Shown here: positions 1 to 64,000 of the stretch, piece after piece
Numbering within the stretch: the first letter of the stretch is position 1
Layout: each line of letters begins with the position of its first letter
Origin: Bacteroidota bacterium
GTDB taxonomy: Bacteria > Bacteroidota > Bacteroidia > Chitinophagales > Saprospiraceae
NCBI GenBank assembly: GCA_016124585.1
Contig: WGNL01000030.1
Coordinates: 62,001 to 126,000 of the forward strand
Reading direction: 5' to 3'
DNA: 64,000 nucleotides
Made by a program: the position numbers and the translations under genes
The notes under the pieces: generated by a model
The model's input: only the letters and a program-made list of their open reading frames with translations
The model's database searches: none
Told to the model about the DNA's origin: nothing

Positions 1-609
1 ACCATTGTCTTCAAATTGGATGTTTTTCAGAATATACCCTTGGTCGTCTAAGCTCCGATGAATATGAAAATAGACATTGCCAACCTTTTTTTCTTCTACA
101 GGCTGAAGGTTGGCAATGACTTTCTTTGAATTGAAAAAGTCGAGGACGAATTTTCCGTTTATATGGAGCCCTTTTCCAATATTGACGACTGTTTTTAGGT
201 GGTCTTTCTCTGTTTCAAAATAGCCAAAACTGGTAAAAAAGTTGAAAATATAGTCAAAGTAATTGATTCGATAAGGCTGGCGCATGTCATGCTGGAAAAA
301 GCTAAGATGCTCATTTTCAAACTGTTGTGCGTATTTTATGCTAGCTTCTGCAATGTCCAACCCAGTCACGTAAAAACCTTTTTCGGCAAGATAGCGAGAG
401 TAACGTCCTTTTCCGCAGGCGAGGTCAAGAACGGTCGAGTTGGCAGCCGGATTCAATACCATCAAAAGTCGGTCGATGAAGTTTTTGGCTTCTTGCTCAT
501 CCCTGTTTTTATACAATAAATGATAGTATGGAGAATTGAACCAATCCTTGAACCACTCGGTGTGGTTATTTGTCTCCTTCATTGCTTGCACTTGCGTCGT
601 TTCAATCAT
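1..609 (-). CDS. Class I SAM-dependent methyltransferase (3' end missing)
   Basis: The reading frame runs off the left edge, so about 203 residues of the N-terminal part are visible. A SAM-binding motif I is clear (VLDLACGKGRYSRYLA, about residues 63-78), followed by an acidic strand end (VTGLDIAE) and a motif like HDMRQPY, the order expected of a Rossmann-fold methyltransferase of the Methyltransf_11/25 type. The substrate cannot be told. Two starts are possible: the ATG at 609, or the in-frame ATG at 582. A minus-strand TATCTTTG element sits only five bases before 609, so the start at 582 would leave a more usual leader. It is transcribed divergently from the cysteine desulfurase. Seen: motifs; inferred: exact start. 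Confidence 0.85.
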   Translation of the reverse strand, partial: MIETTQVQAMKETNNHTEWFKDWFNSPYYHLLYKNRDEQEAKNFIDRLLMVLNPAANSTVLDLACGKGRYSRYLAEKGFYVTGLDIAEASIKYAQQFENEHLSFFQHDMRQPYRINYFDYIFNFFTSFGYFETEKDHLKTVVNIGKGLHINGKFVLDFFNSKKVIANLQPVEEKKVGNVYFHIHRSLDDQGYILKNIQFEDNG

Positions 610-613
610 GAGG

Positions 614-621
614 CAAAGATA
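614..621 (-). promoter_or_regulatory. Bacteroidota -7 promoter element (TATCTTTG)
   Basis: Read on the minus strand the bases are TATCTTTG, matching the TAnnTTTG consensus of the Bacteroidota primary sigma factor. It would drive the methyltransferase to its left. The element lies so close to the ATG at 609 that a transcript from it would be nearly leaderless, or translation starts at 582. I see no good -33 TTTG. Confidence 0.4.
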
Positions 622-623
622 AG

Positions 624-651
624 TTGCGCAGCAAAAGAATTCCTACTTTTG
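624..651 (+). promoter_or_regulatory. Predicted promoter (TTG-N17-TACTTTTG)
   Basis: TACTTTTG at 644-651 fits TAnnTTTG, and a TTG at 624-626 lies 17 bases upstream, near the expected -33 position. The predicted start of transcription would be about 25 bases before the ATG at 684. Its -7 element is 22 bases from the opposing element at 614-621, so this is a compact divergent promoter pair. Confidence 0.5.
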
Positions 652-683
652 CAAATAGCCGTTTGGCAGTAGAAAACAACATT

Positions 684-1835
684 ATGAGAATTTATTTGGA
701 CAATGCAGCTACTACCCCATTACTACCTGAAGTAATTGATGCGATGACTAACTTGATGCGGGAGCAGTATGGCAATCCATCCAGCATCCATGCAGAAGGT
801 CGAGCAATGAGGGCAGTTATTGAGGAGGCCCGGAAAAAAGTGGCCAAACTGATAGGTGCCAGTATTGGCGAGGTTTTCTTTACCAGCGGTGGTACGGAAA
901 GCAGCAACATGGCCCTGAAATGCGCCGTACGTGACCTCGGTGTGACCCGCATCATCAGTTCGCCAACAGAGCATCATTGCGTCCTGCATACATTGGAGGT
1001 GCTTGAAAATCAAGGTATTAGTTTGGAAATGTTGAATGTGGATGAGCATGGCAGACTTGATTACAGACAACTTGAAATGTTGCTTCAAAATGGAGCCGAC
1101 CAACGCACGCTTGTAAGTTTGATGCACGCCAACAATGAGATAGGTACACTGAGCGATATGGAGCAAATAAGCCAGCTCTGCGAGAAATATGATGCATTCT
1201 ACCACTCCGACACAGTGCAAACCATGGGGCATTTCCCATTTGATGTTTCAAAAACAAAAATCCATTTCCTGACAGGCGGTGCGCATAAATTTCATGGACC
1301 TAAAGGCTGCGGGTTTATTTATATTAACCATGCCGCTATGTTAAAACCCTTTATAGACGGTGGTGGCCAGGAGCGCAATATGCGGGGCGGAACAGAGAAT
1401 GCTTATGGCATTGTTGGATTGGCAAAAGCATTGGAATTAGCTTGTGAAAATATGACAGCTCATAGGTCGCATATCGAGGGATTAAGAAGCTATCTTAAGC
1501 AACAATTGCTGGATAATTTTGAGGATATACAAATTAATGGCGACTATGACGGAAGCAGTTTATACACTGTTTTAAGTGTTTCGTTTCCGCCTTCGGCTAA
1601 ATCAGATTTGCTGCTTTTACACCTTGATATTGCTGGAATCAGTGCATCGGGAGGTTCGGCCTGCAGTTCCGGTGCGGAGGCTGGTTCGCATGTGCTAACC
1701 GCTATCGGTGCTGACCCAAACCGCAAAACCATCAGATTTTCTTTTTCACATTTGAATACCAAAGAAGAAATGGATGCTTTGGTTGAAAAACTGAAGTCGA
1801 TGTTGGAAAAGCGTAAGCAGGAAACGGCTTTCTGA
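684..1835 (+). CDS. Cysteine desulfurase (NifS/IscS family)
   Basis: PLP-dependent aminotransferase class V enzyme of 383 residues that removes sulfur from cysteine for Fe-S cluster or tRNA thiolation. Family motifs appear in order: YLDNAATTP at the start, TSGGTESSN (about 67-75), TEHHCVL (95-101), ANNEIG (149-154), the Schiff-base lysine in GGAHKFHGPKG (Lys202), RGGTEN (234-239), and the mobile catalytic cysteine loop SACSSG (Cys327). I chose the ATG at 684 because homology starts at MRIYLDNAA; an ATG at 624 in the same frame would overlap the promoter element. No iscU or regulator lies nearby, so which sulfur acceptor it serves is open. Family assignment is firm; the IscS versus NifS versus SufS subtype is not. 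Confidence 0.95.
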   Translation: MRIYLDNAATTPLLPEVIDAMTNLMREQYGNPSSIHAEGRAMRAVIEEARKKVAKLIGASIGEVFFTSGGTESSNMALKCAVRDLGVTRIISSPTEHHCVLHTLEVLENQGISLEMLNVDEHGRLDYRQLEMLLQNGADQRTLVSLMHANNEIGTLSDMEQISQLCEKYDAFYHSDTVQTMGHFPFDVSKTKIHFLTGGAHKFHGPKGCGFIYINHAAMLKPFIDGGGQERNMRGGTENAYGIVGLAKALELACENMTAHRSHIEGLRSYLKQQLLDNFEDIQINGDYDGSSLYTVLSVSFPPSAKSDLLLLHLDIAGISASGGSACSSGAEAGSHVLTAIGADPNRKTIRFSFSHLNTKEEMDALVEKLKSMLEKRKQETAF

Positions 1836-1871
1836 GTTAATATTAATACCTAACAATCAAATAATTACCAT

Positions 1872-2930
1872 ATGCCAAGTACTAAAATTGCCGGAATTGG
1901 CTTCTACGTCCCCGAAAATGCCGTCACCAATTTTGACCTGATGCGACACATGGAGACCTCCGATGAGTGGATTCAGGAACGCAGCGGCATTGTGGAGCGG
2001 CGCTATGCAGAACGACACAAGGAAACGACCACGGTGCTTGGAGCAAAAGCCGCCAAAATCGCCATTGAACGGGCAGGAATCACGAAGGAAGACGTGGATT
2101 TCATCATCTTCGCAACGCTAAGTCCAGATTATTTTTTCCCTGGATGCGGTGTGCTTTTGCAGCGTGAGTTGGGTATAACCCACACGGAGATTGGGGCGTT
2201 AGACGTCAGAAACCAGTGTTCTGGTTTTGTATATGCGCTTACGGTTGGCGACCAGTTTATTCGGTCGGGTATGTATAAAAATATACTCGTTGTTGGCGCT
2301 GAAGTCCATTCTATGGGACTTGATTTTTCGACTCAAGGCCGCAATGTTACGGTGCTTTTTGGAGATGGGGGAGGGGCAGTTATTTTACAGCCAACCAATG
2401 AGCCTGGGCAAGGAATATTGACCTCAAAATTGCACTCGGATGGCACCCATGCTGAACAATTGGCCTTTATAAATCCAGGTTGTCATAGTGGATACCATGA
2501 TAGGGAAACGGATTTTGGTTATGAGGAAAATCAGGAATTTGGCGGCCTGTTTTTGACTCAAAAAATGATGGACGATGCCCTGACCTTCCCACAAATGGAT
2601 GGGCAATTGGTGTTTAAAACAGCAGTCACAAAATTTCCTGAAGTGATAAAGGAGGTGCTAGACGACCAAGGCCTTACCCCTTCCGATATAGACCTTTTCG
2701 TTCCACATCAAGCTAATTTGCGTATCAGTCAATTTGTACAGAAAAAACTGGGGCTGCCCGATGAAAAAGTATGGAATAATATCCAAAAGTATGGAAATAC
2801 CACTGCGGCGACTATTCCGATTGCATTATGCGAAGCGTGGGAAGCTGGTAAAGTTAAAAAAGGTGACCTGATATGTATTGCTGCTTTTGGTAGTGGATTT
2901 ACTTGGGGGGCATCGTTGATTAGATGGTAA
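1872..2930 (+). CDS. fabH: 3-oxoacyl-ACP synthase III family protein (FabH-like)
   Basis: Thiolase-fold condensing enzyme that would join an acyl-CoA primer with malonyl-ACP. The KAS III catalytic triad is intact: Cys116 in RNQCSGF, His279 in PHQANLRI, Asn309 in YGNTTAATIP, and the C-terminal AFGSGFTWGA is typical. The N-terminal TSDEWI..RSGI motif is also diagnostic. At 352 residues it is about 35 longer than E. coli FabH, with the extra stretch around residues 195-240 before the active-site histidine; that suggests a paralogue with an altered primer pocket rather than the housekeeping enzyme, which is inference. It begins 36 bases after the cysteine desulfurase and may be co-transcribed. 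A hairpin follows the stop. Confidence 0.9.
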   Translation: MPSTKIAGIGFYVPENAVTNFDLMRHMETSDEWIQERSGIVERRYAERHKETTTVLGAKAAKIAIERAGITKEDVDFIIFATLSPDYFFPGCGVLLQRELGITHTEIGALDVRNQCSGFVYALTVGDQFIRSGMYKNILVVGAEVHSMGLDFSTQGRNVTVLFGDGGGAVILQPTNEPGQGILTSKLHSDGTHAEQLAFINPGCHSGYHDRETDFGYEENQEFGGLFLTQKMMDDALTFPQMDGQLVFKTAVTKFPEVIKEVLDDQGLTPSDIDLFVPHQANLRISQFVQKKLGLPDEKVWNNIQKYGNTTAATIPIALCEAWEAGKVKKGDLICIAAFGSGFTWGASLIRW

Positions 2931-2943
2931 GTAATTCAGAAAG

Positions 2944-2984
2944 GTTGATAAGGGCTTAAAACCTTTTAACGTGCCCTTATCAAC
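2944..2984 (+). terminator. Stem-loop after the FabH-like gene
   Basis: A perfect 12-bp inverted repeat (GTTGATAAGGGC / GCCCTTATCAAC, arms 2944-2955 and 2973-2984) with a 17-base loop lies 13 bases after the stop. No U-run follows, so a termination role is likely by position only. Confidence 0.45.
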
Positions 2985-3088
2985 TTACATCACCTAATAT
3001 ACTCTAATTAAAAACTTGCTGGTTAGATGGTAGAGTGGGGTTATATCATTTATGTTATGTCTTGCTAATTTAAATGATGATAGCAACG

Positions 3089-4282
3089 CTACGGATGTGC
3101 AACTGCAATTACCGCTTTTCCATTTTTTAAATCTATATAATCACCCGATTCGCTATAAATCCGACAGTTGTATTCGACAGTTACTTTCTTGGTTTTTTCA
3201 CCTTTTTCATTCTTGTCATAATCTTCGATATTAATTACCTTAAAAAAGGAAAAACTTGGTTGTGGCTTTAAATAGGAACTGTAAAAATTGCCGACGATAT
3301 CAGTGTATTCTACTTTCACACCAGATAATTGAATCATATCGCCCACAATAATTGTGTCTATAACTTGTGTGGAATCTATGAGGGTAATAACTGGAGAATT
3401 TGAAAATTGGGCTATACAAATTGGAGGAACTGTGCCCGGCACATAGGTGGTTGAAATAGCCCCAGAAACGATACAGCCGTTCGCATCCGTAATAGTGACT
3501 GATGCTTGCACATTTCCATTAGACAATAATAAGCTTAATGAATCGGTTGTAGAACCATTACTCCAATTATATGCAAACGGGGCTGCACCAAATGTTGCGA
3601 TAGCTTTAACAATAAATATTGAATCACCTACTGGGTTTTGAAAATATGCGTCTAAATTAATATCGCAAAAAGTTGTATTTGCTTGTGTGTTTAATGGTTT
3701 CGTAAGCGATGAACTACAAGTGTTATTAAGTGAAGATATGCTTAATGTTACAGACTCACTTGGTAGTTGTGCATAAGTATGTTGGGTTGATTGCCCTGAT
3801 ATGGAATCACTTGCACCATCACCAAAAGTCCATTCATAGCTTACTGGGGTATTGGGTATTATACTATTAGAAGCATTAAAGGTGACATCATAACCAATTG
3901 TATCTACAATTGTCTTCCATATTGTCATAGTATCGCTTTCCGAAGCGAAATATAAGTTAGGTTCAAGTGCAGCATTAATATCTGGTAGTTCTTGCGGGCG
4001 TTGTTTATTGTCTCGAATTTTAATAGTAAAAATTTCGCCATCGTCAAGACTATCTTTTTGGGCAAAACTGCCTGAAAATTCATATACATCCAGTGGATCC
4101 TTTTCAAAAGATGAAAACATATAATAGCCATCCACACCTGCTTGCCAACTTTTCAAGTTGTCATTAAATTTCGCTTCGGCAGTGAAGACAGGTGTTCCGT
4201 CCACAGGTTCAAGTTCCACTTTTCGGCATCCAAAAAGTAAGGCTACGACTATCAATAAGTTATATGAAATGGTCTTTTTCAT
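3089..4282 (-). CDS. Lipoprotein with PKD domain and SprB-like repeat
   Basis: A 397-residue exported lipoprotein: signal peptide with lipobox ending LLFGC (Cys19). Residues about 115-200 form a PKD domain with the hallmark YEWTFGDG (149-156), and about 205-275 look like one SprB/gliding-adhesin repeat (APFAYNWSNG ... VTITDANGC). The last 100 residues are unassigned. PKD and SprB modules are known from surface adhesins of gliding Bacteroidota, so a surface-exposed binding or sensing role is likely but inferred. It is the last gene of a three-gene minus-strand operon, starting 4 bases after the barrel protein's stop, downstream of an ECF sigma factor. No T9SS sorting domain is visible. Confidence 0.75.
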   Translation of the reverse strand: MKKTISYNLLIVVALLFGCRKVELEPVDGTPVFTAEAKFNDNLKSWQAGVDGYYMFSSFEKDPLDVYEFSGSFAQKDSLDDGEIFTIKIRDNKQRPQELPDINAALEPNLYFASESDTMTIWKTIVDTIGYDVTFNASNSIIPNTPVSYEWTFGDGASDSISGQSTQHTYAQLPSESVTLSISSLNNTCSSSLTKPLNTQANTTFCDINLDAYFQNPVGDSIFIVKAIATFGAAPFAYNWSNGSTTDSLSLLLSNGNVQASVTITDANGCIVSGAISTTYVPGTVPPICIAQFSNSPVITLIDSTQVIDTIIVGDMIQLSGVKVEYTDIVGNFYSSYLKPQPSFSFFKVINIEDYDKNEKGEKTKKVTVEYNCRIYSESGDYIDLKNGKAVIAVAHP

Positions 4283-4286
4283 TTTT

Positions 4287-5660
4287 TTAGTTGAGAAGGT
4301 AAACCACCTGTGCTCCTAACTGGAATTTCTCCGTTTCTTTCAATAAATAGCTGTTTACAGGTGGTATAAAATTATTGTCTAGAATGCCACCAATCATATA
4401 GTTGGCAGACAACCCAAGTGACCAATGGCCAACTATATTATAACGATAGGTCAATTGCAATGTCGGGGTAATGCGGCGATACCCATCTGAATTTACCCAA
4501 CCTGATTTTTCGGTTTTGAAAACCTTTACAGGAGGCTCGCCTTGCTTTTGGTAACTGCCTGTTTCTCCCCGAACGCCTGTTAGAAAATCAAGGAGGAAAC
4601 CTGCTTCCAACTGGTGTTGGTTGTGTTCCCAACCCAACAAAACTGGAATACCTGCATAATGCAGTGAAGTTGTGCGAAGCTCCAAAGTGTCTATTTCTAG
4701 ACCGAAACGATAATTGCGCTGAGTGGCAGATTTTGAAGCATCAAAAGTGCCAGTTCGGTGCAAGTATTGAAGTCCACTACTCAAATAAAATTCATTTCTG
4801 AAATCATATCGCACTACTAATCCTGCACGTTGTCCAATAAAGGTCTTTTCATCTTTGCGAGGGTTCGGTATCAATAATTGCGAAGCCAAGAGCCCAATAT
4901 GCAATCGGGGTGGGTTGGCAACATCAATGTCTTGTACTGAGGTGGAAAGATCTCTTTTACTGAGATCGCCAGTTACAAAATATGGCAAAACAGCCAGGAA
5001 GTTTGGAGATGCCATCTTCTCAAACTGGATTTCTTCTGCCTCTTTTAAATTTAAGTCAAGTATTTCTGAAACTTGGTTTTTGGTATTTTTTATCTCCGAA
5101 TTAGTTGAAAAATCGGGGTTGCTTATTTCAGGATTTAATGACTGAGTATTGATGATTTTGGTGTTATTTTTCAATTTGTCACTAGAATATAAAATGCTTT
5201 GAACTACTGAGCCTTTTGACGAAATGGATTGTGCAATGGTTTGATTTTCAGTGGGTTGTTTATTCGTTGTCCTAATATCTTGATGAAAGTTTGATGTGTT
5301 TTCAATATTGGATAGTTGATTTTCTAAAGGTTCCAATTTGGACATTTGAACTGGTTCGTTGCCTGAATTTTCTTTATTAGGTAACGAAGTAGATGCTTCT
5401 GTTGGCATAGATTGGACAGCGATGTTTGAAGTGTTGTAAGCTGTTTTTTTCCCATTAGTTTCACTAAAAATCCAAAAGCTGAATCCTACCAGTATCAGTG
5501 CACCAAGCCCGCCACCGAACCACCAAAAAACTACCCGGCGCTTGCGACGCTTGTCTTGAGCGTCAAGTAGCTTTTCAGCTCCTAGCCAATATTCCTCCTT
5601 CATCTCAAACTTCCGGTCGTGGAGGTTGTCCTTGAAATATTTGTCAAGATTATTTTCCAT
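4287..5660 (-). CDS. Inner-membrane-anchored protein with PorT-like barrel domain
   Basis: 457 residues in three parts. Residues 1-42 are charged and end in a basic patch (DKRRKRR), residues about 43-65 are a single hydrophobic segment, and there is no cleavable signal peptide, so the N-terminus should be cytoplasmic. Residues about 70-230 are Ser/Thr/Asn/Gln-rich and look disordered. Residues about 235-457 show alternating amphipathic strands (HYAGIPVLLGW, LSSGLQYLHRTG, final QLGAQVVYLLN) like PorT-family outer-membrane barrels. It sits 16 bases after the ECF sigma gene and directly before the PKD lipoprotein. By position and topology it may be the anti-sigma or signal-transfer partner; no known anti-sigma sequence motif is visible, so that is inference. 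Confidence 0.65.
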   Translation of the reverse strand: MENNLDKYFKDNLHDRKFEMKEEYWLGAEKLLDAQDKRRKRRVVFWWFGGGLGALILVGFSFWIFSETNGKKTAYNTSNIAVQSMPTEASTSLPNKENSGNEPVQMSKLEPLENQLSNIENTSNFHQDIRTTNKQPTENQTIAQSISSKGSVVQSILYSSDKLKNNTKIINTQSLNPEISNPDFSTNSEIKNTKNQVSEILDLNLKEAEEIQFEKMASPNFLAVLPYFVTGDLSKRDLSTSVQDIDVANPPRLHIGLLASQLLIPNPRKDEKTFIGQRAGLVVRYDFRNEFYLSSGLQYLHRTGTFDASKSATQRNYRFGLEIDTLELRTTSLHYAGIPVLLGWEHNQHQLEAGFLLDFLTGVRGETGSYQKQGEPPVKVFKTEKSGWVNSDGYRRITPTLQLTYRYNIVGHWSLGLSANYMIGGILDNNFIPPVNSYLLKETEKFQLGAQVVYLLN

Positions 5661-5676
5661 GTCAACAAGTGTTGAA

Positions 5677-6246
5677 TTACTTTTTCTCTTTCACCAAATG
5701 CGTTGAACCAGACTGTACAAGCATTTCACGAAGTCGTTGCCGTGCAAATGACAGGTGCCATTTTGAGGTGCCATCGCTGATGCCGAGCAGCTCGCTGATT
5801 TCAAGATGACCATAACCGTCAATGGCAAACAGATTGAAAACCTTTTGGCTCATGGGAGGTAGTGAGCGAATCATTGCCTCCAGTTGACCAGCCTCAAATT
5901 GTAGGTCAGCGGTGTTAAAATCTACCAGTCCATCATGGTTTTGGTGGTTTGTAAAATCTTGATTTTCAATGAGTTCGTTTACTTTACGGTTTTTGCGGAA
6001 ATCATCGATGAGCGTATTAATCATGATGCGGCGTATCCATGCTTCAAATGGCGTTTCGGGGCTGTATTTTGGTAGGTTGTTGATAATTTTCAGGAAGCCC
6101 TCATTCACCATCGCCGCTGCGTCCTCCTCAGAGCGCCGATACCGCACGCATACGCTCATCAGCACGCTGAAACAGCGCTTGTAGAGCTGAAACTGCGCCC
6201 TGCGGTCGCCGTTTGCGGCGTCGTGAAGGAGTGGCTGGTTTACCAT
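5677..6246 (-). CDS. RNA polymerase ECF-type sigma-70 factor
   Basis: 189 residues with the two ECF domains. Sigma region 2 spans about 20-90 (ending in FEAWIRRIMINTLIDDFRK, the region that melts the -10 and binds core), and region 4 about 125-180 with a helix-turn-helix (GHLEISELLGISDGTSKWHLSFARQRLR). A poorly conserved linker of about 35 residues separates them. It is the first gene of a three-gene operon with a barrel-bearing membrane protein and a PKD lipoprotein, the usual layout for envelope-signal-controlled sigma factors in Bacteroidota. A long hairpin lies just upstream. The regulon cannot be seen from here. Confidence 0.92.
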   Translation of the reverse strand: MVNQPLLHDAANGDRRAQFQLYKRCFSVLMSVCVRYRRSEEDAAAMVNEGFLKIINNLPKYSPETPFEAWIRRIMINTLIDDFRKNRKVNELIENQDFTNHQNHDGLVDFNTADLQFEAGQLEAMIRSLPPMSQKVFNLFAIDGYGHLEISELLGISDGTSKWHLSFARQRLREMLVQSGSTHLVKEKK

Positions 6247-6253
6247 TTTGTGA

Positions 6254-6310
6254 ATTGGGTATCAGTTACTGGGCATTGGATATTACAATTTGAATACCCA
6301 ATGCCCAGTA
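6254..6310. terminator. Two overlapping inverted repeats between adhesin gene and sigma gene
   Basis: Arms TACTGGGCATTGG (6267-6279) and CCAATGCCCAGTA (6298-6310) form a perfect 13-bp stem with an 18-base loop. A second stem, ATTGGGTAT (6254-6262) with ATACCCAAT (6294-6302), uses part of the same right arm, so the two folds exclude each other. The site lies 13 bases after the SprB-repeat gene's stop and just before the sigma gene, so it probably terminates the former; no clean U-run is present. Confidence 0.45.
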
Positions 6311-6323
6311 GCTAATTCCTTAG

Positions 6324-8153
6324 TTACTGCTTGACTAATTTAGTCGAGATAACCTCATTTCCAGTGGTCACTTGTAAGAAATATAGACCTGTTGGATAAT
6401 TTGTCAAGTCGAGTCGTAGCGTTTGATAGCCTTTCGCAATTGCCTGGTTTTCAGCAAGCACTATTTGCCCATCGGCTCTTGCTAGGCTGATATTTGCATC
6501 GAAATTTGACGTGGCTTCAAAACCGAAGTTAACAATTCCAGTAGTTGGATTTGGGAAAATTTGAACCTTGCTTTGTGCCAGTAGGTCGTGGATACCAAGC
6601 ACGATTCCCTCGCTAGTAACTTGAAAGCCATTCCCTTCAGAGGTAGGGTTGTCGCTACTCAAAGTTACCCAACGCTCCACTTGCTCAACACCCACAATTT
6701 CCACTTCTAACTTGTAAGTGCCAAAAGGTAAATTTCCGAAGCTATACTGACCTTGGCCATCGGTGAGGGTGTGTGTGACAGGCTGTTCGTTGCTGTCAAA
6801 GAGCAATACGCTGGTATTTGGACGGGGAGAGCCACCACGTTCGCCTTCGCCATTGGAGGTAAGGCCTTCCCCTTCAGTAACAGTTCCGTTAATGTTTCCA
6901 GAGCCTCCTGTTAGGTTTGAACCATCGTTCAAAATGATATTGTAGAGGCCGGAACCAGTAGATGGCGTTGTAATGACATCTGCTGAATCCCAGTGCACGG
7001 TGCTGAAATGATAGGTCGGCATATAATCAGCCGCACCTGGGAAATTGGGGTCAAGCGTAGCTTTTACGATATAATCACCAGCCGAATTTTGTGCGCCGAA
7101 ATCGTAAAAATTTGACCAACCATTCGCATTACTTTCAATATCGGTCGTTGACACCAGTTCCCAAGTGTTGGTGTTGGTATCGTTGAAATAAAGTTCTACA
7201 GTACCTTCCATCGGGCCTGGGTTGTTCAGGGAATCAGGGAAGTAGAGGTAACCACTAATGGTGAAATTGGGCGCATGATAAAAGTAGCAGGCATTTGAGG
7301 TGCAGCCCCCGCCGGTAACCGTCACACAATAGCTGCCAGTACTGCTCGGCACAATGTAGTTAGAGGTTTCACCTGTGCTCCATAAGTAGGTGGCGGAAGG
7401 TGGATTTCCAAATGCTTCAAGAATATCATAACCAGCACTGTCCATTTGCGTGATATAAACATTACAAGGATTAAAAGTTTGGCAGTCAGAAGATATACAG
7501 CCATTGGCATCAGTAACTGTTACACAGTAATTACCCATATTATTTGGGTTAACAGTTATGGTCTGCGTGTTTGCCCCAGTATTCCATTGAAATGTAAATG
7601 GTGCAGTCCCGGTTGGTTCCGCAGTCAAGGTTGGGTTTAGACTGTCTGAGGTGATTTGCACCGAGCAACTGGGCCATGAGTAACATGCAGAGGCTTCGCA
7701 GCCCGTTAAATCCGTAATGGTTACGCAATAATTACCTGGTGCATTTGGGAAAATGCTTGAAGAAGTACTGCCATCACTCCATACATAAGTGAATGGATAT
7801 ACGCCACCCGCATTAGCAAATAATGCGCCTATAGGAGTTATTTGAATTGATGCTGAGCATGAGTTCTGATTATAAAGGCATGATTCAGCCACACAGCCAT
7901 TGGCATCGGTTACCGTGACACAATAATTAATACCCCAGGATGTGACAACAACTGTTGGGGTTGTTTCACCCGTACTCCATATATATGCGAAAGGCGCATC
8001 GCCTGAAGGCATTGCCGTTAGTATCACATCACCTGTATTGGTGGAGTCGAGGCTGATACTGACACCGCAAACGAGGTCAGGGCTGGCATTTCCATTGGCC
8101 CAAGCCGATATGGAAATCATGCAAAATGCTAAGAGTTGAATAAATTTTTTCAT
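6324..8153 (-). CDS. T9SS-secreted protein with SprB-like repeats
   Basis: 609 residues with a cleavable signal peptide (ends AWA, about residue 19). Residues about 28-265 hold four repeats of about 60 residues with the pattern Y/F-x-W-S-x-G-x-T ... YCVTVTDANGC, the SprB repeat of gliding adhesins, each with paired cysteines. Residues about 265-400 are unassigned; about 435-525 resemble a carboxypeptidase-regulatory or SdrD B fold (DGQGQYSFGNLPFGTYKLEVE). Residues 530-609 are a type A T9SS sorting domain (VQIFPNPTTG ... PTGLYFLQV ... KLVKQ), so export across the outer membrane and surface attachment are expected. It lies upstream of, and reads toward, the sigma operon. Substrate or partner unknown. 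Confidence 0.88.
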   Translation of the reverse strand: MKKFIQLLAFCMISISAWANGNASPDLVCGVSISLDSTNTGDVILTAMPSGDAPFAYIWSTGETTPTVVVTSWGINYCVTVTDANGCVAESCLYNQNSCSASIQITPIGALFANAGGVYPFTYVWSDGSTSSSIFPNAPGNYCVTITDLTGCEASACYSWPSCSVQITSDSLNPTLTAEPTGTAPFTFQWNTGANTQTITVNPNNMGNYCVTVTDANGCISSDCQTFNPCNVYITQMDSAGYDILEAFGNPPSATYLWSTGETSNYIVPSSTGSYCVTVTGGGCTSNACYFYHAPNFTISGYLYFPDSLNNPGPMEGTVELYFNDTNTNTWELVSTTDIESNANGWSNFYDFGAQNSAGDYIVKATLDPNFPGAADYMPTYHFSTVHWDSADVITTPSTGSGLYNIILNDGSNLTGGSGNINGTVTEGEGLTSNGEGERGGSPRPNTSVLLFDSNEQPVTHTLTDGQGQYSFGNLPFGTYKLEVEIVGVEQVERWVTLSSDNPTSEGNGFQVTSEGIVLGIHDLLAQSKVQIFPNPTTGIVNFGFEATSNFDANISLARADGQIVLAENQAIAKGYQTLRLDLTNYPTGLYFLQVTTGNEVISTKLVKQ

Positions 8154-8327
8154 TGTTGAAATTTATTTTTTTGATTGTTGTTCGATTTCGAATTCGATGT
8201 CAACCCTTATCACGAAGATAGCGTTTGAGAGGTTGGGTGAGCCGGAAAATTTTATTGCTTTATTGCTGAAATGCTTTATTGTTTCATTTTTTTGCTCCGC
8301 AATTTCTCAAATTCCAATTTCAATCTC

Positions 8328-9602
8328 ATGCAGCCACTTGCCGAAAGACTCAGACCAACTTCCCTCGACGACTACGTTGGGCAGCAGCATTTGGTAGGGC
8401 CGAACGCCATTCTCCGTCAAAGTATCGAGCATGGAAAATTGCCAAGTATGTTGCTGTGGGGCCCCCCCGGCGTAGGCAAGACGACTTTGGCCAGCATTAT
8501 CTCTCACCAACTGAAACGTCCTTTTTTTACCCTCTCTGCCATCAACGCTGGCGTGAAGGACGTTCGGGAAGCAATTGAAAAAGCACAAGGGCAAAAATTT
8601 TTCAGCGCTGCCAATCCAATTTTATTCATCGATGAAATTCACCGCTTCAGTAAATCGCAGCAAGACTCACTGTTAGGCGCAGTTGAAAAAGGGATCGTGA
8701 CACTAATCGGAGCCACAACTGAGAACCCCAGTTTTGAGGTGATTTCAGCCTTGCTTTCCCGATGTCAGGTGTACGTGTTGAAACATTTGGAAAAAGAGGA
8801 ATTGAAGCAGATTATTGATACAGCCCTCGAAAAGGATGAGTACCTGCGGGAGAAAAACATTGAAGTGGCGGAGTATGAAGCACTGATGATGTTCTCTGGC
8901 GGGGATGCCCGGAAACTGCTCAATGTGTTGGAACTGGTCACCAATCTTGCTCAAAAAGGCGAAAAACTTACCATTAATAATGAACTCGTCGAAAATGCCA
9001 TCCAAACCAATCTTGCCATTTATGATAAAACTGGGGAAATGCACTACGACATTGCCTCGGCCTTTATCAAATCTATGCGAGGCAGCGACCCTAATGCTGC
9101 CGTGTACTGGCTGGCCCGTATGATAGAAGGTGGAGAGGATGTAGAATTCATTGCCCGCCGAATGATCATCCTCGCCTCGGAGGATATTGGCCTCGCCAAC
9201 CCGAATGCTTTGCTAATGGCCACTACCTGCTGGGACGCCTGTCGGGCCGTGGGTTTCCCGGAAGCCCGAATCATCCTTTCCCAATGTGCCATTTACTTGG
9301 CGACCTCACCCAAAAGCAATTCAGCCTACACTGCAATAGCAAAAGCCCAACAGCTCGTTCGAGAAACGGGCACCCTGTCTGTTCCGATGCATATCCGCAA
9401 TGCACCCACCAAATTGATGAAAGACCTAGACTACGGCAAGGGCTATCAATATGCCCATGATTTTGAGCAAAATTTTGTTCCACAGGAGTTTTTGCCGGAT
9501 TCAATTAAAGGCAAAACTTTGTTTGAACCAAGCCGCAATGCAGCAGAAGACCGGCTTCGCCAATGGCTTAAAGCCCGCTGGAAGGAAAAGTATGGTTTCT
9601 AG
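8328..9602 (+). CDS. rarA: Replication-associated recombination protein A (AAA ATPase)
   Basis: 424 residues. It belongs to the RarA/MgsA/Mgs1 clamp-loader-like AAA family that acts at stalled replication forks. The N-terminus [16 protein letters not shown] is the family signature; Walker [10 protein letters not shown] is at 45-53, Walker [10 protein letters not shown] at 99-107, sensor 1 ATTENPS follows, and the C-terminal part has the tetramerisation-domain motif [15 protein letters not shown] and [12 protein letters not shown] chose the ATG at 8328 because homology begins at [10 protein letters not shown]; an in-frame ATG at 8271 would add a non-conserved stretch. It is divergent from the SprB-repeat gene. 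Function by family is well established. Confidence 0.96.
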
Positions 9603-10165
9603 ATTTGGTTTTGGCACAATGATTGTCAAAGCAGTTTCATCCTCCCATCAATATTCCCCTCGATTGATATCCCCTTGAGTGTTTTCAACAAAAAATTGCC
9701 AGCATTTTCTGCTGCAATGTAAGAACGTGAACAGCATACGAACGACACCCTATAGTTTAAACTATGCCTTCAAAAGCTTGGCCATATCAAGCTTCTTACC
9801 GACCGTTGAAAAGGAACTGTTTCTCACAAACTTGTTTGCCAACGGCAAATCAAAATACAATCCAGCAAAGGCTGGACAGGATTTTTGGTCTCATATAACA
9901 ATGGACTGGTTTCACTCCAATTTGAATTGAAGCATCGAAGATTCTGAAAAAAATGGCGGCAAAAAGCACCCACAACAAGTGCAAATCGCCAAAGGAAAAT
10001 TTTGGGTTTATAGTGTTTTTTCGGGCAGCCTTCTCGTCCAGACCTCGTGTCTGGACGAAAATGCCCTTTTTCTTAAAGCACTTTAACAAGTTCCTTTCCC
10101 CCTTCCCTGTTTTGCTTTTTCACAAATTTAGTCCACATACAAAATTCATTAAACTCACGAAAATT
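9603..10165. other. 563-bp intergenic region before the giant surface protein
   Basis: No convincing gene. It holds a short perfect palindrome ATAGTTTAAACTAT near 9753, a small hairpin TCCAGC/GCTGGA near 9861-9876, and a larger terminator-like hairpin at 10023-10071. An open frame continues upstream of the giant gene's ATG at 10166 to an ATG at 9953, but those 71 residues do not look like protein and would bury the signal peptide. Confidence 0.5.
10023..10071 (+). terminator. Stem-loop with T-run in the leader of the giant gene
   Basis: Outer arms GGGCA (10023-10027) and TGCCC (10062-10066) enclose a perfect 10-bp stem TCGTCCAGAC (10034-10043) / GTCTGGACGA (10049-10058) with a five-base loop, followed by TTTTT. 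It has the form of an intrinsic terminator but lies 95-140 bases upstream of the giant surface-protein gene, so it may end an upstream transcript or act as an attenuator in a long leader. Confidence 0.45.
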
Positions 10166-13100
10166 ATGTACAGATCCAACATTTACCCTAAGATGATACT
10201 CCTTGTATCGTTTTTTGTGTTGGCGTTTAGCTCGGTCTTTGCTCAGACACCTTCGATGGAGTTGAAGCTTCAACTTATCGGTCCCAACGAGTGGGGTGTT
10301 TATGTAAGACCGAACGGCGTCCATCCATCCACTAACCAGACTATTACGGTTGGTGGTGACCAAGTTACGGTGGTAATGCCACTTAACTATGGTTACACCA
10401 ATTTTACCACCGTCAATGGTATTTGGTCTCCCAATGCACCGGTGCATGGGCCAAGCGAAAACCCTACAAAATCCTATATTTCTTTTGGACTTCAAAGCGA
10501 AATTGTTCCTATCCCATATACATTTGGGCAGGAAACTTTGCTATTTACGTTCAAAGGTGACGGACTTTGCCCAGATGAACTTTACTTGATTGACAATGAT
10601 ACGGACCCATTCAACGTATTGCCTAACTCAGTGAACAGTAACCCTGGTAACGAGTACGCAGTATTTGACATGGTAACGTTTGCTAACTATTCCTACTTGG
10701 GCAATTACTCGCCTTATGCTTGGGATTGTCACGATTGCGACGGTGACGGTATTCTCAATGCATTTGAGGATTCTGATGGTGACGGTATTTACGAGCCATT
10801 TAATGAAGACTTGAACGGCAACGGTACACTTGACTACAATGAAGATGCAAACAGCAACGGTATTTTGGATCCAGGTGAAGATATTGACGGTGACGGTATT
10901 CTCGATCTAGTTGATGAGGATGCTGACGGAGACGGTTATCTTGACCCAGACGTTTCTCAGATTTGTAATCCTTGTGATCCTTACCACCCTGAGTCCGCAG
11001 CCATCGAATTGATAGGCGGCGCTGACGTCATTTGTGCAGGTGACGTAGGTGACACTGCTTATTTCCGTGTAATCATTGAAGGTGGATGGCCTCCATACAC
11101 CGTACATTATACGGATGGCGCAACTAACTTCACTGACACACTATATTATAGTGGTGATTCAATCCCATTTGTGCCAACTTCAACTGTTACACTTGATTTG
11201 ATAAACATCGTTGACTCCTTCAACTGTTTATTGGATACCAGTTTATCAGCAGGTCTGGTCATTTCTGTGCATGGCCCAATATCCTTTACGGACGAGCCAG
11301 ACCCTGTGACAGAATGTTATGGAAATGGAACTCAGTTTTGTGTTGCAACGCAAAACCTTGGCGATGGTTATACCTACAAAAAATGGCAGGTAAGTACCAA
11401 CAACGGCTCTACTTGGGCTGATATCCAAGATGGTGGTGTTTATGACAATACAGATTCGCTTTGCATGGATATTGCCAATGTGGCGAATAAGCATAATTAC
11501 CAGTATCGATGCAAGATTTTCACAGATGTCTGTGATACTATCTACTCTACTGCTGCCTTGTTGCAAGTGGAAGGCCCAATCTCTATCTCTTTGCAACCTC
11601 GTGATACTGTTAACTGTGCTACTGAAGGAGTTGCATTCACTGCAAGTTCTGCAAACGGTGGCCTAGTAGGTACAATGTCATATGTATGGCAATACTCTAC
11701 AAATGGTACCACATACTATGACCTCGCCAACGGTGCAGGTGGTGCAGGTGGTGCTACTTATGGCGGCACCACAGCAAGCTCCGCAACAGCTACTGGTTCA
11801 TCTACCTTGACGGTCGACAATATCCAGGTTGGTCAGGACGGTTGGTACTTCCGTATGAAGGTAAGCACAGGTACTTGTGATACAGTATTCACATTGCCAG
11901 CAAGGCTAAACGTTTCTGGACCAATCACAGTTATCAGGGACCCAGTTGATTACACTAATTGCGCAGGTAACGAAGTATTCTTTATTGCTGACTATAGTAA
12001 TGCTGGATACCTTTACCCAGCAGATAGTACCCTTACAACTACCAACTATATTTGGCAGGTAAGTACGAACAACGGCGTTACTTGGTCTAATATCACAAAT
12101 ACCGGTGTATATAATGGTATTACTGGTATTGGAGATGGTGGTTATGGTTCTGATACGTTGGCTATCACTAACGTTGTTGGCTTGAACGGCAACAGATACC
12201 GGATTTGCTATACTTCGCCAACTTGTTCAGTGCCTGTATATTCTGCTTCAGCACTATTGAACGTAAGCGGTAACGTAGCTTTTTCGCTTGACCCTAAAGA
12301 TATTACTGTTTGTTCAGGTGGCGATACGATTTTCACGGCAACTGCTTCTATCCCGCAAGGTACTTTCACTTTTGGCTGGGATTACTCTGATGACAACGGT
12401 TTGACTTGGGACTCTATTAACTTCACCACGATGTCGGCGTTGTTTTCGCATACTCAGACAACCGCTATCTCATCAGGTACTGACGTGCTGACGGTATCAA
12501 ATGTTGCTGGCATGTATGGCCGCCGCTTCCGGGCACGAGCAGATGCAACAGCTTGTAATTCTATCTACTCCAACTATGCTATCCTTAGCGTAGAAGGCCC
12601 ACTATCTGAGTCTGTACCGCCAATCTCAGTTACAGAATGTTCTGGTAATCCTACTTCATTCACTGGTGGCTTCAATAACCCAGGTGTTCAAGGAAGTACG
12701 ATTTACCGCTGGGAGATCAGCTTTAACAGTGGTGCAACATGGGTTCCATTGAACAGTGGTGGTATCTACGCTGGTGTATTCTCAAACCAACTCACCATTT
12801 TGAACGTGGCTGGCTTACATAACTTTATGTACCGTTTGTCAGCAAGAACTAGCACTTGTAATATTCAGTATGGTACGGCTGCTACTTTGACGGTAGAAGG
12901 TCCTATCTTAGTGACATTACAACCATCAACTGTTGACCTTTGCTCTGGTGACGGAACTTCATTTACTTCAACAGCAGATGTTGGAACAGCTGGTACTTTG
13001 GTTTACCAATGGCAAGTAACAAGTGACAACACTAACTGGTCAGACATCGATGGCACTACTGACGGCGGTGTTTACTCTGGCTATGATGGAACAACTTTGG

Positions 13101-16100
13101 ACGTGAGCAATGTGGCTAACCTTTACAGCCGTTGCTACCGCTTGGCATTCAGCACTGGCGAGTGTAACAGGGTTTACAGTGATGCTGCTTGCATGAACAT
13201 TGATGGTCCGATTAGCATCACTGCACACCCAGATGATATCATCCAGTGTTCTGGTGAAGCCGTAATATTTGGTGCAAAAGCAGCGACAGCCTCTTTAGAA
13301 GCAGATTCTCTTACGCAGATTCAGTACCAATGGCAGGAAAGCTCTGATGACACCTTGACTTGGCATGTAATCACCAACGATACATTGTACAATGGTGCTC
13401 AAACTGATACAATGAGCATTTCTTATACTACAGGTTTAGATGGAAACTATTATCGGTTGGCCATTTGGACAGAAAATTGTGATACGATATACTCTTATGC
13501 TGCATTGTTGGATATTGAAGGCCCAATGACAGTTACGGATGAGCCAGACAATATCACAGAATGTTCTGGTTCTGGTGTGACTTTCTCAGCAACAGTTTCA
13601 TTGGAAAATGGCGACCCAGGCACCTTGATTTATCAGTGGGAGGTGTCGCAATACGATACAATCGCTGGTACTTGGAGTCCTTATATCAATGTTGTTGATG
13701 GTGGGGTCTTCCATAATGCTACTACAACTGTGCTTACCATTGATGATGTAGCAGATATGTACAACTGGAGATTCCGATTGCGCTATCGCACACCAAATTG
13801 TAATGCACAATGGTCAAACTACGCACAGTTGACAGTTGAAGGCCCAATTGGATTTGAGACTACGGGTAACCCTGACGATGTGACAACTTGTTCAGGTAGT
13901 TCAGCTGTATTCTGTGTGGAAACCACAAACAATAGTACTGCTCAAATAAAATATCAGTGGCAGGTACTGACAGCAGGTTTGGATTCAACCGTTGCATTGA
14001 ACTGGATTAACCTGAACAATGGTACTTTCTACAACGGTACGAAGACGCCTTGCTTGAGCGTGTCGAACGTGGCAGGCTTCAATGGCTACCGCTACCGGGT
14101 ATTGATTGAGACATCAACTTGCTCATCAGCAGCTTCTTACTCAGCTTTATTGACGGTTGAAGGACCAATCAGCTTTACTGACCATCCAGATGAAATCACA
14201 CAGTGCTCTGGTGAGGGTGTTACTTTCTCCGCTGTTTCTGAAATTGCGGTTGGAAATGCAGGTACCATGACCTACCAATGGCAGATTTCTGATGATGCAA
14301 CATGTACCAGCTACACCAATATCGATGGCGTGATTTATCCAGCTAACTCAATGACAGGCTTTGATACTCCTACGCTTTCAATTGGTGACGTAGCTGGTCT
14401 GAACGGTCGGTGCTTCCGCCTTGCAGTTAAGACGGGGGTTTGTAACAACGTTTACTCTTTCCCTGCCAAATTGTATGTAGAAGGTCCGTTGACGATTACA
14501 ACGAATCCAGTTGACTACACTAACTGTTCTGATAAAGAAGCTTACTTCTTCTCTAAAATATTCAACCCAGCAGTAGGTGGGGCGGATGCAGTGCAGAACC
14601 AGTGGCAGTTGAGCTCTGATGGTGGTACTACTTGGTTGGATATTACACAATTGATAGACACAGTTGGAGGTCATATCGTGAATTTCTCTGGATATGACAG
14701 TGATACACTTTTCATATCTCCACTTGATGGGTTGAATAGCTACATGTTCCGTAACATCTTCTGGACGGAAACTTGTAACCATGACACTACTACTGCAGCA
14801 ATGCTAAACGTTGAAGGTCCAATCACTTTTGCTGACCAACCAGATGACGTAACGCTTTGTTCTGCTTCTTCAACGCAGTTCACGGTAGCAATCGCCAACT
14901 CCACAGGAGTGGGTGTGGTACAATATGTATGGCAAAGATTCCAAGGTGGAGCTTGGGTTGACTTGACCAATTCAGCTCCTTACAGTGGGGCATTTACTAA
15001 CCAACTCTCTATTAGCAACGTAGCGAATTTGAACTTGAGCAAATACCGTTGCAAAGTGAAAACTGGAAATTGTGAATGGAGCTATAGTGATCTTGCAAAC
15101 CTCTTTGTGGAAGGTCCAATCACCATCACATTGGACTTGCCGGATACAGCTTACATTTGCTCAAACAGGCCTTATTTGTTCAATACGACCATCACGAACC
15201 CTGGCTACGGTCAGATGACTTATCGTTGGCAGTATAGCTCAAACAACGGCACTACATGGGTACCATTCACTTCTAATATCGGTGACTTGTCAAGCATTGG
15301 CGTTGTCAACCCAACCGATCCACAAGCGAAATGGCAAAGTGCTTACGGTCAAGACTTGAACTTGACGAATACGGATGGTCTTAACGGTTACATGTTCCGC
15401 TTGGCTATCACAACGGCGCACTGTTCCAACTTTACCAACGACATCGTGCTGATTGTTCGTGACAAGTGTTTGTCTGGCCTTTGTGACCTTGACAATGACG
15501 GCCTAATCAATGATGTAGACCCTGATGATGACAACGACCAATTGTCTGACTTCTGGGAGCAGTGGATGACCGACAATAACATTCAAGTGGCAACTGACAC
15601 CTTTATCGGCACAGGCCCTTGGAACTACACAGTAGCTGGTGCTGGATTCCCATACCCAACTTCACCTTATATCAGCTATGACCGCTGCTTGGTGGATACA
15701 GATGGAGATGGTATTTATGACAACCAAGAGGATCCAGACGGTGATAACATTAACAACGGTGAAGAAACGGACGCTGACGGTATTTTTGAAGGTAACCCAC
15801 TCGATCCTTGTAGTCCTGTACTTGGCCCTACTTGTATCGGTATCAATCTTGCCATAAAGGTTGGATTGCAGGGTGCTCATATTGGTGTGACACCAACAGA
15901 TCCAATATCTAGAGCTACCTTGAGGGACTACGGAATAACACACCAACAGCTCATTCCTGGTCAAGAGCCTTACGAAGCGATCCCTGCGTTTACGCACAAT
16001 GGTCCAGATGGTGGTGGTTACGAGCACCTCACTGGTCAAGACTCCATTGACATGTTCGCTGTTAATGACAATGATGCAATTGTTGACTGGGTATTTGTAG

Positions 16101-16663
16101 AACTCAGAAGTTCAACCGCCCTTGACAGCGTTGCCACTACCCGTGCAGGTCTCTTGCAACGTGATGGCGATGTGGTTGACTTGGATGGTGGAAATTTGAG
16201 GTTCCCACTTGCGGCAGCAAATACTTACTATGTTTCTGTACGTCATAGGAACCACTTGGGCGTAATGACAAACGAAGCACTTGACCTTAGCCCTGCACTA
16301 CAGGAGATTGACTTTACCGACCCATCGTTTCCAGTGAACGGTACCTATCCACAGGTGCAAATTGGAGACAAGATGTACATGTGGGCAGGTGACTTGAACT
16401 CTGATGGCCGCACGGTTTACCAAGGTCCTGGTAACGACGTCCTAAAACTGTTCACTACAGTACTCTACGACCCACTTAATACCAGCCTTTTGGCCAACTT
16501 TATTAGTCAAGGCTACTTGGTTGCGGATGTTAACTTGGATGGACGGGCAATTTATCAAGGCCCACTGAATGATAGGTCAATGCTTCTGTTGAATACTATC
16601 CTCAGCCACCCAGCCAACGTGAACCTGATTTCGAACTTTGTGATTTTGGAAATGTTGCCATAA
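10166..16663 (+). CDS. Giant surface protein with 13 Ig-like repeats and calcium-binding ends
   Basis: 2165 residues. A signal peptide (ends VFAQ, about residue 27) is followed by a domain of unknown type to about 185; a thrombospondin type 3-like calcium-binding stretch of DxDGDGI/DxNGNG repeats (about 190-260); a cysteine-containing domain; then 13 tandem Ig-like repeats (about 370-1768) of roughly 100-120 residues. Each repeat opens with (V/I)EGPI and has a conserved Cys ... W ... Cys pattern. Two more DxDGDG clusters follow (about 1773-1792 and 1844-1875). The end carries two dockerin-like loops, D-x-N-x-D-G-R-x-x-Y-Q-G-P, starting at about residues 2076 and 2121. No canonical T9SS sorting domain is seen. 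An adhesive, calcium-stiffened surface fibre is the likely role (inference). The ATG at 10166 was chosen for its signal peptide. Confidence 0.85.
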   Translation: MYRSNIYPKMILLVSFFVLAFSSVFAQTPSMELKLQLIGPNEWGVYVRPNGVHPSTNQTITVGGDQVTVVMPLNYGYTNFTTVNGIWSPNAPVHGPSENPTKSYISFGLQSEIVPIPYTFGQETLLFTFKGDGLCPDELYLIDNDTDPFNVLPNSVNSNPGNEYAVFDMVTFANYSYLGNYSPYAWDCHDCDGDGILNAFEDSDGDGIYEPFNEDLNGNGTLDYNEDANSNGILDPGEDIDGDGILDLVDEDADGDGYLDPDVSQICNPCDPYHPESAAIELIGGADVICAGDVGDTAYFRVIIEGGWPPYTVHYTDGATNFTDTLYYSGDSIPFVPTSTVTLDLINIVDSFNCLLDTSLSAGLVISVHGPISFTDEPDPVTECYGNGTQFCVATQNLGDGYTYKKWQVSTNNGSTWADIQDGGVYDNTDSLCMDIANVANKHNYQYRCKIFTDVCDTIYSTAALLQVEGPISISLQPRDTVNCATEGVAFTASSANGGLVGTMSYVWQYSTNGTTYYDLANGAGGAGGATYGGTTASSATATGSSTLTVDNIQVGQDGWYFRMKVSTGTCDTVFTLPARLNVSGPITVIRDPVDYTNCAGNEVFFIADYSNAGYLYPADSTLTTTNYIWQVSTNNGVTWSNITNTGVYNGITGIGDGGYGSDTLAITNVVGLNGNRYRICYTSPTCSVPVYSASALLNVSGNVAFSLDPKDITVCSGGDTIFTATASIPQGTFTFGWDYSDDNGLTWDSINFTTMSALFSHTQTTAISSGTDVLTVSNVAGMYGRRFRARADATACNSIYSNYAILSVEGPLSESVPPISVTECSGNPTSFTGGFNNPGVQGSTIYRWEISFNSGATWVPLNSGGIYAGVFSNQLTILNVAGLHNFMYRLSARTSTCNIQYGTAATLTVEGPILVTLQPSTVDLCSGDGTSFTSTADVGTAGTLVYQWQVTSDNTNWSDIDGTTDGGVYSGYDGTTLDVSNVANLYSRCYRLAFSTGECNRVYSDAACMNIDGPISITAHPDDIIQCSGEAVIFGAKAATASLEADSLTQIQYQWQESSDDTLTWHVITNDTLYNGAQTDTMSISYTTGLDGNYYRLAIWTENCDTIYSYAALLDIEGPMTVTDEPDNITECSGSGVTFSATVSLENGDPGTLIYQWEVSQYDTIAGTWSPYINVVDGGVFHNATTTVLTIDDVADMYNWRFRLRYRTPNCNAQWSNYAQLTVEGPIGFETTGNPDDVTTCSGSSAVFCVETTNNSTAQIKYQWQVLTAGLDSTVALNWINLNNGTFYNGTKTPCLSVSNVAGFNGYRYRVLIETSTCSSAASYSALLTVEGPISFTDHPDEITQCSGEGVTFSAVSEIAVGNAGTMTYQWQISDDATCTSYTNIDGVIYPANSMTGFDTPTLSIGDVAGLNGRCFRLAVKTGVCNNVYSFPAKLYVEGPLTITTNPVDYTNCSDKEAYFFSKIFNPAVGGADAVQNQWQLSSDGGTTWLDITQLIDTVGGHIVNFSGYDSDTLFISPLDGLNSYMFRNIFWTETCNHDTTTAAMLNVEGPITFADQPDDVTLCSASSTQFTVAIANSTGVGVVQYVWQRFQGGAWVDLTNSAPYSGAFTNQLSISNVANLNLSKYRCKVKTGNCEWSYSDLANLFVEGPITITLDLPDTAYICSNRPYLFNTTITNPGYGQMTYRWQYSSNNGTTWVPFTSNIGDLSSIGVVNPTDPQAKWQSAYGQDLNLTNTDGLNGYMFRLAITTAHCSNFTNDIVLIVRDKCLSGLCDLDNDGLINDVDPDDDNDQLSDFWEQWMTDNNIQVATDTFIGTGPWNYTVAGAGFPYPTSPYISYDRCLVDTDGDGIYDNQEDPDGDNINNGEETDADGIFEGNPLDPCSPVLGPTCIGINLAIKVGLQGAHIGVTPTDPISRATLRDYGITHQQLIPGQEPYEAIPAFTHNGPDGGGYEHLTGQDSIDMFAVNDNDAIVDWVFVELRSSTALDSVATTRAGLLQRDGDVVDLDGGNLRFPLAAANTYYVSVRHRNHLGVMTNEALDLSPALQEIDFTDPSFPVNGTYPQVQIGDKMYMWAGDLNSDGRTVYQGPGNDVLKLFTTVLYDPLNTSLLANFISQGYLVADVNLDGRAIYQGPLNDRSMLLLNTILSHPANVNLISNFVILEMLP
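11273..15469 (+). repeat. 13 tandem Ig-like repeats within the giant protein
   Basis: Thirteen units, each beginning with a Gly-Pro-(Ile/Leu/Met) motif preceded by V/I-E or V-S (the fourth begins Gly-Asn-Val), with a first cysteine about 15 residues in, a central YxWQ(V/I/E)S strand, a GVY/GIYxG loop, a DVSNVAxLxGxxYR strand and a final cysteine. They are diverged at DNA level, so recent copy-number change is not obvious. Confidence 0.85.
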
Positions 16664-16756
16664 TGTGGACTAAATGTGGGTGCAGCGGATGCGGCAACTG
16701 TCCTGAACTTGCACCCACATCAGTTTTAAATTAATCTTTAGAACCTTTAAAACGCA

Positions 16757-16786
16757 AAAGGCCGCCCTTGAAAAAGGGCGGCCTTT
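16757..16786. terminator. Strong bidirectional intrinsic terminator
   Basis: A perfect 13-bp GC-rich stem, AAAGGCCGCCCTT (16757-16769) with AAGGGCGGCCTTT (16774-16786), closes a GAAA tetraloop. It is flanked by A- and T-rich tracts on both sides and lies between two convergent genes, so it should stop transcription from both. Confidence 0.85.
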
Positions 16787-16845
16787 CTTATTTCATCTCT
16801 TTTCGAAGACTATTTGAAAATCAGAACTCAACGAAATTTGAATTT

Positions 16846-18942
16846 TCAATAAGCTCCAAAATATCTCCGAAGAAACCATTCTAGACTGAGCATACCAAGT
16901 ATGAGGAAGAAAATCCATTTCAAATTAATGACCGAGCGGGTGCGGGTGGAGGTAAATATCACTGGTTTGATTTCACGTGACAGCAAAGAATCTCCAAGCG
17001 CTTGGAGTTGGTTCTGATAAAAAACTCCACCGCCGAACTCATCGCTTAAACGGCGCAACATGGCATGGTCGGCTGTGGTTTCGTACAACTCTAGTTGAAT
17101 TGGTTGAACGCTGAATTGCCCATCAAAGCTAAGGTTCTGCCCATTGAAGGTCACATTACCACGAAATCGGTAGTTGCCCACAGGAAAAACACCTGCGTTC
17201 AAATTGTAGCCCTTCGTTGTTTTATTAAAAGTATAATTGAACTCCTTGCGGTCGGCATTCGTGATGGTAAGGCGCACATCTGGTTCGTTTACCAATTCAA
17301 AGCTTTCGTTGTAAAGCTCGGCATCAAAAATGACGGGTTCGTTTTCGTTGAAAATATTTTTGCTGGTCGAAATGCGGAAACGCCTTTTGTCAGATTTCAC
17401 TGCCACATACTGAAAGTTTTTCCCTATCAACTCACTGAAAATATCGTGGTTTTGGTGCTGCAAATAGTCAAATAAACGCCAACGCCATAGACCTTCAGCT
17501 GTTAGCACTGCCATTTTTACACCATTGTCTTCCCCAAAAAGAAGCAGTGGATACTTGGTATCAACTTTTCCAATTCGTTGGTAGAGAAGTACTTGTGCAT
17601 CGCCCCGAGCCTGAAAATCGCCAAATGGCGCAGTAATCGGGTTAAAATTCGGCAAGTCCCTTCGAAGGGTTTCATCAATGGTGAACAAATTAAAATTCGG
17701 ATTGAAAATCCCGTTCACATCATTGGTGTTCTGTTGGTCACCTTGGATAGTGATGAGTGGTTGAACCTGATTGAACCTGACTAGGTTCGTCTGCGATCCT
17801 ACGATGAACATCCTTGGAATCTTTTTTTGGTTCAAAACATTAAGCACTGCCGAAGCATCATATCGGCTGCTTGGCAAATTGTGAAGTACCACGAAATCAA
17901 AATCACCCACATTGACCTTCATGTCTTTGATGTAGGCAATTGTAATCTGATAGTTTTTGTTTGATTCCAGTGTCTGTTTCAGCGCAGAGATGTCCGGGTG
18001 AGGGGCATTGGCAACGATGAGCAGCTTCTGCCGGGCGTCTAGCACATCTACGAAAAACTCCCGGCTGTTGTTGGCAACCGATTTTTCTCCGTTCACTTGT
18101 GAAAGTGATATTCTGTAACGTTGCACTCCAGCTTCTTTGGCTTCGAGCACCACTTCACGGGTGGTGAAAAAATCGGCACTGTTGATGTTCAGTGGAATGG
18201 TTTGCAAGTTGCGCACCTCGTTGCCATCCAGTTTTGCGATAACAATATTGGTGTTTGCACTGGCACAATTCCTTGCTGCAATGTCCATCTGAACAGTGAA
18301 TTTGTCGCCTAGGTAGGCTATTTTATTGTGAAAAACTCGTTTCAGAACTAAGTCTTTCTTTGCAGTCGTATCGCCGAGAGCTACTGTAAATACCGGAGCA
18401 TTCAATTTCACGCCAGCATACAGCGGGTTACTGCCTTCATTGTAAATTCCATCGGTAGCCAAAACCACCGCACCAAGGTTTTGATTGCCATACAAGTCGG
18501 TCACTTCTTTCACCACGCTAGAAATGTTGGAAATTTTATCCTTCATCTCGAATTTCACGCCTTCTCGTACCTCAGCACCAAAATCGTATTCCTTCACATC
18601 ATACTTTTTGGAAAGCTGCTCTCTAAGTTGCCCCCAGTTCGTTTTGTAGGCTTCCAGTGCTTCGCCTGCGAGTACTGATCCGACAGATTCGGATTCGTCT
18701 TGCGCTAGCACCACTACCGGCTTTTTTGTTTCGGTCAAAAGGGATTTAAGCAGTGGTTGGAGCAGTAAGATTGCCAAGAGCGTGGCTGAAAGGAACCGTA
18801 AAACCCCCAGTATTCTATGCAGTTGGGGGTGTTGCTCCGCAAAGGTTTTGTCTCGAAAATAAAGCGTCACCGCATAGCCGATGCCGAGGGCAATACAAAG
18901 CAGAAAGTACCAAGCGGGATATTGAAGGCTAATATTTTGCAT
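16846..18942 (-). CDS. Membrane protein with VWA-like domain
   Basis: 698 residues. Two N-terminal membrane segments (about 9-28 and 45-64) and one near the C-terminus (about 672-690) bracket a large soluble region. It has a MIDAS-like DxSxS (Asp82, Ser84, Ser86) and a later ATDGIYNEG, the two landmarks of a von Willebrand A fold, followed by a possible GATase1-like segment (LIVANAPHPDISAL, about 305-320) and Ig-like beta-rich sequence. This arrangement is widespread in Bacteroidota as VWA-domain membrane proteins related to BatA-type proteins; their molecular role is not settled. No MoxR ATPase or BatB partner is adjacent. It is monocistronic and convergent with the giant surface gene. Confidence 0.7.
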   Translation of the reverse strand: MQNISLQYPAWYFLLCIALGIGYAVTLYFRDKTFAEQHPQLHRILGVLRFLSATLLAILLLQPLLKSLLTETKKPVVVLAQDESESVGSVLAGEALEAYKTNWGQLREQLSKKYDVKEYDFGAEVREGVKFEMKDKISNISSVVKEVTDLYGNQNLGAVVLATDGIYNEGSNPLYAGVKLNAPVFTVALGDTTAKKDLVLKRVFHNKIAYLGDKFTVQMDIAARNCASANTNIVIAKLDGNEVRNLQTIPLNINSADFFTTREVVLEAKEAGVQRYRISLSQVNGEKSVANNSREFFVDVLDARQKLLIVANAPHPDISALKQTLESNKNYQITIAYIKDMKVNVGDFDFVVLHNLPSSRYDASAVLNVLNQKKIPRMFIVGSQTNLVRFNQVQPLITIQGDQQNTNDVNGIFNPNFNLFTIDETLRRDLPNFNPITAPFGDFQARGDAQVLLYQRIGKVDTKYPLLLFGEDNGVKMAVLTAEGLWRWRLFDYLQHQNHDIFSELIGKNFQYVAVKSDKRRFRISTSKNIFNENEPVIFDAELYNESFELVNEPDVRLTITNADRKEFNYTFNKTTKGYNLNAGVFPVGNYRFRGNVTFNGQNLSFDGQFSVQPIQLELYETTADHAMLRRLSDEFGGGVFYQNQLQALGDSLLSREIKPVIFTSTRTRSVINLKWIFFLILGMLSLEWFLRRYFGAY

Positions 18943-19263
18943 ATTGTTTACGTGATGCGAGGTGATTTTGGGTCATGAAATGGACGGCAAATTTCATAAA
19001 ACTGGTGGCTTTTCAGAAATTAGTTCAAATTGTCATGTTTCCCCGTCCGATGTTTCCAAACAGAAAAGAACGGTAGAAGGTTATCGTCGTTGCTTTTTTT
19101 GCAAAGTTTTTGCAGGTAATATTTTTGCCTTTGCAACATTCGGCCTGCAATTCGCATTTAATTAACTGCGTTTTCAAGTTGCCGAATATATTTTTGGCCA
19201 AACAATTTAGTGTTTCACATATAAAATGTGCAGGTCATTCTCTCTTGGCTGCCAATAGCAATT
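18943..19263. other. Divergent intergenic region, 321 bp
   Basis: Lies between the VWA-like membrane gene and the secreted-protein gene to its right. Apart from one promoter-like pair at 19098-19127 and a weak hairpin near 19218, I see no gene or repeat in it. Confidence 0.5.
19098..19127 (+). promoter_or_regulatory. Predicted promoter (TTTG-N18-TATTTTTG)
   Basis: TTTG at 19098-19101 and TATTTTTG at 19120-19127 are 18 bases apart, close to the TTTG-N19-21-TAnnTTTG arrangement. A transcript from here would have a leader of about 130 bases before the ATG at 19264. The region is T-rich, so chance matches are possible. Confidence 0.35.
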
Positions 19264-20550
19264 ATGAAAAAAATCATCGTTTTCCTGGCGTTTTCCCTGT
19301 TTGCTGCCTCAAAAATGAGCGCATCGTTCATGCTTTTGCCCATGGACAATGAACAGCAAAACCACCTCAAAGCATACGGAATCACCTATTGGGTCATTTC
19401 AAATAACGTGGAATCGTGGTGGCTACTCAACTACCGAGGTGGCAGTTTTGCTTTTCCATACACGACCATTTTTGAAAAAGAATGCAAGACTCGTGGCGTC
19501 AGTTATGAGGTAATCCCAGATGCCGCTTTCAACCATATTTTGGAAGAAATAGCGCAGCCTGAGGTTAACATGGATGCGGTAAAATTGGAAAAAGCACCCA
19601 AAATCGCTGTTTACACCCCCACCGAAGCCTTCAAAAGCCAACGAGGAGACGACATTCAACCTTGGGACGATGCAGTGACCCTCGTACTAACCTATGCTGA
19701 AATTCCATTTGACAAGGTTTATGACGATGAGGTACTTGCCGATAAGTTGACTGAGTACGATTGGCTGCACCTTCACCATGAAGATTTCACGGGGCAGTAT
19801 GGCAAATTTTACGCTGGCTACCATACACAGGAATGGTACCGGGAGAACCAACGGCTTTCGGAAGAGATGGCCGCAAAACATGGATTCCAGAAGGTTTCAC
19901 AGTTGAAGCTGGCAGTTGCAAAGAAAATTAAGGAATATGTTGCAGGGGGCGGTTTTATGTTTGCAATGTGCTCAGCCACAGATACTTATGATATTGCACT
20001 GGCTGCCGATGGGGTTGATATTTGCGATAAATATTACGACGGCGACGGCCCAGACCCTAACGCAAATTCCAAGTTGGATTTTACCAAAACTTTTGCGTTC
20101 AAGGATTTTGAATTGGTGATGAACCCGCTGGAATATGAGCACTCGAATATTGACAGCCACTACGGGCGAACCATCGACCCAGAGCAGGATTATTTCACCT
20201 TGTTCGATTTCTCAGCAAAATGGGACCCCGTGCCAACGATGCTCACCCAGTGCCAAACCCGCACGGTTAAAGGTTTTATGGGGCAGTCTACCGCTTTTCA
20301 GAAGCAGTACATCAAGTCTAACGTCTTGATTTTAGGTGAAACAAAGCCGATGAAAGAAGCTCGTTATATCCACAGTGATTATGGCCAAGGCTTCTTCACA
20401 TTTTACGGCGGCCATGACCCCGAAGATTATCGCCACTACGTGCAAGACCCTGACACTGACCTCAACTTACACCCAAATTCGCCTGGTTATCGCTTAATTT
20501 TGAACAACGTTTTGTTCCCGGCGGCTAGGAAAAAGGAGCGGAAAACGTAA
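19264..20550 (+). CDS. Conserved secreted protein often labelled asparagine synthetase B
   Basis: 428 residues with a signal peptide (MKKIIVFLAFSLFAASKMSA). The sequence SFMLLPMDNEQQNHLKAYGITYW and WLLNYRGGSF, near the mature N-terminus, are the hallmark of a Bacteroidota family that databases often name asparagine synthetase B. I see neither an N-terminal nucleophile cysteine glutaminase nor the SGGxDS pyrophosphatase loop of AsnB, and the protein is exported, so that name is probably wrong. A glycine-rich segment VAGGGFMFAMCSATDTYD (about 224-241) and the HYGQGFFTFYGGHDPEDYRH-like region near the C-terminus (YGQGFFTFYGGHDPED) recall ThuA/GATase1-like folds. Function unknown. A terminator follows. 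Confidence 0.75.
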   Translation: MKKIIVFLAFSLFAASKMSASFMLLPMDNEQQNHLKAYGITYWVISNNVESWWLLNYRGGSFAFPYTTIFEKECKTRGVSYEVIPDAAFNHILEEIAQPEVNMDAVKLEKAPKIAVYTPTEAFKSQRGDDIQPWDDAVTLVLTYAEIPFDKVYDDEVLADKLTEYDWLHLHHEDFTGQYGKFYAGYHTQEWYRENQRLSEEMAAKHGFQKVSQLKLAVAKKIKEYVAGGGFMFAMCSATDTYDIALAADGVDICDKYYDGDGPDPNANSKLDFTKTFAFKDFELVMNPLEYEHSNIDSHYGRTIDPEQDYFTLFDFSAKWDPVPTMLTQCQTRTVKGFMGQSTAFQKQYIKSNVLILGETKPMKEARYIHSDYGQGFFTFYGGHDPEDYRHYVQDPDTDLNLHPNSPGYRLILNNVLFPAARKKERKT

Positions 20551-20564
20551 TGAATTGAAAGTTG

Positions 20565-20601
20565 AAAATGGAGAATTGGGTAGAGCCTAATTCTCCATTT
20601 T
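20565..20601 (+). terminator. Intrinsic terminator
   Basis: A perfect 13-bp stem AAAATGGAGAATT (20565-20577) / AATTCTCCATTTT (20589-20601) with an 11-base loop, running into a T-rich stretch (TTTTTG), 15 bases after the secreted-protein gene. Confidence 0.75.
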
Positions 20602-20685
20602 TGTTTTCAAAAAACCATTGGAACTTTGGCGAAAGCCGTTGAACTTTCACACTTTAAAAGTGTCTTTTGGAATTAAAGCATCAAA

Positions 20686-21345
20686 ATGGCCACCACCTTC
20701 ACCATCCAAGAAAAAGAAGAAATCCGCAAACTTTTCGGCTTGCCGCTGGAACAGTTAGACCTCGAATTTTTTCGTAAGGTTCACAAGGAACTTCGCTTGA
20801 AGTATCATCCTGATAATTTTGAACATCTTGACAATGAGGCAGTTAAGGAGATGGCGACGGAAAAATTTCAGGGAATTGAAACGCTAGCTGGTAGGGTAGA
20901 GGCCTACCTTAGTGGTGATAAACATAATGTTCCAAACTATCAAACCGATGTTGCCGACTACCTTCGCACTGATGCAGTTTTTGCTGGTAAAAAACTGAAA
21001 ATCGAAATCCTGACAGCTGACAAGGACTTGAAATACCATCTCTTCGGCACGTTTTATAGATGGCTTCAAATTGGTGACAGTTTCAAAATACCAAACACGC
21101 ACGGTAGCATCGTCATTGACGAAGATTATGCAGGTCGAAAAATAGGATTCCAAGAAAGCGTCCGCATGTACCTCACTTTTGGTGAAGCCGATTCGATTGA
21201 AGATATAGTCAATTGGCTTTTTTCTAAAATTGAAGATAGAGCCAACAAGCTTTTAGTGGCAGGAGAAACGGTTGAGATTGACCCTGAGAAAATCGTGAAT
21301 GCCATCAAAAAAGAGACTGTTTTGAGGATTGGCGCTGCTACTTGA
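20686..21345 (+). CDS. J-domain-like protein
   Basis: 219 residues. The N-terminal 35-70 residues resemble a DnaJ J-domain: FRKVHKELRLKYHPDNFEH carries the HPD tripeptide (His41-Pro-Asp) that stimulates Hsp70 ATPase. The following helix is shorter than in classical J-domains. The remaining 150 residues show no domain I recognise; no Gly/Phe linker or zinc fingers are present. It may be a specialised Hsp70 co-chaperone; this is inferred from HPD alone. The stop lies about 40 bases before the creatininase-family start, so the two could be one transcript. Confidence 0.65.
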   Translation: MATTFTIQEKEEIRKLFGLPLEQLDLEFFRKVHKELRLKYHPDNFEHLDNEAVKEMATEKFQGIETLAGRVEAYLSGDKHNVPNYQTDVADYLRTDAVFAGKKLKIEILTADKDLKYHLFGTFYRWLQIGDSFKIPNTHGSIVIDEDYAGRKIGFQESVRMYLTFGEADSIEDIVNWLFSKIEDRANKLLVAGETVEIDPEKIVNAIKKETVLRIGAAT

Positions 21346-21385
21346 TTGGCTCATATTGAATACCTTGGCGGTCAAAATCATTGAC

Positions 21386-22174
21386 ATGAGAATTCCCAAT
21401 CCTCCCCGCCCGTACATCCTAGCTGAAACGAATTGGAAAGCCATCCAAAAAACTAAATTCGAAGTAGCTGTGCTACCTTGGGGTGCTACTGAAGCACATA
21501 ATTACCACCTGCCATATGCCACCGATAATTTTCAAAACGAAGCCATTACAGAACCTGCGGCTAAATTGGCATGGGAGCGTGGCGCCAAAGTCATTGTATT
21601 GCCGAATATTCCATTCGGAGTGCAAACAGGGCAACTGGATATTCCGCTTTGCATGAATGTGTTGCCCTCTACCCAGTTAGCCATTCTAAAAGATGTCTGC
21701 GATGTTTTGGTGCGGGCTGGGATTCCAAAATTGGTGATTTTCAACGGTCACGGCGGCAACGATTTCAAAATGATGGTTCGGGAACTGTCCTTCCATTTTC
21801 CGCAGCTTTTTGCGTGTACCCTCAACTGGTTCAAAACTGAAAACAAATCGGGTTATTTTACACACCTCGATGGCGACCATGCAGATGAAATGGAAACCAG
21901 TCTCATGCTTGAAATTCAGCCGAGCCTAGTGTTGCCGCTTGAAGAAGCAGGGGATGGTTTTGTGAAAAAATGGAAGTTCAAGGCCATGCAAGAGGGTTGG
22001 GTGAATGCACAAAGAGCATGGACTAGGGCTTCAAAAGATACGGGCGCAGGTAATCCTTACGAGTCAAGGGCGGAAAATGGGCGCCGATATTTGGAGGCAG
22101 TTGTATCCAAAGTCAGCGACTTTTTTGTGGATTTAGCAGAGACACCCGTCGAAAGCTTTATGATTGAAGAATAG
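21386..22174 (+). CDS. Creatininase-family amidohydrolase
   Basis: 262 residues. Family motifs: PWGATEAHNYHLPYATDN with the metal ligands Glu36, His38 and Asp47 in the spacing known for creatininase; FNGHGGND; and GDHADEMETSLML supplying a later His and Glu. These enzymes are di-metal cyclic amidohydrolases that act on creatinine or on folate, F420 or mycofactocin-type intermediates. Creatinine itself is unlikely as a substrate, given that the family is broad; no neighbouring pathway gene narrows it. I chose the ATG at 21386 since homology starts at MRIPNPPRPYI; an upstream in-frame ATG at 21329 overlaps the preceding gene. Confidence 0.85.
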   Translation: MRIPNPPRPYILAETNWKAIQKTKFEVAVLPWGATEAHNYHLPYATDNFQNEAITEPAAKLAWERGAKVIVLPNIPFGVQTGQLDIPLCMNVLPSTQLAILKDVCDVLVRAGIPKLVIFNGHGGNDFKMMVRELSFHFPQLFACTLNWFKTENKSGYFTHLDGDHADEMETSLMLEIQPSLVLPLEEAGDGFVKKWKFKAMQEGWVNAQRAWTRASKDTGAGNPYESRAENGRRYLEAVVSKVSDFFVDLAETPVESFMIEE

Positions 22175-22196
22175 AATTTTAAAATTTATTCTCCTA

Positions 22197-22556
22197 TTAT
22201 TTTCGAACAGGATTGGCATAGTAACTAGGTAGTTCTTTTCGCTCGTTCAGCAAAAGGCAAAATGGATTACACCCTTCCGTATTGACCAAGTCTTCCAAAT
22301 AGCTTGGTGAAGGCTCATGGTCAAAAGCTACACCAGTGTCGCTGGTTTGGTTGTTTACAAAGTAAATACCTGCAATCAGCAAAAACATGGCAGCAATGGC
22401 AGATACCCAACGCATTAGCACCACGCTGCCATTTCGTTTTTGACTAAAATCGAGACGATTTTCGAGCTTTTGCCAAGCTTGAGCAGAAGGTTGCACACTT
22501 AGACCGTCACTACCTTCCTTAAATGCTGAAAAAATATTCTTTTGAGAGTTCATCAC
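22197..22556 (-). CDS. Small single-pass membrane protein, putative anti-sigma factor
   Basis: 119 residues: a charged N-terminal region (1-45), one membrane segment (about 48-67, MRWVSAIAAMFLLIAGIYFV), and a short periplasmic tail with two cysteines (GCNPFC). It lies 66 bases downstream of an ECF sigma gene on the same strand. Position, size and topology fit a minimal anti-sigma factor, but there is no zinc-binding HxxxCxxC motif or FecR domain, so the role is inferred. A second ATG two codons from the first (22553) is equally possible as a start. Confidence 0.55.
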   Translation of the reverse strand: MMNSQKNIFSAFKEGSDGLSVQPSAQAWQKLENRLDFSQKRNGSVVLMRWVSAIAAMFLLIAGIYFVNNQTSDTGVAFDHEPSPSYLEDLVNTEGCNPFCLLLNERKELPSYYANPVRK

Positions 22557-22622
22557 TTTTTATTTTGGACTATTTCTTTTGTGAAAATTAAATCTTGCTA
22601 TTGAAAACAACCAATTTTGAAA

Positions 22623-23204
22623 TTACCCAACCTTCCCTAAGCGCTTTTTGACCAGTTCCTCCATTCTGTTCTTCGCTAAAATCAGCTGTGACTTGGAAGT
22701 GTTGATACTGATTCCCAGTTCATCGGCAATTTCCCGGTGTTTGTATCCTTCCACCACGTAGAGGTTGAAAACCGTGCGGTAACCAGGAGGCAATTCATCG
22801 AGTAATCCTAGAATGTCCTCAGATTCCAATTTATCCACCACATTGGATTCTTCACCCAAATCAATGTTTGGATTAATTTCCTCCGTGTATTTGAAGTGGT
22901 TGGCTTTGCGCAGGTGCATCAGGCTCTCGTTTATCATGATGCGTCGAATCCAGCCCTCAAAACTGCCGTCGCCGTTGTACATGTCAATCTTCGTCAATAC
23001 TTTGAAAAAACCTTCAACCATAACATCTTCTGCCTCCATGGGGTCATGAACGTAGCGCCTGCAAACACCAAGCATCACGGGTGCATGGCGTTCGTAGAGC
23101 ATTTTTTGGGCTCTTCTATCCTGTCGTTTGCAGGCTGCTATTAGGTCTTTCTCGTTCAAGCAGTGAAGGTGTTTTGAAAAATCGGCATCAAGTATTCCAA
23201 TCAC
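22623..23204 (-). CDS. RNA polymerase ECF-type sigma-70 factor
   Basis: 193 residues with sigma region 2 (about 25-100, including EDVMVEGFFKVL and GSFEGWIRRIMINESLMHLRK) and region 4 (about 130-185, with ELPPGYRTVFNLYVVEGYKHREIADELGI-type helix-turn-helix). It is close to the other ECF sigma factor in this window in region 2 (both have WIRRIMIN), yet their accessory genes differ completely. It is followed by a small membrane protein, likely its anti-sigma partner. A predicted promoter for the divergent VOC gene lies upstream. Target promoters unknown. Confidence 0.92.
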   Translation of the reverse strand: MIGILDADFSKHLHCLNEKDLIAACKRQDRRAQKMLYERHAPVMLGVCRRYVHDPMEAEDVMVEGFFKVLTKIDMYNGDGSFEGWIRRIMINESLMHLRKANHFKYTEEINPNIDLGEESNVVDKLESEDILGLLDELPPGYRTVFNLYVVEGYKHREIADELGISINTSKSQLILAKNRMEELVKKRLGKVG

Positions 23205-23274
23205 CGATTTATAATTTCAAAGATGCACCGAAAGTTGTTTTTGGTGGAAACGTTCTTCTCAAAACTGTGGTTCA

Positions 23275-23306
23275 TTGTTTTTTTGAGCCTCAAACGTTTA
23301 ACTTTG
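23275..23306 (+). promoter_or_regulatory. Predicted promoter (TTG-N21-TAACTTTG)
   Basis: TAACTTTG at 23299-23306 fits TAnnTTTG and TTG at 23275-23277 lies 21 bases upstream. It is 16 bases before the ATG of the VOC-family gene at 23323. Confidence 0.5.
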
Positions 23307-23322
23307 TCAAACTTTTTGAAAA

Positions 23323-23706
23323 ATGCGCATTGAACACCTAGCCATTTGGGCCATTGATATTGAAAAATTGCGAGCATTTTACCTTAAATATTTCGGTGCC
23401 GTGTCCAATGACCGTTACCACAATCCTACCAAAAATTTCCAATCGTATTTCCTTTCCTTCGGCACAGGTTGTCGGTTGGAATTGATGCAAAAAACTGAAA
23501 TCCCCGAAACCAAAAACCTCGGAGAGGCAACTGGTATCACACATATCGCCTTTTCAGTGGGAAGTGAGGAAGCTGTAAATTCTCTGACTGAAACAATTCG
23601 AAGCGACGGCTACCAGGTAGTTGGTGAACCCCGCTGGACCGGTGATGGTTACTATGAAAGTGTGGTGCTTGACCCAGAGGGGAATAGGTTGGAAATCACC
23701 ATTTGA
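23323..23706 (+). CDS. VOC-family metalloprotein (glyoxalase I-like)
   Basis: 127 residues forming two beta-alpha-beta-beta-beta halves. The four expected metal ligands are present: His5, Glu53, His74 and Glu124, as in glyoxalase I and the SMU1112c/YaeR subgroup. The C-terminal DPEGNRLEIT is a family signature. Likely a metal-dependent isomerase or lyase of uncertain substrate; a true lactoylglutathione lyase is usually somewhat longer, and the YaeR-like group has no settled function. It lies 34 bases before lysA on the same strand. Confidence 0.85.
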   Translation: MRIEHLAIWAIDIEKLRAFYLKYFGAVSNDRYHNPTKNFQSYFLSFGTGCRLELMQKTEIPETKNLGEATGITHIAFSVGSEEAVNSLTETIRSDGYQVVGEPRWTGDGYYESVVLDPEGNRLEITI

Positions 23707-23740
23707 ATCAAAATAACAATTCAACAATACTTTTAAAATA

Positions 23741-24997
23741 ATGACATTATCCGACAATCGCTACCACCTCACCAACGGTGTTGACCCGTTGGCCCTCGTT
23801 GAAAAGTACGGCACTCCGCTGTATGTGTATGACACTGCCATCATCGAGCGGCAATACAAACGGCTAGCCAATGCCTTCAGCGTACCAAAGCTGCACATCA
23901 ATTACGCATGCAAAGCCAACACTAATATCAATATTTTGAAACTGCTCAAGAAACTCGGTTCGGGCTTGGACGCTGTTTCCCTCCAAGAAGTAGAGCTGGG
24001 CATCATGGCAGGTTACGCACCGAAAGATATCACGTTTACCCCAAACAGCGTGGCATTGGATGAGGTTAAAGCTGCATTGAAATTTGGAGTAAGAATCAAT
24101 ATTGATAATATCAGTTTGCTGGAACAGTTTGGCATGGAACATCCGGAAGTTGCAGTAGGCATCCGCATTAATCCACATATCATGGCGGGTGGCAACTCAA
24201 AGATTTCTACAGGCCATATCGATTCAAAATTTGGCATCAGCATTCACCAGTTGCCACATGTTTTTAAGGTAATTGAAACCACAGGTGTCAAAATTGATGG
24301 CCTTCACATGCACACTGGCAGCGACATCCTGGATGCAAATGCCTTCTTGCTCGCCGCTGATATTTTGATGAATGCCGCCAGCAATTTCAAGTACCTTGAG
24401 TACATGGATTTTGGTAGCGGCTTCAAGGTGCCTTACAAGGAAGAAGATATTGAAACTGACATCGAGGAAGTTGGGGAACGCATCTCTGAACGCTTCAACC
24501 AGTTTTGCCAAGATTACGGTCGGGATTTAGCTTTGGTTTTCGAACCTGGAAAATTTCTAGTAAGCCAAGCAGGGTATTTCTTTGTTCGTTCCACGGTCGT
24601 AAAACCGACGCCGAGCACCGTTTTTGTAGGTGTGGATTCTGGCTTGAACCACCTCATTCGTCCCATGATGTACGGTAGTTACCACCGTATTGAAAATATC
24701 AGTTACCCACAAGGGAAACCTCGTATTTATACCGTTGTTGGCAATATTTGCGAAACGGATACCTTTGGCTCAAACCGTAAAATCGCAAGCGTTGAGGAAG
24801 GTGATGTCCTATGTCTTTTCAACGCTGGAGCTTACGGGTTCACTATGGCCAGCAATTACAATTCTCGATTCCGCCCGGCAGAAGTGATGGTGCATGAGGG
24901 AAAAGACTATCTAATCCGCAAGCGGGAAACCATGCAGGATATTTTGCGTAATCAGGTCGAGGTAAAACTGGAGGAACAAGTTACACAAGCAAGTTGA
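23741..24997 (+). CDS. lysA: Diaminopimelate decarboxylase
   Basis: 418 residues, the last step of lysine synthesis (meso-DAP to L-lysine). Fold type III PLP enzyme: Lys58 in NYACKANTN binds PLP, with HMHTGSDI, the glycine-rich phosphate loop DFGSGFKVPY, EPGKFLV, and CETDTFGSNR, whose cysteine comes from the partner subunit at the dimer interface. Length matches the family. The alternative, carboxynorspermidine decarboxylase, lacks these latter motifs. Upstream VOC gene may share the transcript. Confidence 0.95.
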   Translation: MTLSDNRYHLTNGVDPLALVEKYGTPLYVYDTAIIERQYKRLANAFSVPKLHINYACKANTNINILKLLKKLGSGLDAVSLQEVELGIMAGYAPKDITFTPNSVALDEVKAALKFGVRINIDNISLLEQFGMEHPEVAVGIRINPHIMAGGNSKISTGHIDSKFGISIHQLPHVFKVIETTGVKIDGLHMHTGSDILDANAFLLAADILMNAASNFKYLEYMDFGSGFKVPYKEEDIETDIEEVGERISERFNQFCQDYGRDLALVFEPGKFLVSQAGYFFVRSTVVKPTPSTVFVGVDSGLNHLIRPMMYGSYHRIENISYPQGKPRIYTVVGNICETDTFGSNRKIASVEEGDVLCLFNAGAYGFTMASNYNSRFRPAEVMVHEGKDYLIRKRETMQDILRNQVEVKLEEQVTQAS

Positions 24998-25038
24998 GAC
25001 TCTTTTTACCGAACTAATCCACTCAACATTTAAAGAAA

Positions 25039-25725
25039 ATGACACACAGAAAGCAGTTTTTTATTCTTATTTTACTTACAATCAACCTGTTGGCTTGTAA
25101 AAATGAGCCGAAAGAAACCACCACTGAAACCAATGCACCAACCACTGAAAATGTACAGCAAAAGCGGGACAGCTTGGCTCAAGACCCAATGGAGACTACG
25201 CAGATTGCTGCACCAGCTTCAGCCCAACCCGTGAGTACCATTGGCAGGGAGGAAATTTTGTTGAAAGATGCTACCCAGATTGCCCTTCCTAAAGATGGTG
25301 ACAAATCCAGCATGGTGATTTATTTCGTTACCCCTGGGGCAAAATCCACTGAGTCAACGGCACTTTCCACGGATGGGTTAATACAATCTACCCGGCTCAC
25401 CAGGATGATGGCCAATGCAGGTCTTACCGTGGTCTGGGCGGAAGGAAATACGGGAATGCAAACAGGGCTAGGTTCGGCAAAAGCAAACCAAGCTGAATTC
25501 AATTTGGTTGAACCAAAGACTGCCGTCGAAACAGTGAAAACAATTGTGGGCAATTACATGGGAAAGAAAATTCTCGTGGTAGCTAGCCCGCCAGTGCTGA
25601 ATGAAATGATGACACAACTCGCTGGCAAACAAACAGTTGAAGTGCCAGCCTCTTATTCACCTGTGCTATATTACGCCAAAGTGCGTGCCATGGGTGATGC
25701 GGATATTATGGAGCTTAGCTATTAA
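25039..25725 (+). CDS. Lipoprotein of unknown function
   Basis: 228 residues. Signal peptide with lipobox NLLAC (Cys20), then a Thr/Glu/Pro-rich linker to about residue 75. The rest has an alternating strand/helix pattern including TRLTRMMANAGLTVVWAEGN and KILVVASPPVLNEMM, reminiscent of a histidine-phosphatase fold in which a subject pair of LTRMMANAGL and VVASPP replaces the usual RHG and GHG catalytic motifs. That likeness is weak and the catalytic histidines are absent. It begins 41 bases after lysA and is followed by a hairpin. Confidence 0.6.
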   Translation: MTHRKQFFILILLTINLLACKNEPKETTTETNAPTTENVQQKRDSLAQDPMETTQIAAPASAQPVSTIGREEILLKDATQIALPKDGDKSSMVIYFVTPGAKSTESTALSTDGLIQSTRLTRMMANAGLTVVWAEGNTGMQTGLGSAKANQAEFNLVEPKTAVETVKTIVGNYMGKKILVVASPPVLNEMMTQLAGKQTVEVPASYSPVLYYAKVRAMGDADIMELSY

Positions 25726-25743
25726 TTTTTTTTGATTTTTTGG

Positions 25744-25824
25744 AATGCCCTTCGGGCAATGTTTGCTTAAATTGTGGCTTTCAAAAATTGGCCAAATTCA
25801 GCGGTGCATTGTTCGAAGGGCATT
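25744..25824 (+). terminator. Hairpin and long inverted repeat after the lipoprotein gene
   Basis: TGCCCTTCGGGCA (25746-25758) is a tight hairpin. The wider segment 25744-25761 also pairs with 25807-25824 (16 of 18 positions complementary), followed by TGTTTTTAC. The local hairpin and the long fold exclude each other. It lies about 20 bases after the lipoprotein stop and fits a terminator. Confidence 0.45.
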
Positions 25825-25872
25825 TGTTTTTACAAAAGCATCGCTGAAGATGGTTGAAAATTATTGTTTGAC

Positions 25873-26661
25873 ATGAATTCACTGGTTGTTTTCTATTTTT
25901 TGGCTGCTTTTTTTCAAAAAAACTGTTCTGAATTTCTTCCCCCTACTTCAAATATAGGTGTAGGGGCAAGCAAGGTGGTTGGGGCAAAAATGTACTTCGA
26001 TGGAGACCCTAAATGCTTGAAAAAATATTGGAAATATTGGGAAGGCCCACGTTTATCAGCCCAAATGCCCGTTAAATGGCCGCTAGTCAAAGACCCTGAC
26101 GGATCACCTGGGGCCGTCATGAGTAGCAAAGACCCAGACCCGAACGCATTAAAAGGACTTTACGGCAGCGCAGACCTGGTGACGAAAGATGTGTTTCGGG
26201 ACTTTCGGGCGCACGTCGAGTTTTTGGTTAGGAAGCCTGGTGGCAACAGTGGTGTTTACCTTCAAAACCGCTATGAAATCCAAATTCTCGACGGTGATTC
26301 GACCACACATGGCATGGCTGCCATTATCAATGAACAGGCTGCTCCTTATTTTATATACAACGGTATTGGGAAATGGAATGCTTATGATATCAACTTTCGG
26401 GCTGCCCGTTTCAAAGATGGTAATTTGGTGGAACAGCCTAGGGTCACCATATATTTTAATGGTACTAAAATCCATCAAGATGAGGAAATTCAGCAGGTTT
26501 GGGGGGGCATCAACTCCGGGATAGACGGCGGCAATAACGGTGGAAAAGGCATTACGGATAAACCAGGAGGATTAAAATTACAGTCTGAGGGGCATGAAGT
26601 TCTTTATCGAAATATTTGGATTAAGAAGATGAATTTCAAATTTCCGAGCACAGATTTTTAG
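25873..26661 (+). CDS. DUF1080 / 3-keto-disaccharide hydrolase domain protein
   Basis: 262 residues. A hydrophobic N-terminus could be a signal sequence, though atypical because of a following Cys (FFQKNC). The rest is a DUF1080 concanavalin-like beta-sandwich: DFRAHVEFLV, GNSGVYLQNRYEIQILD and GGLKLQSEGHEVLYRNIWI are its hallmarks. The family is frequent in Bacteroidota and Planctomycetes and some members hydrolyse 3-keto-glycosides; the precise substrate here is unknown. The ATG at 25873 is preferred to a TTG nine bases upstream. No sugar-oxidoreductase partner lies next to it. Confidence 0.82.
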   Translation: MNSLVVFYFLAAFFQKNCSEFLPPTSNIGVGASKVVGAKMYFDGDPKCLKKYWKYWEGPRLSAQMPVKWPLVKDPDGSPGAVMSSKDPDPNALKGLYGSADLVTKDVFRDFRAHVEFLVRKPGGNSGVYLQNRYEIQILDGDSTTHGMAAIINEQAAPYFIYNGIGKWNAYDINFRAARFKDGNLVEQPRVTIYFNGTKIHQDEEIQQVWGGINSGIDGGNNGGKGITDKPGGLKLQSEGHEVLYRNIWIKKMNFKFPSTDF

Positions 26662-26785
26662 GCACCTAGAGTCATTTGGGATTTCCATGTACTTCCTGAA
26701 TTCCCCATAAAAATTCAGGAAAGTGTAACAGTTTGACCAACGGTATCGTCCTGCATTAAAATTTTACCATAAATCACCCGACTTT

Positions 26786-28936
26786 ATGCCAATCAAATCA
26801 TTGCCTATTTTATTCTTATTTTCGTTAATTTCATTAGCAGTTTTTTCTCAAGAAACCCTTGTTTTGACTGGTAAAATTTTGGATAAAAAAACAAGACAAC
26901 CCATACCATACGCTCATATTGGTATCCCAGAAAAAGGCATTGGCACTACTACGGGTTACGACGGCAGTTTTGAGTTCAAATTGCCAAAGGAAAATGAAAA
27001 ATCCATGATTTCTGTATCTTTTATGGGGTATGAAACTTACAGTAATCCCATTTCCAGTTTTAAGAATGGCTCAATTATTTTCCTTGAACAAGCTACTACA
27101 AATCTAACGGAGGTCGTAGTTATGGATAAAAATGCTATAGTGAATATCATTCGAAAGGCAGTAAATAATATCCCCAAAAATTATCCAAGTTCAGCTTCCA
27201 ATTATCTAGCTTTTTATCGGGAGTCTTTAACCGATGATAGTTTACGTTATAAATATTTAGCAGAAGGCGTTTTAAAAGTATTTAAAACGAGCTACAAGAA
27301 TGAAAAAGAAGGTCAAGTAGGCTTAGTACAAGGGCGAAAAATCAACTTACAAGACCCCTTGGATACAATATTTAACTCAGGTCTGTCCTCTGGCCACATG
27401 GCTGCGCATCGTTTTGATTTTGTGAAAAATAGGGAGGATTTTATTGACGAAGCATATTTTCCTTATTATAAATATTGGATTGAAAATATAACGACATATA
27501 ATGGCCGGACGGTCTATGTCATTGGTTTTGATAAAGATATAGAACCAAGTTTGGGCGGTGTGCCAAAGCGGAAAAAGAAAAAACTCAGCCTAGTCGATAG
27601 GTTAACAGGGAAAAAGGAAGGAGATAGTTCTGGCAGTGCTTCAGCACGTATGAAGGGCCGAATTTTCATTGAAAAAGAATCGTATGCGTTTATCCGAGCT
27701 GAATTTGAAATTACAAAGGAAGGGCTAAAAAAAATGATGGATTACCCATTATATGTCGGAGATTGGAAATCGAATAAATACATAGTGAATTACCGGAAGC
27801 ATGAAGGCAAATGGTATTTCAGTGATGCCCTTCGGGAAGGTGTGCGCTCAAATGGAGGTATATATGCCAATGAAATTAAAATGACGGAAATTGAAAAGGA
27901 AAAAGGCAACCAGATTCCTTATTTGGAGCGATTGGAGCGTGGCAATGAATTTGTGCAATTAACCGGAAAATACGACGATGATTTCTGGAAGAATTATAAC
28001 GTTACGCCTATGAGTGAAGGGCTTGCGGAAGGTATGCAGCAATATAAAAACATGCTAAAAGCCCAAGAAGCTTTCAGCACTGAAAATATGAATGCCATTC
28101 AACAAAAACGGGATTCCGTTGAGGCTGCGGAAATTCAAAAGAAGAAGGAGGAAATGGCAAAGAACGATGAAATAACCGATGAACAGCTCGCCGATGTTGA
28201 TTATATTCCAGAAAATCTGCGCAAGACCGATAGGGTAAAAAAGAAATTCAAACGCTTCAATATGTCGTTGGGGCTTGGAACGCATTTGGTGTTGACAGAA
28301 CCTACTTCCTTGACCATCAATTACTTGGATGGAAAGGAAGGTCAAATTCTTTCACTTTCTGACGATTTAAAAAAACGGGATTTTGAGGTCATCGGCCGTT
28401 GGGATTTTGATATTGCTTTCAATAAAAACCTATTCATGCGATTTGGTTGGGGCTTTGATTTTTGGAACAGTATCTACAAGGACAGGGCTATTGGCCTCGG
28501 ATTTCAGACCAATATGACACCACGCCGCCGCCCCATATATTTGCGAACAGTAGCACAATATAGTTATCTGCGTTATTATCGAAAATTAGGCAATGCAGAG
28601 AATGATTATGGCAAATTTAAAGTGGAAGGTGAGAAATTCAAAGGCAATGAAATCAGCCTAAGTTATGGTAGCCATAGCCATAACCTGAACCTGACTGGTG
28701 AAATATCCATTGAATTAAACCGCAATCGAGAATTATATTTCAGGGGTACCTATCATTATGCTTTTGCGAGAAAACAAGACGTTTGGTTCCGGGAAACAAA
28801 ACGACCATTCCGTGCTGACCATCGGTTGCCATTATCTGATTCAAGACTGGAAGTATTGAGCAATGATGCGGCTTTTAACTCGCCAATCATGCCACAACAA
28901 ACGCTATCATTTACTGTTGGGTTGTTATTTAAGTAG
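26786..28936 (+). CDS. Outer-membrane protein with carboxypeptidase-like regulatory domain
   Basis: 716 residues. Signal peptide (ends AVFSQ, about 22), then a CarboxypepD_reg-like beta-sandwich (about 26-105: LTGKILDKKTRQPIPYAHI, GTTTGYDGSFEF, VSFMGYET) as found at the N-terminus of TonB receptors and DUF5686 proteins. The middle contains a Lys-rich and coiled segment (about 430-480), and the last 210 residues have alternating strands suggestive of a beta-barrel (FMRFGWGFDFW, LYFRGTYHYAFA, final FTVGLLFK). Family members are putative outer-membrane proteins; no TonB box or SusD neighbour is present, so a nutrient receptor is unlikely. A palindrome follows the stop. Confidence 0.75.
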   Translation: MPIKSLPILFLFSLISLAVFSQETLVLTGKILDKKTRQPIPYAHIGIPEKGIGTTTGYDGSFEFKLPKENEKSMISVSFMGYETYSNPISSFKNGSIIFLEQATTNLTEVVVMDKNAIVNIIRKAVNNIPKNYPSSASNYLAFYRESLTDDSLRYKYLAEGVLKVFKTSYKNEKEGQVGLVQGRKINLQDPLDTIFNSGLSSGHMAAHRFDFVKNREDFIDEAYFPYYKYWIENITTYNGRTVYVIGFDKDIEPSLGGVPKRKKKKLSLVDRLTGKKEGDSSGSASARMKGRIFIEKESYAFIRAEFEITKEGLKKMMDYPLYVGDWKSNKYIVNYRKHEGKWYFSDALREGVRSNGGIYANEIKMTEIEKEKGNQIPYLERLERGNEFVQLTGKYDDDFWKNYNVTPMSEGLAEGMQQYKNMLKAQEAFSTENMNAIQQKRDSVEAAEIQKKKEEMAKNDEITDEQLADVDYIPENLRKTDRVKKKFKRFNMSLGLGTHLVLTEPTSLTINYLDGKEGQILSLSDDLKKRDFEVIGRWDFDIAFNKNLFMRFGWGFDFWNSIYKDRAIGLGFQTNMTPRRRPIYLRTVAQYSYLRYYRKLGNAENDYGKFKVEGEKFKGNEISLSYGSHSHNLNLTGEISIELNRNRELYFRGTYHYAFARKQDVWFRETKRPFRADHRLPLSDSRLEVLSNDAAFNSPIMPQQTLSFTVGLLFK

Positions 28937-28943
28937 AAGTGCC

Positions 28944-28980
28944 GCAACGTCGGCGAGGTTCAAAACCTCGCCGACGTTGC
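28944..28980. terminator. 17-bp perfect palindrome between convergent genes
   Basis: GCAACGTCGGCGAGGTT (28944-28960) pairs perfectly with AACCTCGCCGACGTTGC (28964-28980) around a three-base loop. It ends one base before the DAHP synthase stop and 8 bases after the outer-membrane gene's stop. There is no U-run. It resembles an interspersed palindromic repeat that could also stop transcription. Confidence 0.6.
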
Positions 28981-28981
28981 A

Positions 28982-29980
28982 TTATATAATTTCTCTTCCA
29001 ACGGCAACTGCTATATTTCGCATATCACCCATTAGTTTGGTAAATACCTCAAAATCAAGCTGTTGCGCTGCATCGCTCTTCGCCAATTTTGGATTTGGAT
29101 GTGTTTCAATCAATAAGCCATCACAACCAAAAGCCACGCTTGCTTTCGCCAAATCCGGCACGCCATAGGCATATCCCATTGCATGGCTAGGGTCTAAAAT
29201 TACTGGGCAATTCGTATGCTGTTTCAGCCAAGCTGCACCGCATAAATCGAAAGTAAAACGGGTTTTTGTTTCAAAGGTGCGGATGCCCCGCTCGCAAAGA
29301 ATCACTTCCGAATTGCCACCGCTCAGAATGAATTCCGCTGCCTGAACGAATTCCTGCAAGGTCGTTCCGAAGCCTCGTTTTAACAAAATTGGCTTCCGAA
29401 TTTCCCCACAGCGACGCAAAATGCTTTGGTCGTACATCGCCTTCGCCCCGATTTGCACGATGTCCGTGTATTCGATGACTTCTTCGATATGCGAGGAATC
29501 TTTTACCTCTGTGATGATATTCAACCCGTACTGCCTCCGCACCTCGGCGAGCATTTTCAATCCCTCCAAACCAAGCCCCTGAAAAGTGTAGGGTGAAGTT
29601 CGGGGTTTGTAGCAACCAGCCCGCAAGGTGCTGATATTCAGCGATTTGAGCAATCTGGCTGTGGCGTCGATTTGCTCCCAAGATTCAATGGAGCATGGCC
29701 CAGCAATGACTACGGTATTGTCTGTATCGCCACCAATTTCCGTATTTCCCCAGCGGATTCGGCGTAGTTCGCTTTTGTAGTTTTTGCTGGCTAATTGTAT
29801 GTCGGAGTCCATTGGCCAAGAGGATTGAACGTGGGCTTGGACGCTGGTAGGGATGTCCTTCTGCGCAAAAGGTGTGACCAATACGTAGTAGTCAGCCTCT
29901 TTGAAAACGATGGCTTTCAGGTGTTCGCCAATTTCATTAGCAGTTTGGGCTGATACTGAATTATTGAGATGAATAATCAT
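28982..29980 (-). CDS. aroF: 3-deoxy-7-phosphoheptulonate synthase (DAHP synthase, type I-beta)
   Basis: 332 residues, first step of the shikimate pathway (PEP plus erythrose 4-phosphate). The barrel motifs AGPCSIES, RAGCYKPRTSPY(T)FQGLG, QIGAKAMYD, LLKRGF and DPSHAMG are all present, and PEP/metal-binding residues within them look intact. An N-terminal FL/ACT-like extension of about 90 residues precedes the barrel, as in the Thermotoga-type enzymes where it gives feedback inhibition. No chorismate mutase domain is seen. The start at 29980 is preferred; an upstream in-frame ATG at 30037 would add non-conserved residues. It lies 84 bases downstream of the epimerase-CBS fusion gene. Confidence 0.93.
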   Translation of the reverse strand: MIIHLNNSVSAQTANEIGEHLKAIVFKEADYYVLVTPFAQKDIPTSVQAHVQSSWPMDSDIQLASKNYKSELRRIRWGNTEIGGDTDNTVVIAGPCSIESWEQIDATARLLKSLNISTLRAGCYKPRTSPYTFQGLGLEGLKMLAEVRRQYGLNIITEVKDSSHIEEVIEYTDIVQIGAKAMYDQSILRRCGEIRKPILLKRGFGTTLQEFVQAAEFILSGGNSEVILCERGIRTFETKTRFTFDLCGAAWLKQHTNCPVILDPSHAMGYAYGVPDLAKASVAFGCDGLLIETHPNPKLAKSDAAQQLDFEVFTKLMGDMRNIAVAVGREII

Positions 29981-29997
29981 GGTAGAAATTGTAGTCG

Positions 29998-30059
29998 CCC
30001 AATTTATTGGACTGACTGATTTATTGAATTTGGTCAACCCAATTTATTGGGCTGACCAA
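29998..30059. repeat. 19-nt direct repeats and a hairpin in the aroF leader
   Basis: CCCAATTTATTGGACTGAC at 29998-30016 recurs with one mismatch at 30038-30056. The second copy is part of a 14-bp hairpin (arms 30030-30043 and 30046-30059, one mismatch, two-base loop). All of this lies in the gap between the epimerase-CBS gene and aroF on the minus strand, so it could terminate the first or regulate the second. Confidence 0.5.
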
Positions 30060-30064
30060 AACGT

Positions 30065-31066
30065 TCACTCGGCTTTTATCATTTGCGTAAACGTCAATGC
30101 ACCCGTTAAATCCCCATCTGAATTGACCACCGGAATATATTGCAACGGGAATTTAACTCCCCGAATTAAGTGCAACAATTCATCAATGGTTTTATCTTCC
30201 TGAATTACAATTGGATTTGAATTAACGAGGTCAAAAGCATTGATACCATTAAGATTTTCAAAGTTTCGGATTAAGCCTTTTCGCACATCAGCGTTGCTGA
30301 TAATACCTTTTAATTTTTCATTATCAGTAATTAAAACAAAGGCCATTTCATATTTATCAATGGCCATTAATGCGCTTTTAAAACTTAAATCTTTGCTATC
30401 CAATATCGGCAGTTCCGAAGTTTCAATCATGAAATCCTTGATTAAATAATGCGAACTGACCGTTTCATGTTTTAGATGCAAAAGGGCAGGACCAACCGAT
30501 TTATTTTGAAATAAAAAGGAACCCACGACGGCGCTTTCCACCCCTAAATTGCGAAGAATAAAACTCACCTCTGCATTCACCCCACCATCCACTTGGATTT
30601 GGTGCGTGGGGAACAACTTCCTGAACTGCCGGATTCGACGAAAAGTATCCTTGTTGAAAATGCCGCCGCTTTGTCCAGGTGTGGTCGTCATCAACAGCAC
30701 ATAGTTGCACCGTTCGGCATAAGGTGCGAAGGCATCAATTGGTGTGTCGTTCATCAAGGCAAGTCCAATCTGACCGGGAAGGTCAACTGGAAACTGCACC
30801 TTTTCCCCGAATTGCTCCAACTGAAAAGACACCCGACTCACTGGCGTTTTGCGAAGCAGCTCAAAATACGCTTCTGGTTTTGGCGAAATGATGTGGAGGT
30901 CAACTGGCGTTTGGCTGCTCTGGTAGATTGTCTCAATATCCACGAACACATTGGGGTCATCGTTACAATCCACATGGAAAAGGTCAATGAAATGCTCATC
31001 CAATTCCCGCACGACGTCGGTCAGTAGCTGGTGTTTGTTGCTGTAAATGGATGCGGAAATTTTCAT
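30065..31066 (-). CDS. Ribulose-phosphate 3-epimerase-like protein fused to a CBS-domain pair
   Basis: 333 residues. Residues 1-205 are a TIM barrel of the ribulose-phosphate 3-epimerase family: His31 and Asp33 (FHVDCND), His58 (VDLHIISP), GQSGG (131-135) and Asp160 in QVDGGVN correspond to the metal ligands, acid/base pair and phosphate loop of the enzyme. Residues about 208-333 are two CBS motifs (ISNADVRKGL; PVVNSDGDLTGALTF), which usually bind adenine nucleotides. The fusion suggests an epimerase under nucleotide control, or a regulator that re-uses the barrel; this is inference. aroF lies directly downstream and consumes erythrose 4-phosphate, a pentose-phosphate product. Confidence 0.82.
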   Translation of the reverse strand: MKISASIYSNKHQLLTDVVRELDEHFIDLFHVDCNDDPNVFVDIETIYQSSQTPVDLHIISPKPEAYFELLRKTPVSRVSFQLEQFGEKVQFPVDLPGQIGLALMNDTPIDAFAPYAERCNYVLLMTTTPGQSGGIFNKDTFRRIRQFRKLFPTHQIQVDGGVNAEVSFILRNLGVESAVVGSFLFQNKSVGPALLHLKHETVSSHYLIKDFMIETSELPILDSKDLSFKSALMAIDKYEMAFVLITDNEKLKGIISNADVRKGLIRNFENLNGINAFDLVNSNPIVIQEDKTIDELLHLIRGVKFPLQYIPVVNSDGDLTGALTFTQMIKAE

Positions 31067-31073
31067 TGCGCCG

Positions 31074-31081
31074 CAAAAGTA
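31074..31081 (-). promoter_or_regulatory. Minus-strand -7 element (TACTTTTG)
   Basis: Reads TACTTTTG on the minus strand, seven bases before the ATG of the epimerase-CBS gene. The transcript would be leaderless or nearly so. No clear -33 element. Confidence 0.4.
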
Positions 31082-31084
31082 ACC

Positions 31085-31177
31085 AGGATTGAAAAGCCCG
31101 CAGGGATTTTTAAGCCAAATGAAAGGATTTCTAGCTTGGCTTAAAAATCCCTTCCTGCGTGCGGGCTTTTCAATCCT
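31085..31177. repeat. Long interrupted palindrome between divergent genes
   Basis: The left arm 31085-31118 pairs along 34 positions with the right arm 31136-31177, which carries one 8-base insertion (TCCTGCGT at about 31152-31159). The two perfectly paired blocks are 17 bp each, and the loop is 17 bases. Since both neighbours are transcribed away from it, it is unlikely to be a terminator and looks like an interspersed palindromic repeat. Confidence 0.65.
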
Positions 31178-31300
31178 TTGGTAATAGCTACCAAATTAAC
31201 GCTCAACCGCTTTTCTTTGCACCTTTATTTGGAACAATGCCTAAAAAATGGCCGTTAACCAAATAACAATTCAACAATAAATCAATCCAACAATAAAGTA

Positions 31301-34054
31301 ATGTCACTTTCAACCAGATACTCCCCCAAAGAAACTGAAGAACGCTGGTACGCCCATTGGGAGGCGAAAAACTATTTCCACTCCGAACCGGACGAGCGGG
31401 AGCCGTTCACCATCGTCATCCCGCCACCAAACGTGACAGGTGTACTGCACATGGGCCACATGCTCAACAACACCATCCAGGACGTGCTTATCCGCCGGGC
31501 GAGGATGCAGGGCAAGAACGCCTGCTGGGTGCCCGGCACCGACCACGCCAGCATTGCCACCGAGGCGAAAGTGGTTCAGTTGCTGCGCAAACAGGGCATC
31601 AAAAAGGGCGATATTCCAAGGGAAGAGTTTTTGAAGCACGCCTTCGATTGGAAAGAAAAATACGGCGGCATCATCCTCGAACAACTCAAAAAACTCGGCG
31701 CCAGTTGCGACTGGGAGCGCACCCGTTTCACAATGGAAGAAAGCCTTAGCCGGGCGGTCATCCATGTTTTTGTTGATTTGTATAAAAAAGGCAAGCTATA
31801 CCGTGGCCTGCGCATGACTAACTGGGATCCAGAGGCGAAGACGGTTTTGAGCAATGAGGAGGTCATTCACGAGGCCGAAAATTCGCAGCTTTTTCATATT
31901 CGCTACCCGTTGGTTGACAATCCCAACGAGGGAATTATCATTGCAACGCAGCGCCCAGAAACCATTATGGCGGACGTATCCATTGCCGTGAATCCAACCG
32001 ATGAGCGCTTCAAGGATTGGGTGGGCAAAACCGTGCTGATTCCACTGATTAACAAGCCGATACCCATCATTGCGGATTCGTACGTTGACATTGAATTCGG
32101 TACGGGGGCGTTGAAAATCACCCCAGCGCACGACCAGAATGACTTTGCGGTTGGTGAGCGCCATAATTTGCCAGTCGTGGACATTCTGACCGAGGATGGA
32201 AAGCTGAATGAAGCGGCGCAAATCCTCGTTGGCGAAGACCGTTTCGTGGCCCGCAAGAAAATCAAGAAACTGCTGGAAGAAGCTGGTTTCCTCGTCAAAC
32301 TGGAAGATTACCAGACCAAAATTGGTCGTAGTGAGCGCACCAATGCCGTGGTGGAGCCTCGCCTCACGAAGCAGTGGTTCCTGAAAATGGACGGATTCGC
32401 CGCAACAGCGTTGGAATCCGTGAAATCGGGCGACGTGAAATTTTACCCCGAAAACATGTGGAACATGTACTACCAGTGGCTGCAGCCCGACAATGTGCGG
32501 GACTGGTGCATCAGCCGCCAGTTGTGGTGGGGGCAGCAGATTCCGGCGTGGTATGTTCGGACGGCTGACGGTGGACGGTTGACGATTGACGGAGAAGATG
32601 CGGTTTTTGTAGCCGAAACGGCAGATGAAGCATTAGCTCAAGCCAAAGCAAAAACTGGTAATAACTCCCTGACCATCAAAGATTTGCAGCAAGACGAAGA
32701 TGTGGTGGACACTTGGTTCAGTTCGTGGCTCTGGCCGATCGCTGTGTTCGATGGGTTTGAGAAAAAAGACGACCTGAAATACTATTACCCAACCAATGTT
32801 TTGGTGACAGGTTGGGACATCATGTTTTTTTGGGTGGCTCGGATGATTATGTCAGGTTACGAGTGGTCGGAGGAGCTATTGGGCGGTGATTTGAAAGGGA
32901 AAATGCCGTTCCATGACGTGTATTTCACGGGGATGGTGCGGGATAACAAGCGTCGCAAGATGTCCAAGTCACTGGGCAACTCGCCGGATGCGCTGCAACT
33001 CATCGAAAACTACGGAGCCGATGGCGTCCGATTCGGGATGCTGCTCTCTGGCTCGGCGGGCAACGACATTATCTTCGATGCGCCGTTCGACCCAGTGACC
33101 AAGGAGGTTTTGAACGAAAGCAAACTCTGCGAGCAGGGCCGGAATTTCTGCAATAAAATGTGGAACGCCCTGCGCCTCATCAAGGGCTGGGACAGGAACG
33201 ATGCCGAACAACCTGAAGTAAACGCCCTAGCAGTGGCTTGGATAAAGGACAAATTCGACCAGACGCTGGCCGAGGTGGAAGCTAATTTCACCACCTATCG
33301 GCTCGGTGATGTGCTGATGGGGCTTTACCAGACCATCTGGGACGACTTCTGTTCTTGGTATCTCGAAATCATCAAACCGACATTCAACGCCGACGGGTCA
33401 AGCGAGCCGATTGACCACCAGACCTACGAGGCGACCATCAATATTTTTGAGAAAATGATGGCGGCGCTGCACCCGTTCATGCCGTTCGTGACCGAGGAAA
33501 TCTGGCATCAATTGCGTGAGCGCCGGGAGGGCAACGATTGCGTGGTGGCTGCCTATCCAACTGCTGGCCGGGTGGACAAGGCCATGATTCAGAAGGTGGA
33601 TAAAGCCAAGGATTTGATTACGAAAATCCGGGAAAGCCGGAGCAGCAAGGGCATTTCACCGAAGGAAAGCCTGCGACTTTTTGTGCAAAATACATCTAGT
33701 GCCAAAGCAATGTTTGAGTTGAATGGACTTGCTGGTTTAGTTAAAAAAATGGCCAACCTCAGCGAATTGAGCTTCACGGACGAGGAGCCAGCGGGAACAG
33801 TTTCGCTGCTTTCAGGTACGGAGAAGTATTTCCTCGAAATGAACATAACGATTGACGTGGCGGCCGAACGGGAGCGCATGACGAAGGAACTCGATTACTA
33901 TCGAGGTTTCGTGGCAAGTGTTGAAAAGAAGCTTTCCAATGAAAAATTCGTGAACGGGGCACCTGCCCAAGTCATTGAAGGCGAACGCAAGAAGCTGGCG
34001 GATGGGCAGGAGAAGATGCGGATTTTGGAGGAGGGGCTGGTGAAATTGGGGTGA
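31301..34054 (+). CDS. valS: Valyl-tRNA synthetase
   Basis: 917 residues, class I aminoacyl-tRNA synthetase that charges tRNA(Val). The HIGH signature is HMGH (50-53, in PPPNVTGVLHMGH), the KMSKS loop is at 553-557 (RRKMSKSLGN), the CP1 editing domain lies between (TQRPETI, GTGALKITPAHD), and the anticodon-binding domain and C-terminal coiled coil (about 845-917, VAAERERMTKELDYYRGF) close the protein. Length is in the family range. Its ATG lies downstream of a long interrupted palindrome; the stop is 13 bases before the left RAYT palindrome. Confidence 0.98.
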   Translation: MSLSTRYSPKETEERWYAHWEAKNYFHSEPDEREPFTIVIPPPNVTGVLHMGHMLNNTIQDVLIRRARMQGKNACWVPGTDHASIATEAKVVQLLRKQGIKKGDIPREEFLKHAFDWKEKYGGIILEQLKKLGASCDWERTRFTMEESLSRAVIHVFVDLYKKGKLYRGLRMTNWDPEAKTVLSNEEVIHEAENSQLFHIRYPLVDNPNEGIIIATQRPETIMADVSIAVNPTDERFKDWVGKTVLIPLINKPIPIIADSYVDIEFGTGALKITPAHDQNDFAVGERHNLPVVDILTEDGKLNEAAQILVGEDRFVARKKIKKLLEEAGFLVKLEDYQTKIGRSERTNAVVEPRLTKQWFLKMDGFAATALESVKSGDVKFYPENMWNMYYQWLQPDNVRDWCISRQLWWGQQIPAWYVRTADGGRLTIDGEDAVFVAETADEALAQAKAKTGNNSLTIKDLQQDEDVVDTWFSSWLWPIAVFDGFEKKDDLKYYYPTNVLVTGWDIMFFWVARMIMSGYEWSEELLGGDLKGKMPFHDVYFTGMVRDNKRRKMSKSLGNSPDALQLIENYGADGVRFGMLLSGSAGNDIIFDAPFDPVTKEVLNESKLCEQGRNFCNKMWNALRLIKGWDRNDAEQPEVNALAVAWIKDKFDQTLAEVEANFTTYRLGDVLMGLYQTIWDDFCSWYLEIIKPTFNADGSSEPIDHQTYEATINIFEKMMAALHPFMPFVTEEIWHQLRERREGNDCVVAAYPTAGRVDKAMIQKVDKAKDLITKIRESRSSKGISPKESLRLFVQNTSSAKAMFELNGLAGLVKKMANLSELSFTDEEPAGTVSLLSGTEKYFLEMNITIDVAAERERMTKELDYYRGFVASVEKKLSNEKFVNGAPAQVIEGERKKLADGQEKMRILEEGLVKLG

Positions 34055-34059
34055 TGAAT

Positions 34060-34067
34060 TATCTTTG
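34060..34067 (+). promoter_or_regulatory. Possible -7 element (TATCTTTG) abutting the left RAYT palindrome
   Basis: TATCTTTG ends exactly where the palindrome begins at 34068, so a transcript started from it would begin inside the palindrome and carry it as a hairpin leader into the transposase gene. No good -33 element is seen, so this is tentative. Confidence 0.3.
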
Positions 34068-34145
34068 TTTACCGCCCGTGCTGATAACCAACCCTGTTAG
34101 GGTTTCGAAACCCTAACAGGGTTGGTTATCAGCACGGGCGGTAAA
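34068..34145. repeat. Perfect 78-bp palindrome, left of the RAYT gene
   Basis: Two 39-bp arms (34068-34106 and 34107-34145) are fully complementary with no loop. The centre is the core ACCCTGTTAGGGTTTC / GAAACCCTAACAGGGT; the outer 20 or so bases of each arm (TTTACCGCCCGTGCTGATAA) are absent from the partner palindrome at 34900. It begins 13 bases after valS and ends 12 bases before the transposase ATG. Confidence 0.95.
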
Positions 34146-34157
34146 ACTGAATATACT

Positions 34158-34892
34158 ATGAGCGAACCTGCAATTCCACTCCGTGCTGGCAGTTTATATC
34201 ATATTTTCAATCAAGGAAATAACCGGGAAAATATATTCGTAGAGCCTCGAAACTATCTATATTTCTTTGATAAACTCAGGGAATACGTCTTGCCTATCGG
34301 CCATATATTTGCCTATTGTTTATTGCCTAATCATTTTCATTTATTAATTAAGATTCATAATTACGACAGCTTGCACGAATCCTTGCCCAAGCGATTCCCA
34401 AAACCTAAATTTTACTTCACTTTCCGAGAAGGAACAAGGCCAGAAGAACGTGAATTTGATGACATGGTGAGTAATCTGATTTCCCGACAATTTTCAGATA
34501 TGTTCAATGGTTATACCCAAGCTATCAATAAGGCTACCAATAGGAGAGGTAAGCTCTTCTCACTTCCATTTGAAAGAGTAGAAATTTCTGGAGAGGAATT
34601 GATTACCTATCTCATTTGCTATATACACAGAAACCCAGTGCATCATCATTTTTGCGAGGATTATGGAATATGGCCATATAGCTCTTATCTAGAAATATTG
34701 GAATTATTGAAAAATGGGGCAATCATTGGGACTCCAACTGCGAAAGCAACCCAAGTGGAAAAAGATATAGTTGTTCCCAACAGCATTCTAAACCTCGAAT
34801 TCTTGGGAACATGGTTTCAGAAATCAGCCTATTATTCAATGTTGCATGATGAAGCAAAAGGAAATTGGGAGAATAAGTTTTTATTGGAATGA
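34158..34892 (+). CDS. REP-associated tyrosine transposase (Y1_Tnp/RAYT family)
   Basis: 244 residues. HUH-type single-strand nuclease: the metal-binding pair is His59-Phe-His61 in LPNHFHLLIKI, and the catalytic tyrosine is Tyr119 in MFNGYTQAINK, followed by NRRGKLF and the family motif YIHRNPV (155-161) and GIWPYSSY. About 30 residues lie between the HUH and Tyr motifs that carry an insert (KRFPKPKFYFTFREG) longer than in Escherichia RAYTs. I chose the ATG at 34158 because an in-frame ATG at 34122 would start inside the palindrome. All catalytic residues look intact, so it may be active. Confidence 0.9.
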   Translation: MSEPAIPLRAGSLYHIFNQGNNRENIFVEPRNYLYFFDKLREYVLPIGHIFAYCLLPNHFHLLIKIHNYDSLHESLPKRFPKPKFYFTFREGTRPEEREFDDMVSNLISRQFSDMFNGYTQAINKATNRRGKLFSLPFERVEISGEELITYLICYIHRNPVHHHFCEDYGIWPYSSYLEILELLKNGAIIGTPTAKATQVEKDIVVPNSILNLEFLGTWFQKSAYYSMLHDEAKGNWENKFLLE

Positions 34893-34899
34893 AGAAGAT

Positions 34900-34974
34900 A
34901 GTGAGATTGATAAGTCAACCGACCCTGTTAGGGTTTCAAACCCTAACAGGGTCGGTTGACTTATCAATCTCACT
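34900..34974. repeat. Perfect 75-bp palindrome, right of the RAYT gene
   Basis: Arms 34900-34936 and 34938-34974 (37 bp each) are fully complementary around a single C. The core CCCTGTTAGGGTTT / AAACCCTAACAGGG is shared with the left palindrome, while the outer 20 bases of each arm (AGTGAGATTGATAAGTCAAC) are unrelated to it. It lies seven bases after the transposase stop and contains the stop codon of the aldo/keto reductase on the other strand. Confidence 0.95.
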
Positions 34975-35944
34975 GGCTCCAACTCGTAGGCGTCCTTTCC
35001 CAGCGATGCTTTTTCAACTCATACAGCGTATCATATTTCAACCCAATCCCGTCACTGCAAGCAATATTAGCTTCAACATGTCTTAACTTCCGCATACCTG
35101 GTATGGTCGTCGCCACATCATGATTGCTGAGAATAAAACGAAGCGCCATTTCCGCCATCGTCATTTTCGGTGGAATGGTGGGGCGGAGCGCATCGGCATG
35201 TTCCACGCTGGAGTCTAGGTTTTCTTTGACGAAGTAAGTTGCCCGCCAATCATCGGGTGGAAAAACCATGTCCTTGGTCATGTTCCCGGTCAGCGTACCT
35301 TCATCGAAAGGCACTCGGGCGATGACCCCGATGTTCAATTCCCGGCAAAGCGGGAAGAGATTGTCCTCCGGGTTCTGGTCGAAGATATTGTAGATGACCT
35401 GTACCGTGTCAATCAAATTGGTGCGCAGTGTTTTGAGGCTATTGTCAGGCTCCCAGCGGTTGATGCTGATGCCCCAGTGGGCGACCTTGCCTTGTTCCGT
35501 CAGCTTCGCAATGGTTTCCTTCCATTCGTCCCGGTCGTGCCAAGCATCCTCCCAGACGTGGAATTGCATCAAATCCAACTGCTCCACATCCAAGTTTTGA
35601 AGGCTGCGCTCCACATATTCTGTGATGTATTTCGAAGGGAAAACCTCATCCAAAGTAAACGCTGGTTTGGAAGGCCATTTTCGATTTTTTGGAGGAATCT
35701 TGGAGGCAAGGTAGAGCCGCTTGTCAGAGTGCTTCCGAACGAGGTCACCAAGAATGATTTCACTCAACCCATCGCCATACGCCCATGCCGTATCGAAGAA
35801 ATTGAGGCCGAGTTCCACGGCACAGTCCAATGATTGCTGTACTTCTTTTGGGTCAGTGTCTTTCCAGCCAGCCAGGCCCCACATGCCGTAGCCAATTTCT
35901 GAGATTTTGTAGCCAGTGCGGCCAAGTGTGCGGTATTTCATCAT
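34970..35944 (-). CDS. Aldo/keto reductase
   Basis: 324 residues, NADPH-dependent oxidoreductase on a TIM barrel. The catalytic tetrad is present: Asp51, Tyr56 (FDTAWAYGDG), Lys82 (LASKIPP) and His129 (LMQFHVWED). The N-terminus MMKYRTLGRTGYKISEIGYG is typical of the YhdN/PLD family. The start at 35944 is chosen over an in-frame upstream ATG at 36151, which would run through the neighbouring gene. Its stop codon lies inside the right palindrome of the transposase unit, so the palindrome either formed there or replaced the original 3' end. Physiological substrate unknown. Confidence 0.92.
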   Translation of the reverse strand: MMKYRTLGRTGYKISEIGYGMWGLAGWKDTDPKEVQQSLDCAVELGLNFFDTAWAYGDGLSEIILGDLVRKHSDKRLYLASKIPPKNRKWPSKPAFTLDEVFPSKYITEYVERSLQNLDVEQLDLMQFHVWEDAWHDRDEWKETIAKLTEQGKVAHWGISINRWEPDNSLKTLRTNLIDTVQVIYNIFDQNPEDNLFPLCRELNIGVIARVPFDEGTLTGNMTKDMVFPPDDWRATYFVKENLDSSVEHADALRPTIPPKMTMAEMALRFILSNHDVATTIPGMRKLRHVEANIACSDGIGLKYDTLYELKKHRWERTPTSWSQ

Positions 35945-36009
35945 TTTAATGGATTGAATGGGTGAAGGATTGAATGGGTGAAGAAAAGAACTATTCAATC
36001 CTTCAATTC

Positions 36010-36603
36010 TTACAAAAGCAACGGTTCCAGCACTGCTTCCAATTCTTCTTTGGACATGTTGCGGGTTTGGAACTGCTTGATGCCGTCTTTGGATTTGATA
36101 AAAATTGCAGGTAGTGCGCCATTCCATCCACCTGAGATTTCGTTCATCCATTTACCATCACTATCGTTCACTTGCAAAACATCGGAAGCAACGCCCACTT
36201 TGCGAATTACAAGATTGACTTCATTCGTCTTGGTTTCTTCGTTCATGTTGACGAACATCAGATGAAGTTTTTTTTCACCGTGCTTGGTTTGAATATCCTG
36301 TAACACCTGTTGCAAGTAGATGCACTTGAGGCATTCAAATTTCCAAAAATTGACCACCAACAATGCAGAAGTATCTGCTTTGATGGTCGCCAGCAATGCA
36401 GCAGGTTGAATCAACATGGCTTGCTTACCTTGCGCAGCAGCTAGTTCGGCATTCTCGGCTTCAGTAGTATTACCCGTTTGTTCCATGTTGTGTGGCAAAG
36501 CGGCTTCGTTGGCTTCGGACTGGGACGGTTCATTGCCGCAGGCAAAAAACAGACAAACAGCAAGACAAATTAGGCTCAGGTTTCTGATGATTTGAAATCG
36601 CAT
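36010..36603 (-). CDS. Thioredoxin-like lipoprotein
   Basis: 197 residues. Signal peptide with lipobox FFAC (Cys22), then an acidic linker to about residue 60 and a thioredoxin fold with the redox pair Cys91-Leu-Lys-Cys94 (FWKFECLKCIYL). CLKC differs from the CGPC of thioredoxin and from the usual ResA/TlpA motif CxPC, so redox potential may differ. Likely a periplasmic, membrane-attached thiol reductase, perhaps serving cytochrome maturation (inference). The ATG at 36603 is chosen for its signal peptide. It is divergent from the DUF3810 gene and 65 bases downstream of no other gene on this strand. Confidence 0.8.
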   Translation of the reverse strand: MRFQIIRNLSLICLAVCLFFACGNEPSQSEANEAALPHNMEQTGNTTEAENAELAAAQGKQAMLIQPAALLATIKADTSALLVVNFWKFECLKCIYLQQVLQDIQTKHGEKKLHLMFVNMNEETKTNEVNLVIRKVGVASDVLQVNDSDGKWMNEISGGWNGALPAIFIKSKDGIKQFQTRNMSKEELEAVLEPLLL

Positions 36604-36756
36604 ACTTGGAATTTGTGTTTGGGAGTTTTGATGTTTGAGTATTTCATGATTGTTGGACCAATTAAAGCCATTAAAACAAACACAAAAACACGCAAATGGC
36701 AAAACGCCTTATTTTCGTCGCAAATTTGCAAAAAAATCACATCCACCTCTTATTTC

Positions 36757-37860
36757 ATGTCGAAATTGACCAAAGCCCTTCGCCAACCTAAGAACCTCGG
36801 AATTGCCCTCGGACTATTAACCATCTTGTTGGGATGGTTGATGCCTGCCAATTTTGTGGAGCAGTGGTACAGCCGAGGACTATTCTTGGGCATTCGGACC
36901 ATGTTTCGAGCCTTAGACGGTTGGTTACCCTTTGCAGGCGTGTATTTGCTGCTGGCTGGATTGTTGATTTGGCTAGGCTGGCGGGCCAGGCTTTTGTTCC
37001 GGAAGAGCGAACGGACCTGGGGTCAAAGAATCCTTCGGGCCTTGCATGCTCTGCTCGGCTTTGCAGGGTTGGTGGTGTTCCTGTTCCAATGGTTGTGGGG
37101 CTTCAACTACGGCCGGGTGCCGTTGGAGCATCAAATGGGCATATCGCCGCACCCACTAACGGTGGACGAGCTTCGCAACGAACTGCTCATCGCCACGACC
37201 GAGGCTGTACGCTCACGGCAGGGCCTGGAAATAGGGGAGGACACTGTCGTTGCGAAGCAAAAAATAGTGCCCAATGCGGAAGACCTCATGCGGCAGGAAC
37301 TTCGGGCGGTGCTAAAGCAGTACAAATACCCAAACCCAAATGGCGTGCGGGGGCGCACCATCGTTCCGAAGGGAATCCTACTGCGGTTCAGTACGGCGGG
37401 TGTGTACCTGCCGTTTACCGGGGAGGGGCACGTGGATGCCGGTTTGCACTACCTCCAGTTGCCCTTTGTGCTGGCGCATGAAATGAGCCATGCATACGGC
37501 CACGGCGACGAAGGCACTTGCAATTTCCTTGCTTACCTTTCCTGCATCCATGCCAACGACCCCTACATCAACTATATCGGCCACCTCTACTACTGGCGCT
37601 ACGTGGCCAGCGAGTTCCGGGCTATGTCGCCAGAAGCTTATGAGCAGTTTCGAAAGGCACTTCCTGCAGGTATCAGAGCTGATGTGCGTGCTATCAATGA
37701 GGAAATGGACAAATACCCCGACATACTGCCAGAACTCCGGGATGCTGCCTACAATACCTACCTACAATCGCAAGGCATTGCCGAAGGGATGAAGAACTAC
37801 GACCGGGTAACCATGCTCGTGGCAGCTTGGCGGCAGAAATATGGAAGCAAACAGGACTAA
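36757..37860 (+). CDS. DUF3810 membrane protein, putative zinc metallopeptidase
   Basis: 367 residues. Three membrane segments (about 13-30, 58-78, 96-115) precede a soluble domain. It contains a HExxH zinc motif, HEMSH (241-245), with a downstream Glu (GDEGTCNF, Glu252) placed as the third ligand, which gives the pattern of a gluzincin-type peptidase. This is the DUF3810 family, common in Bacteroidota and Firmicutes; no substrate has been established that I can name. I chose the ATG at 36757 because the in-frame upstream ATG at 36592 overlaps the divergent lipoprotein gene. A weak hairpin (37859-37885) spans the stop. Confidence 0.82.
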   Translation: MSKLTKALRQPKNLGIALGLLTILLGWLMPANFVEQWYSRGLFLGIRTMFRALDGWLPFAGVYLLLAGLLIWLGWRARLLFRKSERTWGQRILRALHALLGFAGLVVFLFQWLWGFNYGRVPLEHQMGISPHPLTVDELRNELLIATTEAVRSRQGLEIGEDTVVAKQKIVPNAEDLMRQELRAVLKQYKYPNPNGVRGRTIVPKGILLRFSTAGVYLPFTGEGHVDAGLHYLQLPFVLAHEMSHAYGHGDEGTCNFLAYLSCIHANDPYINYIGHLYYWRYVASEFRAMSPEAYEQFRKALPAGIRADVRAINEEMDKYPDILPELRDAAYNTYLQSQGIAEGMKNYDRVTMLVAAWRQKYGSKQD

Positions 37861-38345
37861 TCATTTCAATTTTCTTTAAATGATTATGTACAAAGTGGTC
37901 AAGAAAGCGAGAATGGTGGCCTTCGTTCCTTCCGATTTTTTTTGCTCAAACGGTGCTAGGCTATTTGAGGGAGGTACTGGCTGAATTTCTCATATTAACC
38001 CCCAAAAGTCTGGTGTTCTGTGGTCGAAGAAAGAAGATTTGCGCTCTTCCGCAAACATTTATGGTCTTTCCGCAAAGCAATATGGCTTTTCCGCAAACCC
38101 TTATGGCTCTTCCGCAAATCCTTATGGCCTTTTTGTAAACCCCTATGGCCTTTTTGCAAATCTTCACAACCTTTCCGCAAATCCGATTTGGTGTACAGCA
38201 AATGTGTATGGAAGGAAAGAAACGGTGCTGCGCCGAAAGAAAATGACGTTTTGGTCGTTTTTTGAAGTTTTAGAAGCTTTTTAAAGCTTGGATGGGTGTT
38301 AAAAGATGGTTTAATCAATTGATTTTTAGTGTGTTAGATTAAAGG
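37861..38345. other. 485-bp region holding a 21-bp tandem repeat array
   Basis: Between the DUF3810 gene and the AT-rich island. Apart from the tandem repeats at 38046-38187 it holds no gene I can support. Several overlapping frames on both strands are open across the array, a result of a repeat unit divisible by three that lacks stops in those frames, so open length is not evidence of coding. Confidence 0.6.
38046..38187. repeat. 21-bp tandem repeat, about seven copies
   Basis: Consensus near TTTCCGCAAACCCTTATGGCC. Units start at 38046, 38067, 38088, 38109, 38130, 38151 and (partial) 38172; all are exactly 21 bases and drift toward the right end (unit 6 has TCTTCACAACC in place of the usual second half). 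In translation the unit gives a heptapeptide on either strand, for example SANPYGL-like on plus and LRKSHKG-like on minus. There are no unique spacers, so this is not a CRISPR array. Confidence 0.9.
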
Positions 38346-38549
38346 GTGAGAGAAATTGCTAATCGCACTTCACTTGACTTAAAAAAGCTTGCAGCAATTG
38401 AGTATATTTGGCAAAGCGGGAAGATGAGATTTTTTGATACTCAAAACTGGAAAGTAGCGAAGTTTACCCCTGAGCAGATAAGAACTTTTTTTAAGAATAT
38501 TAATACACAAAAATTTTCTTTCGGCATTTTTAAAGATAGTGAACAATGA
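38346..38549 (+). CDS. Small protein of unknown function, coupled to immunity-like gene
   Basis: 67 residues starting at a GTG directly after an in-frame stop, so it is not the visible tail of a longer gene in this frame. The sequence (FFDTQNWKVAKFTPEQIRTFF) has mixed helix/strand character and no motif I recognise. Its stop overlaps the ATG of the next gene (ATGA, 38546-38549), so the two are likely translated together. It might be the remnant of a toxin C-terminus or a regulator; neither can be shown. Confidence 0.45.
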   Translation: MREIANRTSLDLKKLAAIEYIWQSGKMRFFDTQNWKVAKFTPEQIRTFFKNINTQKFSFGIFKDSEQ

Positions 38550-38887
38550 AAATAACAATGGAGGAAGCAGCAGAGCAAGCTGTAAAAGAATTAGTTAATC
38601 GCATCAAATCTTTAAAAGATAATATGCCATTGATAACAAAAGCCGAAGTGTATCCATGGGGGTGGCTTTTCTTTTATAATAGTAAATTGTACATAGAAAA
38701 TGGAGACCCAGCAGCTTCATATATTGGAGGCAGACCCATTTTTTTTGACAAAAATGACTTGTCAATGAGCTTTATTGGCCTTGCAGCTTGGACGATTGAA
38801 GAAGGAATAGAGGAGTATAGATTGATGAAAGGGTATCCCCCTCTAGAGGAAAATTTTGAACCAGAATCTATAAAATTATTACGCTAA
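38546..38887 (+). CDS. Imm35/YrhB-like immunity protein
   Basis: 113 residues. The segment PWGWLFFYNSKLYIENGDPAASYIGGRPIFFDK resembles the YrhB/immunity protein 35 family (GWvFFYnSkkY ... aGngPiivdk), which neutralises polymorphic toxins. The C-terminal TIEEGIEEYRLMKGYPP fits the same family. It starts by a 4-base overlap from the small upstream gene. There is no recognisable toxin or secreted delivery protein beside it, so it may be an orphan immunity gene. Base use is clearly richer in A and T than in the core genes on both sides, consistent with transfer. Confidence 0.6.
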   Translation: MKITMEEAAEQAVKELVNRIKSLKDNMPLITKAEVYPWGWLFFYNSKLYIENGDPAASYIGGRPIFFDKNDLSMSFIGLAAWTIEEGIEEYRLMKGYPPLEENFEPESIKLLR

Positions 38888-38916
38888 AAATGAAATAATA
38901 CCCGTTATATCAAACC

Positions 38917-38955
38917 TTCCAACGATTGCTGGAACTGTGTTTATTCAAGAGATGA
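38917..38955 (+). pseudogene. Short decayed gene end (copy A)
   Basis: Twelve codons ending in TGA give FQRLLELCLFKR-stop. They align with the last residues encoded at 39806-39835 (ELLLELYFFKR-stop), and the DNA identity continues 20 bases past the stop, showing that the two segments share ancestry. Upstream similarity is lost here. Confidence 0.45.
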
Positions 38956-38960
38956 GTTTT

Positions 38961-38968
38961 TAGCTTTG
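38961..38968 (+). promoter_or_regulatory. Possible -7 element TAGCTTTG (copy A)
   Basis: Matches TAnnTTTG, lies within the duplicated 51-nt block and 67 bases before the ATG of the next gene. Confidence 0.35.
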
Positions 38969-39034
38969 TGGGAAGGATGTGGAAGACTTGCGTCAACGGG
39001 TATACGTTTTTTTATTCAAAATAAAAAACTAGTG

Positions 39035-39631
39035 ATGAAAGTCAATAAAATATTCATGATGGTATTATTAAATTTTGCTTGTTTATCCTATGGGATAGGG
39101 CAAAATTTGGATACTAATTTAGTCTTAGCAAATTCAAAATTAAAATTCTTAACCCACACAGAAAACTATGTTTACTCTGGAAATGATTTGTGTAAATTTG
39201 GAAGCTGTAATAAAAATTTTCGCCGATTAAAGACTCTAGGAATTAAAGATATGTTCTTTTTTGAACTTATATTGGATTCAATAAAAGTTACAGACACAGA
39301 GTGTTTTGCTGCTTTTTGCTGTTTGTATCATGGAACCGCTATTTTTGCATATGACATACCATCAAACAGTATTTTTTTTATTAATAATGAAAATGTAGAT
39401 GAATGGAGAAGGTTTTTGAGTGTTTTTAGAGTAAGATTAAATCAATATGATTTAAAAAATAAAAAATCTTTTATGAATGACGTTTTTATTGAATCTGCTA
39501 ATATGAGAACGCTCTTCAAGGAGGTAAATCATATTTCAAAAATAAAGCGAAAATTTAGTTTTAAGAAAAACTACCAAAAACTGAATCAAATAAGTTGGGA
39601 CAATGAAACTAACAATAAAAAAAAGATGTGA
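39035..39631 (+). CDS. Secreted protein of unknown function
   Basis: 198 residues. A signal peptide (MKVNKIFMMVLLNFACLSYGIGQ) is clear; the mature part is Lys/Asn/Phe-rich with six cysteines in two groups (DLCKFGSC, ECFAAFCC). I recognise no domain. The ATG at 39035 is chosen for its signal peptide over an upstream TTG. It lies in the AT-rich island, behind the duplicated promoter-bearing block, and ends just before a decayed gene fragment. Probably lineage-restricted accessory DNA. Confidence 0.6.
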   Translation: MKVNKIFMMVLLNFACLSYGIGQNLDTNLVLANSKLKFLTHTENYVYSGNDLCKFGSCNKNFRRLKTLGIKDMFFFELILDSIKVTDTECFAAFCCLYHGTAIFAYDIPSNSIFFINNENVDEWRRFLSVFRVRLNQYDLKNKKSFMNDVFIESANMRTLFKEVNHISKIKRKFSFKKNYQKLNQISWDNETNNKKKM

Positions 39632-39835
39632 TTGCAGATGCTGCTCCGTTGTGTCAAGTATATCAACCCGCTTGCGCAAGTGTACAACCTTCGCCAAAGC
39701 CACGTACTTTTCATGAAGTCAAAGCTTCAAGTTCAGGCCAGTGTTGAGCGCAGCGGCACTGGCAGTTTCATAGCATGCTACCTCAAGAGTCGCATCGCTG
39801 AACTTTTGCTGGAGCTGTATTTTTTCAAGAGATAA
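39632..39835 (+). pseudogene. Decayed gene fragment (copy B), possibly AraC-type regulator
   Basis: About 67 codons in frame to a TAA. The segment SGTGSFIACYLKSRIAELLLELYFFKR is reminiscent of the helix before the DNA-binding domain in Bacteroidota AraC regulators (yLksrilELLlLql), but no helix-turn-helix follows. Base composition is GC-richer than the flanking AT-rich genes. Its last 30 bases plus the following 21 are repeated at 38926-38976. Regulator identity is a weak guess; that it is a gene remnant is more likely. Confidence 0.4.
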
Positions 39836-39840
39836 GTTTG

Positions 39841-39848
39841 TAGCTTTG
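39841..39848 (+). promoter_or_regulatory. Possible -7 element TAGCTTTG (copy B)
   Basis: Second copy of the element in the duplicated block, 16 bases before the ATG at 39865. Confidence 0.35.
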
Positions 39849-39864
39849 TCGGTAGGTTAGACTT

Positions 39865-41091
39865 ATGATAACAAGATTAAAACACATCTTTAAAAATACT
39901 GAAAACATGCAATTCAACAATAAGCTCATAGCTCAAGCATACTTGACCATTTCTATTACGTTTTTCTTGTGTATTAAATTAATTGCCCAGACAGATAGTT
40001 TGTGGTTTTCGGATGGGCAAGTGAAAATTGGAAACTACAAAGTTTCATACAATAAACAGAAGGTTGAAAGCAAGACCAATCAGAAAGAGGAATATGATGC
40101 ATCAAGTATACTTATGCTCTCCACTAAAGACGCCTTTTATCGGTCAGTTAAAATTACAATTACTGGGAATCCAGCTTATTACATGGCTAAGCGGTTGGTT
40201 GAAAGCAATGTACGGCTTTATGGGATTAATTTTCCTGCGGGATATTTCAACACCAATTCGGTGCCGCAATCTTTTTTTTATTTTGAAAAAGAGGGGGTAT
40301 TGACTTATATCAACAAAGCCAACCTTGAAGCATTTTATCGGGACTATTTTGGTAGCTGCTTTGATGCAATAAAAGAAAAATCACTGTTGTATAACGAGAA
40401 CAGTATAACAAAGGTACTCAATGCATATAACAAGTGCTTAGACCCTAATGCTGAGGAGAAGTTGGTGGAATCGTCACTTAAGGTGATTAGCATTTCTGCT
40501 TTTGGTGGGATTCACAAACTTACACACAACCCTAAATACATCACTTACGAGGATGGAAAATTCAAAGATGATGGCAGTGATTTTGGAATAGGGCTAAATT
40601 TTGAGTTGAGGAATAATTTGAATTTAGGGTTCGATATTATGTACTCTATTCATGAAGTTGAGTCACCCACTATTAAAACTTATATTAATCCGGGGTTGAT
40701 TATTTCTGAATATAATATGGTCGGTGCGCACATCAATTGTTCCTACAAAATAGCTTTCGGGAAAATCGCTGTGAAACCTGGCTTGAATGTCGGCTTCAGT
40801 AAATTGTTCAACTATAAAGAAACCCGTATTCAGCCTATTGTTTTAACACCTCCTTTCAATGCTGACTACTTTACATTTGAACAGCTTTTCTATGATTTTT
40901 ATCCTTACTTGGATTTAGGTTATGATATTACTTCAAAAATATCACTGTTTACTCGCTTAAGTTCTGGGGTTAGTTTGACCAAGTCTCGTGCCGGGCACAA
41001 TTATTTTCCGGATCCGTCCCCAGAAGGCAACCATAATATAAAAGGAGGGTTAATAGTAGCTGGTTTCTCTATAAAAATGAGAGGGAGTTGA
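39865..41091 (+). CDS. Outer-membrane beta-barrel-like protein of unknown function
   Basis: 408 residues. A signal-type hydrophobic stretch (LTISITFFLCIKLIAQ) ends at about residue 42 from this start; the in-frame ATG at 39907 would give a more usual signal peptide and may be the true start. Residues about 40-205 hold a domain I do not recognise. From about 210 on, alternating strands (VISISAFGGIHKL, NLNLGFDIMYSIHEV, IAVKPGLNVGF, final GLIVAGFSIKM) resemble PorT-type barrels. It is the last gene of the AT-rich island. Confidence 0.65.
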   Translation: MITRLKHIFKNTENMQFNNKLIAQAYLTISITFFLCIKLIAQTDSLWFSDGQVKIGNYKVSYNKQKVESKTNQKEEYDASSILMLSTKDAFYRSVKITITGNPAYYMAKRLVESNVRLYGINFPAGYFNTNSVPQSFFYFEKEGVLTYINKANLEAFYRDYFGSCFDAIKEKSLLYNENSITKVLNAYNKCLDPNAEEKLVESSLKVISISAFGGIHKLTHNPKYITYEDGKFKDDGSDFGIGLNFELRNNLNLGFDIMYSIHEVESPTIKTYINPGLIISEYNMVGAHINCSYKIAFGKIAVKPGLNVGFSKLFNYKETRIQPIVLTPPFNADYFTFEQLFYDFYPYLDLGYDITSKISLFTRLSSGVSLTKSRAGHNYFPDPSPEGNHNIKGGLIVAGFSIKMRGS

Positions 41092-41383
41092 AATCCCGCT
41101 GATACATTACCTTGTTGGGCCAAGTATGGCTTCTCCCCAAATAGTAGTAGCTTTTTTTAGTCTAGCTAAAGCGTGGAGGACTTCTTTAAGCACTAGCCCA
41201 GCGTTATTATGTATAATGGTACCAATTGGCCATTGATTTGGTTTTATGGAGTATATATGTGACTTTGAATATCAGGATAAGGTTTGCAAGTAAATTAAAA
41301 GCCTATTATGCTGCCTCCACTTATCGGCCAAATCAACAGGACCTAAAAAATAAAAAACTTAAGTATAGTAAATAGAAGTTTCC
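41092..41383. other. Intergenic region, about 290 bp
   Basis: Convergent spacer at the right edge of the AT-rich island. I see no gene, clear hairpin or repeat in it; it may mark the island boundary. Confidence 0.4.
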
Positions 41384-42160
41384 TCACAGCCGCAGCCCTA
41401 TCCGTACCCCAATCTCCAGTCTTACCCATGTCTTCGTGAAGCTGCGCTCGCCGTTTCGGATATAGCCATTATCGTCGTGCCCAAGGTCTTGTCTTTTGAA
41501 ATGGTTGATTCTCGCCCCAATACCCGCAAAGTATTCAAAGACTGCCCTCGGCCTCAGGTACTGGTTGCCACCCCGCAGCACCACGTCAAAGGAGCGTTCA
41601 CTCTCATCCTGCCATGTATCAGGTAGCCGCACCACATTGTTCCATTGCTGGGTCTCGTCGGCCTGTTGTACCTGATAGTTCAATGAGGAAAAGCTGAACG
41701 TAGGCGCCAAGTAAGCCCCATCGAAACCATCGCCAGCAATGAAGTACCGGGCGGACAGCGAGACAAGCGGCCCCGGAGACACCTTGCGGTAGGAGAGGTC
41801 GAAGTAATCATCGCAAAGGTCATTCTCTCCCCAAAGCGGGGAGTCACATTCCTGAAAGCTCTCCTCGTCCTCCAAGGGGTATTCCCAACTGGGTTCCCGC
41901 CTATACTTGAACCGCATGCCCAAGCCTAATTGTAGGCTAAAGTGGTTGGAGATTTCCCTTTCAACTTCCAAGGACTGGGTGCCATAGACCCAAGTGATAG
42001 GACTGGTCTTGATGGTGAAATTGCGGTAACGCTCCTGCTTTTTCTCGGCTTTGGTTTCTCCACCAAACTCAATGATTTGGGTGTTCTTGCCGTCTTGCTG
42101 GGCATGCGTGCTTACTTGGAGGGAAAATAAAATGCTAATAATCAAGTAGGGCAATTTCAT
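41384..42160 (-). CDS. Secreted, probably outer-membrane barrel protein
   Basis: 258 residues. Signal peptide ends STHAQ (about 21). The mature part has strand-rich segments with aromatic girdles (HFSLQLGLGMRFKYRR, PGPLVSLSARYFIAG, GAYLAPTFSFSSLNYQ, final WVRLEIGVRIGLRL), typical of small outer-membrane barrels. No family I can name. It is divergent from the next gene; the two ATGs are about 170 bases apart. Confidence 0.65.
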   Translation of the reverse strand: MKLPYLIISILFSLQVSTHAQQDGKNTQIIEFGGETKAEKKQERYRNFTIKTSPITWVYGTQSLEVEREISNHFSLQLGLGMRFKYRREPSWEYPLEDEESFQECDSPLWGENDLCDDYFDLSYRKVSPGPLVSLSARYFIAGDGFDGAYLAPTFSFSSLNYQVQQADETQQWNNVVRLPDTWQDESERSFDVVLRGGNQYLRPRAVFEYFAGIGARINHFKRQDLGHDDNGYIRNGERSFTKTWVRLEIGVRIGLRL

Positions 42161-42328
42161 GGTGTCATGGAATTTTTTTGCAAAATCTTCATCGCAAAGA
42201 TGGCAGAAATGCCCTGCTTTTCAAAAATCGGTCTAATTTTGAAATGCAATTATCCACTCAACCCGGTCTTTCTGCTGCGAAAACCCCTCCTTTTCTTCTG
42301 CAAGATTGCCACAAAACAAACACAACCC

Positions 42329-43951
42329 ATGATTTCCATGCAACGCTTGATGTATGCTCTCGTTTTATTTCCCCTCACAGTCAGCACTGGTATTGCTCAA
42401 GAAGTGTCCGTGAAGTTTGGAGACGTGATTGATGTGCCAAATGCAATTAGCACCTACGCTGGCTGCTTTGCCATTGGAAACGGCAGCTATTTGCTGAACT
42501 TTAGTGAGGGTGGTTTCGGCCAAAATGAAGCCAAGGCATTGGTCAATGTTTATGACCAAGACTTCAAGCTGAAGGAATCCAAGACGTATCAATCCAACAT
42601 AGAACGGTCGGAGACAGTGGCACTTTCCTATTCAAAAGGGAAGCTGGCATGGTTTATCACACAACGGCCCAAAGGCGAAGACAACCTAACCTGTTACATA
42701 TCCACTGGACCTGTCAGCGGTGATATGGGCAAGAAAGAACGCCTTTTTGAGATACCTACCAAGGGCTTGATGCCCACAAGTGTAAGCTATATGGCTTCGC
42801 CGGATTCGAGCAAGCACGTCATCCATGCCATTTATGATAGGGAAGACAAAGAAACCAAGCCGTTGGTGAACTTGGTGGTAATGGACGACGCCTTCAATGA
42901 GCAATGGGACAAACGAATAGTGCTTGGTTATACGGAAAGGCGGTTGAAGGCCCTTTCTTGGGCTGCTTCGCCCAATGGCGATGTATTTATGCTGGCCAAG
43001 ATTTATGGCAACGACAAGTTCGATGAGGCCATTAAAAGGGACGGTGAAAGGGTGCCTGATTACAAGTTGGTGATATTCCAGTTTTCAAAGGAAGAGGACA
43101 AGCCCAAGGAGTATGAATTAAAACTTGGGGACTTGTTCGTGAACGGCCCTGCGATTTTCACCAACAAACAAAATGAATTGACCTGCGCAGGTTTTTTTGC
43201 AAAAAGCCACACTGGCAACTCAGTCGGGGTGTTTAACCTAAAACTCAATGTCGTTGATGGGAATATCTTGACGATGAAAAAGCATGATTTTGACAAGGAA
43301 GATCTTAAACAGTTTGGTAAAATATATTCCATGCAGGACAAGGACGGTCATTGGGGAATAAGCAGTAATTTTAACTTCAGGCAAGTACAATTTGGGGAAG
43401 ATGGACGTGCTGCACTAATGGCGGAGGATGCATCCGATAGCATTGATAAGCAAAGTAGGATTACTTATGAAAAGCCTTCAACCGTTAACCCCTCAGGTGC
43501 GGTGAGTTCTAGTACGTCAAGACGCTACTTCTACAAGAATGGAGTAGCCATTTTTCAATTTAATGCTACCGGCGATTTTGAGTCTGTACGTTTAATCCGC
43601 AAACTACAGTCACTGACCACGGAATTTTTTGGAGGCTTCAGTTCATTGTCCAATGAAAAAGGAATTTTTGTTTTCTACAATGACCATGAAGACAACTTGG
43701 AAAAAGGCCTGGATGATAAGTTCAAAACAATGGGAGGGTTCAACAAAAATACAATGCCAGTTGTGGCGATTCAATCACTCGGTGGCGAGATAAAACGTAA
43801 GCCACTTTACGACATAAAAGCCGTGGAATCCCTGATTTTGCCGACACAAAACAACCAATTAAATGACCATCAATTATTGTTTGTTTCTATGAAACCAGAA
43901 GGTCTTATCAATTGGAATTACCGACTTGGACTGATTGCTGTTAAGGAATGA
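42329..43951 (+). CDS. Secreted protein of unknown function
   Basis: 540 residues. The ATG at 42329 (or 42338) gives a signal peptide (LMYALVLFPLTVSTGIAQ); an in-frame ATG at 42167 is rejected because it buries it. Mature sequence contains repeated strand-turn patterns with FG/NG turns and SPNGDVFMLAKIYGNDKF, NKQNELTCAGFFAK, GHWGISSNFNF, suggesting a beta-propeller-like fold, though no repeat is regular enough to name. Probably periplasmic or surface. No operon partner is visible. Confidence 0.6.
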   Translation: MISMQRLMYALVLFPLTVSTGIAQEVSVKFGDVIDVPNAISTYAGCFAIGNGSYLLNFSEGGFGQNEAKALVNVYDQDFKLKESKTYQSNIERSETVALSYSKGKLAWFITQRPKGEDNLTCYISTGPVSGDMGKKERLFEIPTKGLMPTSVSYMASPDSSKHVIHAIYDREDKETKPLVNLVVMDDAFNEQWDKRIVLGYTERRLKALSWAASPNGDVFMLAKIYGNDKFDEAIKRDGERVPDYKLVIFQFSKEEDKPKEYELKLGDLFVNGPAIFTNKQNELTCAGFFAKSHTGNSVGVFNLKLNVVDGNILTMKKHDFDKEDLKQFGKIYSMQDKDGHWGISSNFNFRQVQFGEDGRAALMAEDASDSIDKQSRITYEKPSTVNPSGAVSSSTSRRYFYKNGVAIFQFNATGDFESVRLIRKLQSLTTEFFGGFSSLSNEKGIFVFYNDHEDNLEKGLDDKFKTMGGFNKNTMPVVAIQSLGGEIKRKPLYDIKAVESLILPTQNNQLNDHQLLFVSMKPEGLINWNYRLGLIAVKE

Positions 43952-44238
43952 GTCTGTAGGATTTTTCGCCGCTGGCATACCCCCATGTATTGGAAAACGG
44001 CGCTCAGCTTGTCACAAACAGGGTTCAATGTTAGCACTTGGCCCAGTCTTTTGAACTTGCTATTTCATCACTGCAAGCTCATATTCGCCAACTTAACAAA
44101 TCAGTTTAATGATGCCCGGCTCAATCAAGTCTTCAGTACCAGCTCTTTCATGTCTTCTATACTTTTCAAAAAACCGTGAACGAGGTTTATTTGAATTTTT
44201 TTTATGTTCGTGATTATTTTGAATAATCCTTCATCTAA

Positions 44239-45417
44239 ATGGAAACGGATAACGATACGCTGACGGCGGCATTCTATCATTTTTGGTACACCTATGCAGC
44301 CAGGAAAAATGGGCCTCAAACGATACAAGATATTTTGCCTTTGTTCGATAAATCAGCCACTACTATCGGTACGGGCGAACATGAACTGGCAACCAACCTG
44401 AATGAAATCATTAAGAATTTTGGAGATGATTTCAATGAGTTTACCACGCCTATAAAAATAGATTTTTTTGGAACAAAATCGACGTGGCTTTCACCTTCTG
44501 CCGGATTAGTAGAGGCACAGGGCAATTTTGAGTTGGAGGTGGAAGGTGGTGGTACCTTAAATTTTTATCTCCGGTTTACTACGGTTTTTGTTTACAAAGA
44601 TGGCAAGTGGTTATTGGCGCACAACCATATTTCTTTTCCTTCACAAGAGCAGGATGTTGGCAAGGCTTTCCCAATTGATGCCTTGGTTGCCAAAAACAAC
44701 CATTTAGAAAAACTCGTCACAGAAAGGACGTTGGAACTGGAAGAAAAAACGGAACAGTTGCGGGAAGAACAAGACAAAACCGAAAAGCTGTTGTACAACA
44801 TCCTCCCCGAAGAAATAGCGCAAGAACTGAGGGAAAAAGGCAAAGCTGATGCCCAGCACTTTAATATGGCATCCATCATGTTCACCGATTTCAAAGGATT
44901 TACACAAGCCTCAGAAAAAATGAGCGCCCAAGAACTGGTCAGCGAAATAAACACCTGTTTTGAAGCATTCGATGGCATCTGTGATAAATATGGAGTTGAG
45001 AAAATCAAGACAATTGGCGATGCATATATGGTGGCTGGCGGCCTGCCGATACCATCTGAAGAGTCCACCAAAAACACCGTTTTGGCTGCTCTTGACATGC
45101 AGCGTTTCATGGTGGATAGAAATGCGAAACGGGCCGCAGAAGGAAAAACTTCATTTGAAATGCGGGCGGGCATCCATACCGGCCCAGTGGTGGCGGGCAT
45201 TGTCGGCGTGAAAAAATTCCAATACGATGTATGGGGCGATACCGTGAACACAGCCAGCCGGATGGAAAGTGCCGGGGAAGTCGGTAAGGTGAATATTTCA
45301 CAGAAAACCTATGAACTGCTGAAGAATGACCCGGATTTTGTTTTTGTGAACAGAGGTAAAGAAAAGGTGAAAGGGAAGGATGAGAAAATTGCTATGTATT
45401 TTGTGGGTAGGATATGA
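44239..45417 (+). CDS. Class III adenylate cyclase with NTF2/SnoaL-like N-terminal domain
   Basis: 392 residues. Residues about 1-135 look like an NTF2/SnoaL-like alpha+beta barrel (AAFYHFWYTYA ... FYLRFTTVFVYKDGKWLLAHNHIS), often a ligand-sensing or dimerisation fold. A coiled-coil/S-helix (about 150-205, LVTERTLELEEKTEQLREE) leads into the class III cyclase domain. All six key residues are present: metal Asp217 and Asp261, Lys257 and Asp330 for adenine recognition, Asn337 and Arg341 for the transition state, so ATP should be the substrate and cAMP the product. No membrane segment is seen: a cytoplasmic, soluble enzyme. The signal sensed is unknown. A terminator follows. Confidence 0.9.
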   Translation: METDNDTLTAAFYHFWYTYAARKNGPQTIQDILPLFDKSATTIGTGEHELATNLNEIIKNFGDDFNEFTTPIKIDFFGTKSTWLSPSAGLVEAQGNFELEVEGGGTLNFYLRFTTVFVYKDGKWLLAHNHISFPSQEQDVGKAFPIDALVAKNNHLEKLVTERTLELEEKTEQLREEQDKTEKLLYNILPEEIAQELREKGKADAQHFNMASIMFTDFKGFTQASEKMSAQELVSEINTCFEAFDGICDKYGVEKIKTIGDAYMVAGGLPIPSEESTKNTVLAALDMQRFMVDRNAKRAAEGKTSFEMRAGIHTGPVVAGIVGVKKFQYDVWGDTVNTASRMESAGEVGKVNISQKTYELLKNDPDFVFVNRGKEKVKGKDEKIAMYFVGRI

Positions 45418-45502
45418 TGAACAACTTGTGCTGTAAAAAGGGGCGAAATGTGTTGCTCCACTGAGGTATTTTAAATGGCTATTTACCAACTATTTAAATG
45501 AA

Positions 45503-45539
45503 AAAAGCCCAATTACCGCTCGGCGATAACTGGGCTTTT
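45503..45539. terminator. Bidirectional terminator between cyclase and pckG genes
   Basis: Stem of 17 positions (45503-45519 with 45523-45539) with two mismatches and a three-base loop, centred on AAAAGCCCA / TGGGCTTTT. A run of A precedes it and T follows it, so it works for both convergent genes. Confidence 0.75.
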
Positions 45540-45587
45540 CCTATTGAAATCATCGACATCTTTTCATAAGAGTCAACCTGTACTATG

Positions 45588-47468
45588 TCAATCATCAAAG
45601 CGCTCAGGCGCCGTCTCCCAGCTTTCCGGTGAACGCCAAAGTGCAGAAAGGAGCAGTTCCCGCATGAACAGGAATTCCTTTGGCAAACGGTCGTACATCG
45701 TGGCGAAAAGCTCCTCGTGAGCAAGGATTTCCTTTTTCCAAGCCTCCCGGTCCACGGCGGTGATGCGCTTAAATTCCGGTTTCGGAAAGTCTTCCAAACC
45801 TGTCCAGTCGAGGTCACGATGGCGTGGCATCCAGCCAATCGGGCTTTCCACAGCGCCAGCACGGCCACGCACCCGTTCTACAATCCACTTGAGCACCCTC
45901 ATATTTTCCCCGAAACCTGGCCAAGAGAAATTGCCTTCTTCATCCTTGCGGAACCAGTTCACCCCAAAGATGCGAGGTGAGTTGGGCAGGTCACGGCCGA
46001 ACTGCAACCAGTGATTGAAATAATCAGCCACGTTGTAGCCCATGAACGGCAACATTGCAAAAGGGTCACGGCGCACCTTGCCCAGCTCGCCAAAGGCGGC
46101 GGCTGTCATTTCGGAACCCATGGTAGCAGCTAGGTACACCCCAAAGCTCCAATTGAAAGATTGATAAACTAGTGGCACCACGGTGCTACGGCGTCCACCA
46201 AATACAAATGCCCGAACAGGTACACCCTGCGGATTGTCCCAATCAGGGTCAATTACCGGGTTTTGGTAGGCAGGGGCTGTGAAACGGCTGTTGGGATGCG
46301 CCGCCGGCTTGCCACTGGCAGGGTCATGTGGTTGGCCTTGCCAGTTAGTGAGTCCTTCGGGCACTTCCTTCGTCATGCCTTCCCACCAAACATCTCCATC
46401 GGGCGTGATGGCCACATTGGTGAAGATGGTGTTCTTTTCAATCGAAGCCATGGCGTTGGGGTTGGTCTTGTAGTTGGTGCCAGGTGCTACCCCAAAATAG
46501 CCAGCCTCTGGGTTGATGGCATAAAGCCGGCCTGCTTCCCCTTTTTTTATCCAGGCAATATCGTCCCCAACCGTGGTAACCTTCCAGCCGTCCAACGCTT
46601 TGGGCGGGATGAGCATGGCAAAATTCGTTTTACCACAGGCGGATGGAAACGCTGCTGCCACATAGGTTTTCTCGCCTTTTGGGTCTTCCACACCAAGGAT
46701 GAGCATGTGTTCTGCGAGCCAGTTTTCCTCCCGGGCCATGGTACTCGCAATGCGCAGTGCAAAGCATTTTTTACCCAAGAGCGCATTGCCGCCGTAGCCG
46801 CTACCGTAGGAAATGATGAGGCGCTCCTCTGGAAAGTGGACGATGTACTTGTTTTTGATATCTGGAGCGCAAGGCCATTTTACATCGGGCTCACCATCAG
46901 CCAAGGGTTTTCCCACGGAGTGGATGCACTTGACATATTCGCCCTGTTCACCCAGCATGTCCAGTGCCTTGCTGCCCATGCGGGTCATGATTTTCATGTT
47001 AGTGACCACATACTCTGAATCGGTGAGTTGTACGCCCAGCCTTGAAATTGGCGAACCAAGTGGCCCCATGCAAAATGGGATGACGTACATGGTGCGGCCT
47101 CTCATACAGCCTTTGAGCTTGGGCTCCAATGTGCTTTTCATTTCACGGGGTTCGACCCAGTTGTTAGTGGGGCCAGCGTCTTCCTTGAGGCGGGAGCAAA
47201 TAAAAGTGCGGTCCTCAACCCTGGCTACGTCGCTAGGGTCACTGAAACAGGCGTAACTGTTGGGCCGTTTGACTTCGTTGAGCCGGATGAAAGTGCCTTT
47301 TTCAACGAGCAGTTCGCAGAGGGAATCGTACTCGGCGTCGGAGCCGTCGCACCAATGAACGCTATCGGGCTGCATGTGGCGGGCCATGTCGTTGACCCAA
47401 GTTTTAAGTTCTTCATGCGGGGTGTCCGAGTGCTGGTTTCGGAGCAAAGCAGTGGATGGTTGGAACAT
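45588..47468 (-). CDS. pckG: Phosphoenolpyruvate carboxykinase (GTP)
   Basis: 626 residues, GTP-dependent conversion of oxaloacetate to PEP in gluconeogenesis. Diagnostic of the GTP class: the P-loop FPSACGKTN (274-282) with the hyper-reactive Cys278, [24 protein letters not shown]-like [11 protein letters not shown], and [14 protein letters not shown] near the C-terminus. Length agrees with family (about 600-625). It is monocistronic with a predicted promoter about 130 bases upstream and shares a terminator with the convergent cyclase gene. Confidence 0.97.
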
Positions 47469-47777
47469 GATTCTAAATTTGGTAATTATTTGATTGAAAG
47501 CAATTGTTAGGGCAGTTTGCTAGGGTCGGCGCTAATAGGTTGATTATCAACGCTTATTGAAAATTTGGATGAAGAGAAAGACCAAAATTGAGCTGCAAAA
47601 TTACACTGCACGTTTTATTTCAACGAATAAATTCCAAATTGTTGTTGGTTTGTGGCTAATTTAGAGACGGTCAAAAGTCGTTTATTTGCTTCGCAAAACC
47701 TTAGACCGTTTTCTTAACACCTAGTAAGCCAATACTGATTTCAACTTAGCTTCGTTCATTCCTAAAATTATCAAACC
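47469..47777. other. Divergent intergenic region, 309 bp
   Basis: Between pckG and the MORN lipoprotein gene. It contains a good minus-strand promoter match at 47596-47624 and little else that I can name. Confidence 0.5.
47596..47624 (-). promoter_or_regulatory. Predicted pckG promoter (GTTG-N17-TAATTTTG)
   Basis: On the minus strand TAATTTTG (47603 down to 47596) is preceded 17 bases upstream by GTTG (47624-47621). The leader to the pckG ATG would be about 120 bases, long enough for regulation, although I see no riboswitch fold in it. Confidence 0.45.
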
Positions 47778-48446
47778 ATGCGTTTTTTCATATTTGGCAG
47801 CTTCGCAATACTTTTTTTGGCTGCTTGCAGCAATTTTGACACCGTTGAGAAAAAAGATGAAAACGGTAAACTGCTGGAGAAATACACGATCAACAAAAAA
47901 ACGAAGAAAAAAGAGGGGGAATATTTTGCCTTCTATCCTAATGGTCAAAAACTGGAAGAGAGTTTTTACTTAAATGACAGCCTGAACGGTGAGCGGAAAT
48001 TGTACCATGAAAATGGTCAATTGGAAAGCATCACTACGCATGCCAACGGGATGTTTGAGGGGAAATACCAGAAATTTGATGAAAACGGAAAGCTCCTCAA
48101 CGAAGGTCAATACGTGAACAACGAAATGTCGGGTGTTTGGAAAAAATGGTTCGACACTGGTGAACTGGCCGAGGAAGTGACTTTCGTCGCCAACTTAGAA
48201 AACGGACCGTTCAAGGAGTATTTCAAGAATGGAAAAATCAAAACGGAAGGCATTTACGTGGAAGGCGACAATGAGCAGGGCGAACTGAAAATTTATGATG
48301 AGGAAGGTGAACTGGAGAAGAAAATGTACTGCGAATTTGGCATTTGTGCCGAAACCTGGTCGAAAGAAAAAGGGGAGCAACAGATTGACTCAGCTAGAAT
48401 CCATCAACTGGCTTTGATGAAAAAAGAAAGCAACGTCATTGAATAA
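47778..48446 (+). CDS. Lipoprotein with MORN-type (YwqK-like) repeats
   Basis: 222 residues. Signal peptide with lipobox LAAC (Cys17). The body is a series of about seven MORN_2 variant repeats with the pattern G-x-(F/Y/L)-x-x-(F/Y)-x-x-N-G-(Q/K)-(L/I)-x-x-(E/S), as in proteins annotated YwqK-family antitoxin. That label reflects a Bacillus protein; no toxin is adjacent, and a lipoprotein cannot act as a cytoplasmic antitoxin, so an envelope scaffold role is more likely. It lies 37 bases before the porQ start and may be co-transcribed. Confidence 0.8.
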   Translation: MRFFIFGSFAILFLAACSNFDTVEKKDENGKLLEKYTINKKTKKKEGEYFAFYPNGQKLEESFYLNDSLNGERKLYHENGQLESITTHANGMFEGKYQKFDENGKLLNEGQYVNNEMSGVWKKWFDTGELAEEVTFVANLENGPFKEYFKNGKIKTEGIYVEGDNEQGELKIYDEEGELEKKMYCEFGICAETWSKEKGEQQIDSARIHQLALMKKESNVIE

Positions 48447-48483
48447 AGCCCGCTTCGCTCAAAATTTGTATGAAATAAATTTT

Positions 48484-49530
48484 ATGAAAAAAATACTGAC
48501 TAAGCTACTGATTATCTTAGGTTTAGCTACAACGCTCCAAGCACAAATCAATGGTGGACACAACAGCTTCGAATTCCTTAGATTACCTGCATCGGCTCGG
48601 CTCACAGCCCTTGGAGGCTATCAAATTGCCGTTCAAGATGATGATATAAACTTTGCGCTGAGCAACCCAGCTGCCCTCAATCCGCAGATGAACCACCAAA
48701 TATCATTCAGTCATGATTTCATGGTCTCGGATATTTCCAGTGGCTATGTCAGTTTCGGACAGCATCTGGACAAATTGGGAGTCACCATGCACGGTGGTAT
48801 CCAATACATGAATAACGGGGATTTCACAGCCACTGACGAGATCGGCAATGAGATGGGCAGTTTCAAAGCGAATGAATACGCCTTCACGGTTGGTGCGGGT
48901 CGCCAACTTTACGAGCGGGTGAGTGTGGGGGCCAATCTCCGTTTCATCACTTCACAGTTCGAAAGCTACAATGCAAATGGGGTGGCAGGTGATCTGGCCG
49001 TCATGTTTCATGATACGGCAAGCCAGTTTAATATTTCCTTGGTAATCAGGAATTTAGGCATGCAAATGAAGACTTTCACAGGAGGAAGCCGAGAGTCTTT
49101 GCCTTACGAATCCCAACTTGGGCTTTCCAAAAGACTGCAACATTTGCCATTCCGTTTTTCAGTGATTTATCGTTATCTGAACCGATGGAATGTGCTCTAC
49201 GATGACCCCAACCAACAGGAGGATACTTTCTTTTTTGGGGAACAAAGCACCCAGAACTCCCACCCTAAACTGGACAATTTCGCTCGTCACTTTGTTTTCA
49301 ACGGAGAGTTTTTGCTTGGCAGATTGGACAATTTCCGTATCCGGCTCGGTTACAACCATTTGCTCCGCAAAGAGACTGAAGTGCGAAACCTACGTAGTCT
49401 TTCAGGCTTCACTATGGGCTTAGGAGTCAAGGTGAAATGGTTCAGAATTGACTTTGGTAGGGCCATACAACATCTTGGCGCTGGCAATTCACATTTCACG
49501 ATTTCCACCAATTTTAGTGAATTCAAATGA
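48484..49530 (+). CDS. porQ: Type IX secretion system protein PorQ
   Basis: 348 residues. Signal peptide ends TLQAQ (about 20). INGGHNSFEFLRLPASARLTALGG, and NDxAFxxxNPA-like DDDINFALSNPAALN with GGIQYMNNGDF, are the PorQ/PorV-type N-terminal signature, followed by barrel strands to a terminal FSEFK. PorQ is an outer-membrane barrel that works with the PorU/PorZ/PorV attachment complex, so it would help process sorting-domain proteins such as the SprB-repeat protein in this window. I chose the ATG at 48484 for the signal peptide. Other T9SS genes are not here, which is usual since por genes are scattered. Confidence 0.88.
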   Translation: MKKILTKLLIILGLATTLQAQINGGHNSFEFLRLPASARLTALGGYQIAVQDDDINFALSNPAALNPQMNHQISFSHDFMVSDISSGYVSFGQHLDKLGVTMHGGIQYMNNGDFTATDEIGNEMGSFKANEYAFTVGAGRQLYERVSVGANLRFITSQFESYNANGVAGDLAVMFHDTASQFNISLVIRNLGMQMKTFTGGSRESLPYESQLGLSKRLQHLPFRFSVIYRYLNRWNVLYDDPNQQEDTFFFGEQSTQNSHPKLDNFARHFVFNGEFLLGRLDNFRIRLGYNHLLRKETEVRNLRSLSGFTMGLGVKVKWFRIDFGRAIQHLGAGNSHFTISTNFSEFK

Positions 49531-49610
49531 GAATGCTGAACTTTGAACTGTGAATTTAGGCAGTCGTTAAGTTCAAGGTTTTCTATTCAATTTTCACCCT
49601 TCAAAGTTTA

Positions 49611-50456
49611 ATGCAAACTTTCACCACCGAAGACATCACCAATTACTACGACCATACGGAGGTTCATTATCGGAAGTTCTGGAAAATGGAACAGAGCATG
49701 GGCCTCCACTACGGGGTTTGGGATGAAAGCACGAAAAATCTCGCTGAAGCCATCCTTAACACCAATCGACAACTGGCAATTTTGGGAAAAATTTCTAGTA
49801 AGGATGTTGTGCTCGATGCAGGCTGTGGGGTAGGGGGGTCTTCCATTTTTTTGGCTAAAAACTACGGTTGCCAAGTTACTGGAATCACGCTCAGTGAGCG
49901 GCAGGTAAAGACAGCCACCCGTTTTTCCAACCAAAACAGTGTTGGCCATTTGGCCAATTTCGAGCGGATGGATTACACCCAAACCCGATTCCCAGACCAT
50001 AGTTTCGATGTGGTTTGGGCAGTGGAATCCATGCAGACAGCCACTGATAAGTCCCTGTTTTTCAAGGAGATGCATCGAGTACTCAAACCTGGTGGCCGGT
50101 TGCTCGTCGCCGATGTTTTCAAGGAAGGGGATTGGAAAATCACAGACACACCAGTCATGCAGGAGATGTTGCACGGTTGGGCCATGAGCGATATTTTGAC
50201 GCTTTCGGAGCTGACCCAATTAGTTAGAACCCATAATTTTGCCTCACCTGAAACTATTAATGTGACGGATAAAATCCGAAAATCTATTCAAAAATACCGT
50301 TTGTTTGCGCTAGCGGGAATGCTAGGCACAAAGTGGTACAACCTGTTTCACAATGGTACCCATTTCGGGCGGGTGCATTATAAAACTGGCTTGGCCCAAT
50401 ACCGGGCTTGGAGGCAGGGGCTTTGGAGCTACCAGCTTTTAAACATTGAAAATTGA
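49611..50456 (+). CDS. SAM-dependent methyltransferase, cyclopropane synthase/tocopherol-type
   Basis: 281 residues. Motif I VLDAGCGVGGSSIFLA (67-82), ITLSERQV (post-I), motif II-like FDVVWAVESMQTATDK and LKPGGRLLVADVF place it with gamma-tocopherol/sterol C-methyltransferases and cyclopropane-fatty-acid synthase-like enzymes. N-terminal HYGVWDES is also typical of that group. Substrate probably a lipid or quinone-like acceptor (inference). Its stop is five bases before the enoyl-CoA hydratase ATG, so the two are surely co-transcribed. Confidence 0.88.
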   Translation: MQTFTTEDITNYYDHTEVHYRKFWKMEQSMGLHYGVWDESTKNLAEAILNTNRQLAILGKISSKDVVLDAGCGVGGSSIFLAKNYGCQVTGITLSERQVKTATRFSNQNSVGHLANFERMDYTQTRFPDHSFDVVWAVESMQTATDKSLFFKEMHRVLKPGGRLLVADVFKEGDWKITDTPVMQEMLHGWAMSDILTLSELTQLVRTHNFASPETINVTDKIRKSIQKYRLFALAGMLGTKWYNLFHNGTHFGRVHYKTGLAQYRAWRQGLWSYQLLNIEN

Positions 50457-50461
50457 AGAAA

Positions 50462-51244
50462 ATGCAATACGAAAACCTACTAATAGAAATAGAAAATGGC
50501 ATCGCCGTTGTTACGATTAATCGACCACATGCGCTGAATGCCCTAAATGCTGGTACTTTCAGTGACTTGAAAAAATTCTTTGGGGAGGATTCCTTGGGAA
50601 TTGACGGGCTGAAAGGTGTCATTCTAACCGGGGCAGGTGAAAAGGCATTTGCAGCGGGAGCTGATATAACCGAGTTCATGAAATTGGATGTAGCTTCTGC
50701 TTCGCAACTCAGCAAACGTGGGCAGGATATTTTCTTATTAATCGAGCGCTTCGCAAAACCCGTGATAGCGGCGGTGAACGGCTTCGCCCTTGGAGGCGGT
50801 TGTGAGTTGGCAATGGCCTGCCACATGCGTATCGCTGGGGAGCGGGCAAAATTCGGCCAGCCTGAAGTCAATCTCGGCATTATACCTGGTTACGGTGGCT
50901 CTCAGCGGCTCATCCAGTACATTGGAAAGACGAAAGCGATAGAATTGCTCCTGACCGCCGATATGCTGAATGCGGACGACGCTTTGCGGCTAGGCTTGGT
51001 GAACCATGTAGTTCCTGCTGGTGAGGAGGTTGCCAAAGCTTCAGAAATCCTTGAAAAAATTGCAACGAAAGGCCCCGTGGCCGTTCAATTGGTCATCGAA
51101 GCAGTCAATGCTTTTTTTGCCCCAGGTGAGGCAGGATTCGACAAAGAAGTTGCTTCCTTCGGCAAAGCAGCAGGTACGGCTGATTTCAAGGAAGGCGCCT
51201 CCGCTTTTTTGGAGAAACGAAAAGCGAATTTTACAGGGAAATAA
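50462..51244 (+). CDS. Enoyl-CoA hydratase/isomerase (crotonase family)
   Basis: 260 residues. Oxyanion-hole segments AFAAGADITEF (62-72) and GFALGGGCELAMACH (107-121) plus GQPEVNLGIIPGYGG (132-146), with both catalytic glutamates (Glu115, Glu135) as in bona fide 2-enoyl-CoA hydratases. Likely hydrates trans-2-enoyl-CoA in fatty-acid breakdown. The ATG at 50462 is preferred to a TTG nine bases upstream. No 3-hydroxyacyl-CoA dehydrogenase is adjacent. It forms an operon with the upstream methyltransferase and is convergent with cysQ. Confidence 0.93.
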   Translation: MQYENLLIEIENGIAVVTINRPHALNALNAGTFSDLKKFFGEDSLGIDGLKGVILTGAGEKAFAAGADITEFMKLDVASASQLSKRGQDIFLLIERFAKPVIAAVNGFALGGGCELAMACHMRIAGERAKFGQPEVNLGIIPGYGGSQRLIQYIGKTKAIELLLTADMLNADDALRLGLVNHVVPAGEEVAKASEILEKIATKGPVAVQLVIEAVNAFFAPGEAGFDKEVASFGKAAGTADFKEGASAFLEKRKANFTGK

Positions 51245-51260
51245 TTAGTGATTAAATAAG

Positions 51261-52049
51261 CTATTCACCAATCACTTGTCCATACCCTACAAAAGAAGGG
51301 TTGAGTAGGTTCTCCCGGTTGTACCGAAGTGGTTCGCCGGTTTCATAAACCAGCACTTTGCCACCGGCTTCTTCCAGCACAATTTGGGCGGCTGCCGTGT
51401 CCCATTCCATCGTTGGGGCAATCCTGGGATAAACATGGGCCTCTCCCTTCGCCAACAACAAAAATTTAAGTGCGCTACCGCGAGAGACGATATTGGGTGA
51501 ATTATATTTTGCAATAAAAGCCTCGGTATCAGGAGTAAGGTGAGAACGGGAGGCAACTATGTTGAGAGCAGCATCCATTTGAGAAAATTTAGCAGCGGTA
51601 ATGGATTGTTCTTCCCGGTTTTTTATCAAAAAAGCGCCTTTTCCTTTTACCGCCCAATACAGCTCATCCTGAGCTGGAATACCGACCACGCCAAGCACGA
51701 CTTCTCCATTTTCAACAAGAGCGATGTTTACAGTAAAGTCACCGTTCTTTTTGATGAACTCCTTAGTGCCATCCAGTGGGTCAACCAACCAGCATTGTTT
51801 CCAATTGCGGCGTACATCATAGGGCAATAGTTTGTTTTCTTCTGAAATGATAGGAAATTGAATTGGAAGTGCCTCCAACCCTCGACAAATAACTTCATTT
51901 GCTGCTCTGTCTGCACGTGTCAACGGTGAATCGTCAGATTTAGCCTCCACACCAAAATCGGCATCGCTGTGGTAGATTTCAAGTATTGCTTCTCCAGCTT
52001 TTCTAGTTATTTCAAGTAATTCGGGAATGAGATTGATATAATTTGACAT
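51261..52049 (-). CDS. cysQ: 3'(2'),5'-bisphosphate nucleotidase CysQ
   Basis: 262 residues, inositol monophosphatase superfamily. It hydrolyses 3'-phosphoadenosine 5'-phosphate, a by-product of sulfation and sulfate assimilation. Metal sites are intact: Glu70 (ISEEN), the DPLDGTKEF motif (Asp90, Asp93) and WDTAA near the C-terminus; LTRADRAAN matches the CysQ N-terminal signature. No sulfate-assimilation gene is adjacent, so the role rests on family. Confidence 0.93.
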   Translation of the reverse strand: MSNYINLIPELLEITRKAGEAILEIYHSDADFGVEAKSDDSPLTRADRAANEVICRGLEALPIQFPIISEENKLLPYDVRRNWKQCWLVDPLDGTKEFIKKNGDFTVNIALVENGEVVLGVVGIPAQDELYWAVKGKGAFLIKNREEQSITAAKFSQMDAALNIVASRSHLTPDTEAFIAKYNSPNIVSRGSALKFLLLAKGEAHVYPRIAPTMEWDTAAAQIVLEEAGGKVLVYETGEPLRYNRENLLNPSFVGYGQVIGE

Positions 52050-52107
52050 TAAATTTTTTTTGCAAAAATAGGTTTAGAAGCCAGAATTGAAAGGGAATAG
52101 CAATAAA

Positions 52108-52139
52108 AAACGAGCACACCATGTAAGGAATGCTCGTTT
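52108..52139 (-). terminator. Terminator for the OmpA-type lipoprotein gene
   Basis: A 9-bp perfect stem AAACGAGCA (52108-52116) / TGCTCGTTT (52131-52139); read on the minus strand it is followed by a T-run (bases 52110 down to 52104), the form of an intrinsic terminator for the OmpA-type gene whose stop is at 52184. Confidence 0.75.
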
Positions 52140-52183
52140 GATATATAAATACTAAACAGTAAGTAAATTAAAGTGATCAACCT

Positions 52184-53095
52184 TTAATTACTGCCGCCAG
52201 CGGTTGTATTATCAGGCTCCATCATTTCGAAGAATTGATCTAATTTGGGTAGAATGATAATATCTGTACGACGGTTTTGACTACGGCCTTCGGCAGTTGC
52301 ATTGTCGCTTTTTGAATCATAGTAGGAACGGCCACCCGCTGTCAAACGACCTGGGTTGACGTCATATTTAGTTTGCAGTGCTCGCACGACAGAAATCGCA
52401 CGCTTGGCACTCAAGTCCCAATTGTCCTCCATACAGTCGATATTGCCGATGGGTACATTATCAGTATGGCCTTCTACGAGTACATCGTAATCTTGGTGGT
52501 CATTGATAATCTTGGCAATTTTTGCCAACACCGTGTCAGCGCCATTGTTCAATCTTGAACTACCAGAACGGTACAACATCTTGTCAGACAGTGAAATATA
52601 AACGACACCTTTCTTAACTTGAATTGAAACATCATTGTCATTTACATTGACAAGCGATCGCTTCAACTTCATCATCAGCATGTTGTTAAGGCTGTCTTTC
52701 CGCTTCATACTTTCCGTCATATCAGCGATATAAACGTTTTGTTCATTGATTTTTTTCAAAGATTCCCTAATGCTTTCTGCTCCTTTTTCATCTACGATAG
52801 AAAAATCGGACAGGCGGATAAGCAGGTTGTTGTTCGTTTTCTGAAATTCATCCAATTTCTGTTGCAAGCTCACATATTGTTGCTTTTGTTCTTGTAAAAC
52901 ATCACCACGTACCACCAATTCACCTTCCAGTGAATCCACATGGTTTTCACAGTTGGTAAAATCTTCCTGCAAAGCGGTGTATTGTGTTTGCAAGATGTTT
53001 TTACTGCTCTGAAGGTCTTCGTATTTCCGCTTGCTGACCACACAAGAGGAAAGTAGGATGGTTGCTGAAAGCAGCGACAAGACTAGCTTTTTCAT
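52184..53095 (-). CDS. OmpA-family peptidoglycan-binding lipoprotein
   Basis: 303 residues. Lipobox LSSC (Cys18), a long coiled coil (about 25-135), and a C-terminal OmpA domain (about 165-285) with VEGHTDNVPI, NWDLSAKRAISVVRAL and GRSQNRRTDI, the residues that bind diaminopimelate in peptidoglycan. The terminal Asn/Thr/Gly-rich tail is not conserved. Likely ties the outer membrane to the cell wall, similar to MotB/Pal-type proteins. A terminator follows the gene. Confidence 0.9.
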   Translation of the reverse strand: MKKLVLSLLSATILLSSCVVSKRKYEDLQSSKNILQTQYTALQEDFTNCENHVDSLEGELVVRGDVLQEQKQQYVSLQQKLDEFQKTNNNLLIRLSDFSIVDEKGAESIRESLKKINEQNVYIADMTESMKRKDSLNNMLMMKLKRSLVNVNDNDVSIQVKKGVVYISLSDKMLYRSGSSRLNNGADTVLAKIAKIINDHQDYDVLVEGHTDNVPIGNIDCMEDNWDLSAKRAISVVRALQTKYDVNPGRLTAGGRSYYDSKSDNATAEGRSQNRRTDIIILPKLDQFFEMMEPDNTTAGGSN

Positions 53096-53412
53096 AGGTA
53101 AAATTTTAAGTTTATAGTGATTTAAAGGAGTTTATGGCTCCCTAGTTTCAATGATGAAAGGGCAGTAGATTAAATCGATTTTGTCCTACTTATTTTTAGG
53201 TGTTGATTATGGAACGGGTTGATATTCGCAGATGTTCACTCGGGTTCGGTAGTTTTTAAAACTGGTTTTTTCTTATTTAAGATGGTGGCTCAAATTTATT
53301 TGGATGACAACGGCTAGATAATGGCTGTATATCTTTCAATTATACGGTCATTTTATATAATTCATTTACCTTCGTCGCCAATTTCATATTAATCCAAAAT
53401 AATGTAAAATCA
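53096..53412. other. Divergent intergenic region, 317 bp
   Basis: Between the OmpA-type gene and galE. Only a promoter-like TACCTTCG at 53367-53374 stands out; no gene or repeat is seen. Confidence 0.45.
53367..53374 (+). promoter_or_regulatory. Possible galE -7 element (TACCTTCG)
   Basis: A one-base variant of TAnnTTTG, 38 bases before the galE ATG. No good -33 element, so confidence is low. Confidence 0.3.
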
Positions 53413-54432
53413 ATGCAAAAAGTCCTTGTAACTGGTGGAACGGGCTATATCGGAAGCCATACTATTGTTGATTTAATTAACAATGGATTTGAAGTCATTT
53501 CCATTGATAATTTTTCCAACTCTGATGAAAAAACGTTGGATGGCATCCAAAAAATCACAGGGAGACAAGTTCGGAATTATCAAGTGGACCTCTGTGACAT
53601 TGACAGAACCCGGGCCGTTTTTGTAGAGAATCCAAATATCGTTGGCATCATCCATTTTGCTGCACTCAAGAGCGTGGAGGAGTCGGTTTTTCAGCCGCTC
53701 CGTTATTTTCATAACAACAATGAAAGTCTAATAAATATCCTGACCTGTGCTAACGAGTTTGGAGTACCTAATTTCATTTTTTCATCTAGTTGCTCGGTAT
53801 ACGGCAATGCAAAGGAACTGCCAGTGACGGAAGCTACACCCTTTCAAGAAGCCGAATCACCCTATGCTCGCACGAAACAAATGGGTGAGAAAATCATTGA
53901 GGATTTTACTAAGGTGACCAAAGAAGTGCGAGCTATCTGCTTGCGATATTTTAACCCTGCTGGCGCACACCAATCGGCACTCATTGGGGAATCCCCCCGC
54001 ACGAAAGCCAGCAATTTGGTGCCAGTTATTACGGAAACTGCTATTGGTAAGCGGACCAGTATGACTGTATTTGGTAGTGATTACGATACCCGTGACGGCT
54101 CCTGCGTACGGGATTATATTCACGTGATGGACCTAGCTGCTGCTCATACTGCTTGCCTTCGCTATCTCATGGCAGAAAAAAACACCGCTCCCAATGAAAT
54201 TTTCAATGTGGGAATTGGGGATGGTGTTACCGTTCTGGAAGCAATCAATGCTTTTGAAAAAGTGACAGGACAAAAACTGAATTATACGATTGGTCCAAGG
54301 CGGGCGGGAGATGTGGTAAGCATCTATGCCAACCGTGACAAAGCAGAGCGACTATTGGGTTGGATACCAATGAGAGACATTGAAGAAATTATGCGTTCAG
54401 CTTGGGCTTGGCAGTGCAAAGTGGGCAGTTAA
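53413..54432 (+). CDS. galE: UDP-glucose 4-epimerase
   Basis: 339 residues, extended short-chain dehydrogenase. NAD-binding GGTGYIGSH (8-16), catalytic Ser-Ser-Ser-Cys-Ser-Val-Tyr-Gly segment and YxxxK in SPYARTKQMGEK, and the GalE hallmarks RYFNPAGAH and DYDTRDGSCVRDYIHVMDLA. Converts UDP-glucose and UDP-galactose for surface polysaccharide synthesis. Full length. It ends three bases before the end of the convergent DUF4870 gene, with no terminator between them. Confidence 0.95.
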   Translation: MQKVLVTGGTGYIGSHTIVDLINNGFEVISIDNFSNSDEKTLDGIQKITGRQVRNYQVDLCDIDRTRAVFVENPNIVGIIHFAALKSVEESVFQPLRYFHNNNESLINILTCANEFGVPNFIFSSSCSVYGNAKELPVTEATPFQEAESPYARTKQMGEKIIEDFTKVTKEVRAICLRYFNPAGAHQSALIGESPRTKASNLVPVITETAIGKRTSMTVFGSDYDTRDGSCVRDYIHVMDLAAAHTACLRYLMAEKNTAPNEIFNVGIGDGVTVLEAINAFEKVTGQKLNYTIGPRRAGDVVSIYANRDKAERLLGWIPMRDIEEIMRSAWAWQCKVGS

Positions 54433-54435
54433 TGG

Positions 54436-54792
54436 CTATTTTACCAACCTGATTGTCAGTGGGTACTTGAAAAACTTGCCTTCATTAGCCTTGACAGTTG
54501 CGATTATTGCACATACGAATGCCATGATTCCTACTGCTATCATGGTGAAAAAGCCGATTATTATAAACATCAAAATGAAGGAAGCGAAAGCGTAAATCGC
54601 CACTGATATCTGGAAGTTGAGCGATTCCATGGCATGTTTCCTTACGTATGGCGACTCATCTTTTTTTACGATGTAAATGACAAGCGGTGCTATGAACCCA
54701 GCAACAATGGTCAAAATATGCGACAGAATTGCCATCGTTTTTTCATCAGGTGTCGGTAAGTACTCTTCTTCAAAATAGTCCAGTGTTTCCAT
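54436..54792 (-). CDS. DUF4870 small membrane protein
   Basis: 118 residues. The pattern DEKTMAILSHILTI, APLVIYIVKKDESPYVRKHAMESLNFQ and two later membrane segments (about 60-80 and 82-105) is the DUF4870 (Tic20-like) family. Three to four membrane helices. Function not established. Confidence 0.85.
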   Translation of the reverse strand: METLDYFEEEYLPTPDEKTMAILSHILTIVAGFIAPLVIYIVKKDESPYVRKHAMESLNFQISVAIYAFASFILMFIIIGFFTMIAVGIMAFVCAIIATVKANEGKFFKYPLTIRLVK

Positions 54793-54980
54793 AAATCAAC
54801 ATGTTAAATTGGTGAAAATTACTGCAACCAAATTGTGGTGAGCAGGTAATTTGTAAGGCGAAAAAACTGTTTTAATGTCACAAATCAAAGGTTTGGCGTA
54901 TTAATCCAAATATTTTGCTCAAACCACTCGACTTGACAGTTGTTTGACAAGGATAAATAGGAAGTCCAAGGCTGGTGTCT

Positions 54981-54988
54981 TACATTTG
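54981..54988 (+). promoter_or_regulatory. Predicted ccmE -7 element (TACATTTG)
   Basis: TACATTTG fits TAnnTTTG and lies 16 bases before the ccmE ATG. The -33 region is not obvious. Confidence 0.4.
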
Positions 54989-55004
54989 CGAAAATTTAAA
55001 AGCC

Positions 55005-55403
55005 ATGAAAAAAATTTATATAGTTGCCTTGATAATGATGGTCGCAGCGGCCTTCATGCTCATCAAATCTCCGCCTGAGGTAACCACCTATTCTGATTTT
55101 TCCGTCGCAAAATCTACACAAAAAGAAGTGAAAATCGCTGGGCAACTTGCCAAGGACAAGGAAATGTACTACGAGCCCAACAAAGACCCTAATTTTTTCA
55201 CTTTTTACATCCGTGACAATAAGGGCGAAGAGGCCAAAGTGGTGCTTTTGGCTGCCAAGCCTAAAGATTTTGAAATGTCCGAACAAATCGTCGTAACTGG
55301 CAAAATGAACGGCGAGAACTTTGTGGCTTCGGATGTCCTGTTGAAATGCCCATCGAAGTACAAAGACGAAGAAGTTTATATCAAATCTGAAAAAGGCTCG
55401 TGA
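55005..55403 (+). CDS. ccmE: Cytochrome c maturation protein CcmE, CxxxY type
   Basis: 132 residues, periplasmic heme chaperone anchored by an N-terminal membrane segment (4-20). The OB-fold strands VKIAGQLAKDKEMYYEP, FTFYIRDN and VVTGKMNGENFVASDVL match CcmE. In place of the classical heme-binding HxxxY the sequence has CPSKY (Cys115, Tyr119), the CxxxY variant described in Desulfovibrio-type systems. The start at 55005 gives the membrane anchor. ccmF follows, which would take heme from it. Confidence 0.88.
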   Translation: MKKIYIVALIMMVAAAFMLIKSPPEVTTYSDFSVAKSTQKEVKIAGQLAKDKEMYYEPNKDPNFFTFYIRDNKGEEAKVVLLAAKPKDFEMSEQIVVTGKMNGENFVASDVLLKCPSKYKDEEVYIKSEKGS

Positions 55404-55408
55404 AATGT

Positions 55409-55468
55409 GGTTTAGAAGGTTTAGCGGAGTTTAGAAGGTTTTCTGAGGCCCATCTATTCTTCTAAACC
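55409..55468 (+). promoter_or_regulatory. Alternative hairpins between ccmE and ccmF
   Basis: Two direct copies of GTTTAGAAG (55410-55418, where it is part of a 10-base arm 55409-55418; and 55429-55437) can each pair with the single CTTCTAAAC at 55459-55467. Only one can pair at a time. The 90-base gap between the two genes has no other feature. A regulatory role is possible but unproven. Confidence 0.35.
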
Positions 55469-55493
55469 TCCTGAACTCCACTTAACCTCCACA

Positions 55494-58346
55494 ATGGAAG
55501 AACTCAAATACATCGGCGAAGCTTTAATTTACAAGCAGCTTGGCCATTTTTTTCTCGTTTTTGGTTTCGTGACAAGCCTACTGGGTGCAGTGGGCTATTT
55601 TTTTGCTACGCAACGCCGACACCTGTCCGAGTACCAAGGCTGGCGTAAAATTGGCCGTTGGGGTTTCATACTTCATGGCATCAGTGTATTTGCCATCATG
55701 GCCACCATCACAGCGGCAATGGTCAACCACAGGTTTGAATACCAATATGTTTGGCAACACGTCAGCGAAGACCTTCCTTTTCAATACATTTTTTCTGCAT
55801 TTTGGGAAGGGCAGGAGGGCAGCTTCCTGCTTTGGATGTTTTGGCACGCTGTACTTGGTGGCATTCTTTTGTTTCGGGCAAAAAAATGGGAAGCCCCAGT
55901 ACTTTCAATTATCTCGCTGGTTCAGGCCTTCATTTTCACGATGATTGTCGGCATCTATTTTACCGATGAAATCAAGATGGGCAGCAATCCGCTCCTCTTG
56001 TTGCGTGATACTATGGACATCCCGCTTTTTGCCAACGCCGACTATGTGAAACTCATCCAGGGCAACGGCCTTAACCCGTTGCTCCAAAATTATTGGATGA
56101 CTATCCATCCGCCAACCTTATTCCTTGGCTTTGCCTCCACAGTTGTACCGTTCGCTTTCGCATTTGCTGGCCTTTGGACTAAGGAATACAAAGCATGGAT
56201 GAAACCCGCATTGCCATGGGCTTTGTTTAGCGGAGCCATCCTTGGTACTGGCATTTTGATGGGTGGTGCTTGGGCCTACGAAGCGTTGAGCTTTGGCGGC
56301 TATTGGGCATGGGATCCAGTGGAAAATATGTCCCTCGTTCCTTGGATTTTATTGGTGGCAGGCATCCACACGCACCTTGTGGCTCGCAGCACAGGGTATT
56401 CCATCAAAAGTACTCTGCTTTTTTACACAGGTACTTTTGTAATGATACTCTACTCGACTTTCCTTACCCGTAGCGGTATCTTAGGAGACACTTCCGTCCA
56501 TGCATTCACTGAACTAGGATTGGAGACTCAGTTGACTTCATTCATGATTTTCTTTACAGCCGCCGCTATTTTTCTGCTCATTTTACGAAGGAAAGACATG
56601 CCTTCCTCGAAGGAGGAAGAAGCATTGCCATCCAAAGAATTCTGGATGTTCATCGGTTCGTTGGTACTGCTGTTTTCGTCGGTCATTATCACAGCATCCA
56701 CTTCACTGCCAGTAGTCAATAAAATCACAAAAATTTTTGACCCCGAATTCAAGGGTTATACCATCAGCGACCCCATTTCGCACTACAATAAATATATGCT
56801 CTGGATAGGGGTATTTATTGGTTTGCTGAGTGGCGCTGCGCAATTCCTCCGCTATAAGGAATTCAATTTTGCTTCGCAAAAAACCAAGTTTGCGAAGCAC
56901 ATCGGCATAGCTTCAGTAGGGGCTGTAGCCCTAACTGTGCTGTCAAGTTTTTGGATAAAACTGGGTGAGTGGCAATTTTGGCTCCTGATGTTTACGGGGC
57001 TTTTCACGGTAGTGGCCAACACAGATTATATTTTCAGCTTCGCAAAACGCAACCTGAAGTTGGCGGGTTCAGCCTTTTCTCACATTGGCTTTGGTATAAT
57101 GGTGGCGGGCATTATTGCCTCTGGCCTGAACAAGCAGCACATCTCCAGTAACCCAGTGGCGCAAGCAGGATTGCTCGACGCCGAGATGCTGCAAAAAAAT
57201 GTACTGTTGTTCAAAAATATGCCGATGTACATGAGCGGCTATCAGGTCACTTACAAAAAGGATACACTGGAAGGCAACCTTCGTATTTTCACGGTGAACT
57301 ACGAAAAACTGGACTCTACCGGCAAAGTTGTCGAGGATTTCAATGTGTACCCGCAGGCGATTTACGACAACAAGGTGACCGAGGTAAAAGCATACAACCC
57401 GTCCACTAAGCGTTATTTTGGAAAAGATATTTTCACGCACCTGATGATGCCGCCTTCAGAAACGAGCGACAAGGCAGCGCAGGAGCAGGAGAGTAATCTC
57501 GTTTATCGGCCTTACGAAATAGGTGGTGAACCCATCTCCATCATTGACTCCATCGAAACTCAGTCTGGCAAAATGGTTGGTTCGGAGACCAAAGTTTCCG
57601 TTGTTGGTGTAAATTATCATCCTACGCACCCAGATTACGAGCCTGCTGAGGGTGATTTTGCAGTGGGTGTAAAACTGGGATTTGAGAAAAAAGACACAAC
57701 TTTCTTTGCTGAACCGATGGTTTACCTGCGAGGCAAAATGTGGGGCTCGCTGCCCGTGCAACTCAATGACCTTTCGATGAAAGTGAGGTTGCCTGAAGCA
57801 ACACTGGTGCGGTTTCTGGAGGCTGACAAGGATTTGAATTATAAGAAATTCATTTTCAAAAATGGCCAATCGATTACCTTGAATGGAAAAAAAATCACAT
57901 TTGCAGGCGTGAACAAAGCTCCGGACGTCCCCACCCAAAAAGGCGATGTGGCAGTCTCAGCTGTGATGAAAATAACTGATCCAAATTATGGTGAAGAACG
58001 CACGGCGGAACCAGTATTCATTATCCGCAATGGTGAGATCATCACGGAGAAAAGTGAGTTGCCATCAATGGGCCTACATTTTTATTTGACCAAAATAGAC
58101 CCAACTTCTGAATCCTTCGAACTGCAAATAGCCGAAGGTAAAGCCAGTGACAAACCAATTCCTGTTGAGATTGCTCAGAAGTCTTTCCGCACAGATTATA
58201 TCGTTTTAGAATCCATCGTGTTCCCAGGCATCAACTTATTTTGGATTGGTTCTGTCCTAATGATGGGAGGCTTGGCGCTGGCCATGTTCCGAAGGAGAGC
58301 AGAGAAAAATGCTAGTTCGGCAGAGCAGCAGCCAATAGGAGCCTGA
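55494..58346 (+). CDS. ccmF: Cytochrome c heme lyase CcmF/CcsA-type
   Basis: 950 residues with about 15 membrane segments. The heme-handling WWD-like motif is GGYWAWDPVENMSLVPWI (about 268-285), preceded by MIHPP-type WMTIHPPTLFLGF (His for heme b). CcmF attaches heme to apocytochrome c at CxxCH. The family is normally about 650 residues; here an extra soluble periplasmic region of about 300 residues (about 560-900) precedes the last membrane segment, as is common in Bacteroidota CcmF. Convergent neither side; its stop is 14 bases before the DUF2520 gene. Confidence 0.93.
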   Translation: MEELKYIGEALIYKQLGHFFLVFGFVTSLLGAVGYFFATQRRHLSEYQGWRKIGRWGFILHGISVFAIMATITAAMVNHRFEYQYVWQHVSEDLPFQYIFSAFWEGQEGSFLLWMFWHAVLGGILLFRAKKWEAPVLSIISLVQAFIFTMIVGIYFTDEIKMGSNPLLLLRDTMDIPLFANADYVKLIQGNGLNPLLQNYWMTIHPPTLFLGFASTVVPFAFAFAGLWTKEYKAWMKPALPWALFSGAILGTGILMGGAWAYEALSFGGYWAWDPVENMSLVPWILLVAGIHTHLVARSTGYSIKSTLLFYTGTFVMILYSTFLTRSGILGDTSVHAFTELGLETQLTSFMIFFTAAAIFLLILRRKDMPSSKEEEALPSKEFWMFIGSLVLLFSSVIITASTSLPVVNKITKIFDPEFKGYTISDPISHYNKYMLWIGVFIGLLSGAAQFLRYKEFNFASQKTKFAKHIGIASVGAVALTVLSSFWIKLGEWQFWLLMFTGLFTVVANTDYIFSFAKRNLKLAGSAFSHIGFGIMVAGIIASGLNKQHISSNPVAQAGLLDAEMLQKNVLLFKNMPMYMSGYQVTYKKDTLEGNLRIFTVNYEKLDSTGKVVEDFNVYPQAIYDNKVTEVKAYNPSTKRYFGKDIFTHLMMPPSETSDKAAQEQESNLVYRPYEIGGEPISIIDSIETQSGKMVGSETKVSVVGVNYHPTHPDYEPAEGDFAVGVKLGFEKKDTTFFAEPMVYLRGKMWGSLPVQLNDLSMKVRLPEATLVRFLEADKDLNYKKFIFKNGQSITLNGKKITFAGVNKAPDVPTQKGDVAVSAVMKITDPNYGEERTAEPVFIIRNGEIITEKSELPSMGLHFYLTKIDPTSESFELQIAEGKASDKPIPVEIAQKSFRTDYIVLESIVFPGINLFWIGSVLMMGGLALAMFRRRAEKNASSAEQQPIGA

Positions 58347-58360
58347 AACCAAGATGCATC

Positions 58361-59137
58361 ATGAGGATTGTACTAATCGGGGCTGGAAATGTAGCAACCC
58401 ACTTCGGAAGAAAGCTGATGGAAGTTGGGGAGCAAGTTATTCAGGTTTTCAGTAGAAACCGTTTGAAAGCGCTGCAATTGGCAAAGGAATTGGAGGCGGC
58501 GGCTACCAACGATTTTGCGGAAATTAATACTGATGCTGATTTGTACATACTTGCAGTGCATGACGATGCAATTGGAGAAATAGCAGCACAACTTGCTGAA
58601 AATGGAATTACCGACAAATTAATCGTACATACTTCTGGAGCTACACCAATGCGTGTTTTTGAGGCAGCAAGCACTTTAAAACGGGTTGGCGTTTTCTACC
58701 CTTTGCAGACATTTTCCAAAATCAGAAAACCGGATTTTCAAAAAATCCCTATCTGCATAGAGGCAAGGCAGGAAGATGATTTGACTATATTGCTCAACCT
58801 TGCCCATAATCTCAGCAACAAAGTTTACCATATAAATGATGAGCAGCGAGCATCACTGCACTTGGCAGCGGTCTTCGTCAATAATTTCACCAACCACCTA
58901 TTTGCCATTGGTGAAAAAATCCAAACCGACAGCGGACTGCATTTTGAAATGCTCCTGCCACTTATCCACGAAACGGTGGCAAAACTGACGGAAGGCCCTC
59001 CTGCTGTCATGCAAACGGGGCCAGCCATTCGGCATGATGAAGCAACGATTCTTCGGCATTTGCACTTATTGAGTGGACAGCCAACACTTCAAGAGATTTA
59101 TCAGATCATGACCAAAAGCATTCAACAGACATTATGA
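58361..59137 (+). CDS. DUF2520 Rossmann-fold protein
   Basis: 258 residues. N-terminal NAD(P)-binding GAGNVA (7-12) and a C-terminal helical DUF2520 domain (HLAAVFVNNFTNHLFAI, KLTEGPPAVMQTGPAIRHD, TLQEIY). The family resembles pyrroline-5-carboxylate/6-phosphogluconate-type dehydrogenases; no reaction is established for it. It follows ccmF by 14 bases and overlaps the next gene by four (ATGA), so the three genes are likely one operon. Confidence 0.88.
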   Translation: MRIVLIGAGNVATHFGRKLMEVGEQVIQVFSRNRLKALQLAKELEAAATNDFAEINTDADLYILAVHDDAIGEIAAQLAENGITDKLIVHTSGATPMRVFEAASTLKRVGVFYPLQTFSKIRKPDFQKIPICIEARQEDDLTILLNLAHNLSNKVYHINDEQRASLHLAAVFVNNFTNHLFAIGEKIQTDSGLHFEMLLPLIHETVAKLTEGPPAVMQTGPAIRHDEATILRHLHLLSGQPTLQEIYQIMTKSIQQTL

Positions 59138-59415
59138 GAATCATTGGAAATATTGACCATCCCAGCTTAAAAATCACTGTTTTTAAAATGGACAACAAAC
59201 TTTCGGTAAAATTTGAAACTGGGCTTTACGAGCAGACTTTCAAATTTCGGGAAAGCAACGAATTGAATGATTTTGCATCAATGCAACAGCTCGTAGATGA
59301 GCAATTTTTAAGAGCAGTAACAAAAAATTTTGCAAAGATGCACCAAGAGAAGAATGAGGCGCTAGGCAGGTTTTTACCGAAGGAAGTGGATACGGAATTT
59401 GAGGAGATTATTTGA
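59134..59415 (+). CDS. Small conserved protein of unknown function
   Basis: 93 residues; start overlaps the DUF2520 stop (ATGA). Strand-rich first half (SLKITVFKMDNKLSVKFETGLYEQTFKF) and helical second half. The order DUF2520 then this small gene is common in Bacteroidota, so a linked role is plausible, but unknown. A bidirectional terminator follows. Confidence 0.7.
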   Translation: MRIIGNIDHPSLKITVFKMDNKLSVKFETGLYEQTFKFRESNELNDFASMQQLVDEQFLRAVTKNFAKMHQEKNEALGRFLPKEVDTEFEEII

Positions 59416-59422
59416 AAGAATG

Positions 59423-59467
59423 TTTAAGGGTTTGAGTCAGACAAGTTAGCTAACTCAAACCCTTAAA
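59423..59467. terminator. Bidirectional intrinsic terminator
   Basis: Perfect 15-bp stem TTTAAGGGTTTGAGT (59423-59437) / ACTCAAACCCTTAAA (59453-59467), 15-base loop, between two convergent stops. Confidence 0.8.
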
Positions 59468-59472
59468 TATGC

Positions 59473-60027
59473 TTAATTACTGTTCTTGTACTGTTCCCAG
59501 CTAGTAGTCATGTAAGTATCTTCTGAAACGAATTTCAATTCCTTCGTAAGCATTGGGGCATCCTTATAGCCCGGAGAAATCAAAATCCGTTCGTAGGTTG
59601 GCGTCAGGTAAACATAGCTTGGGTAACCGAGGCGGCCGTCCAAGAGTTCATAAGCCAATTTGTGAAAGCCACCACGTCCGCCAGCAGTGTATGAGAAAGT
59701 TGTTCCTTGGAAAACTACGTCTTCTTTTTGCTCAGCGTTGAACTTAACAGGGTAAAAATTTGCGTTGATGTATGAAACAACACCTGGGTCTTTGAAAGTG
59801 GAGGCGTCCATTTTTTTGCACCAGCCACACCAGTCGGTGTAAAAATCGATCAGGATTTTCTTAGGCGCCTTTTCATTGGCTTTGATAGCTTCGTCCCAAG
59901 TCATCCAAGCGACTTCGCCAGCAGCTGTATGTTTGGCAGCATTATCAGCCACATCATTCTTGGGCATAAAAGCATAAATGAAGCCCACAGCGACAACAGC
60001 AAGGGCAACTAGCAAAACTTTTTTCAT
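59473..60027 (-). CDS. Periplasmic thioredoxin-family protein
   Basis: 184 residues. One N-terminal hydrophobic segment (about 3-20, signal or anchor), then a thioredoxin fold of the thioredoxin_7/DUF255-like type with redox pair Cys67-Gly-Trp-Cys70 (DFYTDWCGWCKKMD) and the cis-proline in GYPSYVYL. Likely a periplasmic thiol-disulfide oxidoreductase. Since CcmF-type maturation needs reduced CxxCH, a link to the nearby ccm genes is possible (inference). Confidence 0.88.
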   Translation of the reverse strand: MKKVLLVALAVVAVGFIYAFMPKNDVADNAAKHTAAGEVAWMTWDEAIKANEKAPKKILIDFYTDWCGWCKKMDASTFKDPGVVSYINANFYPVKFNAEQKEDVVFQGTTFSYTAGGRGGFHKLAYELLDGRLGYPSYVYLTPTYERILISPGYKDAPMLTKELKFVSEDTYMTTSWEQYKNSN

Positions 60028-60181
60028 TGTTGATAATTTAATGTGTTCAAGGTAAAAAGGTGCCGTCAGTGAAATTTTAGGAACGGCAGTTATTGCTAAC
60101 TTGCAACGAAAGTACCAATTTCTTCAAATCACCCCAAAACAGGATGTTTGTTTAATCAAACTTTAACTTTATTTCAAAATC

Positions 60182-60739
60182 ATGCGAAAAATCGTGGTGG
60201 CAGTGGCTGGTTCGAGTGGTTCCATCTATGCCAAACTTCTTTTTGAACGGCTTTTACAAATCAAATCGCAATGGAAATCCGTGGGGGTAGTCATGAGCAA
60301 AAACGCCCAACTTAACTGGCAACTTGAACTGGGGAACGAAGCCTATCGAGATTACCCTTTCGATGTCTATGAAAAGGATAATTTTGCCGCTCCATTTGCA
60401 TCAGGGTCAGCCAAGTACGATACGATGATTGTCTGCCCCTGCTCCATGGGAACGATGGGCAGGATAGCTGCTGGAGTGTCAGATGACCTGTTGACCAGGG
60501 CTGCAGATGTGATTTTGAAAGAACGCCGCCGGCTGATTTTAGTGCCCAGGGAAACGCCATTCAGTTTGATTCACTTGCGCAACATGACTACCATCACGGA
60601 AGCAGGGGGCATCATCTGCCCAGCAATTCCATCATTTTACAGCCAACCAAAAAGCATGGACGAACTGGCTGCAACCGTTGTGGACAGGGTGCTGGATTTG
60701 GCAGGTTTTGAATTGGAAACCTTCCGATGGAATGAATAA
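60182..60739 (+). CDS. ubiX: Flavin prenyltransferase UbiX
   Basis: 185 residues. Makes prenylated FMN, the cofactor of UbiD-type decarboxylases. Signatures: VAVAGSSGSIYAKLL (6-20), CPCSMGTMGRIAAG and VPRETPFSLIHLRNM, all close to UbiX/Pad1. No UbiD gene is in view. It may share a transcript with the RluA-type gene 34 bases downstream. Confidence 0.94.
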   Translation: MRKIVVAVAGSSGSIYAKLLFERLLQIKSQWKSVGVVMSKNAQLNWQLELGNEAYRDYPFDVYEKDNFAAPFASGSAKYDTMIVCPCSMGTMGRIAAGVSDDLLTRAADVILKERRRLILVPRETPFSLIHLRNMTTITEAGGIICPAIPSFYSQPKSMDELAATVVDRVLDLAGFELETFRWNE

Positions 60740-60773
60740 ATGCCAGCAGCTTTAATTATTTTCTACTTTAGAA

Positions 60774-61511
60774 ATGAAACAACAAATCGAAATAATTTAC
60801 GAAGATGATGACTTGGTGGTGGTTAACAAACCCGCCAACCTGCTTACAATACCCGACCGTTTTTCACCGGACAAACCGAACTTGTACCACATGCTTGGGA
60901 ATGAGTTTGGGAAAATATTTACCGTTCACCGCCTCGACCGGGAAACCAGCGGCATACTGCTTTTTACCAAAAACGAAGAGGCGCACAAGGAAATGTCCAA
61001 ACAGTTCATGGGCCGCACAGTGGAGAAGATCTACTTTGCTTTGGTGGATGGCGTCATGCACCAAGCAGAAGGTACCATCGACAAGCCGCTTGGTCCACAC
61101 CCAACTCACCCGGAAAAAATGGCCGTAGTGCACGGTGGAAAACCTTCACGGACTAATTATAAAGTCACAGAGACCTTCAAAAACTATTCTTTCATTGAAT
61201 GCAGCATCGAAACTGGGCGGACGCATCAGATTCGGGTGCACCTTCACGCAATTGGTTATCCGCTGGCCGTTGACCAGTTGTACGGTCGTCAAAGTGCTTT
61301 TTACCTTTCAAAAGTTAAATTGCGCAAGTTTAAACTTAGCAAAGAAGTGGAAGAGGAACTACCCATCATGTCCCGAACCACGCTCCATGCAGGCAAGTTA
61401 GTTTTTGACCACCCGACCACAGGTGAGCGCATGACCATCACTGCGGATTTGCCAAAGGACTTCGCTGCGGTTGTAAAACAACTGAGGAAATGGGGAAAGG
61501 CGAATGATTAA
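60774..61511 (+). CDS. RluA-family 23S rRNA/tRNA pseudouridine synthase
   Basis: 245 residues. Catalytic Asp55 in VHRLDRETSGILLFTKN; other family motifs are NKPANLLTIPD, GRTHQIRVHLHAIGYPLAVDQLYG and the terminal CARLHAHxL-like STTLHAGKLVF segment (RTTLHAGKLVF). No S4 domain precedes it, so it is a compact member like RluA/TruC rather than RluC/D. Which uridine it modifies cannot be told. Confidence 0.93.
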   Translation: MKQQIEIIYEDDDLVVVNKPANLLTIPDRFSPDKPNLYHMLGNEFGKIFTVHRLDRETSGILLFTKNEEAHKEMSKQFMGRTVEKIYFALVDGVMHQAEGTIDKPLGPHPTHPEKMAVVHGGKPSRTNYKVTETFKNYSFIECSIETGRTHQIRVHLHAIGYPLAVDQLYGRQSAFYLSKVKLRKFKLSKEVEEELPIMSRTTLHAGKLVFDHPTTGERMTITADLPKDFAAVVKQLRKWGKAND

Positions 61512-61616
61512 ATTCTTCGCTGATTTGAAGTTGGGAGAGGTGTACAGAATCCATGTGGATGCAGTTGGATATGGGGTTTTAAATGACACAATTGGAAGTT
61601 AAAAAATAGAAAAATT

Positions 61617-61652
61617 CAAAAGCCACTTGCAAACATTTGCAAGTGGCTTTTG
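61617..61652 (+). terminator. Intrinsic terminator
   Basis: Perfect 17-bp stem CAAAAGCCACTTGCAAA (61617-61633) / TTTGCAAGTGGCTTTTG (61636-61652), two-base loop, T-rich on both faces, between the pseudouridine synthase and the convergent lipoprotein gene. Confidence 0.85.
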
Positions 61653-61679
61653 ACAATAACTAAAATAATGTAGCCTAGA

Positions 61680-62504
61680 TTATTGGGCTTCTGTTGGATC
61701 TTCCATCAGCGTGAACACCCGTTCTACTGGATTTAACGGAGTTTTGACTTCATTTCCGTCCTTGTCGATAAGGGTCAGCTTCACCTTGTTGTCACCCATT
61801 GGCAAACCTTCGATGAAAACTGGCTCCCATTTGTCCAAGGTAAATTCTTTTTCACCATTTACCAGAGCTTTCACCTTGTAGCCATCTGGACTTAGGGTGA
61901 CATTCGTCAAATAAAAATCAAGCATCACCTTGTCAGTTTCCGCCTTGCCAACGTATTTTCCTTTTGGGCGGCTGTAGAACAGCATGGGTTCATTGACGAT
62001 TGGTCCATTGTAAATGCTCCCATCCTTGATAACGGCCTTGTAGGCCATGCCTGCCCCTGGTGTTTTGATGCTCTCGTGGTAGCTTCTGCCCAAAAACGCC
62101 AACATATAGTGTTCGCCATCATCAACTGCTTTTTCAAAAGTCGGATCGTACACCGCATCATACGGGCCATTGTCAATGATAAGATGGACATGCTGGCCAT
62201 CTTTTGAATTAGCGCACATCTTCTGTTCTGCATCTGGCGTTTGCTGCTTAAGCTGGTAATTCATGGGGCGAAAAAGGAACTTGCCCTTCTCGTATCCCCA
62301 AGACAGCGTCGCATTTGGAAACTCCGTGGACGCAGGGAAAGGGCTGAGGTGAATATCGCCTGTGGAGGGTGCTGCGGCTTCCGTTGTGGTGTCAGACGCA
62401 GTAGCATCGTCGCTAGTTTCATTGTTTGCATCGTTTCCGCAAGATGCAAAAAACAAAGCTTGGGTAGTGATTGCCATCAAAAGAAAAAACATCTTTGCTT
62501 TCAT
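61680..62504 (-). CDS. Lipoprotein of unknown function
   Basis: 274 residues. Lipobox FASC (Cys22), an acidic Thr/Ala-rich linker to about 50, and a C-terminal domain (about 55-265) with QHVHLIIDNGPYDAVYD and two Ig-like strands sets (VMLDFYLTNVTLSPDGYKVKALVNGEKEFTLDKWEPVFIEGLPMG shape), resembling phosphopeptide-like fold proteins seen beside copper genes; that likeness is weak. It is divergent from the copA gene by 197 bases. The ATG at 62504 is chosen for its signal peptide. Confidence 0.7.
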   Translation of the reverse strand: MKAKMFFLLMAITTQALFFASCGNDANNETSDDATASDTTTEAAAPSTGDIHLSPFPASTEFPNATLSWGYEKGKFLFRPMNYQLKQQTPDAEQKMCANSKDGQHVHLIIDNGPYDAVYDPTFEKAVDDGEHYMLAFLGRSYHESIKTPGAGMAYKAVIKDGSIYNGPIVNEPMLFYSRPKGKYVGKAETDKVMLDFYLTNVTLSPDGYKVKALVNGEKEFTLDKWEPVFIEGLPMGDNKVKLTLIDKDGNEVKTPLNPVERVFTLMEDPTEAQ

Positions 62505-62701
62505 GTCAAAACTTGTTTTTGTTTGTTGTTTAAAATTGAGGGGCAAAACAAAGGCTTTGCCTCGTTGTATCTTTAAAAAGGGAATTTCAGCCGGAAAGTT
62601 CAAGCCGACAGCTATTCTAACTAGTTGATTTTCAATTCACTCTAACAAAAAAACGGATTGGATTCAATCCTTCACCCCATCAAACCTTCAAACCTTACAA
62701 T

Positions 62702-64000
62702 ATGGTCGCATTAAAAGTAGAAGGCATGGACTGCGCATCTTGCGCAGCAAACATAACTAGGTTTTTGGAGAAAAAAGGCCTGCAAAAAGTCAACGTTGAT
62801 TTCTCATCTGGTGAAGTCGTTTTTGAACAACCAAAAGACGAAGTTCCCCTCGATTTGGTGGCCGAAGGTATTAACAAACTTGGCTACCACGTTGTGGACG
62901 ACGGCGGCGAACCCTTCTGGAACCTAGAACACAAACTTCTTTTTTGTGCCATTTTCACCATTCCATTGTTGGGCTCGCACCTGCTCATGATGGCGGACAT
63001 CCATATCCTTCAAAATGCTTGGGTGCAGTTTGCGCTTTGCCTACCGGTTTATGTTGTTGGTTTTTTGCATTTCGGAAAAACCAGTTTGGGTGCTATCCGC
63101 AACGGCACTACCCACATGGACATTCTGATTTTCATTGGTTCTACAGCAGCTTTTGTTTACAGTACCTTCGGTGCTGTACTGAACGAACCCAATTACCTTT
63201 TCTTTGAGACCAGCGCTACTATCATCACGCTGGTTTTGCTTGGCAATTGGTTTGAAAAACGGGCGGTAAAACAGACGACTTCTGCTATTGAAGACCTGAC
63301 AAAGCTGCAAGTCGAATTTGCGAAGAAAATAATGCCCAGTGGTACAGTTGTCACCATTGAAGCGAGTGAAGTGTTGCCTGGCGACTGGCTACAAGTGAAC
63401 GAAGGCGACAAAATCCCGGTAGATGGAACTGTACTGAAAGGCTCAGCTGATGTGGACGAGTCTATGCTGACTGGAGAGAGCTTGCCCGTCAGCCGGATCA
63501 TTGATGACCGGGTACTAGGTGGAAGCCTTGTGAGCAGTGGCAGCATCACAATTGCGGCTATTGCTACTACCCGTGATACGACGCTCAGTCAAATGATTGA
63601 ATTGGTCAAATCGGCACAGATTAATAAACCAAATATCCAACGCTTGGCCGACCGCATCAGCGGCATCTTCGTGCCAGTAGTCTTGGGCATCTCCGTGCTC
63701 ACCTTCCTACTAGCCGTTTTTGCTTTTGGTCTTGCTCCACAAAAAGCCATGCTCAATGCCATCGCTGTACTAGTCATTTCTTGCCCTTGTGCGATGGGCC
63801 TAGCCACGCCAACTGCTGTCATGGTGGGAGTAGGGCGACTGGCAAAAAACGGGATTTTAGTAAAAGGAGCTCAAACGCTGGAGCTTTTTGCTGGCATCAA
63901 AAACTTTGTCTTCGATAAAACTGGAACCCTGACCACTGGCGATTTCAAAATCAAAAAAATCAGCTACCAAACAGATAGTCATGCAGACATCAACGCTGCA
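62702..64000 (+). CDS. copA: Copper-translocating P1B-type ATPase (3' end missing)
   Basis: 433 residues are visible; the gene continues past the window. One heavy-metal-associated domain with Cys11-Ala-Ser-Cys14 (GMDCASC), then membrane segments, the actuator-domain TGES (257-260), the copper-selective CPC in the membrane (361-363), and the phosphorylation site DKTGT (Asp405). CPC and a single HMA domain fit Cu(I) export. The first in-frame ATG is well placed for the HMA domain. No CopY/CsoR-type regulator is visible in the upstream 200 bases. Confidence 0.95.
   Translation, partial: MVALKVEGMDCASCAANITRFLEKKGLQKVNVDFSSGEVVFEQPKDEVPLDLVAEGINKLGYHVVDDGGEPFWNLEHKLLFCAIFTIPLLGSHLLMMADIHILQNAWVQFALCLPVYVVGFLHFGKTSLGAIRNGTTHMDILIFIGSTAAFVYSTFGAVLNEPNYLFFETSATIITLVLLGNWFEKRAVKQTTSAIEDLTKLQVEFAKKIMPSGTVVTIEASEVLPGDWLQVNEGDKIPVDGTVLKGSADVDESMLTGESLPVSRIIDDRVLGGSLVSSGSITIAAIATTRDTTLSQMIELVKSAQINKPNIQRLADRISGIFVPVVLGISVLTFLLAVFAFGLAPQKAMLNAIAVLVISCPCAMGLATPTAVMVGVGRLAKNGILVKGAQTLELFAGIKNFVFDKTGTLTTGDFKIKKISYQTDSHADINAA

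Follow-up and report, generated by a model that had tools for sequence, protein, structure and literature searches.

How can DNA that belongs to one copy of a repeat only be perfectly complementary to itself? The locus analyzed here raises this question because two long palindromes with a common core and different outer arms lie on either side of a RAYT-like transposase gene. A preliminary description of the locus had proposed that flanking DNA was recently copied into inverted form by a fold-back step, perhaps catalysed by this enzyme. We analyzed the window, that is the whole stretch of 64,000 nucleotides (C36:62001-126000; source genome of 6.63 Mb in 45 contigs), together with related genomes. 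Both palindromes and the intact gene between them were found where they had been described, correct to the base (Table 1).

Table 1. Positions in the window of the palindromes, the neighboring genes and other hairpins
Feature	Position	Strand	Remarks
valS-like gene	31301..34054	+	Left palindrome begins 13 nt past the stop codon
Left perfect palindrome	34068..34145	.	39-nt arms (34068-34106 / 34107-34145), spacer 0, 100% paired; outer 22 nt genome-unique
Core of left palindrome, AACCCTGTTAGGGTTTCGAAACCCTAACAGGGTT	34090..34123	.	34 bp
RAYT / TnpA_REP-like gene	34158..34892	+	244 aa from ATG; NCBIfam NF047646, HUH and Tyr motifs; an in-frame TTG at 34122, upstream of the ATG, falls within the left palindrome
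Right perfect palindrome	34900..34974	.	37-nt arms (34900-34936 / 34938-34974), spacer 1 nt, 100% paired
Aldo/keto-reductase-like gene (akr)	34970..36151	-	Name is a reading of the sequence; convergent, stop codon at the right palindrome edge, contained in its last 5 nt
Hairpin of another REP family, ACGTCGGCGAGGTT	28944-28980		Perfect, arms 17, spacer 3; fills the gap between convergent ORFs
Nested inverted repeats	31085-31177		Just ahead of valS; 18-nt arms, 57-nt spacer containing 17-nt arms
Hairpin between two ORFs	61616-61653		Perfect, arms 18, spacer 2; looks like an ordinary gene-end hairpin

The core CCCTGTTAGGGTTT was present on both strands of both palindromes. Allowing up to two mismatches, it occurred four times in the window, while shuffled sequences had a mean of 0.63 and none out of 100 reached four. 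The likeness of the arms extended a few bases beyond the core first described (AACC[A/G]A ahead of CCCTG), and the arms outside it were unrelated, as had been claimed. A perfect arm of 37 nt would arise by chance in 64 kb with a probability of the order of 64000 x 4^-37. In 864 kb of the window's genome, perfect hairpins with arms of at least 26 nt and a spacer of up to 12 numbered three, the two window palindromes and another family member; the next-longest perfect arm was 25 nt, and no hairpin outside the CTGTTAG family exceeded this length. A single element carrying both palindromes was considered and rejected, since their inner flanks differ and both valS and akr are followed by family hairpins in one relative (G012).

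The protein encoded between the palindromes retains NHFH and YIHRNP, both of which align with seven relatives, and so has the HUH motif and the single Tyr motif of RAYT / TnpA_REP. The NCBIfam model for REP-associated transposases (REP_Tyr_transpos, NF047646) matched with an E-value of 1.2e-13 and 51.2 bits, below the cut-off of 80, and Pfam Y1_Tnp matched with an E-value of only 0.13; therefore we label the protein RAYT-like. A PDB sequence search gave two matches, both at chance level, and the single-sequence structure fold had a mean pLDDT of 33. PADLOC reported GajB with an E-value of 0.049, which was judged to be chance. In a tree of RAYTs, from which 9 of 33 loci were left out as having no ORF with both motifs under the pattern used, the RAYTs of the window and of G007 formed one clade (100/99), and each was flanked by CTGTTAG hairpins; for the other clades we found different hairpins or none. 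From this distribution, the CTGTTAG core is taken as the putative cognate REP of the window/G007 clade. The CTGTTAG copies of G007 were all short-armed, and a short-armed REP also lies inside the G007 RAYT reading frame (L049, G007:C43:24297-24321). Hairpins similar to ACGTCGGCGAGGTT flank RAYTs in G012 and G005.

We searched 14 genomes of the genus for the pattern CTGTTAG-N(6-24)-CTAACAG. Matches were found at 66 places in 10 of the 14 genomes, and all 66 were inspected; a reversed control pattern gave 0-2 matches per genome. The conserved part of the family is approximately ACAACCCTGTTAG-n-G-y-TT...AA-r-C-n-CTAACAGGGTTGT. Twelve hairpins were identified by pattern in the window's genome, and L310, which had escaped the pattern by a base change in its core, brings the number to 13. 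Ten of the 12 were long, with a copy-specific, perfectly paired outer arm of 11-26 nt, and the other two (L020 and L169) were not; the 34 bp of AACCCTGTTAGGGTTTCGAAACCCTAACAGGGTT recur identically in L020 and L027. Short copies, such as those of G007, G009 and G010, end about 4 nt outside CTGTTAG, while long copies reach 9-37 nt outward. We counted 35 long copies in six genomes (G012, 12; G000, 10; G008, 5; G011, 5; G006, 2; G005, 1), a set selected by arm length, since long was defined as an outer arm of at least 9 nt. L168 of G010, the core of which is unlike the family, and an overlapping second reading of L174 were left out of the 35, and the nested and imperfect L181 was counted. L181 (G012:C279:19500-21350) has at ~880-1000 several nested or stacked core copies with arms partly inverted. 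When one genome per species was scanned for CTGTTAGNGYTTCGAARCNCTAACAG across 84,980 species, a set that possibly does not hold the window's own record, 11 stretches were found in two genomes, Saprospiraceae UBA6168 and NC_groundwater_1594. An exact match to the window core occurred in one of 148 relatives, the source genome itself.

On the best reading, the palindromes are members of a family of REP-like hairpins associated with the window RAYT clade. Like REPs, they flank a RAYT, have copies elsewhere in the genome and occupy an extragenic place, both window copies being intergenic. On the other hand, the stem is shared among copies only to ~7-10 nt outside CTGTTAG, and the 13 copies of the window's genome fall short of the usual REP copy number, given as >100 in the section of PMC2817692 consulted. 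For the most part, each species has an inner stem of its own, also at shared sites (GGG in the window's genome, GAG in G012 and G011), as if the dispersed cores of G000, G011 and G012 evolved in concert. A known structured RNA was rejected: Rfam at E<=1 returned 17 matches with none at the gathering score, and they were mostly microRNA precursors, which suggests that any hairpin would match.

The outer arms were found to be both private and paired. Among 752 outer pairs across the 35 long copies, 745 were perfect and 7 mismatched, and three of the 7 were of the G-T/A-C type, with no excess over other types. Pairing private to each copy and of this extent agrees with the earlier statement that a common substrate alone cannot account for it. 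The first four inner-stem pairs were mismatched in 8 of 140 cases compared to the 7 of 752 (p 7e-4), although the comparison favors the outer arms, the rate of which is biased low because arm length was counted only up to where pairing holds; selection of the copies by arm length acts in the same direction. Two copies with damaged cores had perfect outer arms nonetheless, L310 (30 nt) and, as judged by eye, L258 of G001 (26 nt). A consensus over 34 arms (L181 left out) was weak and faded 7-10 nt outside CTG, beyond which the columns were mostly near background; directly outside the core the arms were A-rich, i.e. T-rich after the stem. The preliminary description had called for a genome-wide core search with arms and flanks measured at each copy, and by this measurement the copies do not all share the same flanks. 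Neither the left nor the right outer arm of the window (22 nt each) had a second genomic copy at <=3 mismatches, and in the three genome-wide arm searches, these two and one arm of G011, no donor sequence was seen at that threshold. Other REPs of the same genomes were not lengthened: the 7 CCTGNCAGG hairpins of the window's genome end 3-6 nt outside their core, and the 11 CTGTTAGC(A/G)CT copies in G007, G009, G010 and G012 end 0-6 nt outside theirs. This counts against fold-back copying, which as a general host process should lengthen them too. A CCTGTCAGG-type hairpin is present in the window's genome.

An ORF stop lay within 80 nt of the core in 31 of 36 long hairpins (L168 included), and 28 of these were at 8-39 nt. 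Many arm edges were 0-14 nt from a stop codon; the idea that a stop codon sets the arm end was rejected when arm lengths were permuted (31 loci, p 0.063). Nine of the 13 family sites of the window's genome were looked up across the genus by neighboring protein. At five of them (nuoC, gcvT, valS, akr and a gene that we named 'amid') the same gene end carried a family hairpin in at least one relative, and in this lookup no relative's family hairpin was seen at trpD, murA, an mqn-like gene or panB. A sixth shared site, L170 with L152 of G005, came from locus comparison. The relatives' hairpins at the five shared sites had different arms and a different inner stem, and the nuoC hairpin of G005 had an imperfect core. 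Some perfect hairpin of at least 10 nt was present at 14 of 62 gene ends in relatives, four of them of the CTGTTAG family (shuffles, 4 of 1240). At the etfA site, six relatives had ordinary terminator-like hairpins and G008 and G001 had long ones (by eye). The family hairpins probably serve as 3'-end or bidirectional terminators at gene ends. Set against a G+C stem followed by a T run, the family has the gene-end place, an outer stem that is A/T-rich on average and, in the window copies, no T run; a terminator scan called neither window palindrome.

Inverted repeats of other kinds were also noted in the genus. A long family with a TTTACGATTTACGA unit lies behind a traB-like gene in several genomes (L293, L288, L292, L307), seemingly as its left half only in L292 of G012 (by eye). 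Gene-end inverted repeats of a ACACAGAGGCACGGAGG family were seen at L094 and L305 (G012), with 30-nt arms at nuoC, and imperfect CACAGATTGAACTGATT ones at L096 and L107 (G001 and G013). A perfect palindrome with 35-nt arms at L043 (G010:C592, 1999-2068) is without the CTGTTAG core.

Comparison with relatives bears on whether the RAYT or the palindromes came first. G012 has family hairpins behind both genes that flank the window RAYT, valS (at a contig end) and akr. Its akr-side hairpin is followed by a gene that in G001 sits between valS and akr, and in the window the RAYT occupies the place of this gene. Such a layout suggests that the hairpins were there first, and both window palindromes probably predate the RAYT. 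The word recent in the preliminary description is thus not supported. The suggestion of catalysis by this enzyme is not supported either, since G008 (98% complete) carries five long copies with no RAYT match at E<=0.001. The same copies bear on the possibility, raised at the outset, that the core might occur in genomes without the transposase only as an ordinary terminator; half of this was found, as G008 has long-armed copies and no detected RAYT. The confinement of lengthening to one REP family leaves room for RAYT catalysis. We infer that the RAYT dispersed the core without producing the arms.

Several sites are informative on how arms arise. At one gene end, G008 has a quasi-palindrome (L163) with arms GGCAAGCTGC-CCTC-AGCT and GGCAAGCTGC-GCTTTTGGGGTCAGAC-AGCT. 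The orthologous L149 of G011 has the long form in both arms, is perfect, and carries two base changes relative to G008 on both sides. Here one arm differs en bloc and equals the exact inverse of the other, as expected of a template switch. At the 'amid' gene end, the left flank is common to G006 and G011, and its inverted copy is present on the right in G011 only. Both orthologous pairs, in which the direction of change is read without an outgroup, fit quasi-palindrome template switching as outlined in the parts of PMC7202029 and PMC8794818 consulted. In L174 of G012, which is at a contig end, both arms carry the same duplication of 9 nt. The comparison with empty sites in relatives that had been suggested was made at three sites where a relative lacks the hairpin (cupin, G011/G005; lpxK, G012/G005; L164, G008/G000), and by eye 0, 6 and 6 nt of the arm were found in the relative's flank. 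The arm there came either from a flank that has since diverged or together with the hairpin, and these sites give little or no support to a local origin of the whole arm.

Fold-back copying emerged as the best explanation, as first proposed, and the occurrence of one site as a quasi-palindrome in one species and a perfect palindrome in another adds to it. We put at roughly 0.55 the probability that fold-back template switching both writes and repairs the outer arms and that the family represents the gene-end REP hairpins of the RAYT clade. A growing strand that has already copied the core would fold upon this self-complementary sequence, make an inverted copy of 10-30 nt of its own flank and afterwards return to the template, so that the core would prime and the outer arm would be the copy. 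The lower fidelity of inner-stem pairs relative to outer ones looks as if this were the case, and L310 and L258 of G001 were counted for the same reading. The family and its gene-end place, the private arms with hardly a mismatch, the shared sites at which species differ in their arms, the quasi/perfect pair and one lengthened arm are direct observations; the copying step and its direction are what we infer.

Selection on RNA alone is a less probable account, in which the hairpins act as intrinsic terminators in both directions or protect mRNA 3' ends, and ordinary point mutations under selection keep them paired. It would suit the position near ORF stops, the T-richness after the stem and the terminator-like hairpins that six relatives have at etfA where G008 and G001 have long ones. 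However, G-T type mismatches made up only 3 of the 752 pairs, the stems are much longer than any other perfect hairpin in the 864 kb, arms at orthologous sites differ by whole blocks, and the window copies, with no T run, escaped the terminator scan. Somewhat less likely still is a process driven by the RAYT, in which the HUH enzyme nicks the core and the free 3' end folds back and is extended, at insertion or on later visits. Lengthening only in the hairpin family that flanks the window RAYT clade speaks for it, and the species-specific inner stems at shared sites suggest renewed activity within species; but the RAYT-less G008 has its five long copies, the copies on either side of the sister RAYT in G007 are all short-armed, and both window sites are common to G012.

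That core and arms were inserted as one mobile unit, the arm having been acquired at an earlier site, is improbable. Sites where a relative shows no trace of the arm would be in agreement with this, but no second copy existed in the genome for the three arms tested. Reads folded back at hairpins, i.e. an assembly or sequencing artefact, are a very unlikely source. Four of the 35 copies, all in G012 (L143, L148, L173, L174), do reach a contig end; the other 31 lie within contigs, between unique sequences, and come from six assemblies, several of them at the same gene ends, and no such lengthening is seen in other hairpins of these assemblies. A bolder form of fold-back copying, to which we give about as little credence as to RNA selection, is that the core programs its own palindrome by priming self-templated synthesis that inverts 10-30 nt of any flank, perhaps with the HUH enzyme or a host nuclease that recognizes the core. 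If true, each copy would obtain a perfect stem of its own, and any flank could be turned into a strong gene-end hairpin; the ability would be limited to the CTGTTAG family, as sister REPs in the same genomes do otherwise.

The locus resembles REPtrons, in which TnpA_REP (RAYT) genes are flanked by cognate REP hairpins according to the consulted text of PMC8266576 and PMC6006769, in that an HUH/Tyr gene lies between hairpins with further copies scattered over the genome. The latter source, as far as consulted, describes a subclass 2.6 that is Bacteroidetes, with 'atypical secondary structures', and REPtrons as presented there include a REP type with perfect palindromes. In the same portion, REPs are described as fixed-sequence stems, with a basal stem of 7-20 nt in the prediction rules (PMC6006769); in the CTGTTAG family, unlike these, only the tip is fixed and a stem of 10-30 nt is private to each copy. 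In E. coli, quasi-palindrome template-switch mutation uses the nascent strand as template and turns imperfect into perfect inverted repeats (PMC7202029, in part). There it is known from single hotspots and reporters, whereas the CTGTTAG family offers dozens of sites in one hairpin family. Template switching also creates and maintains RNA hairpins, giving perfect stems with correlated changes (PMC8794818); the consulted text of that study deals with RNA genes, does not mention terminators and draws no link to REPs. Nematomorpha mitochondria likewise have many long perfect inverted repeats per genome, of up to 284 bp, but these lie inside coding genes, and no shared core is mentioned in the part of PMC6649704 consulted. 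Among the matches listed in the open-access literature, we recognized no REPs with copy-specific stems and no palindromes in Saprospiraceae, and found no earlier description of REP-like hairpins in which the tip is conserved and the stem rewritten.

The observation holds, and it reaches further than the preliminary description saw. REPs have so far been treated as hairpins of fixed sequence, and conservation of the tip only, with site-by-site rewriting of the stem, would link the biology of REPs and RAYTs to template-switch mutation. In such a family, fold-back synthesis would have left a natural record, with dozens of sites in several species and measurable arm lengths, and the family would show a genome building strong gene-end hairpins from arbitrary sequence.
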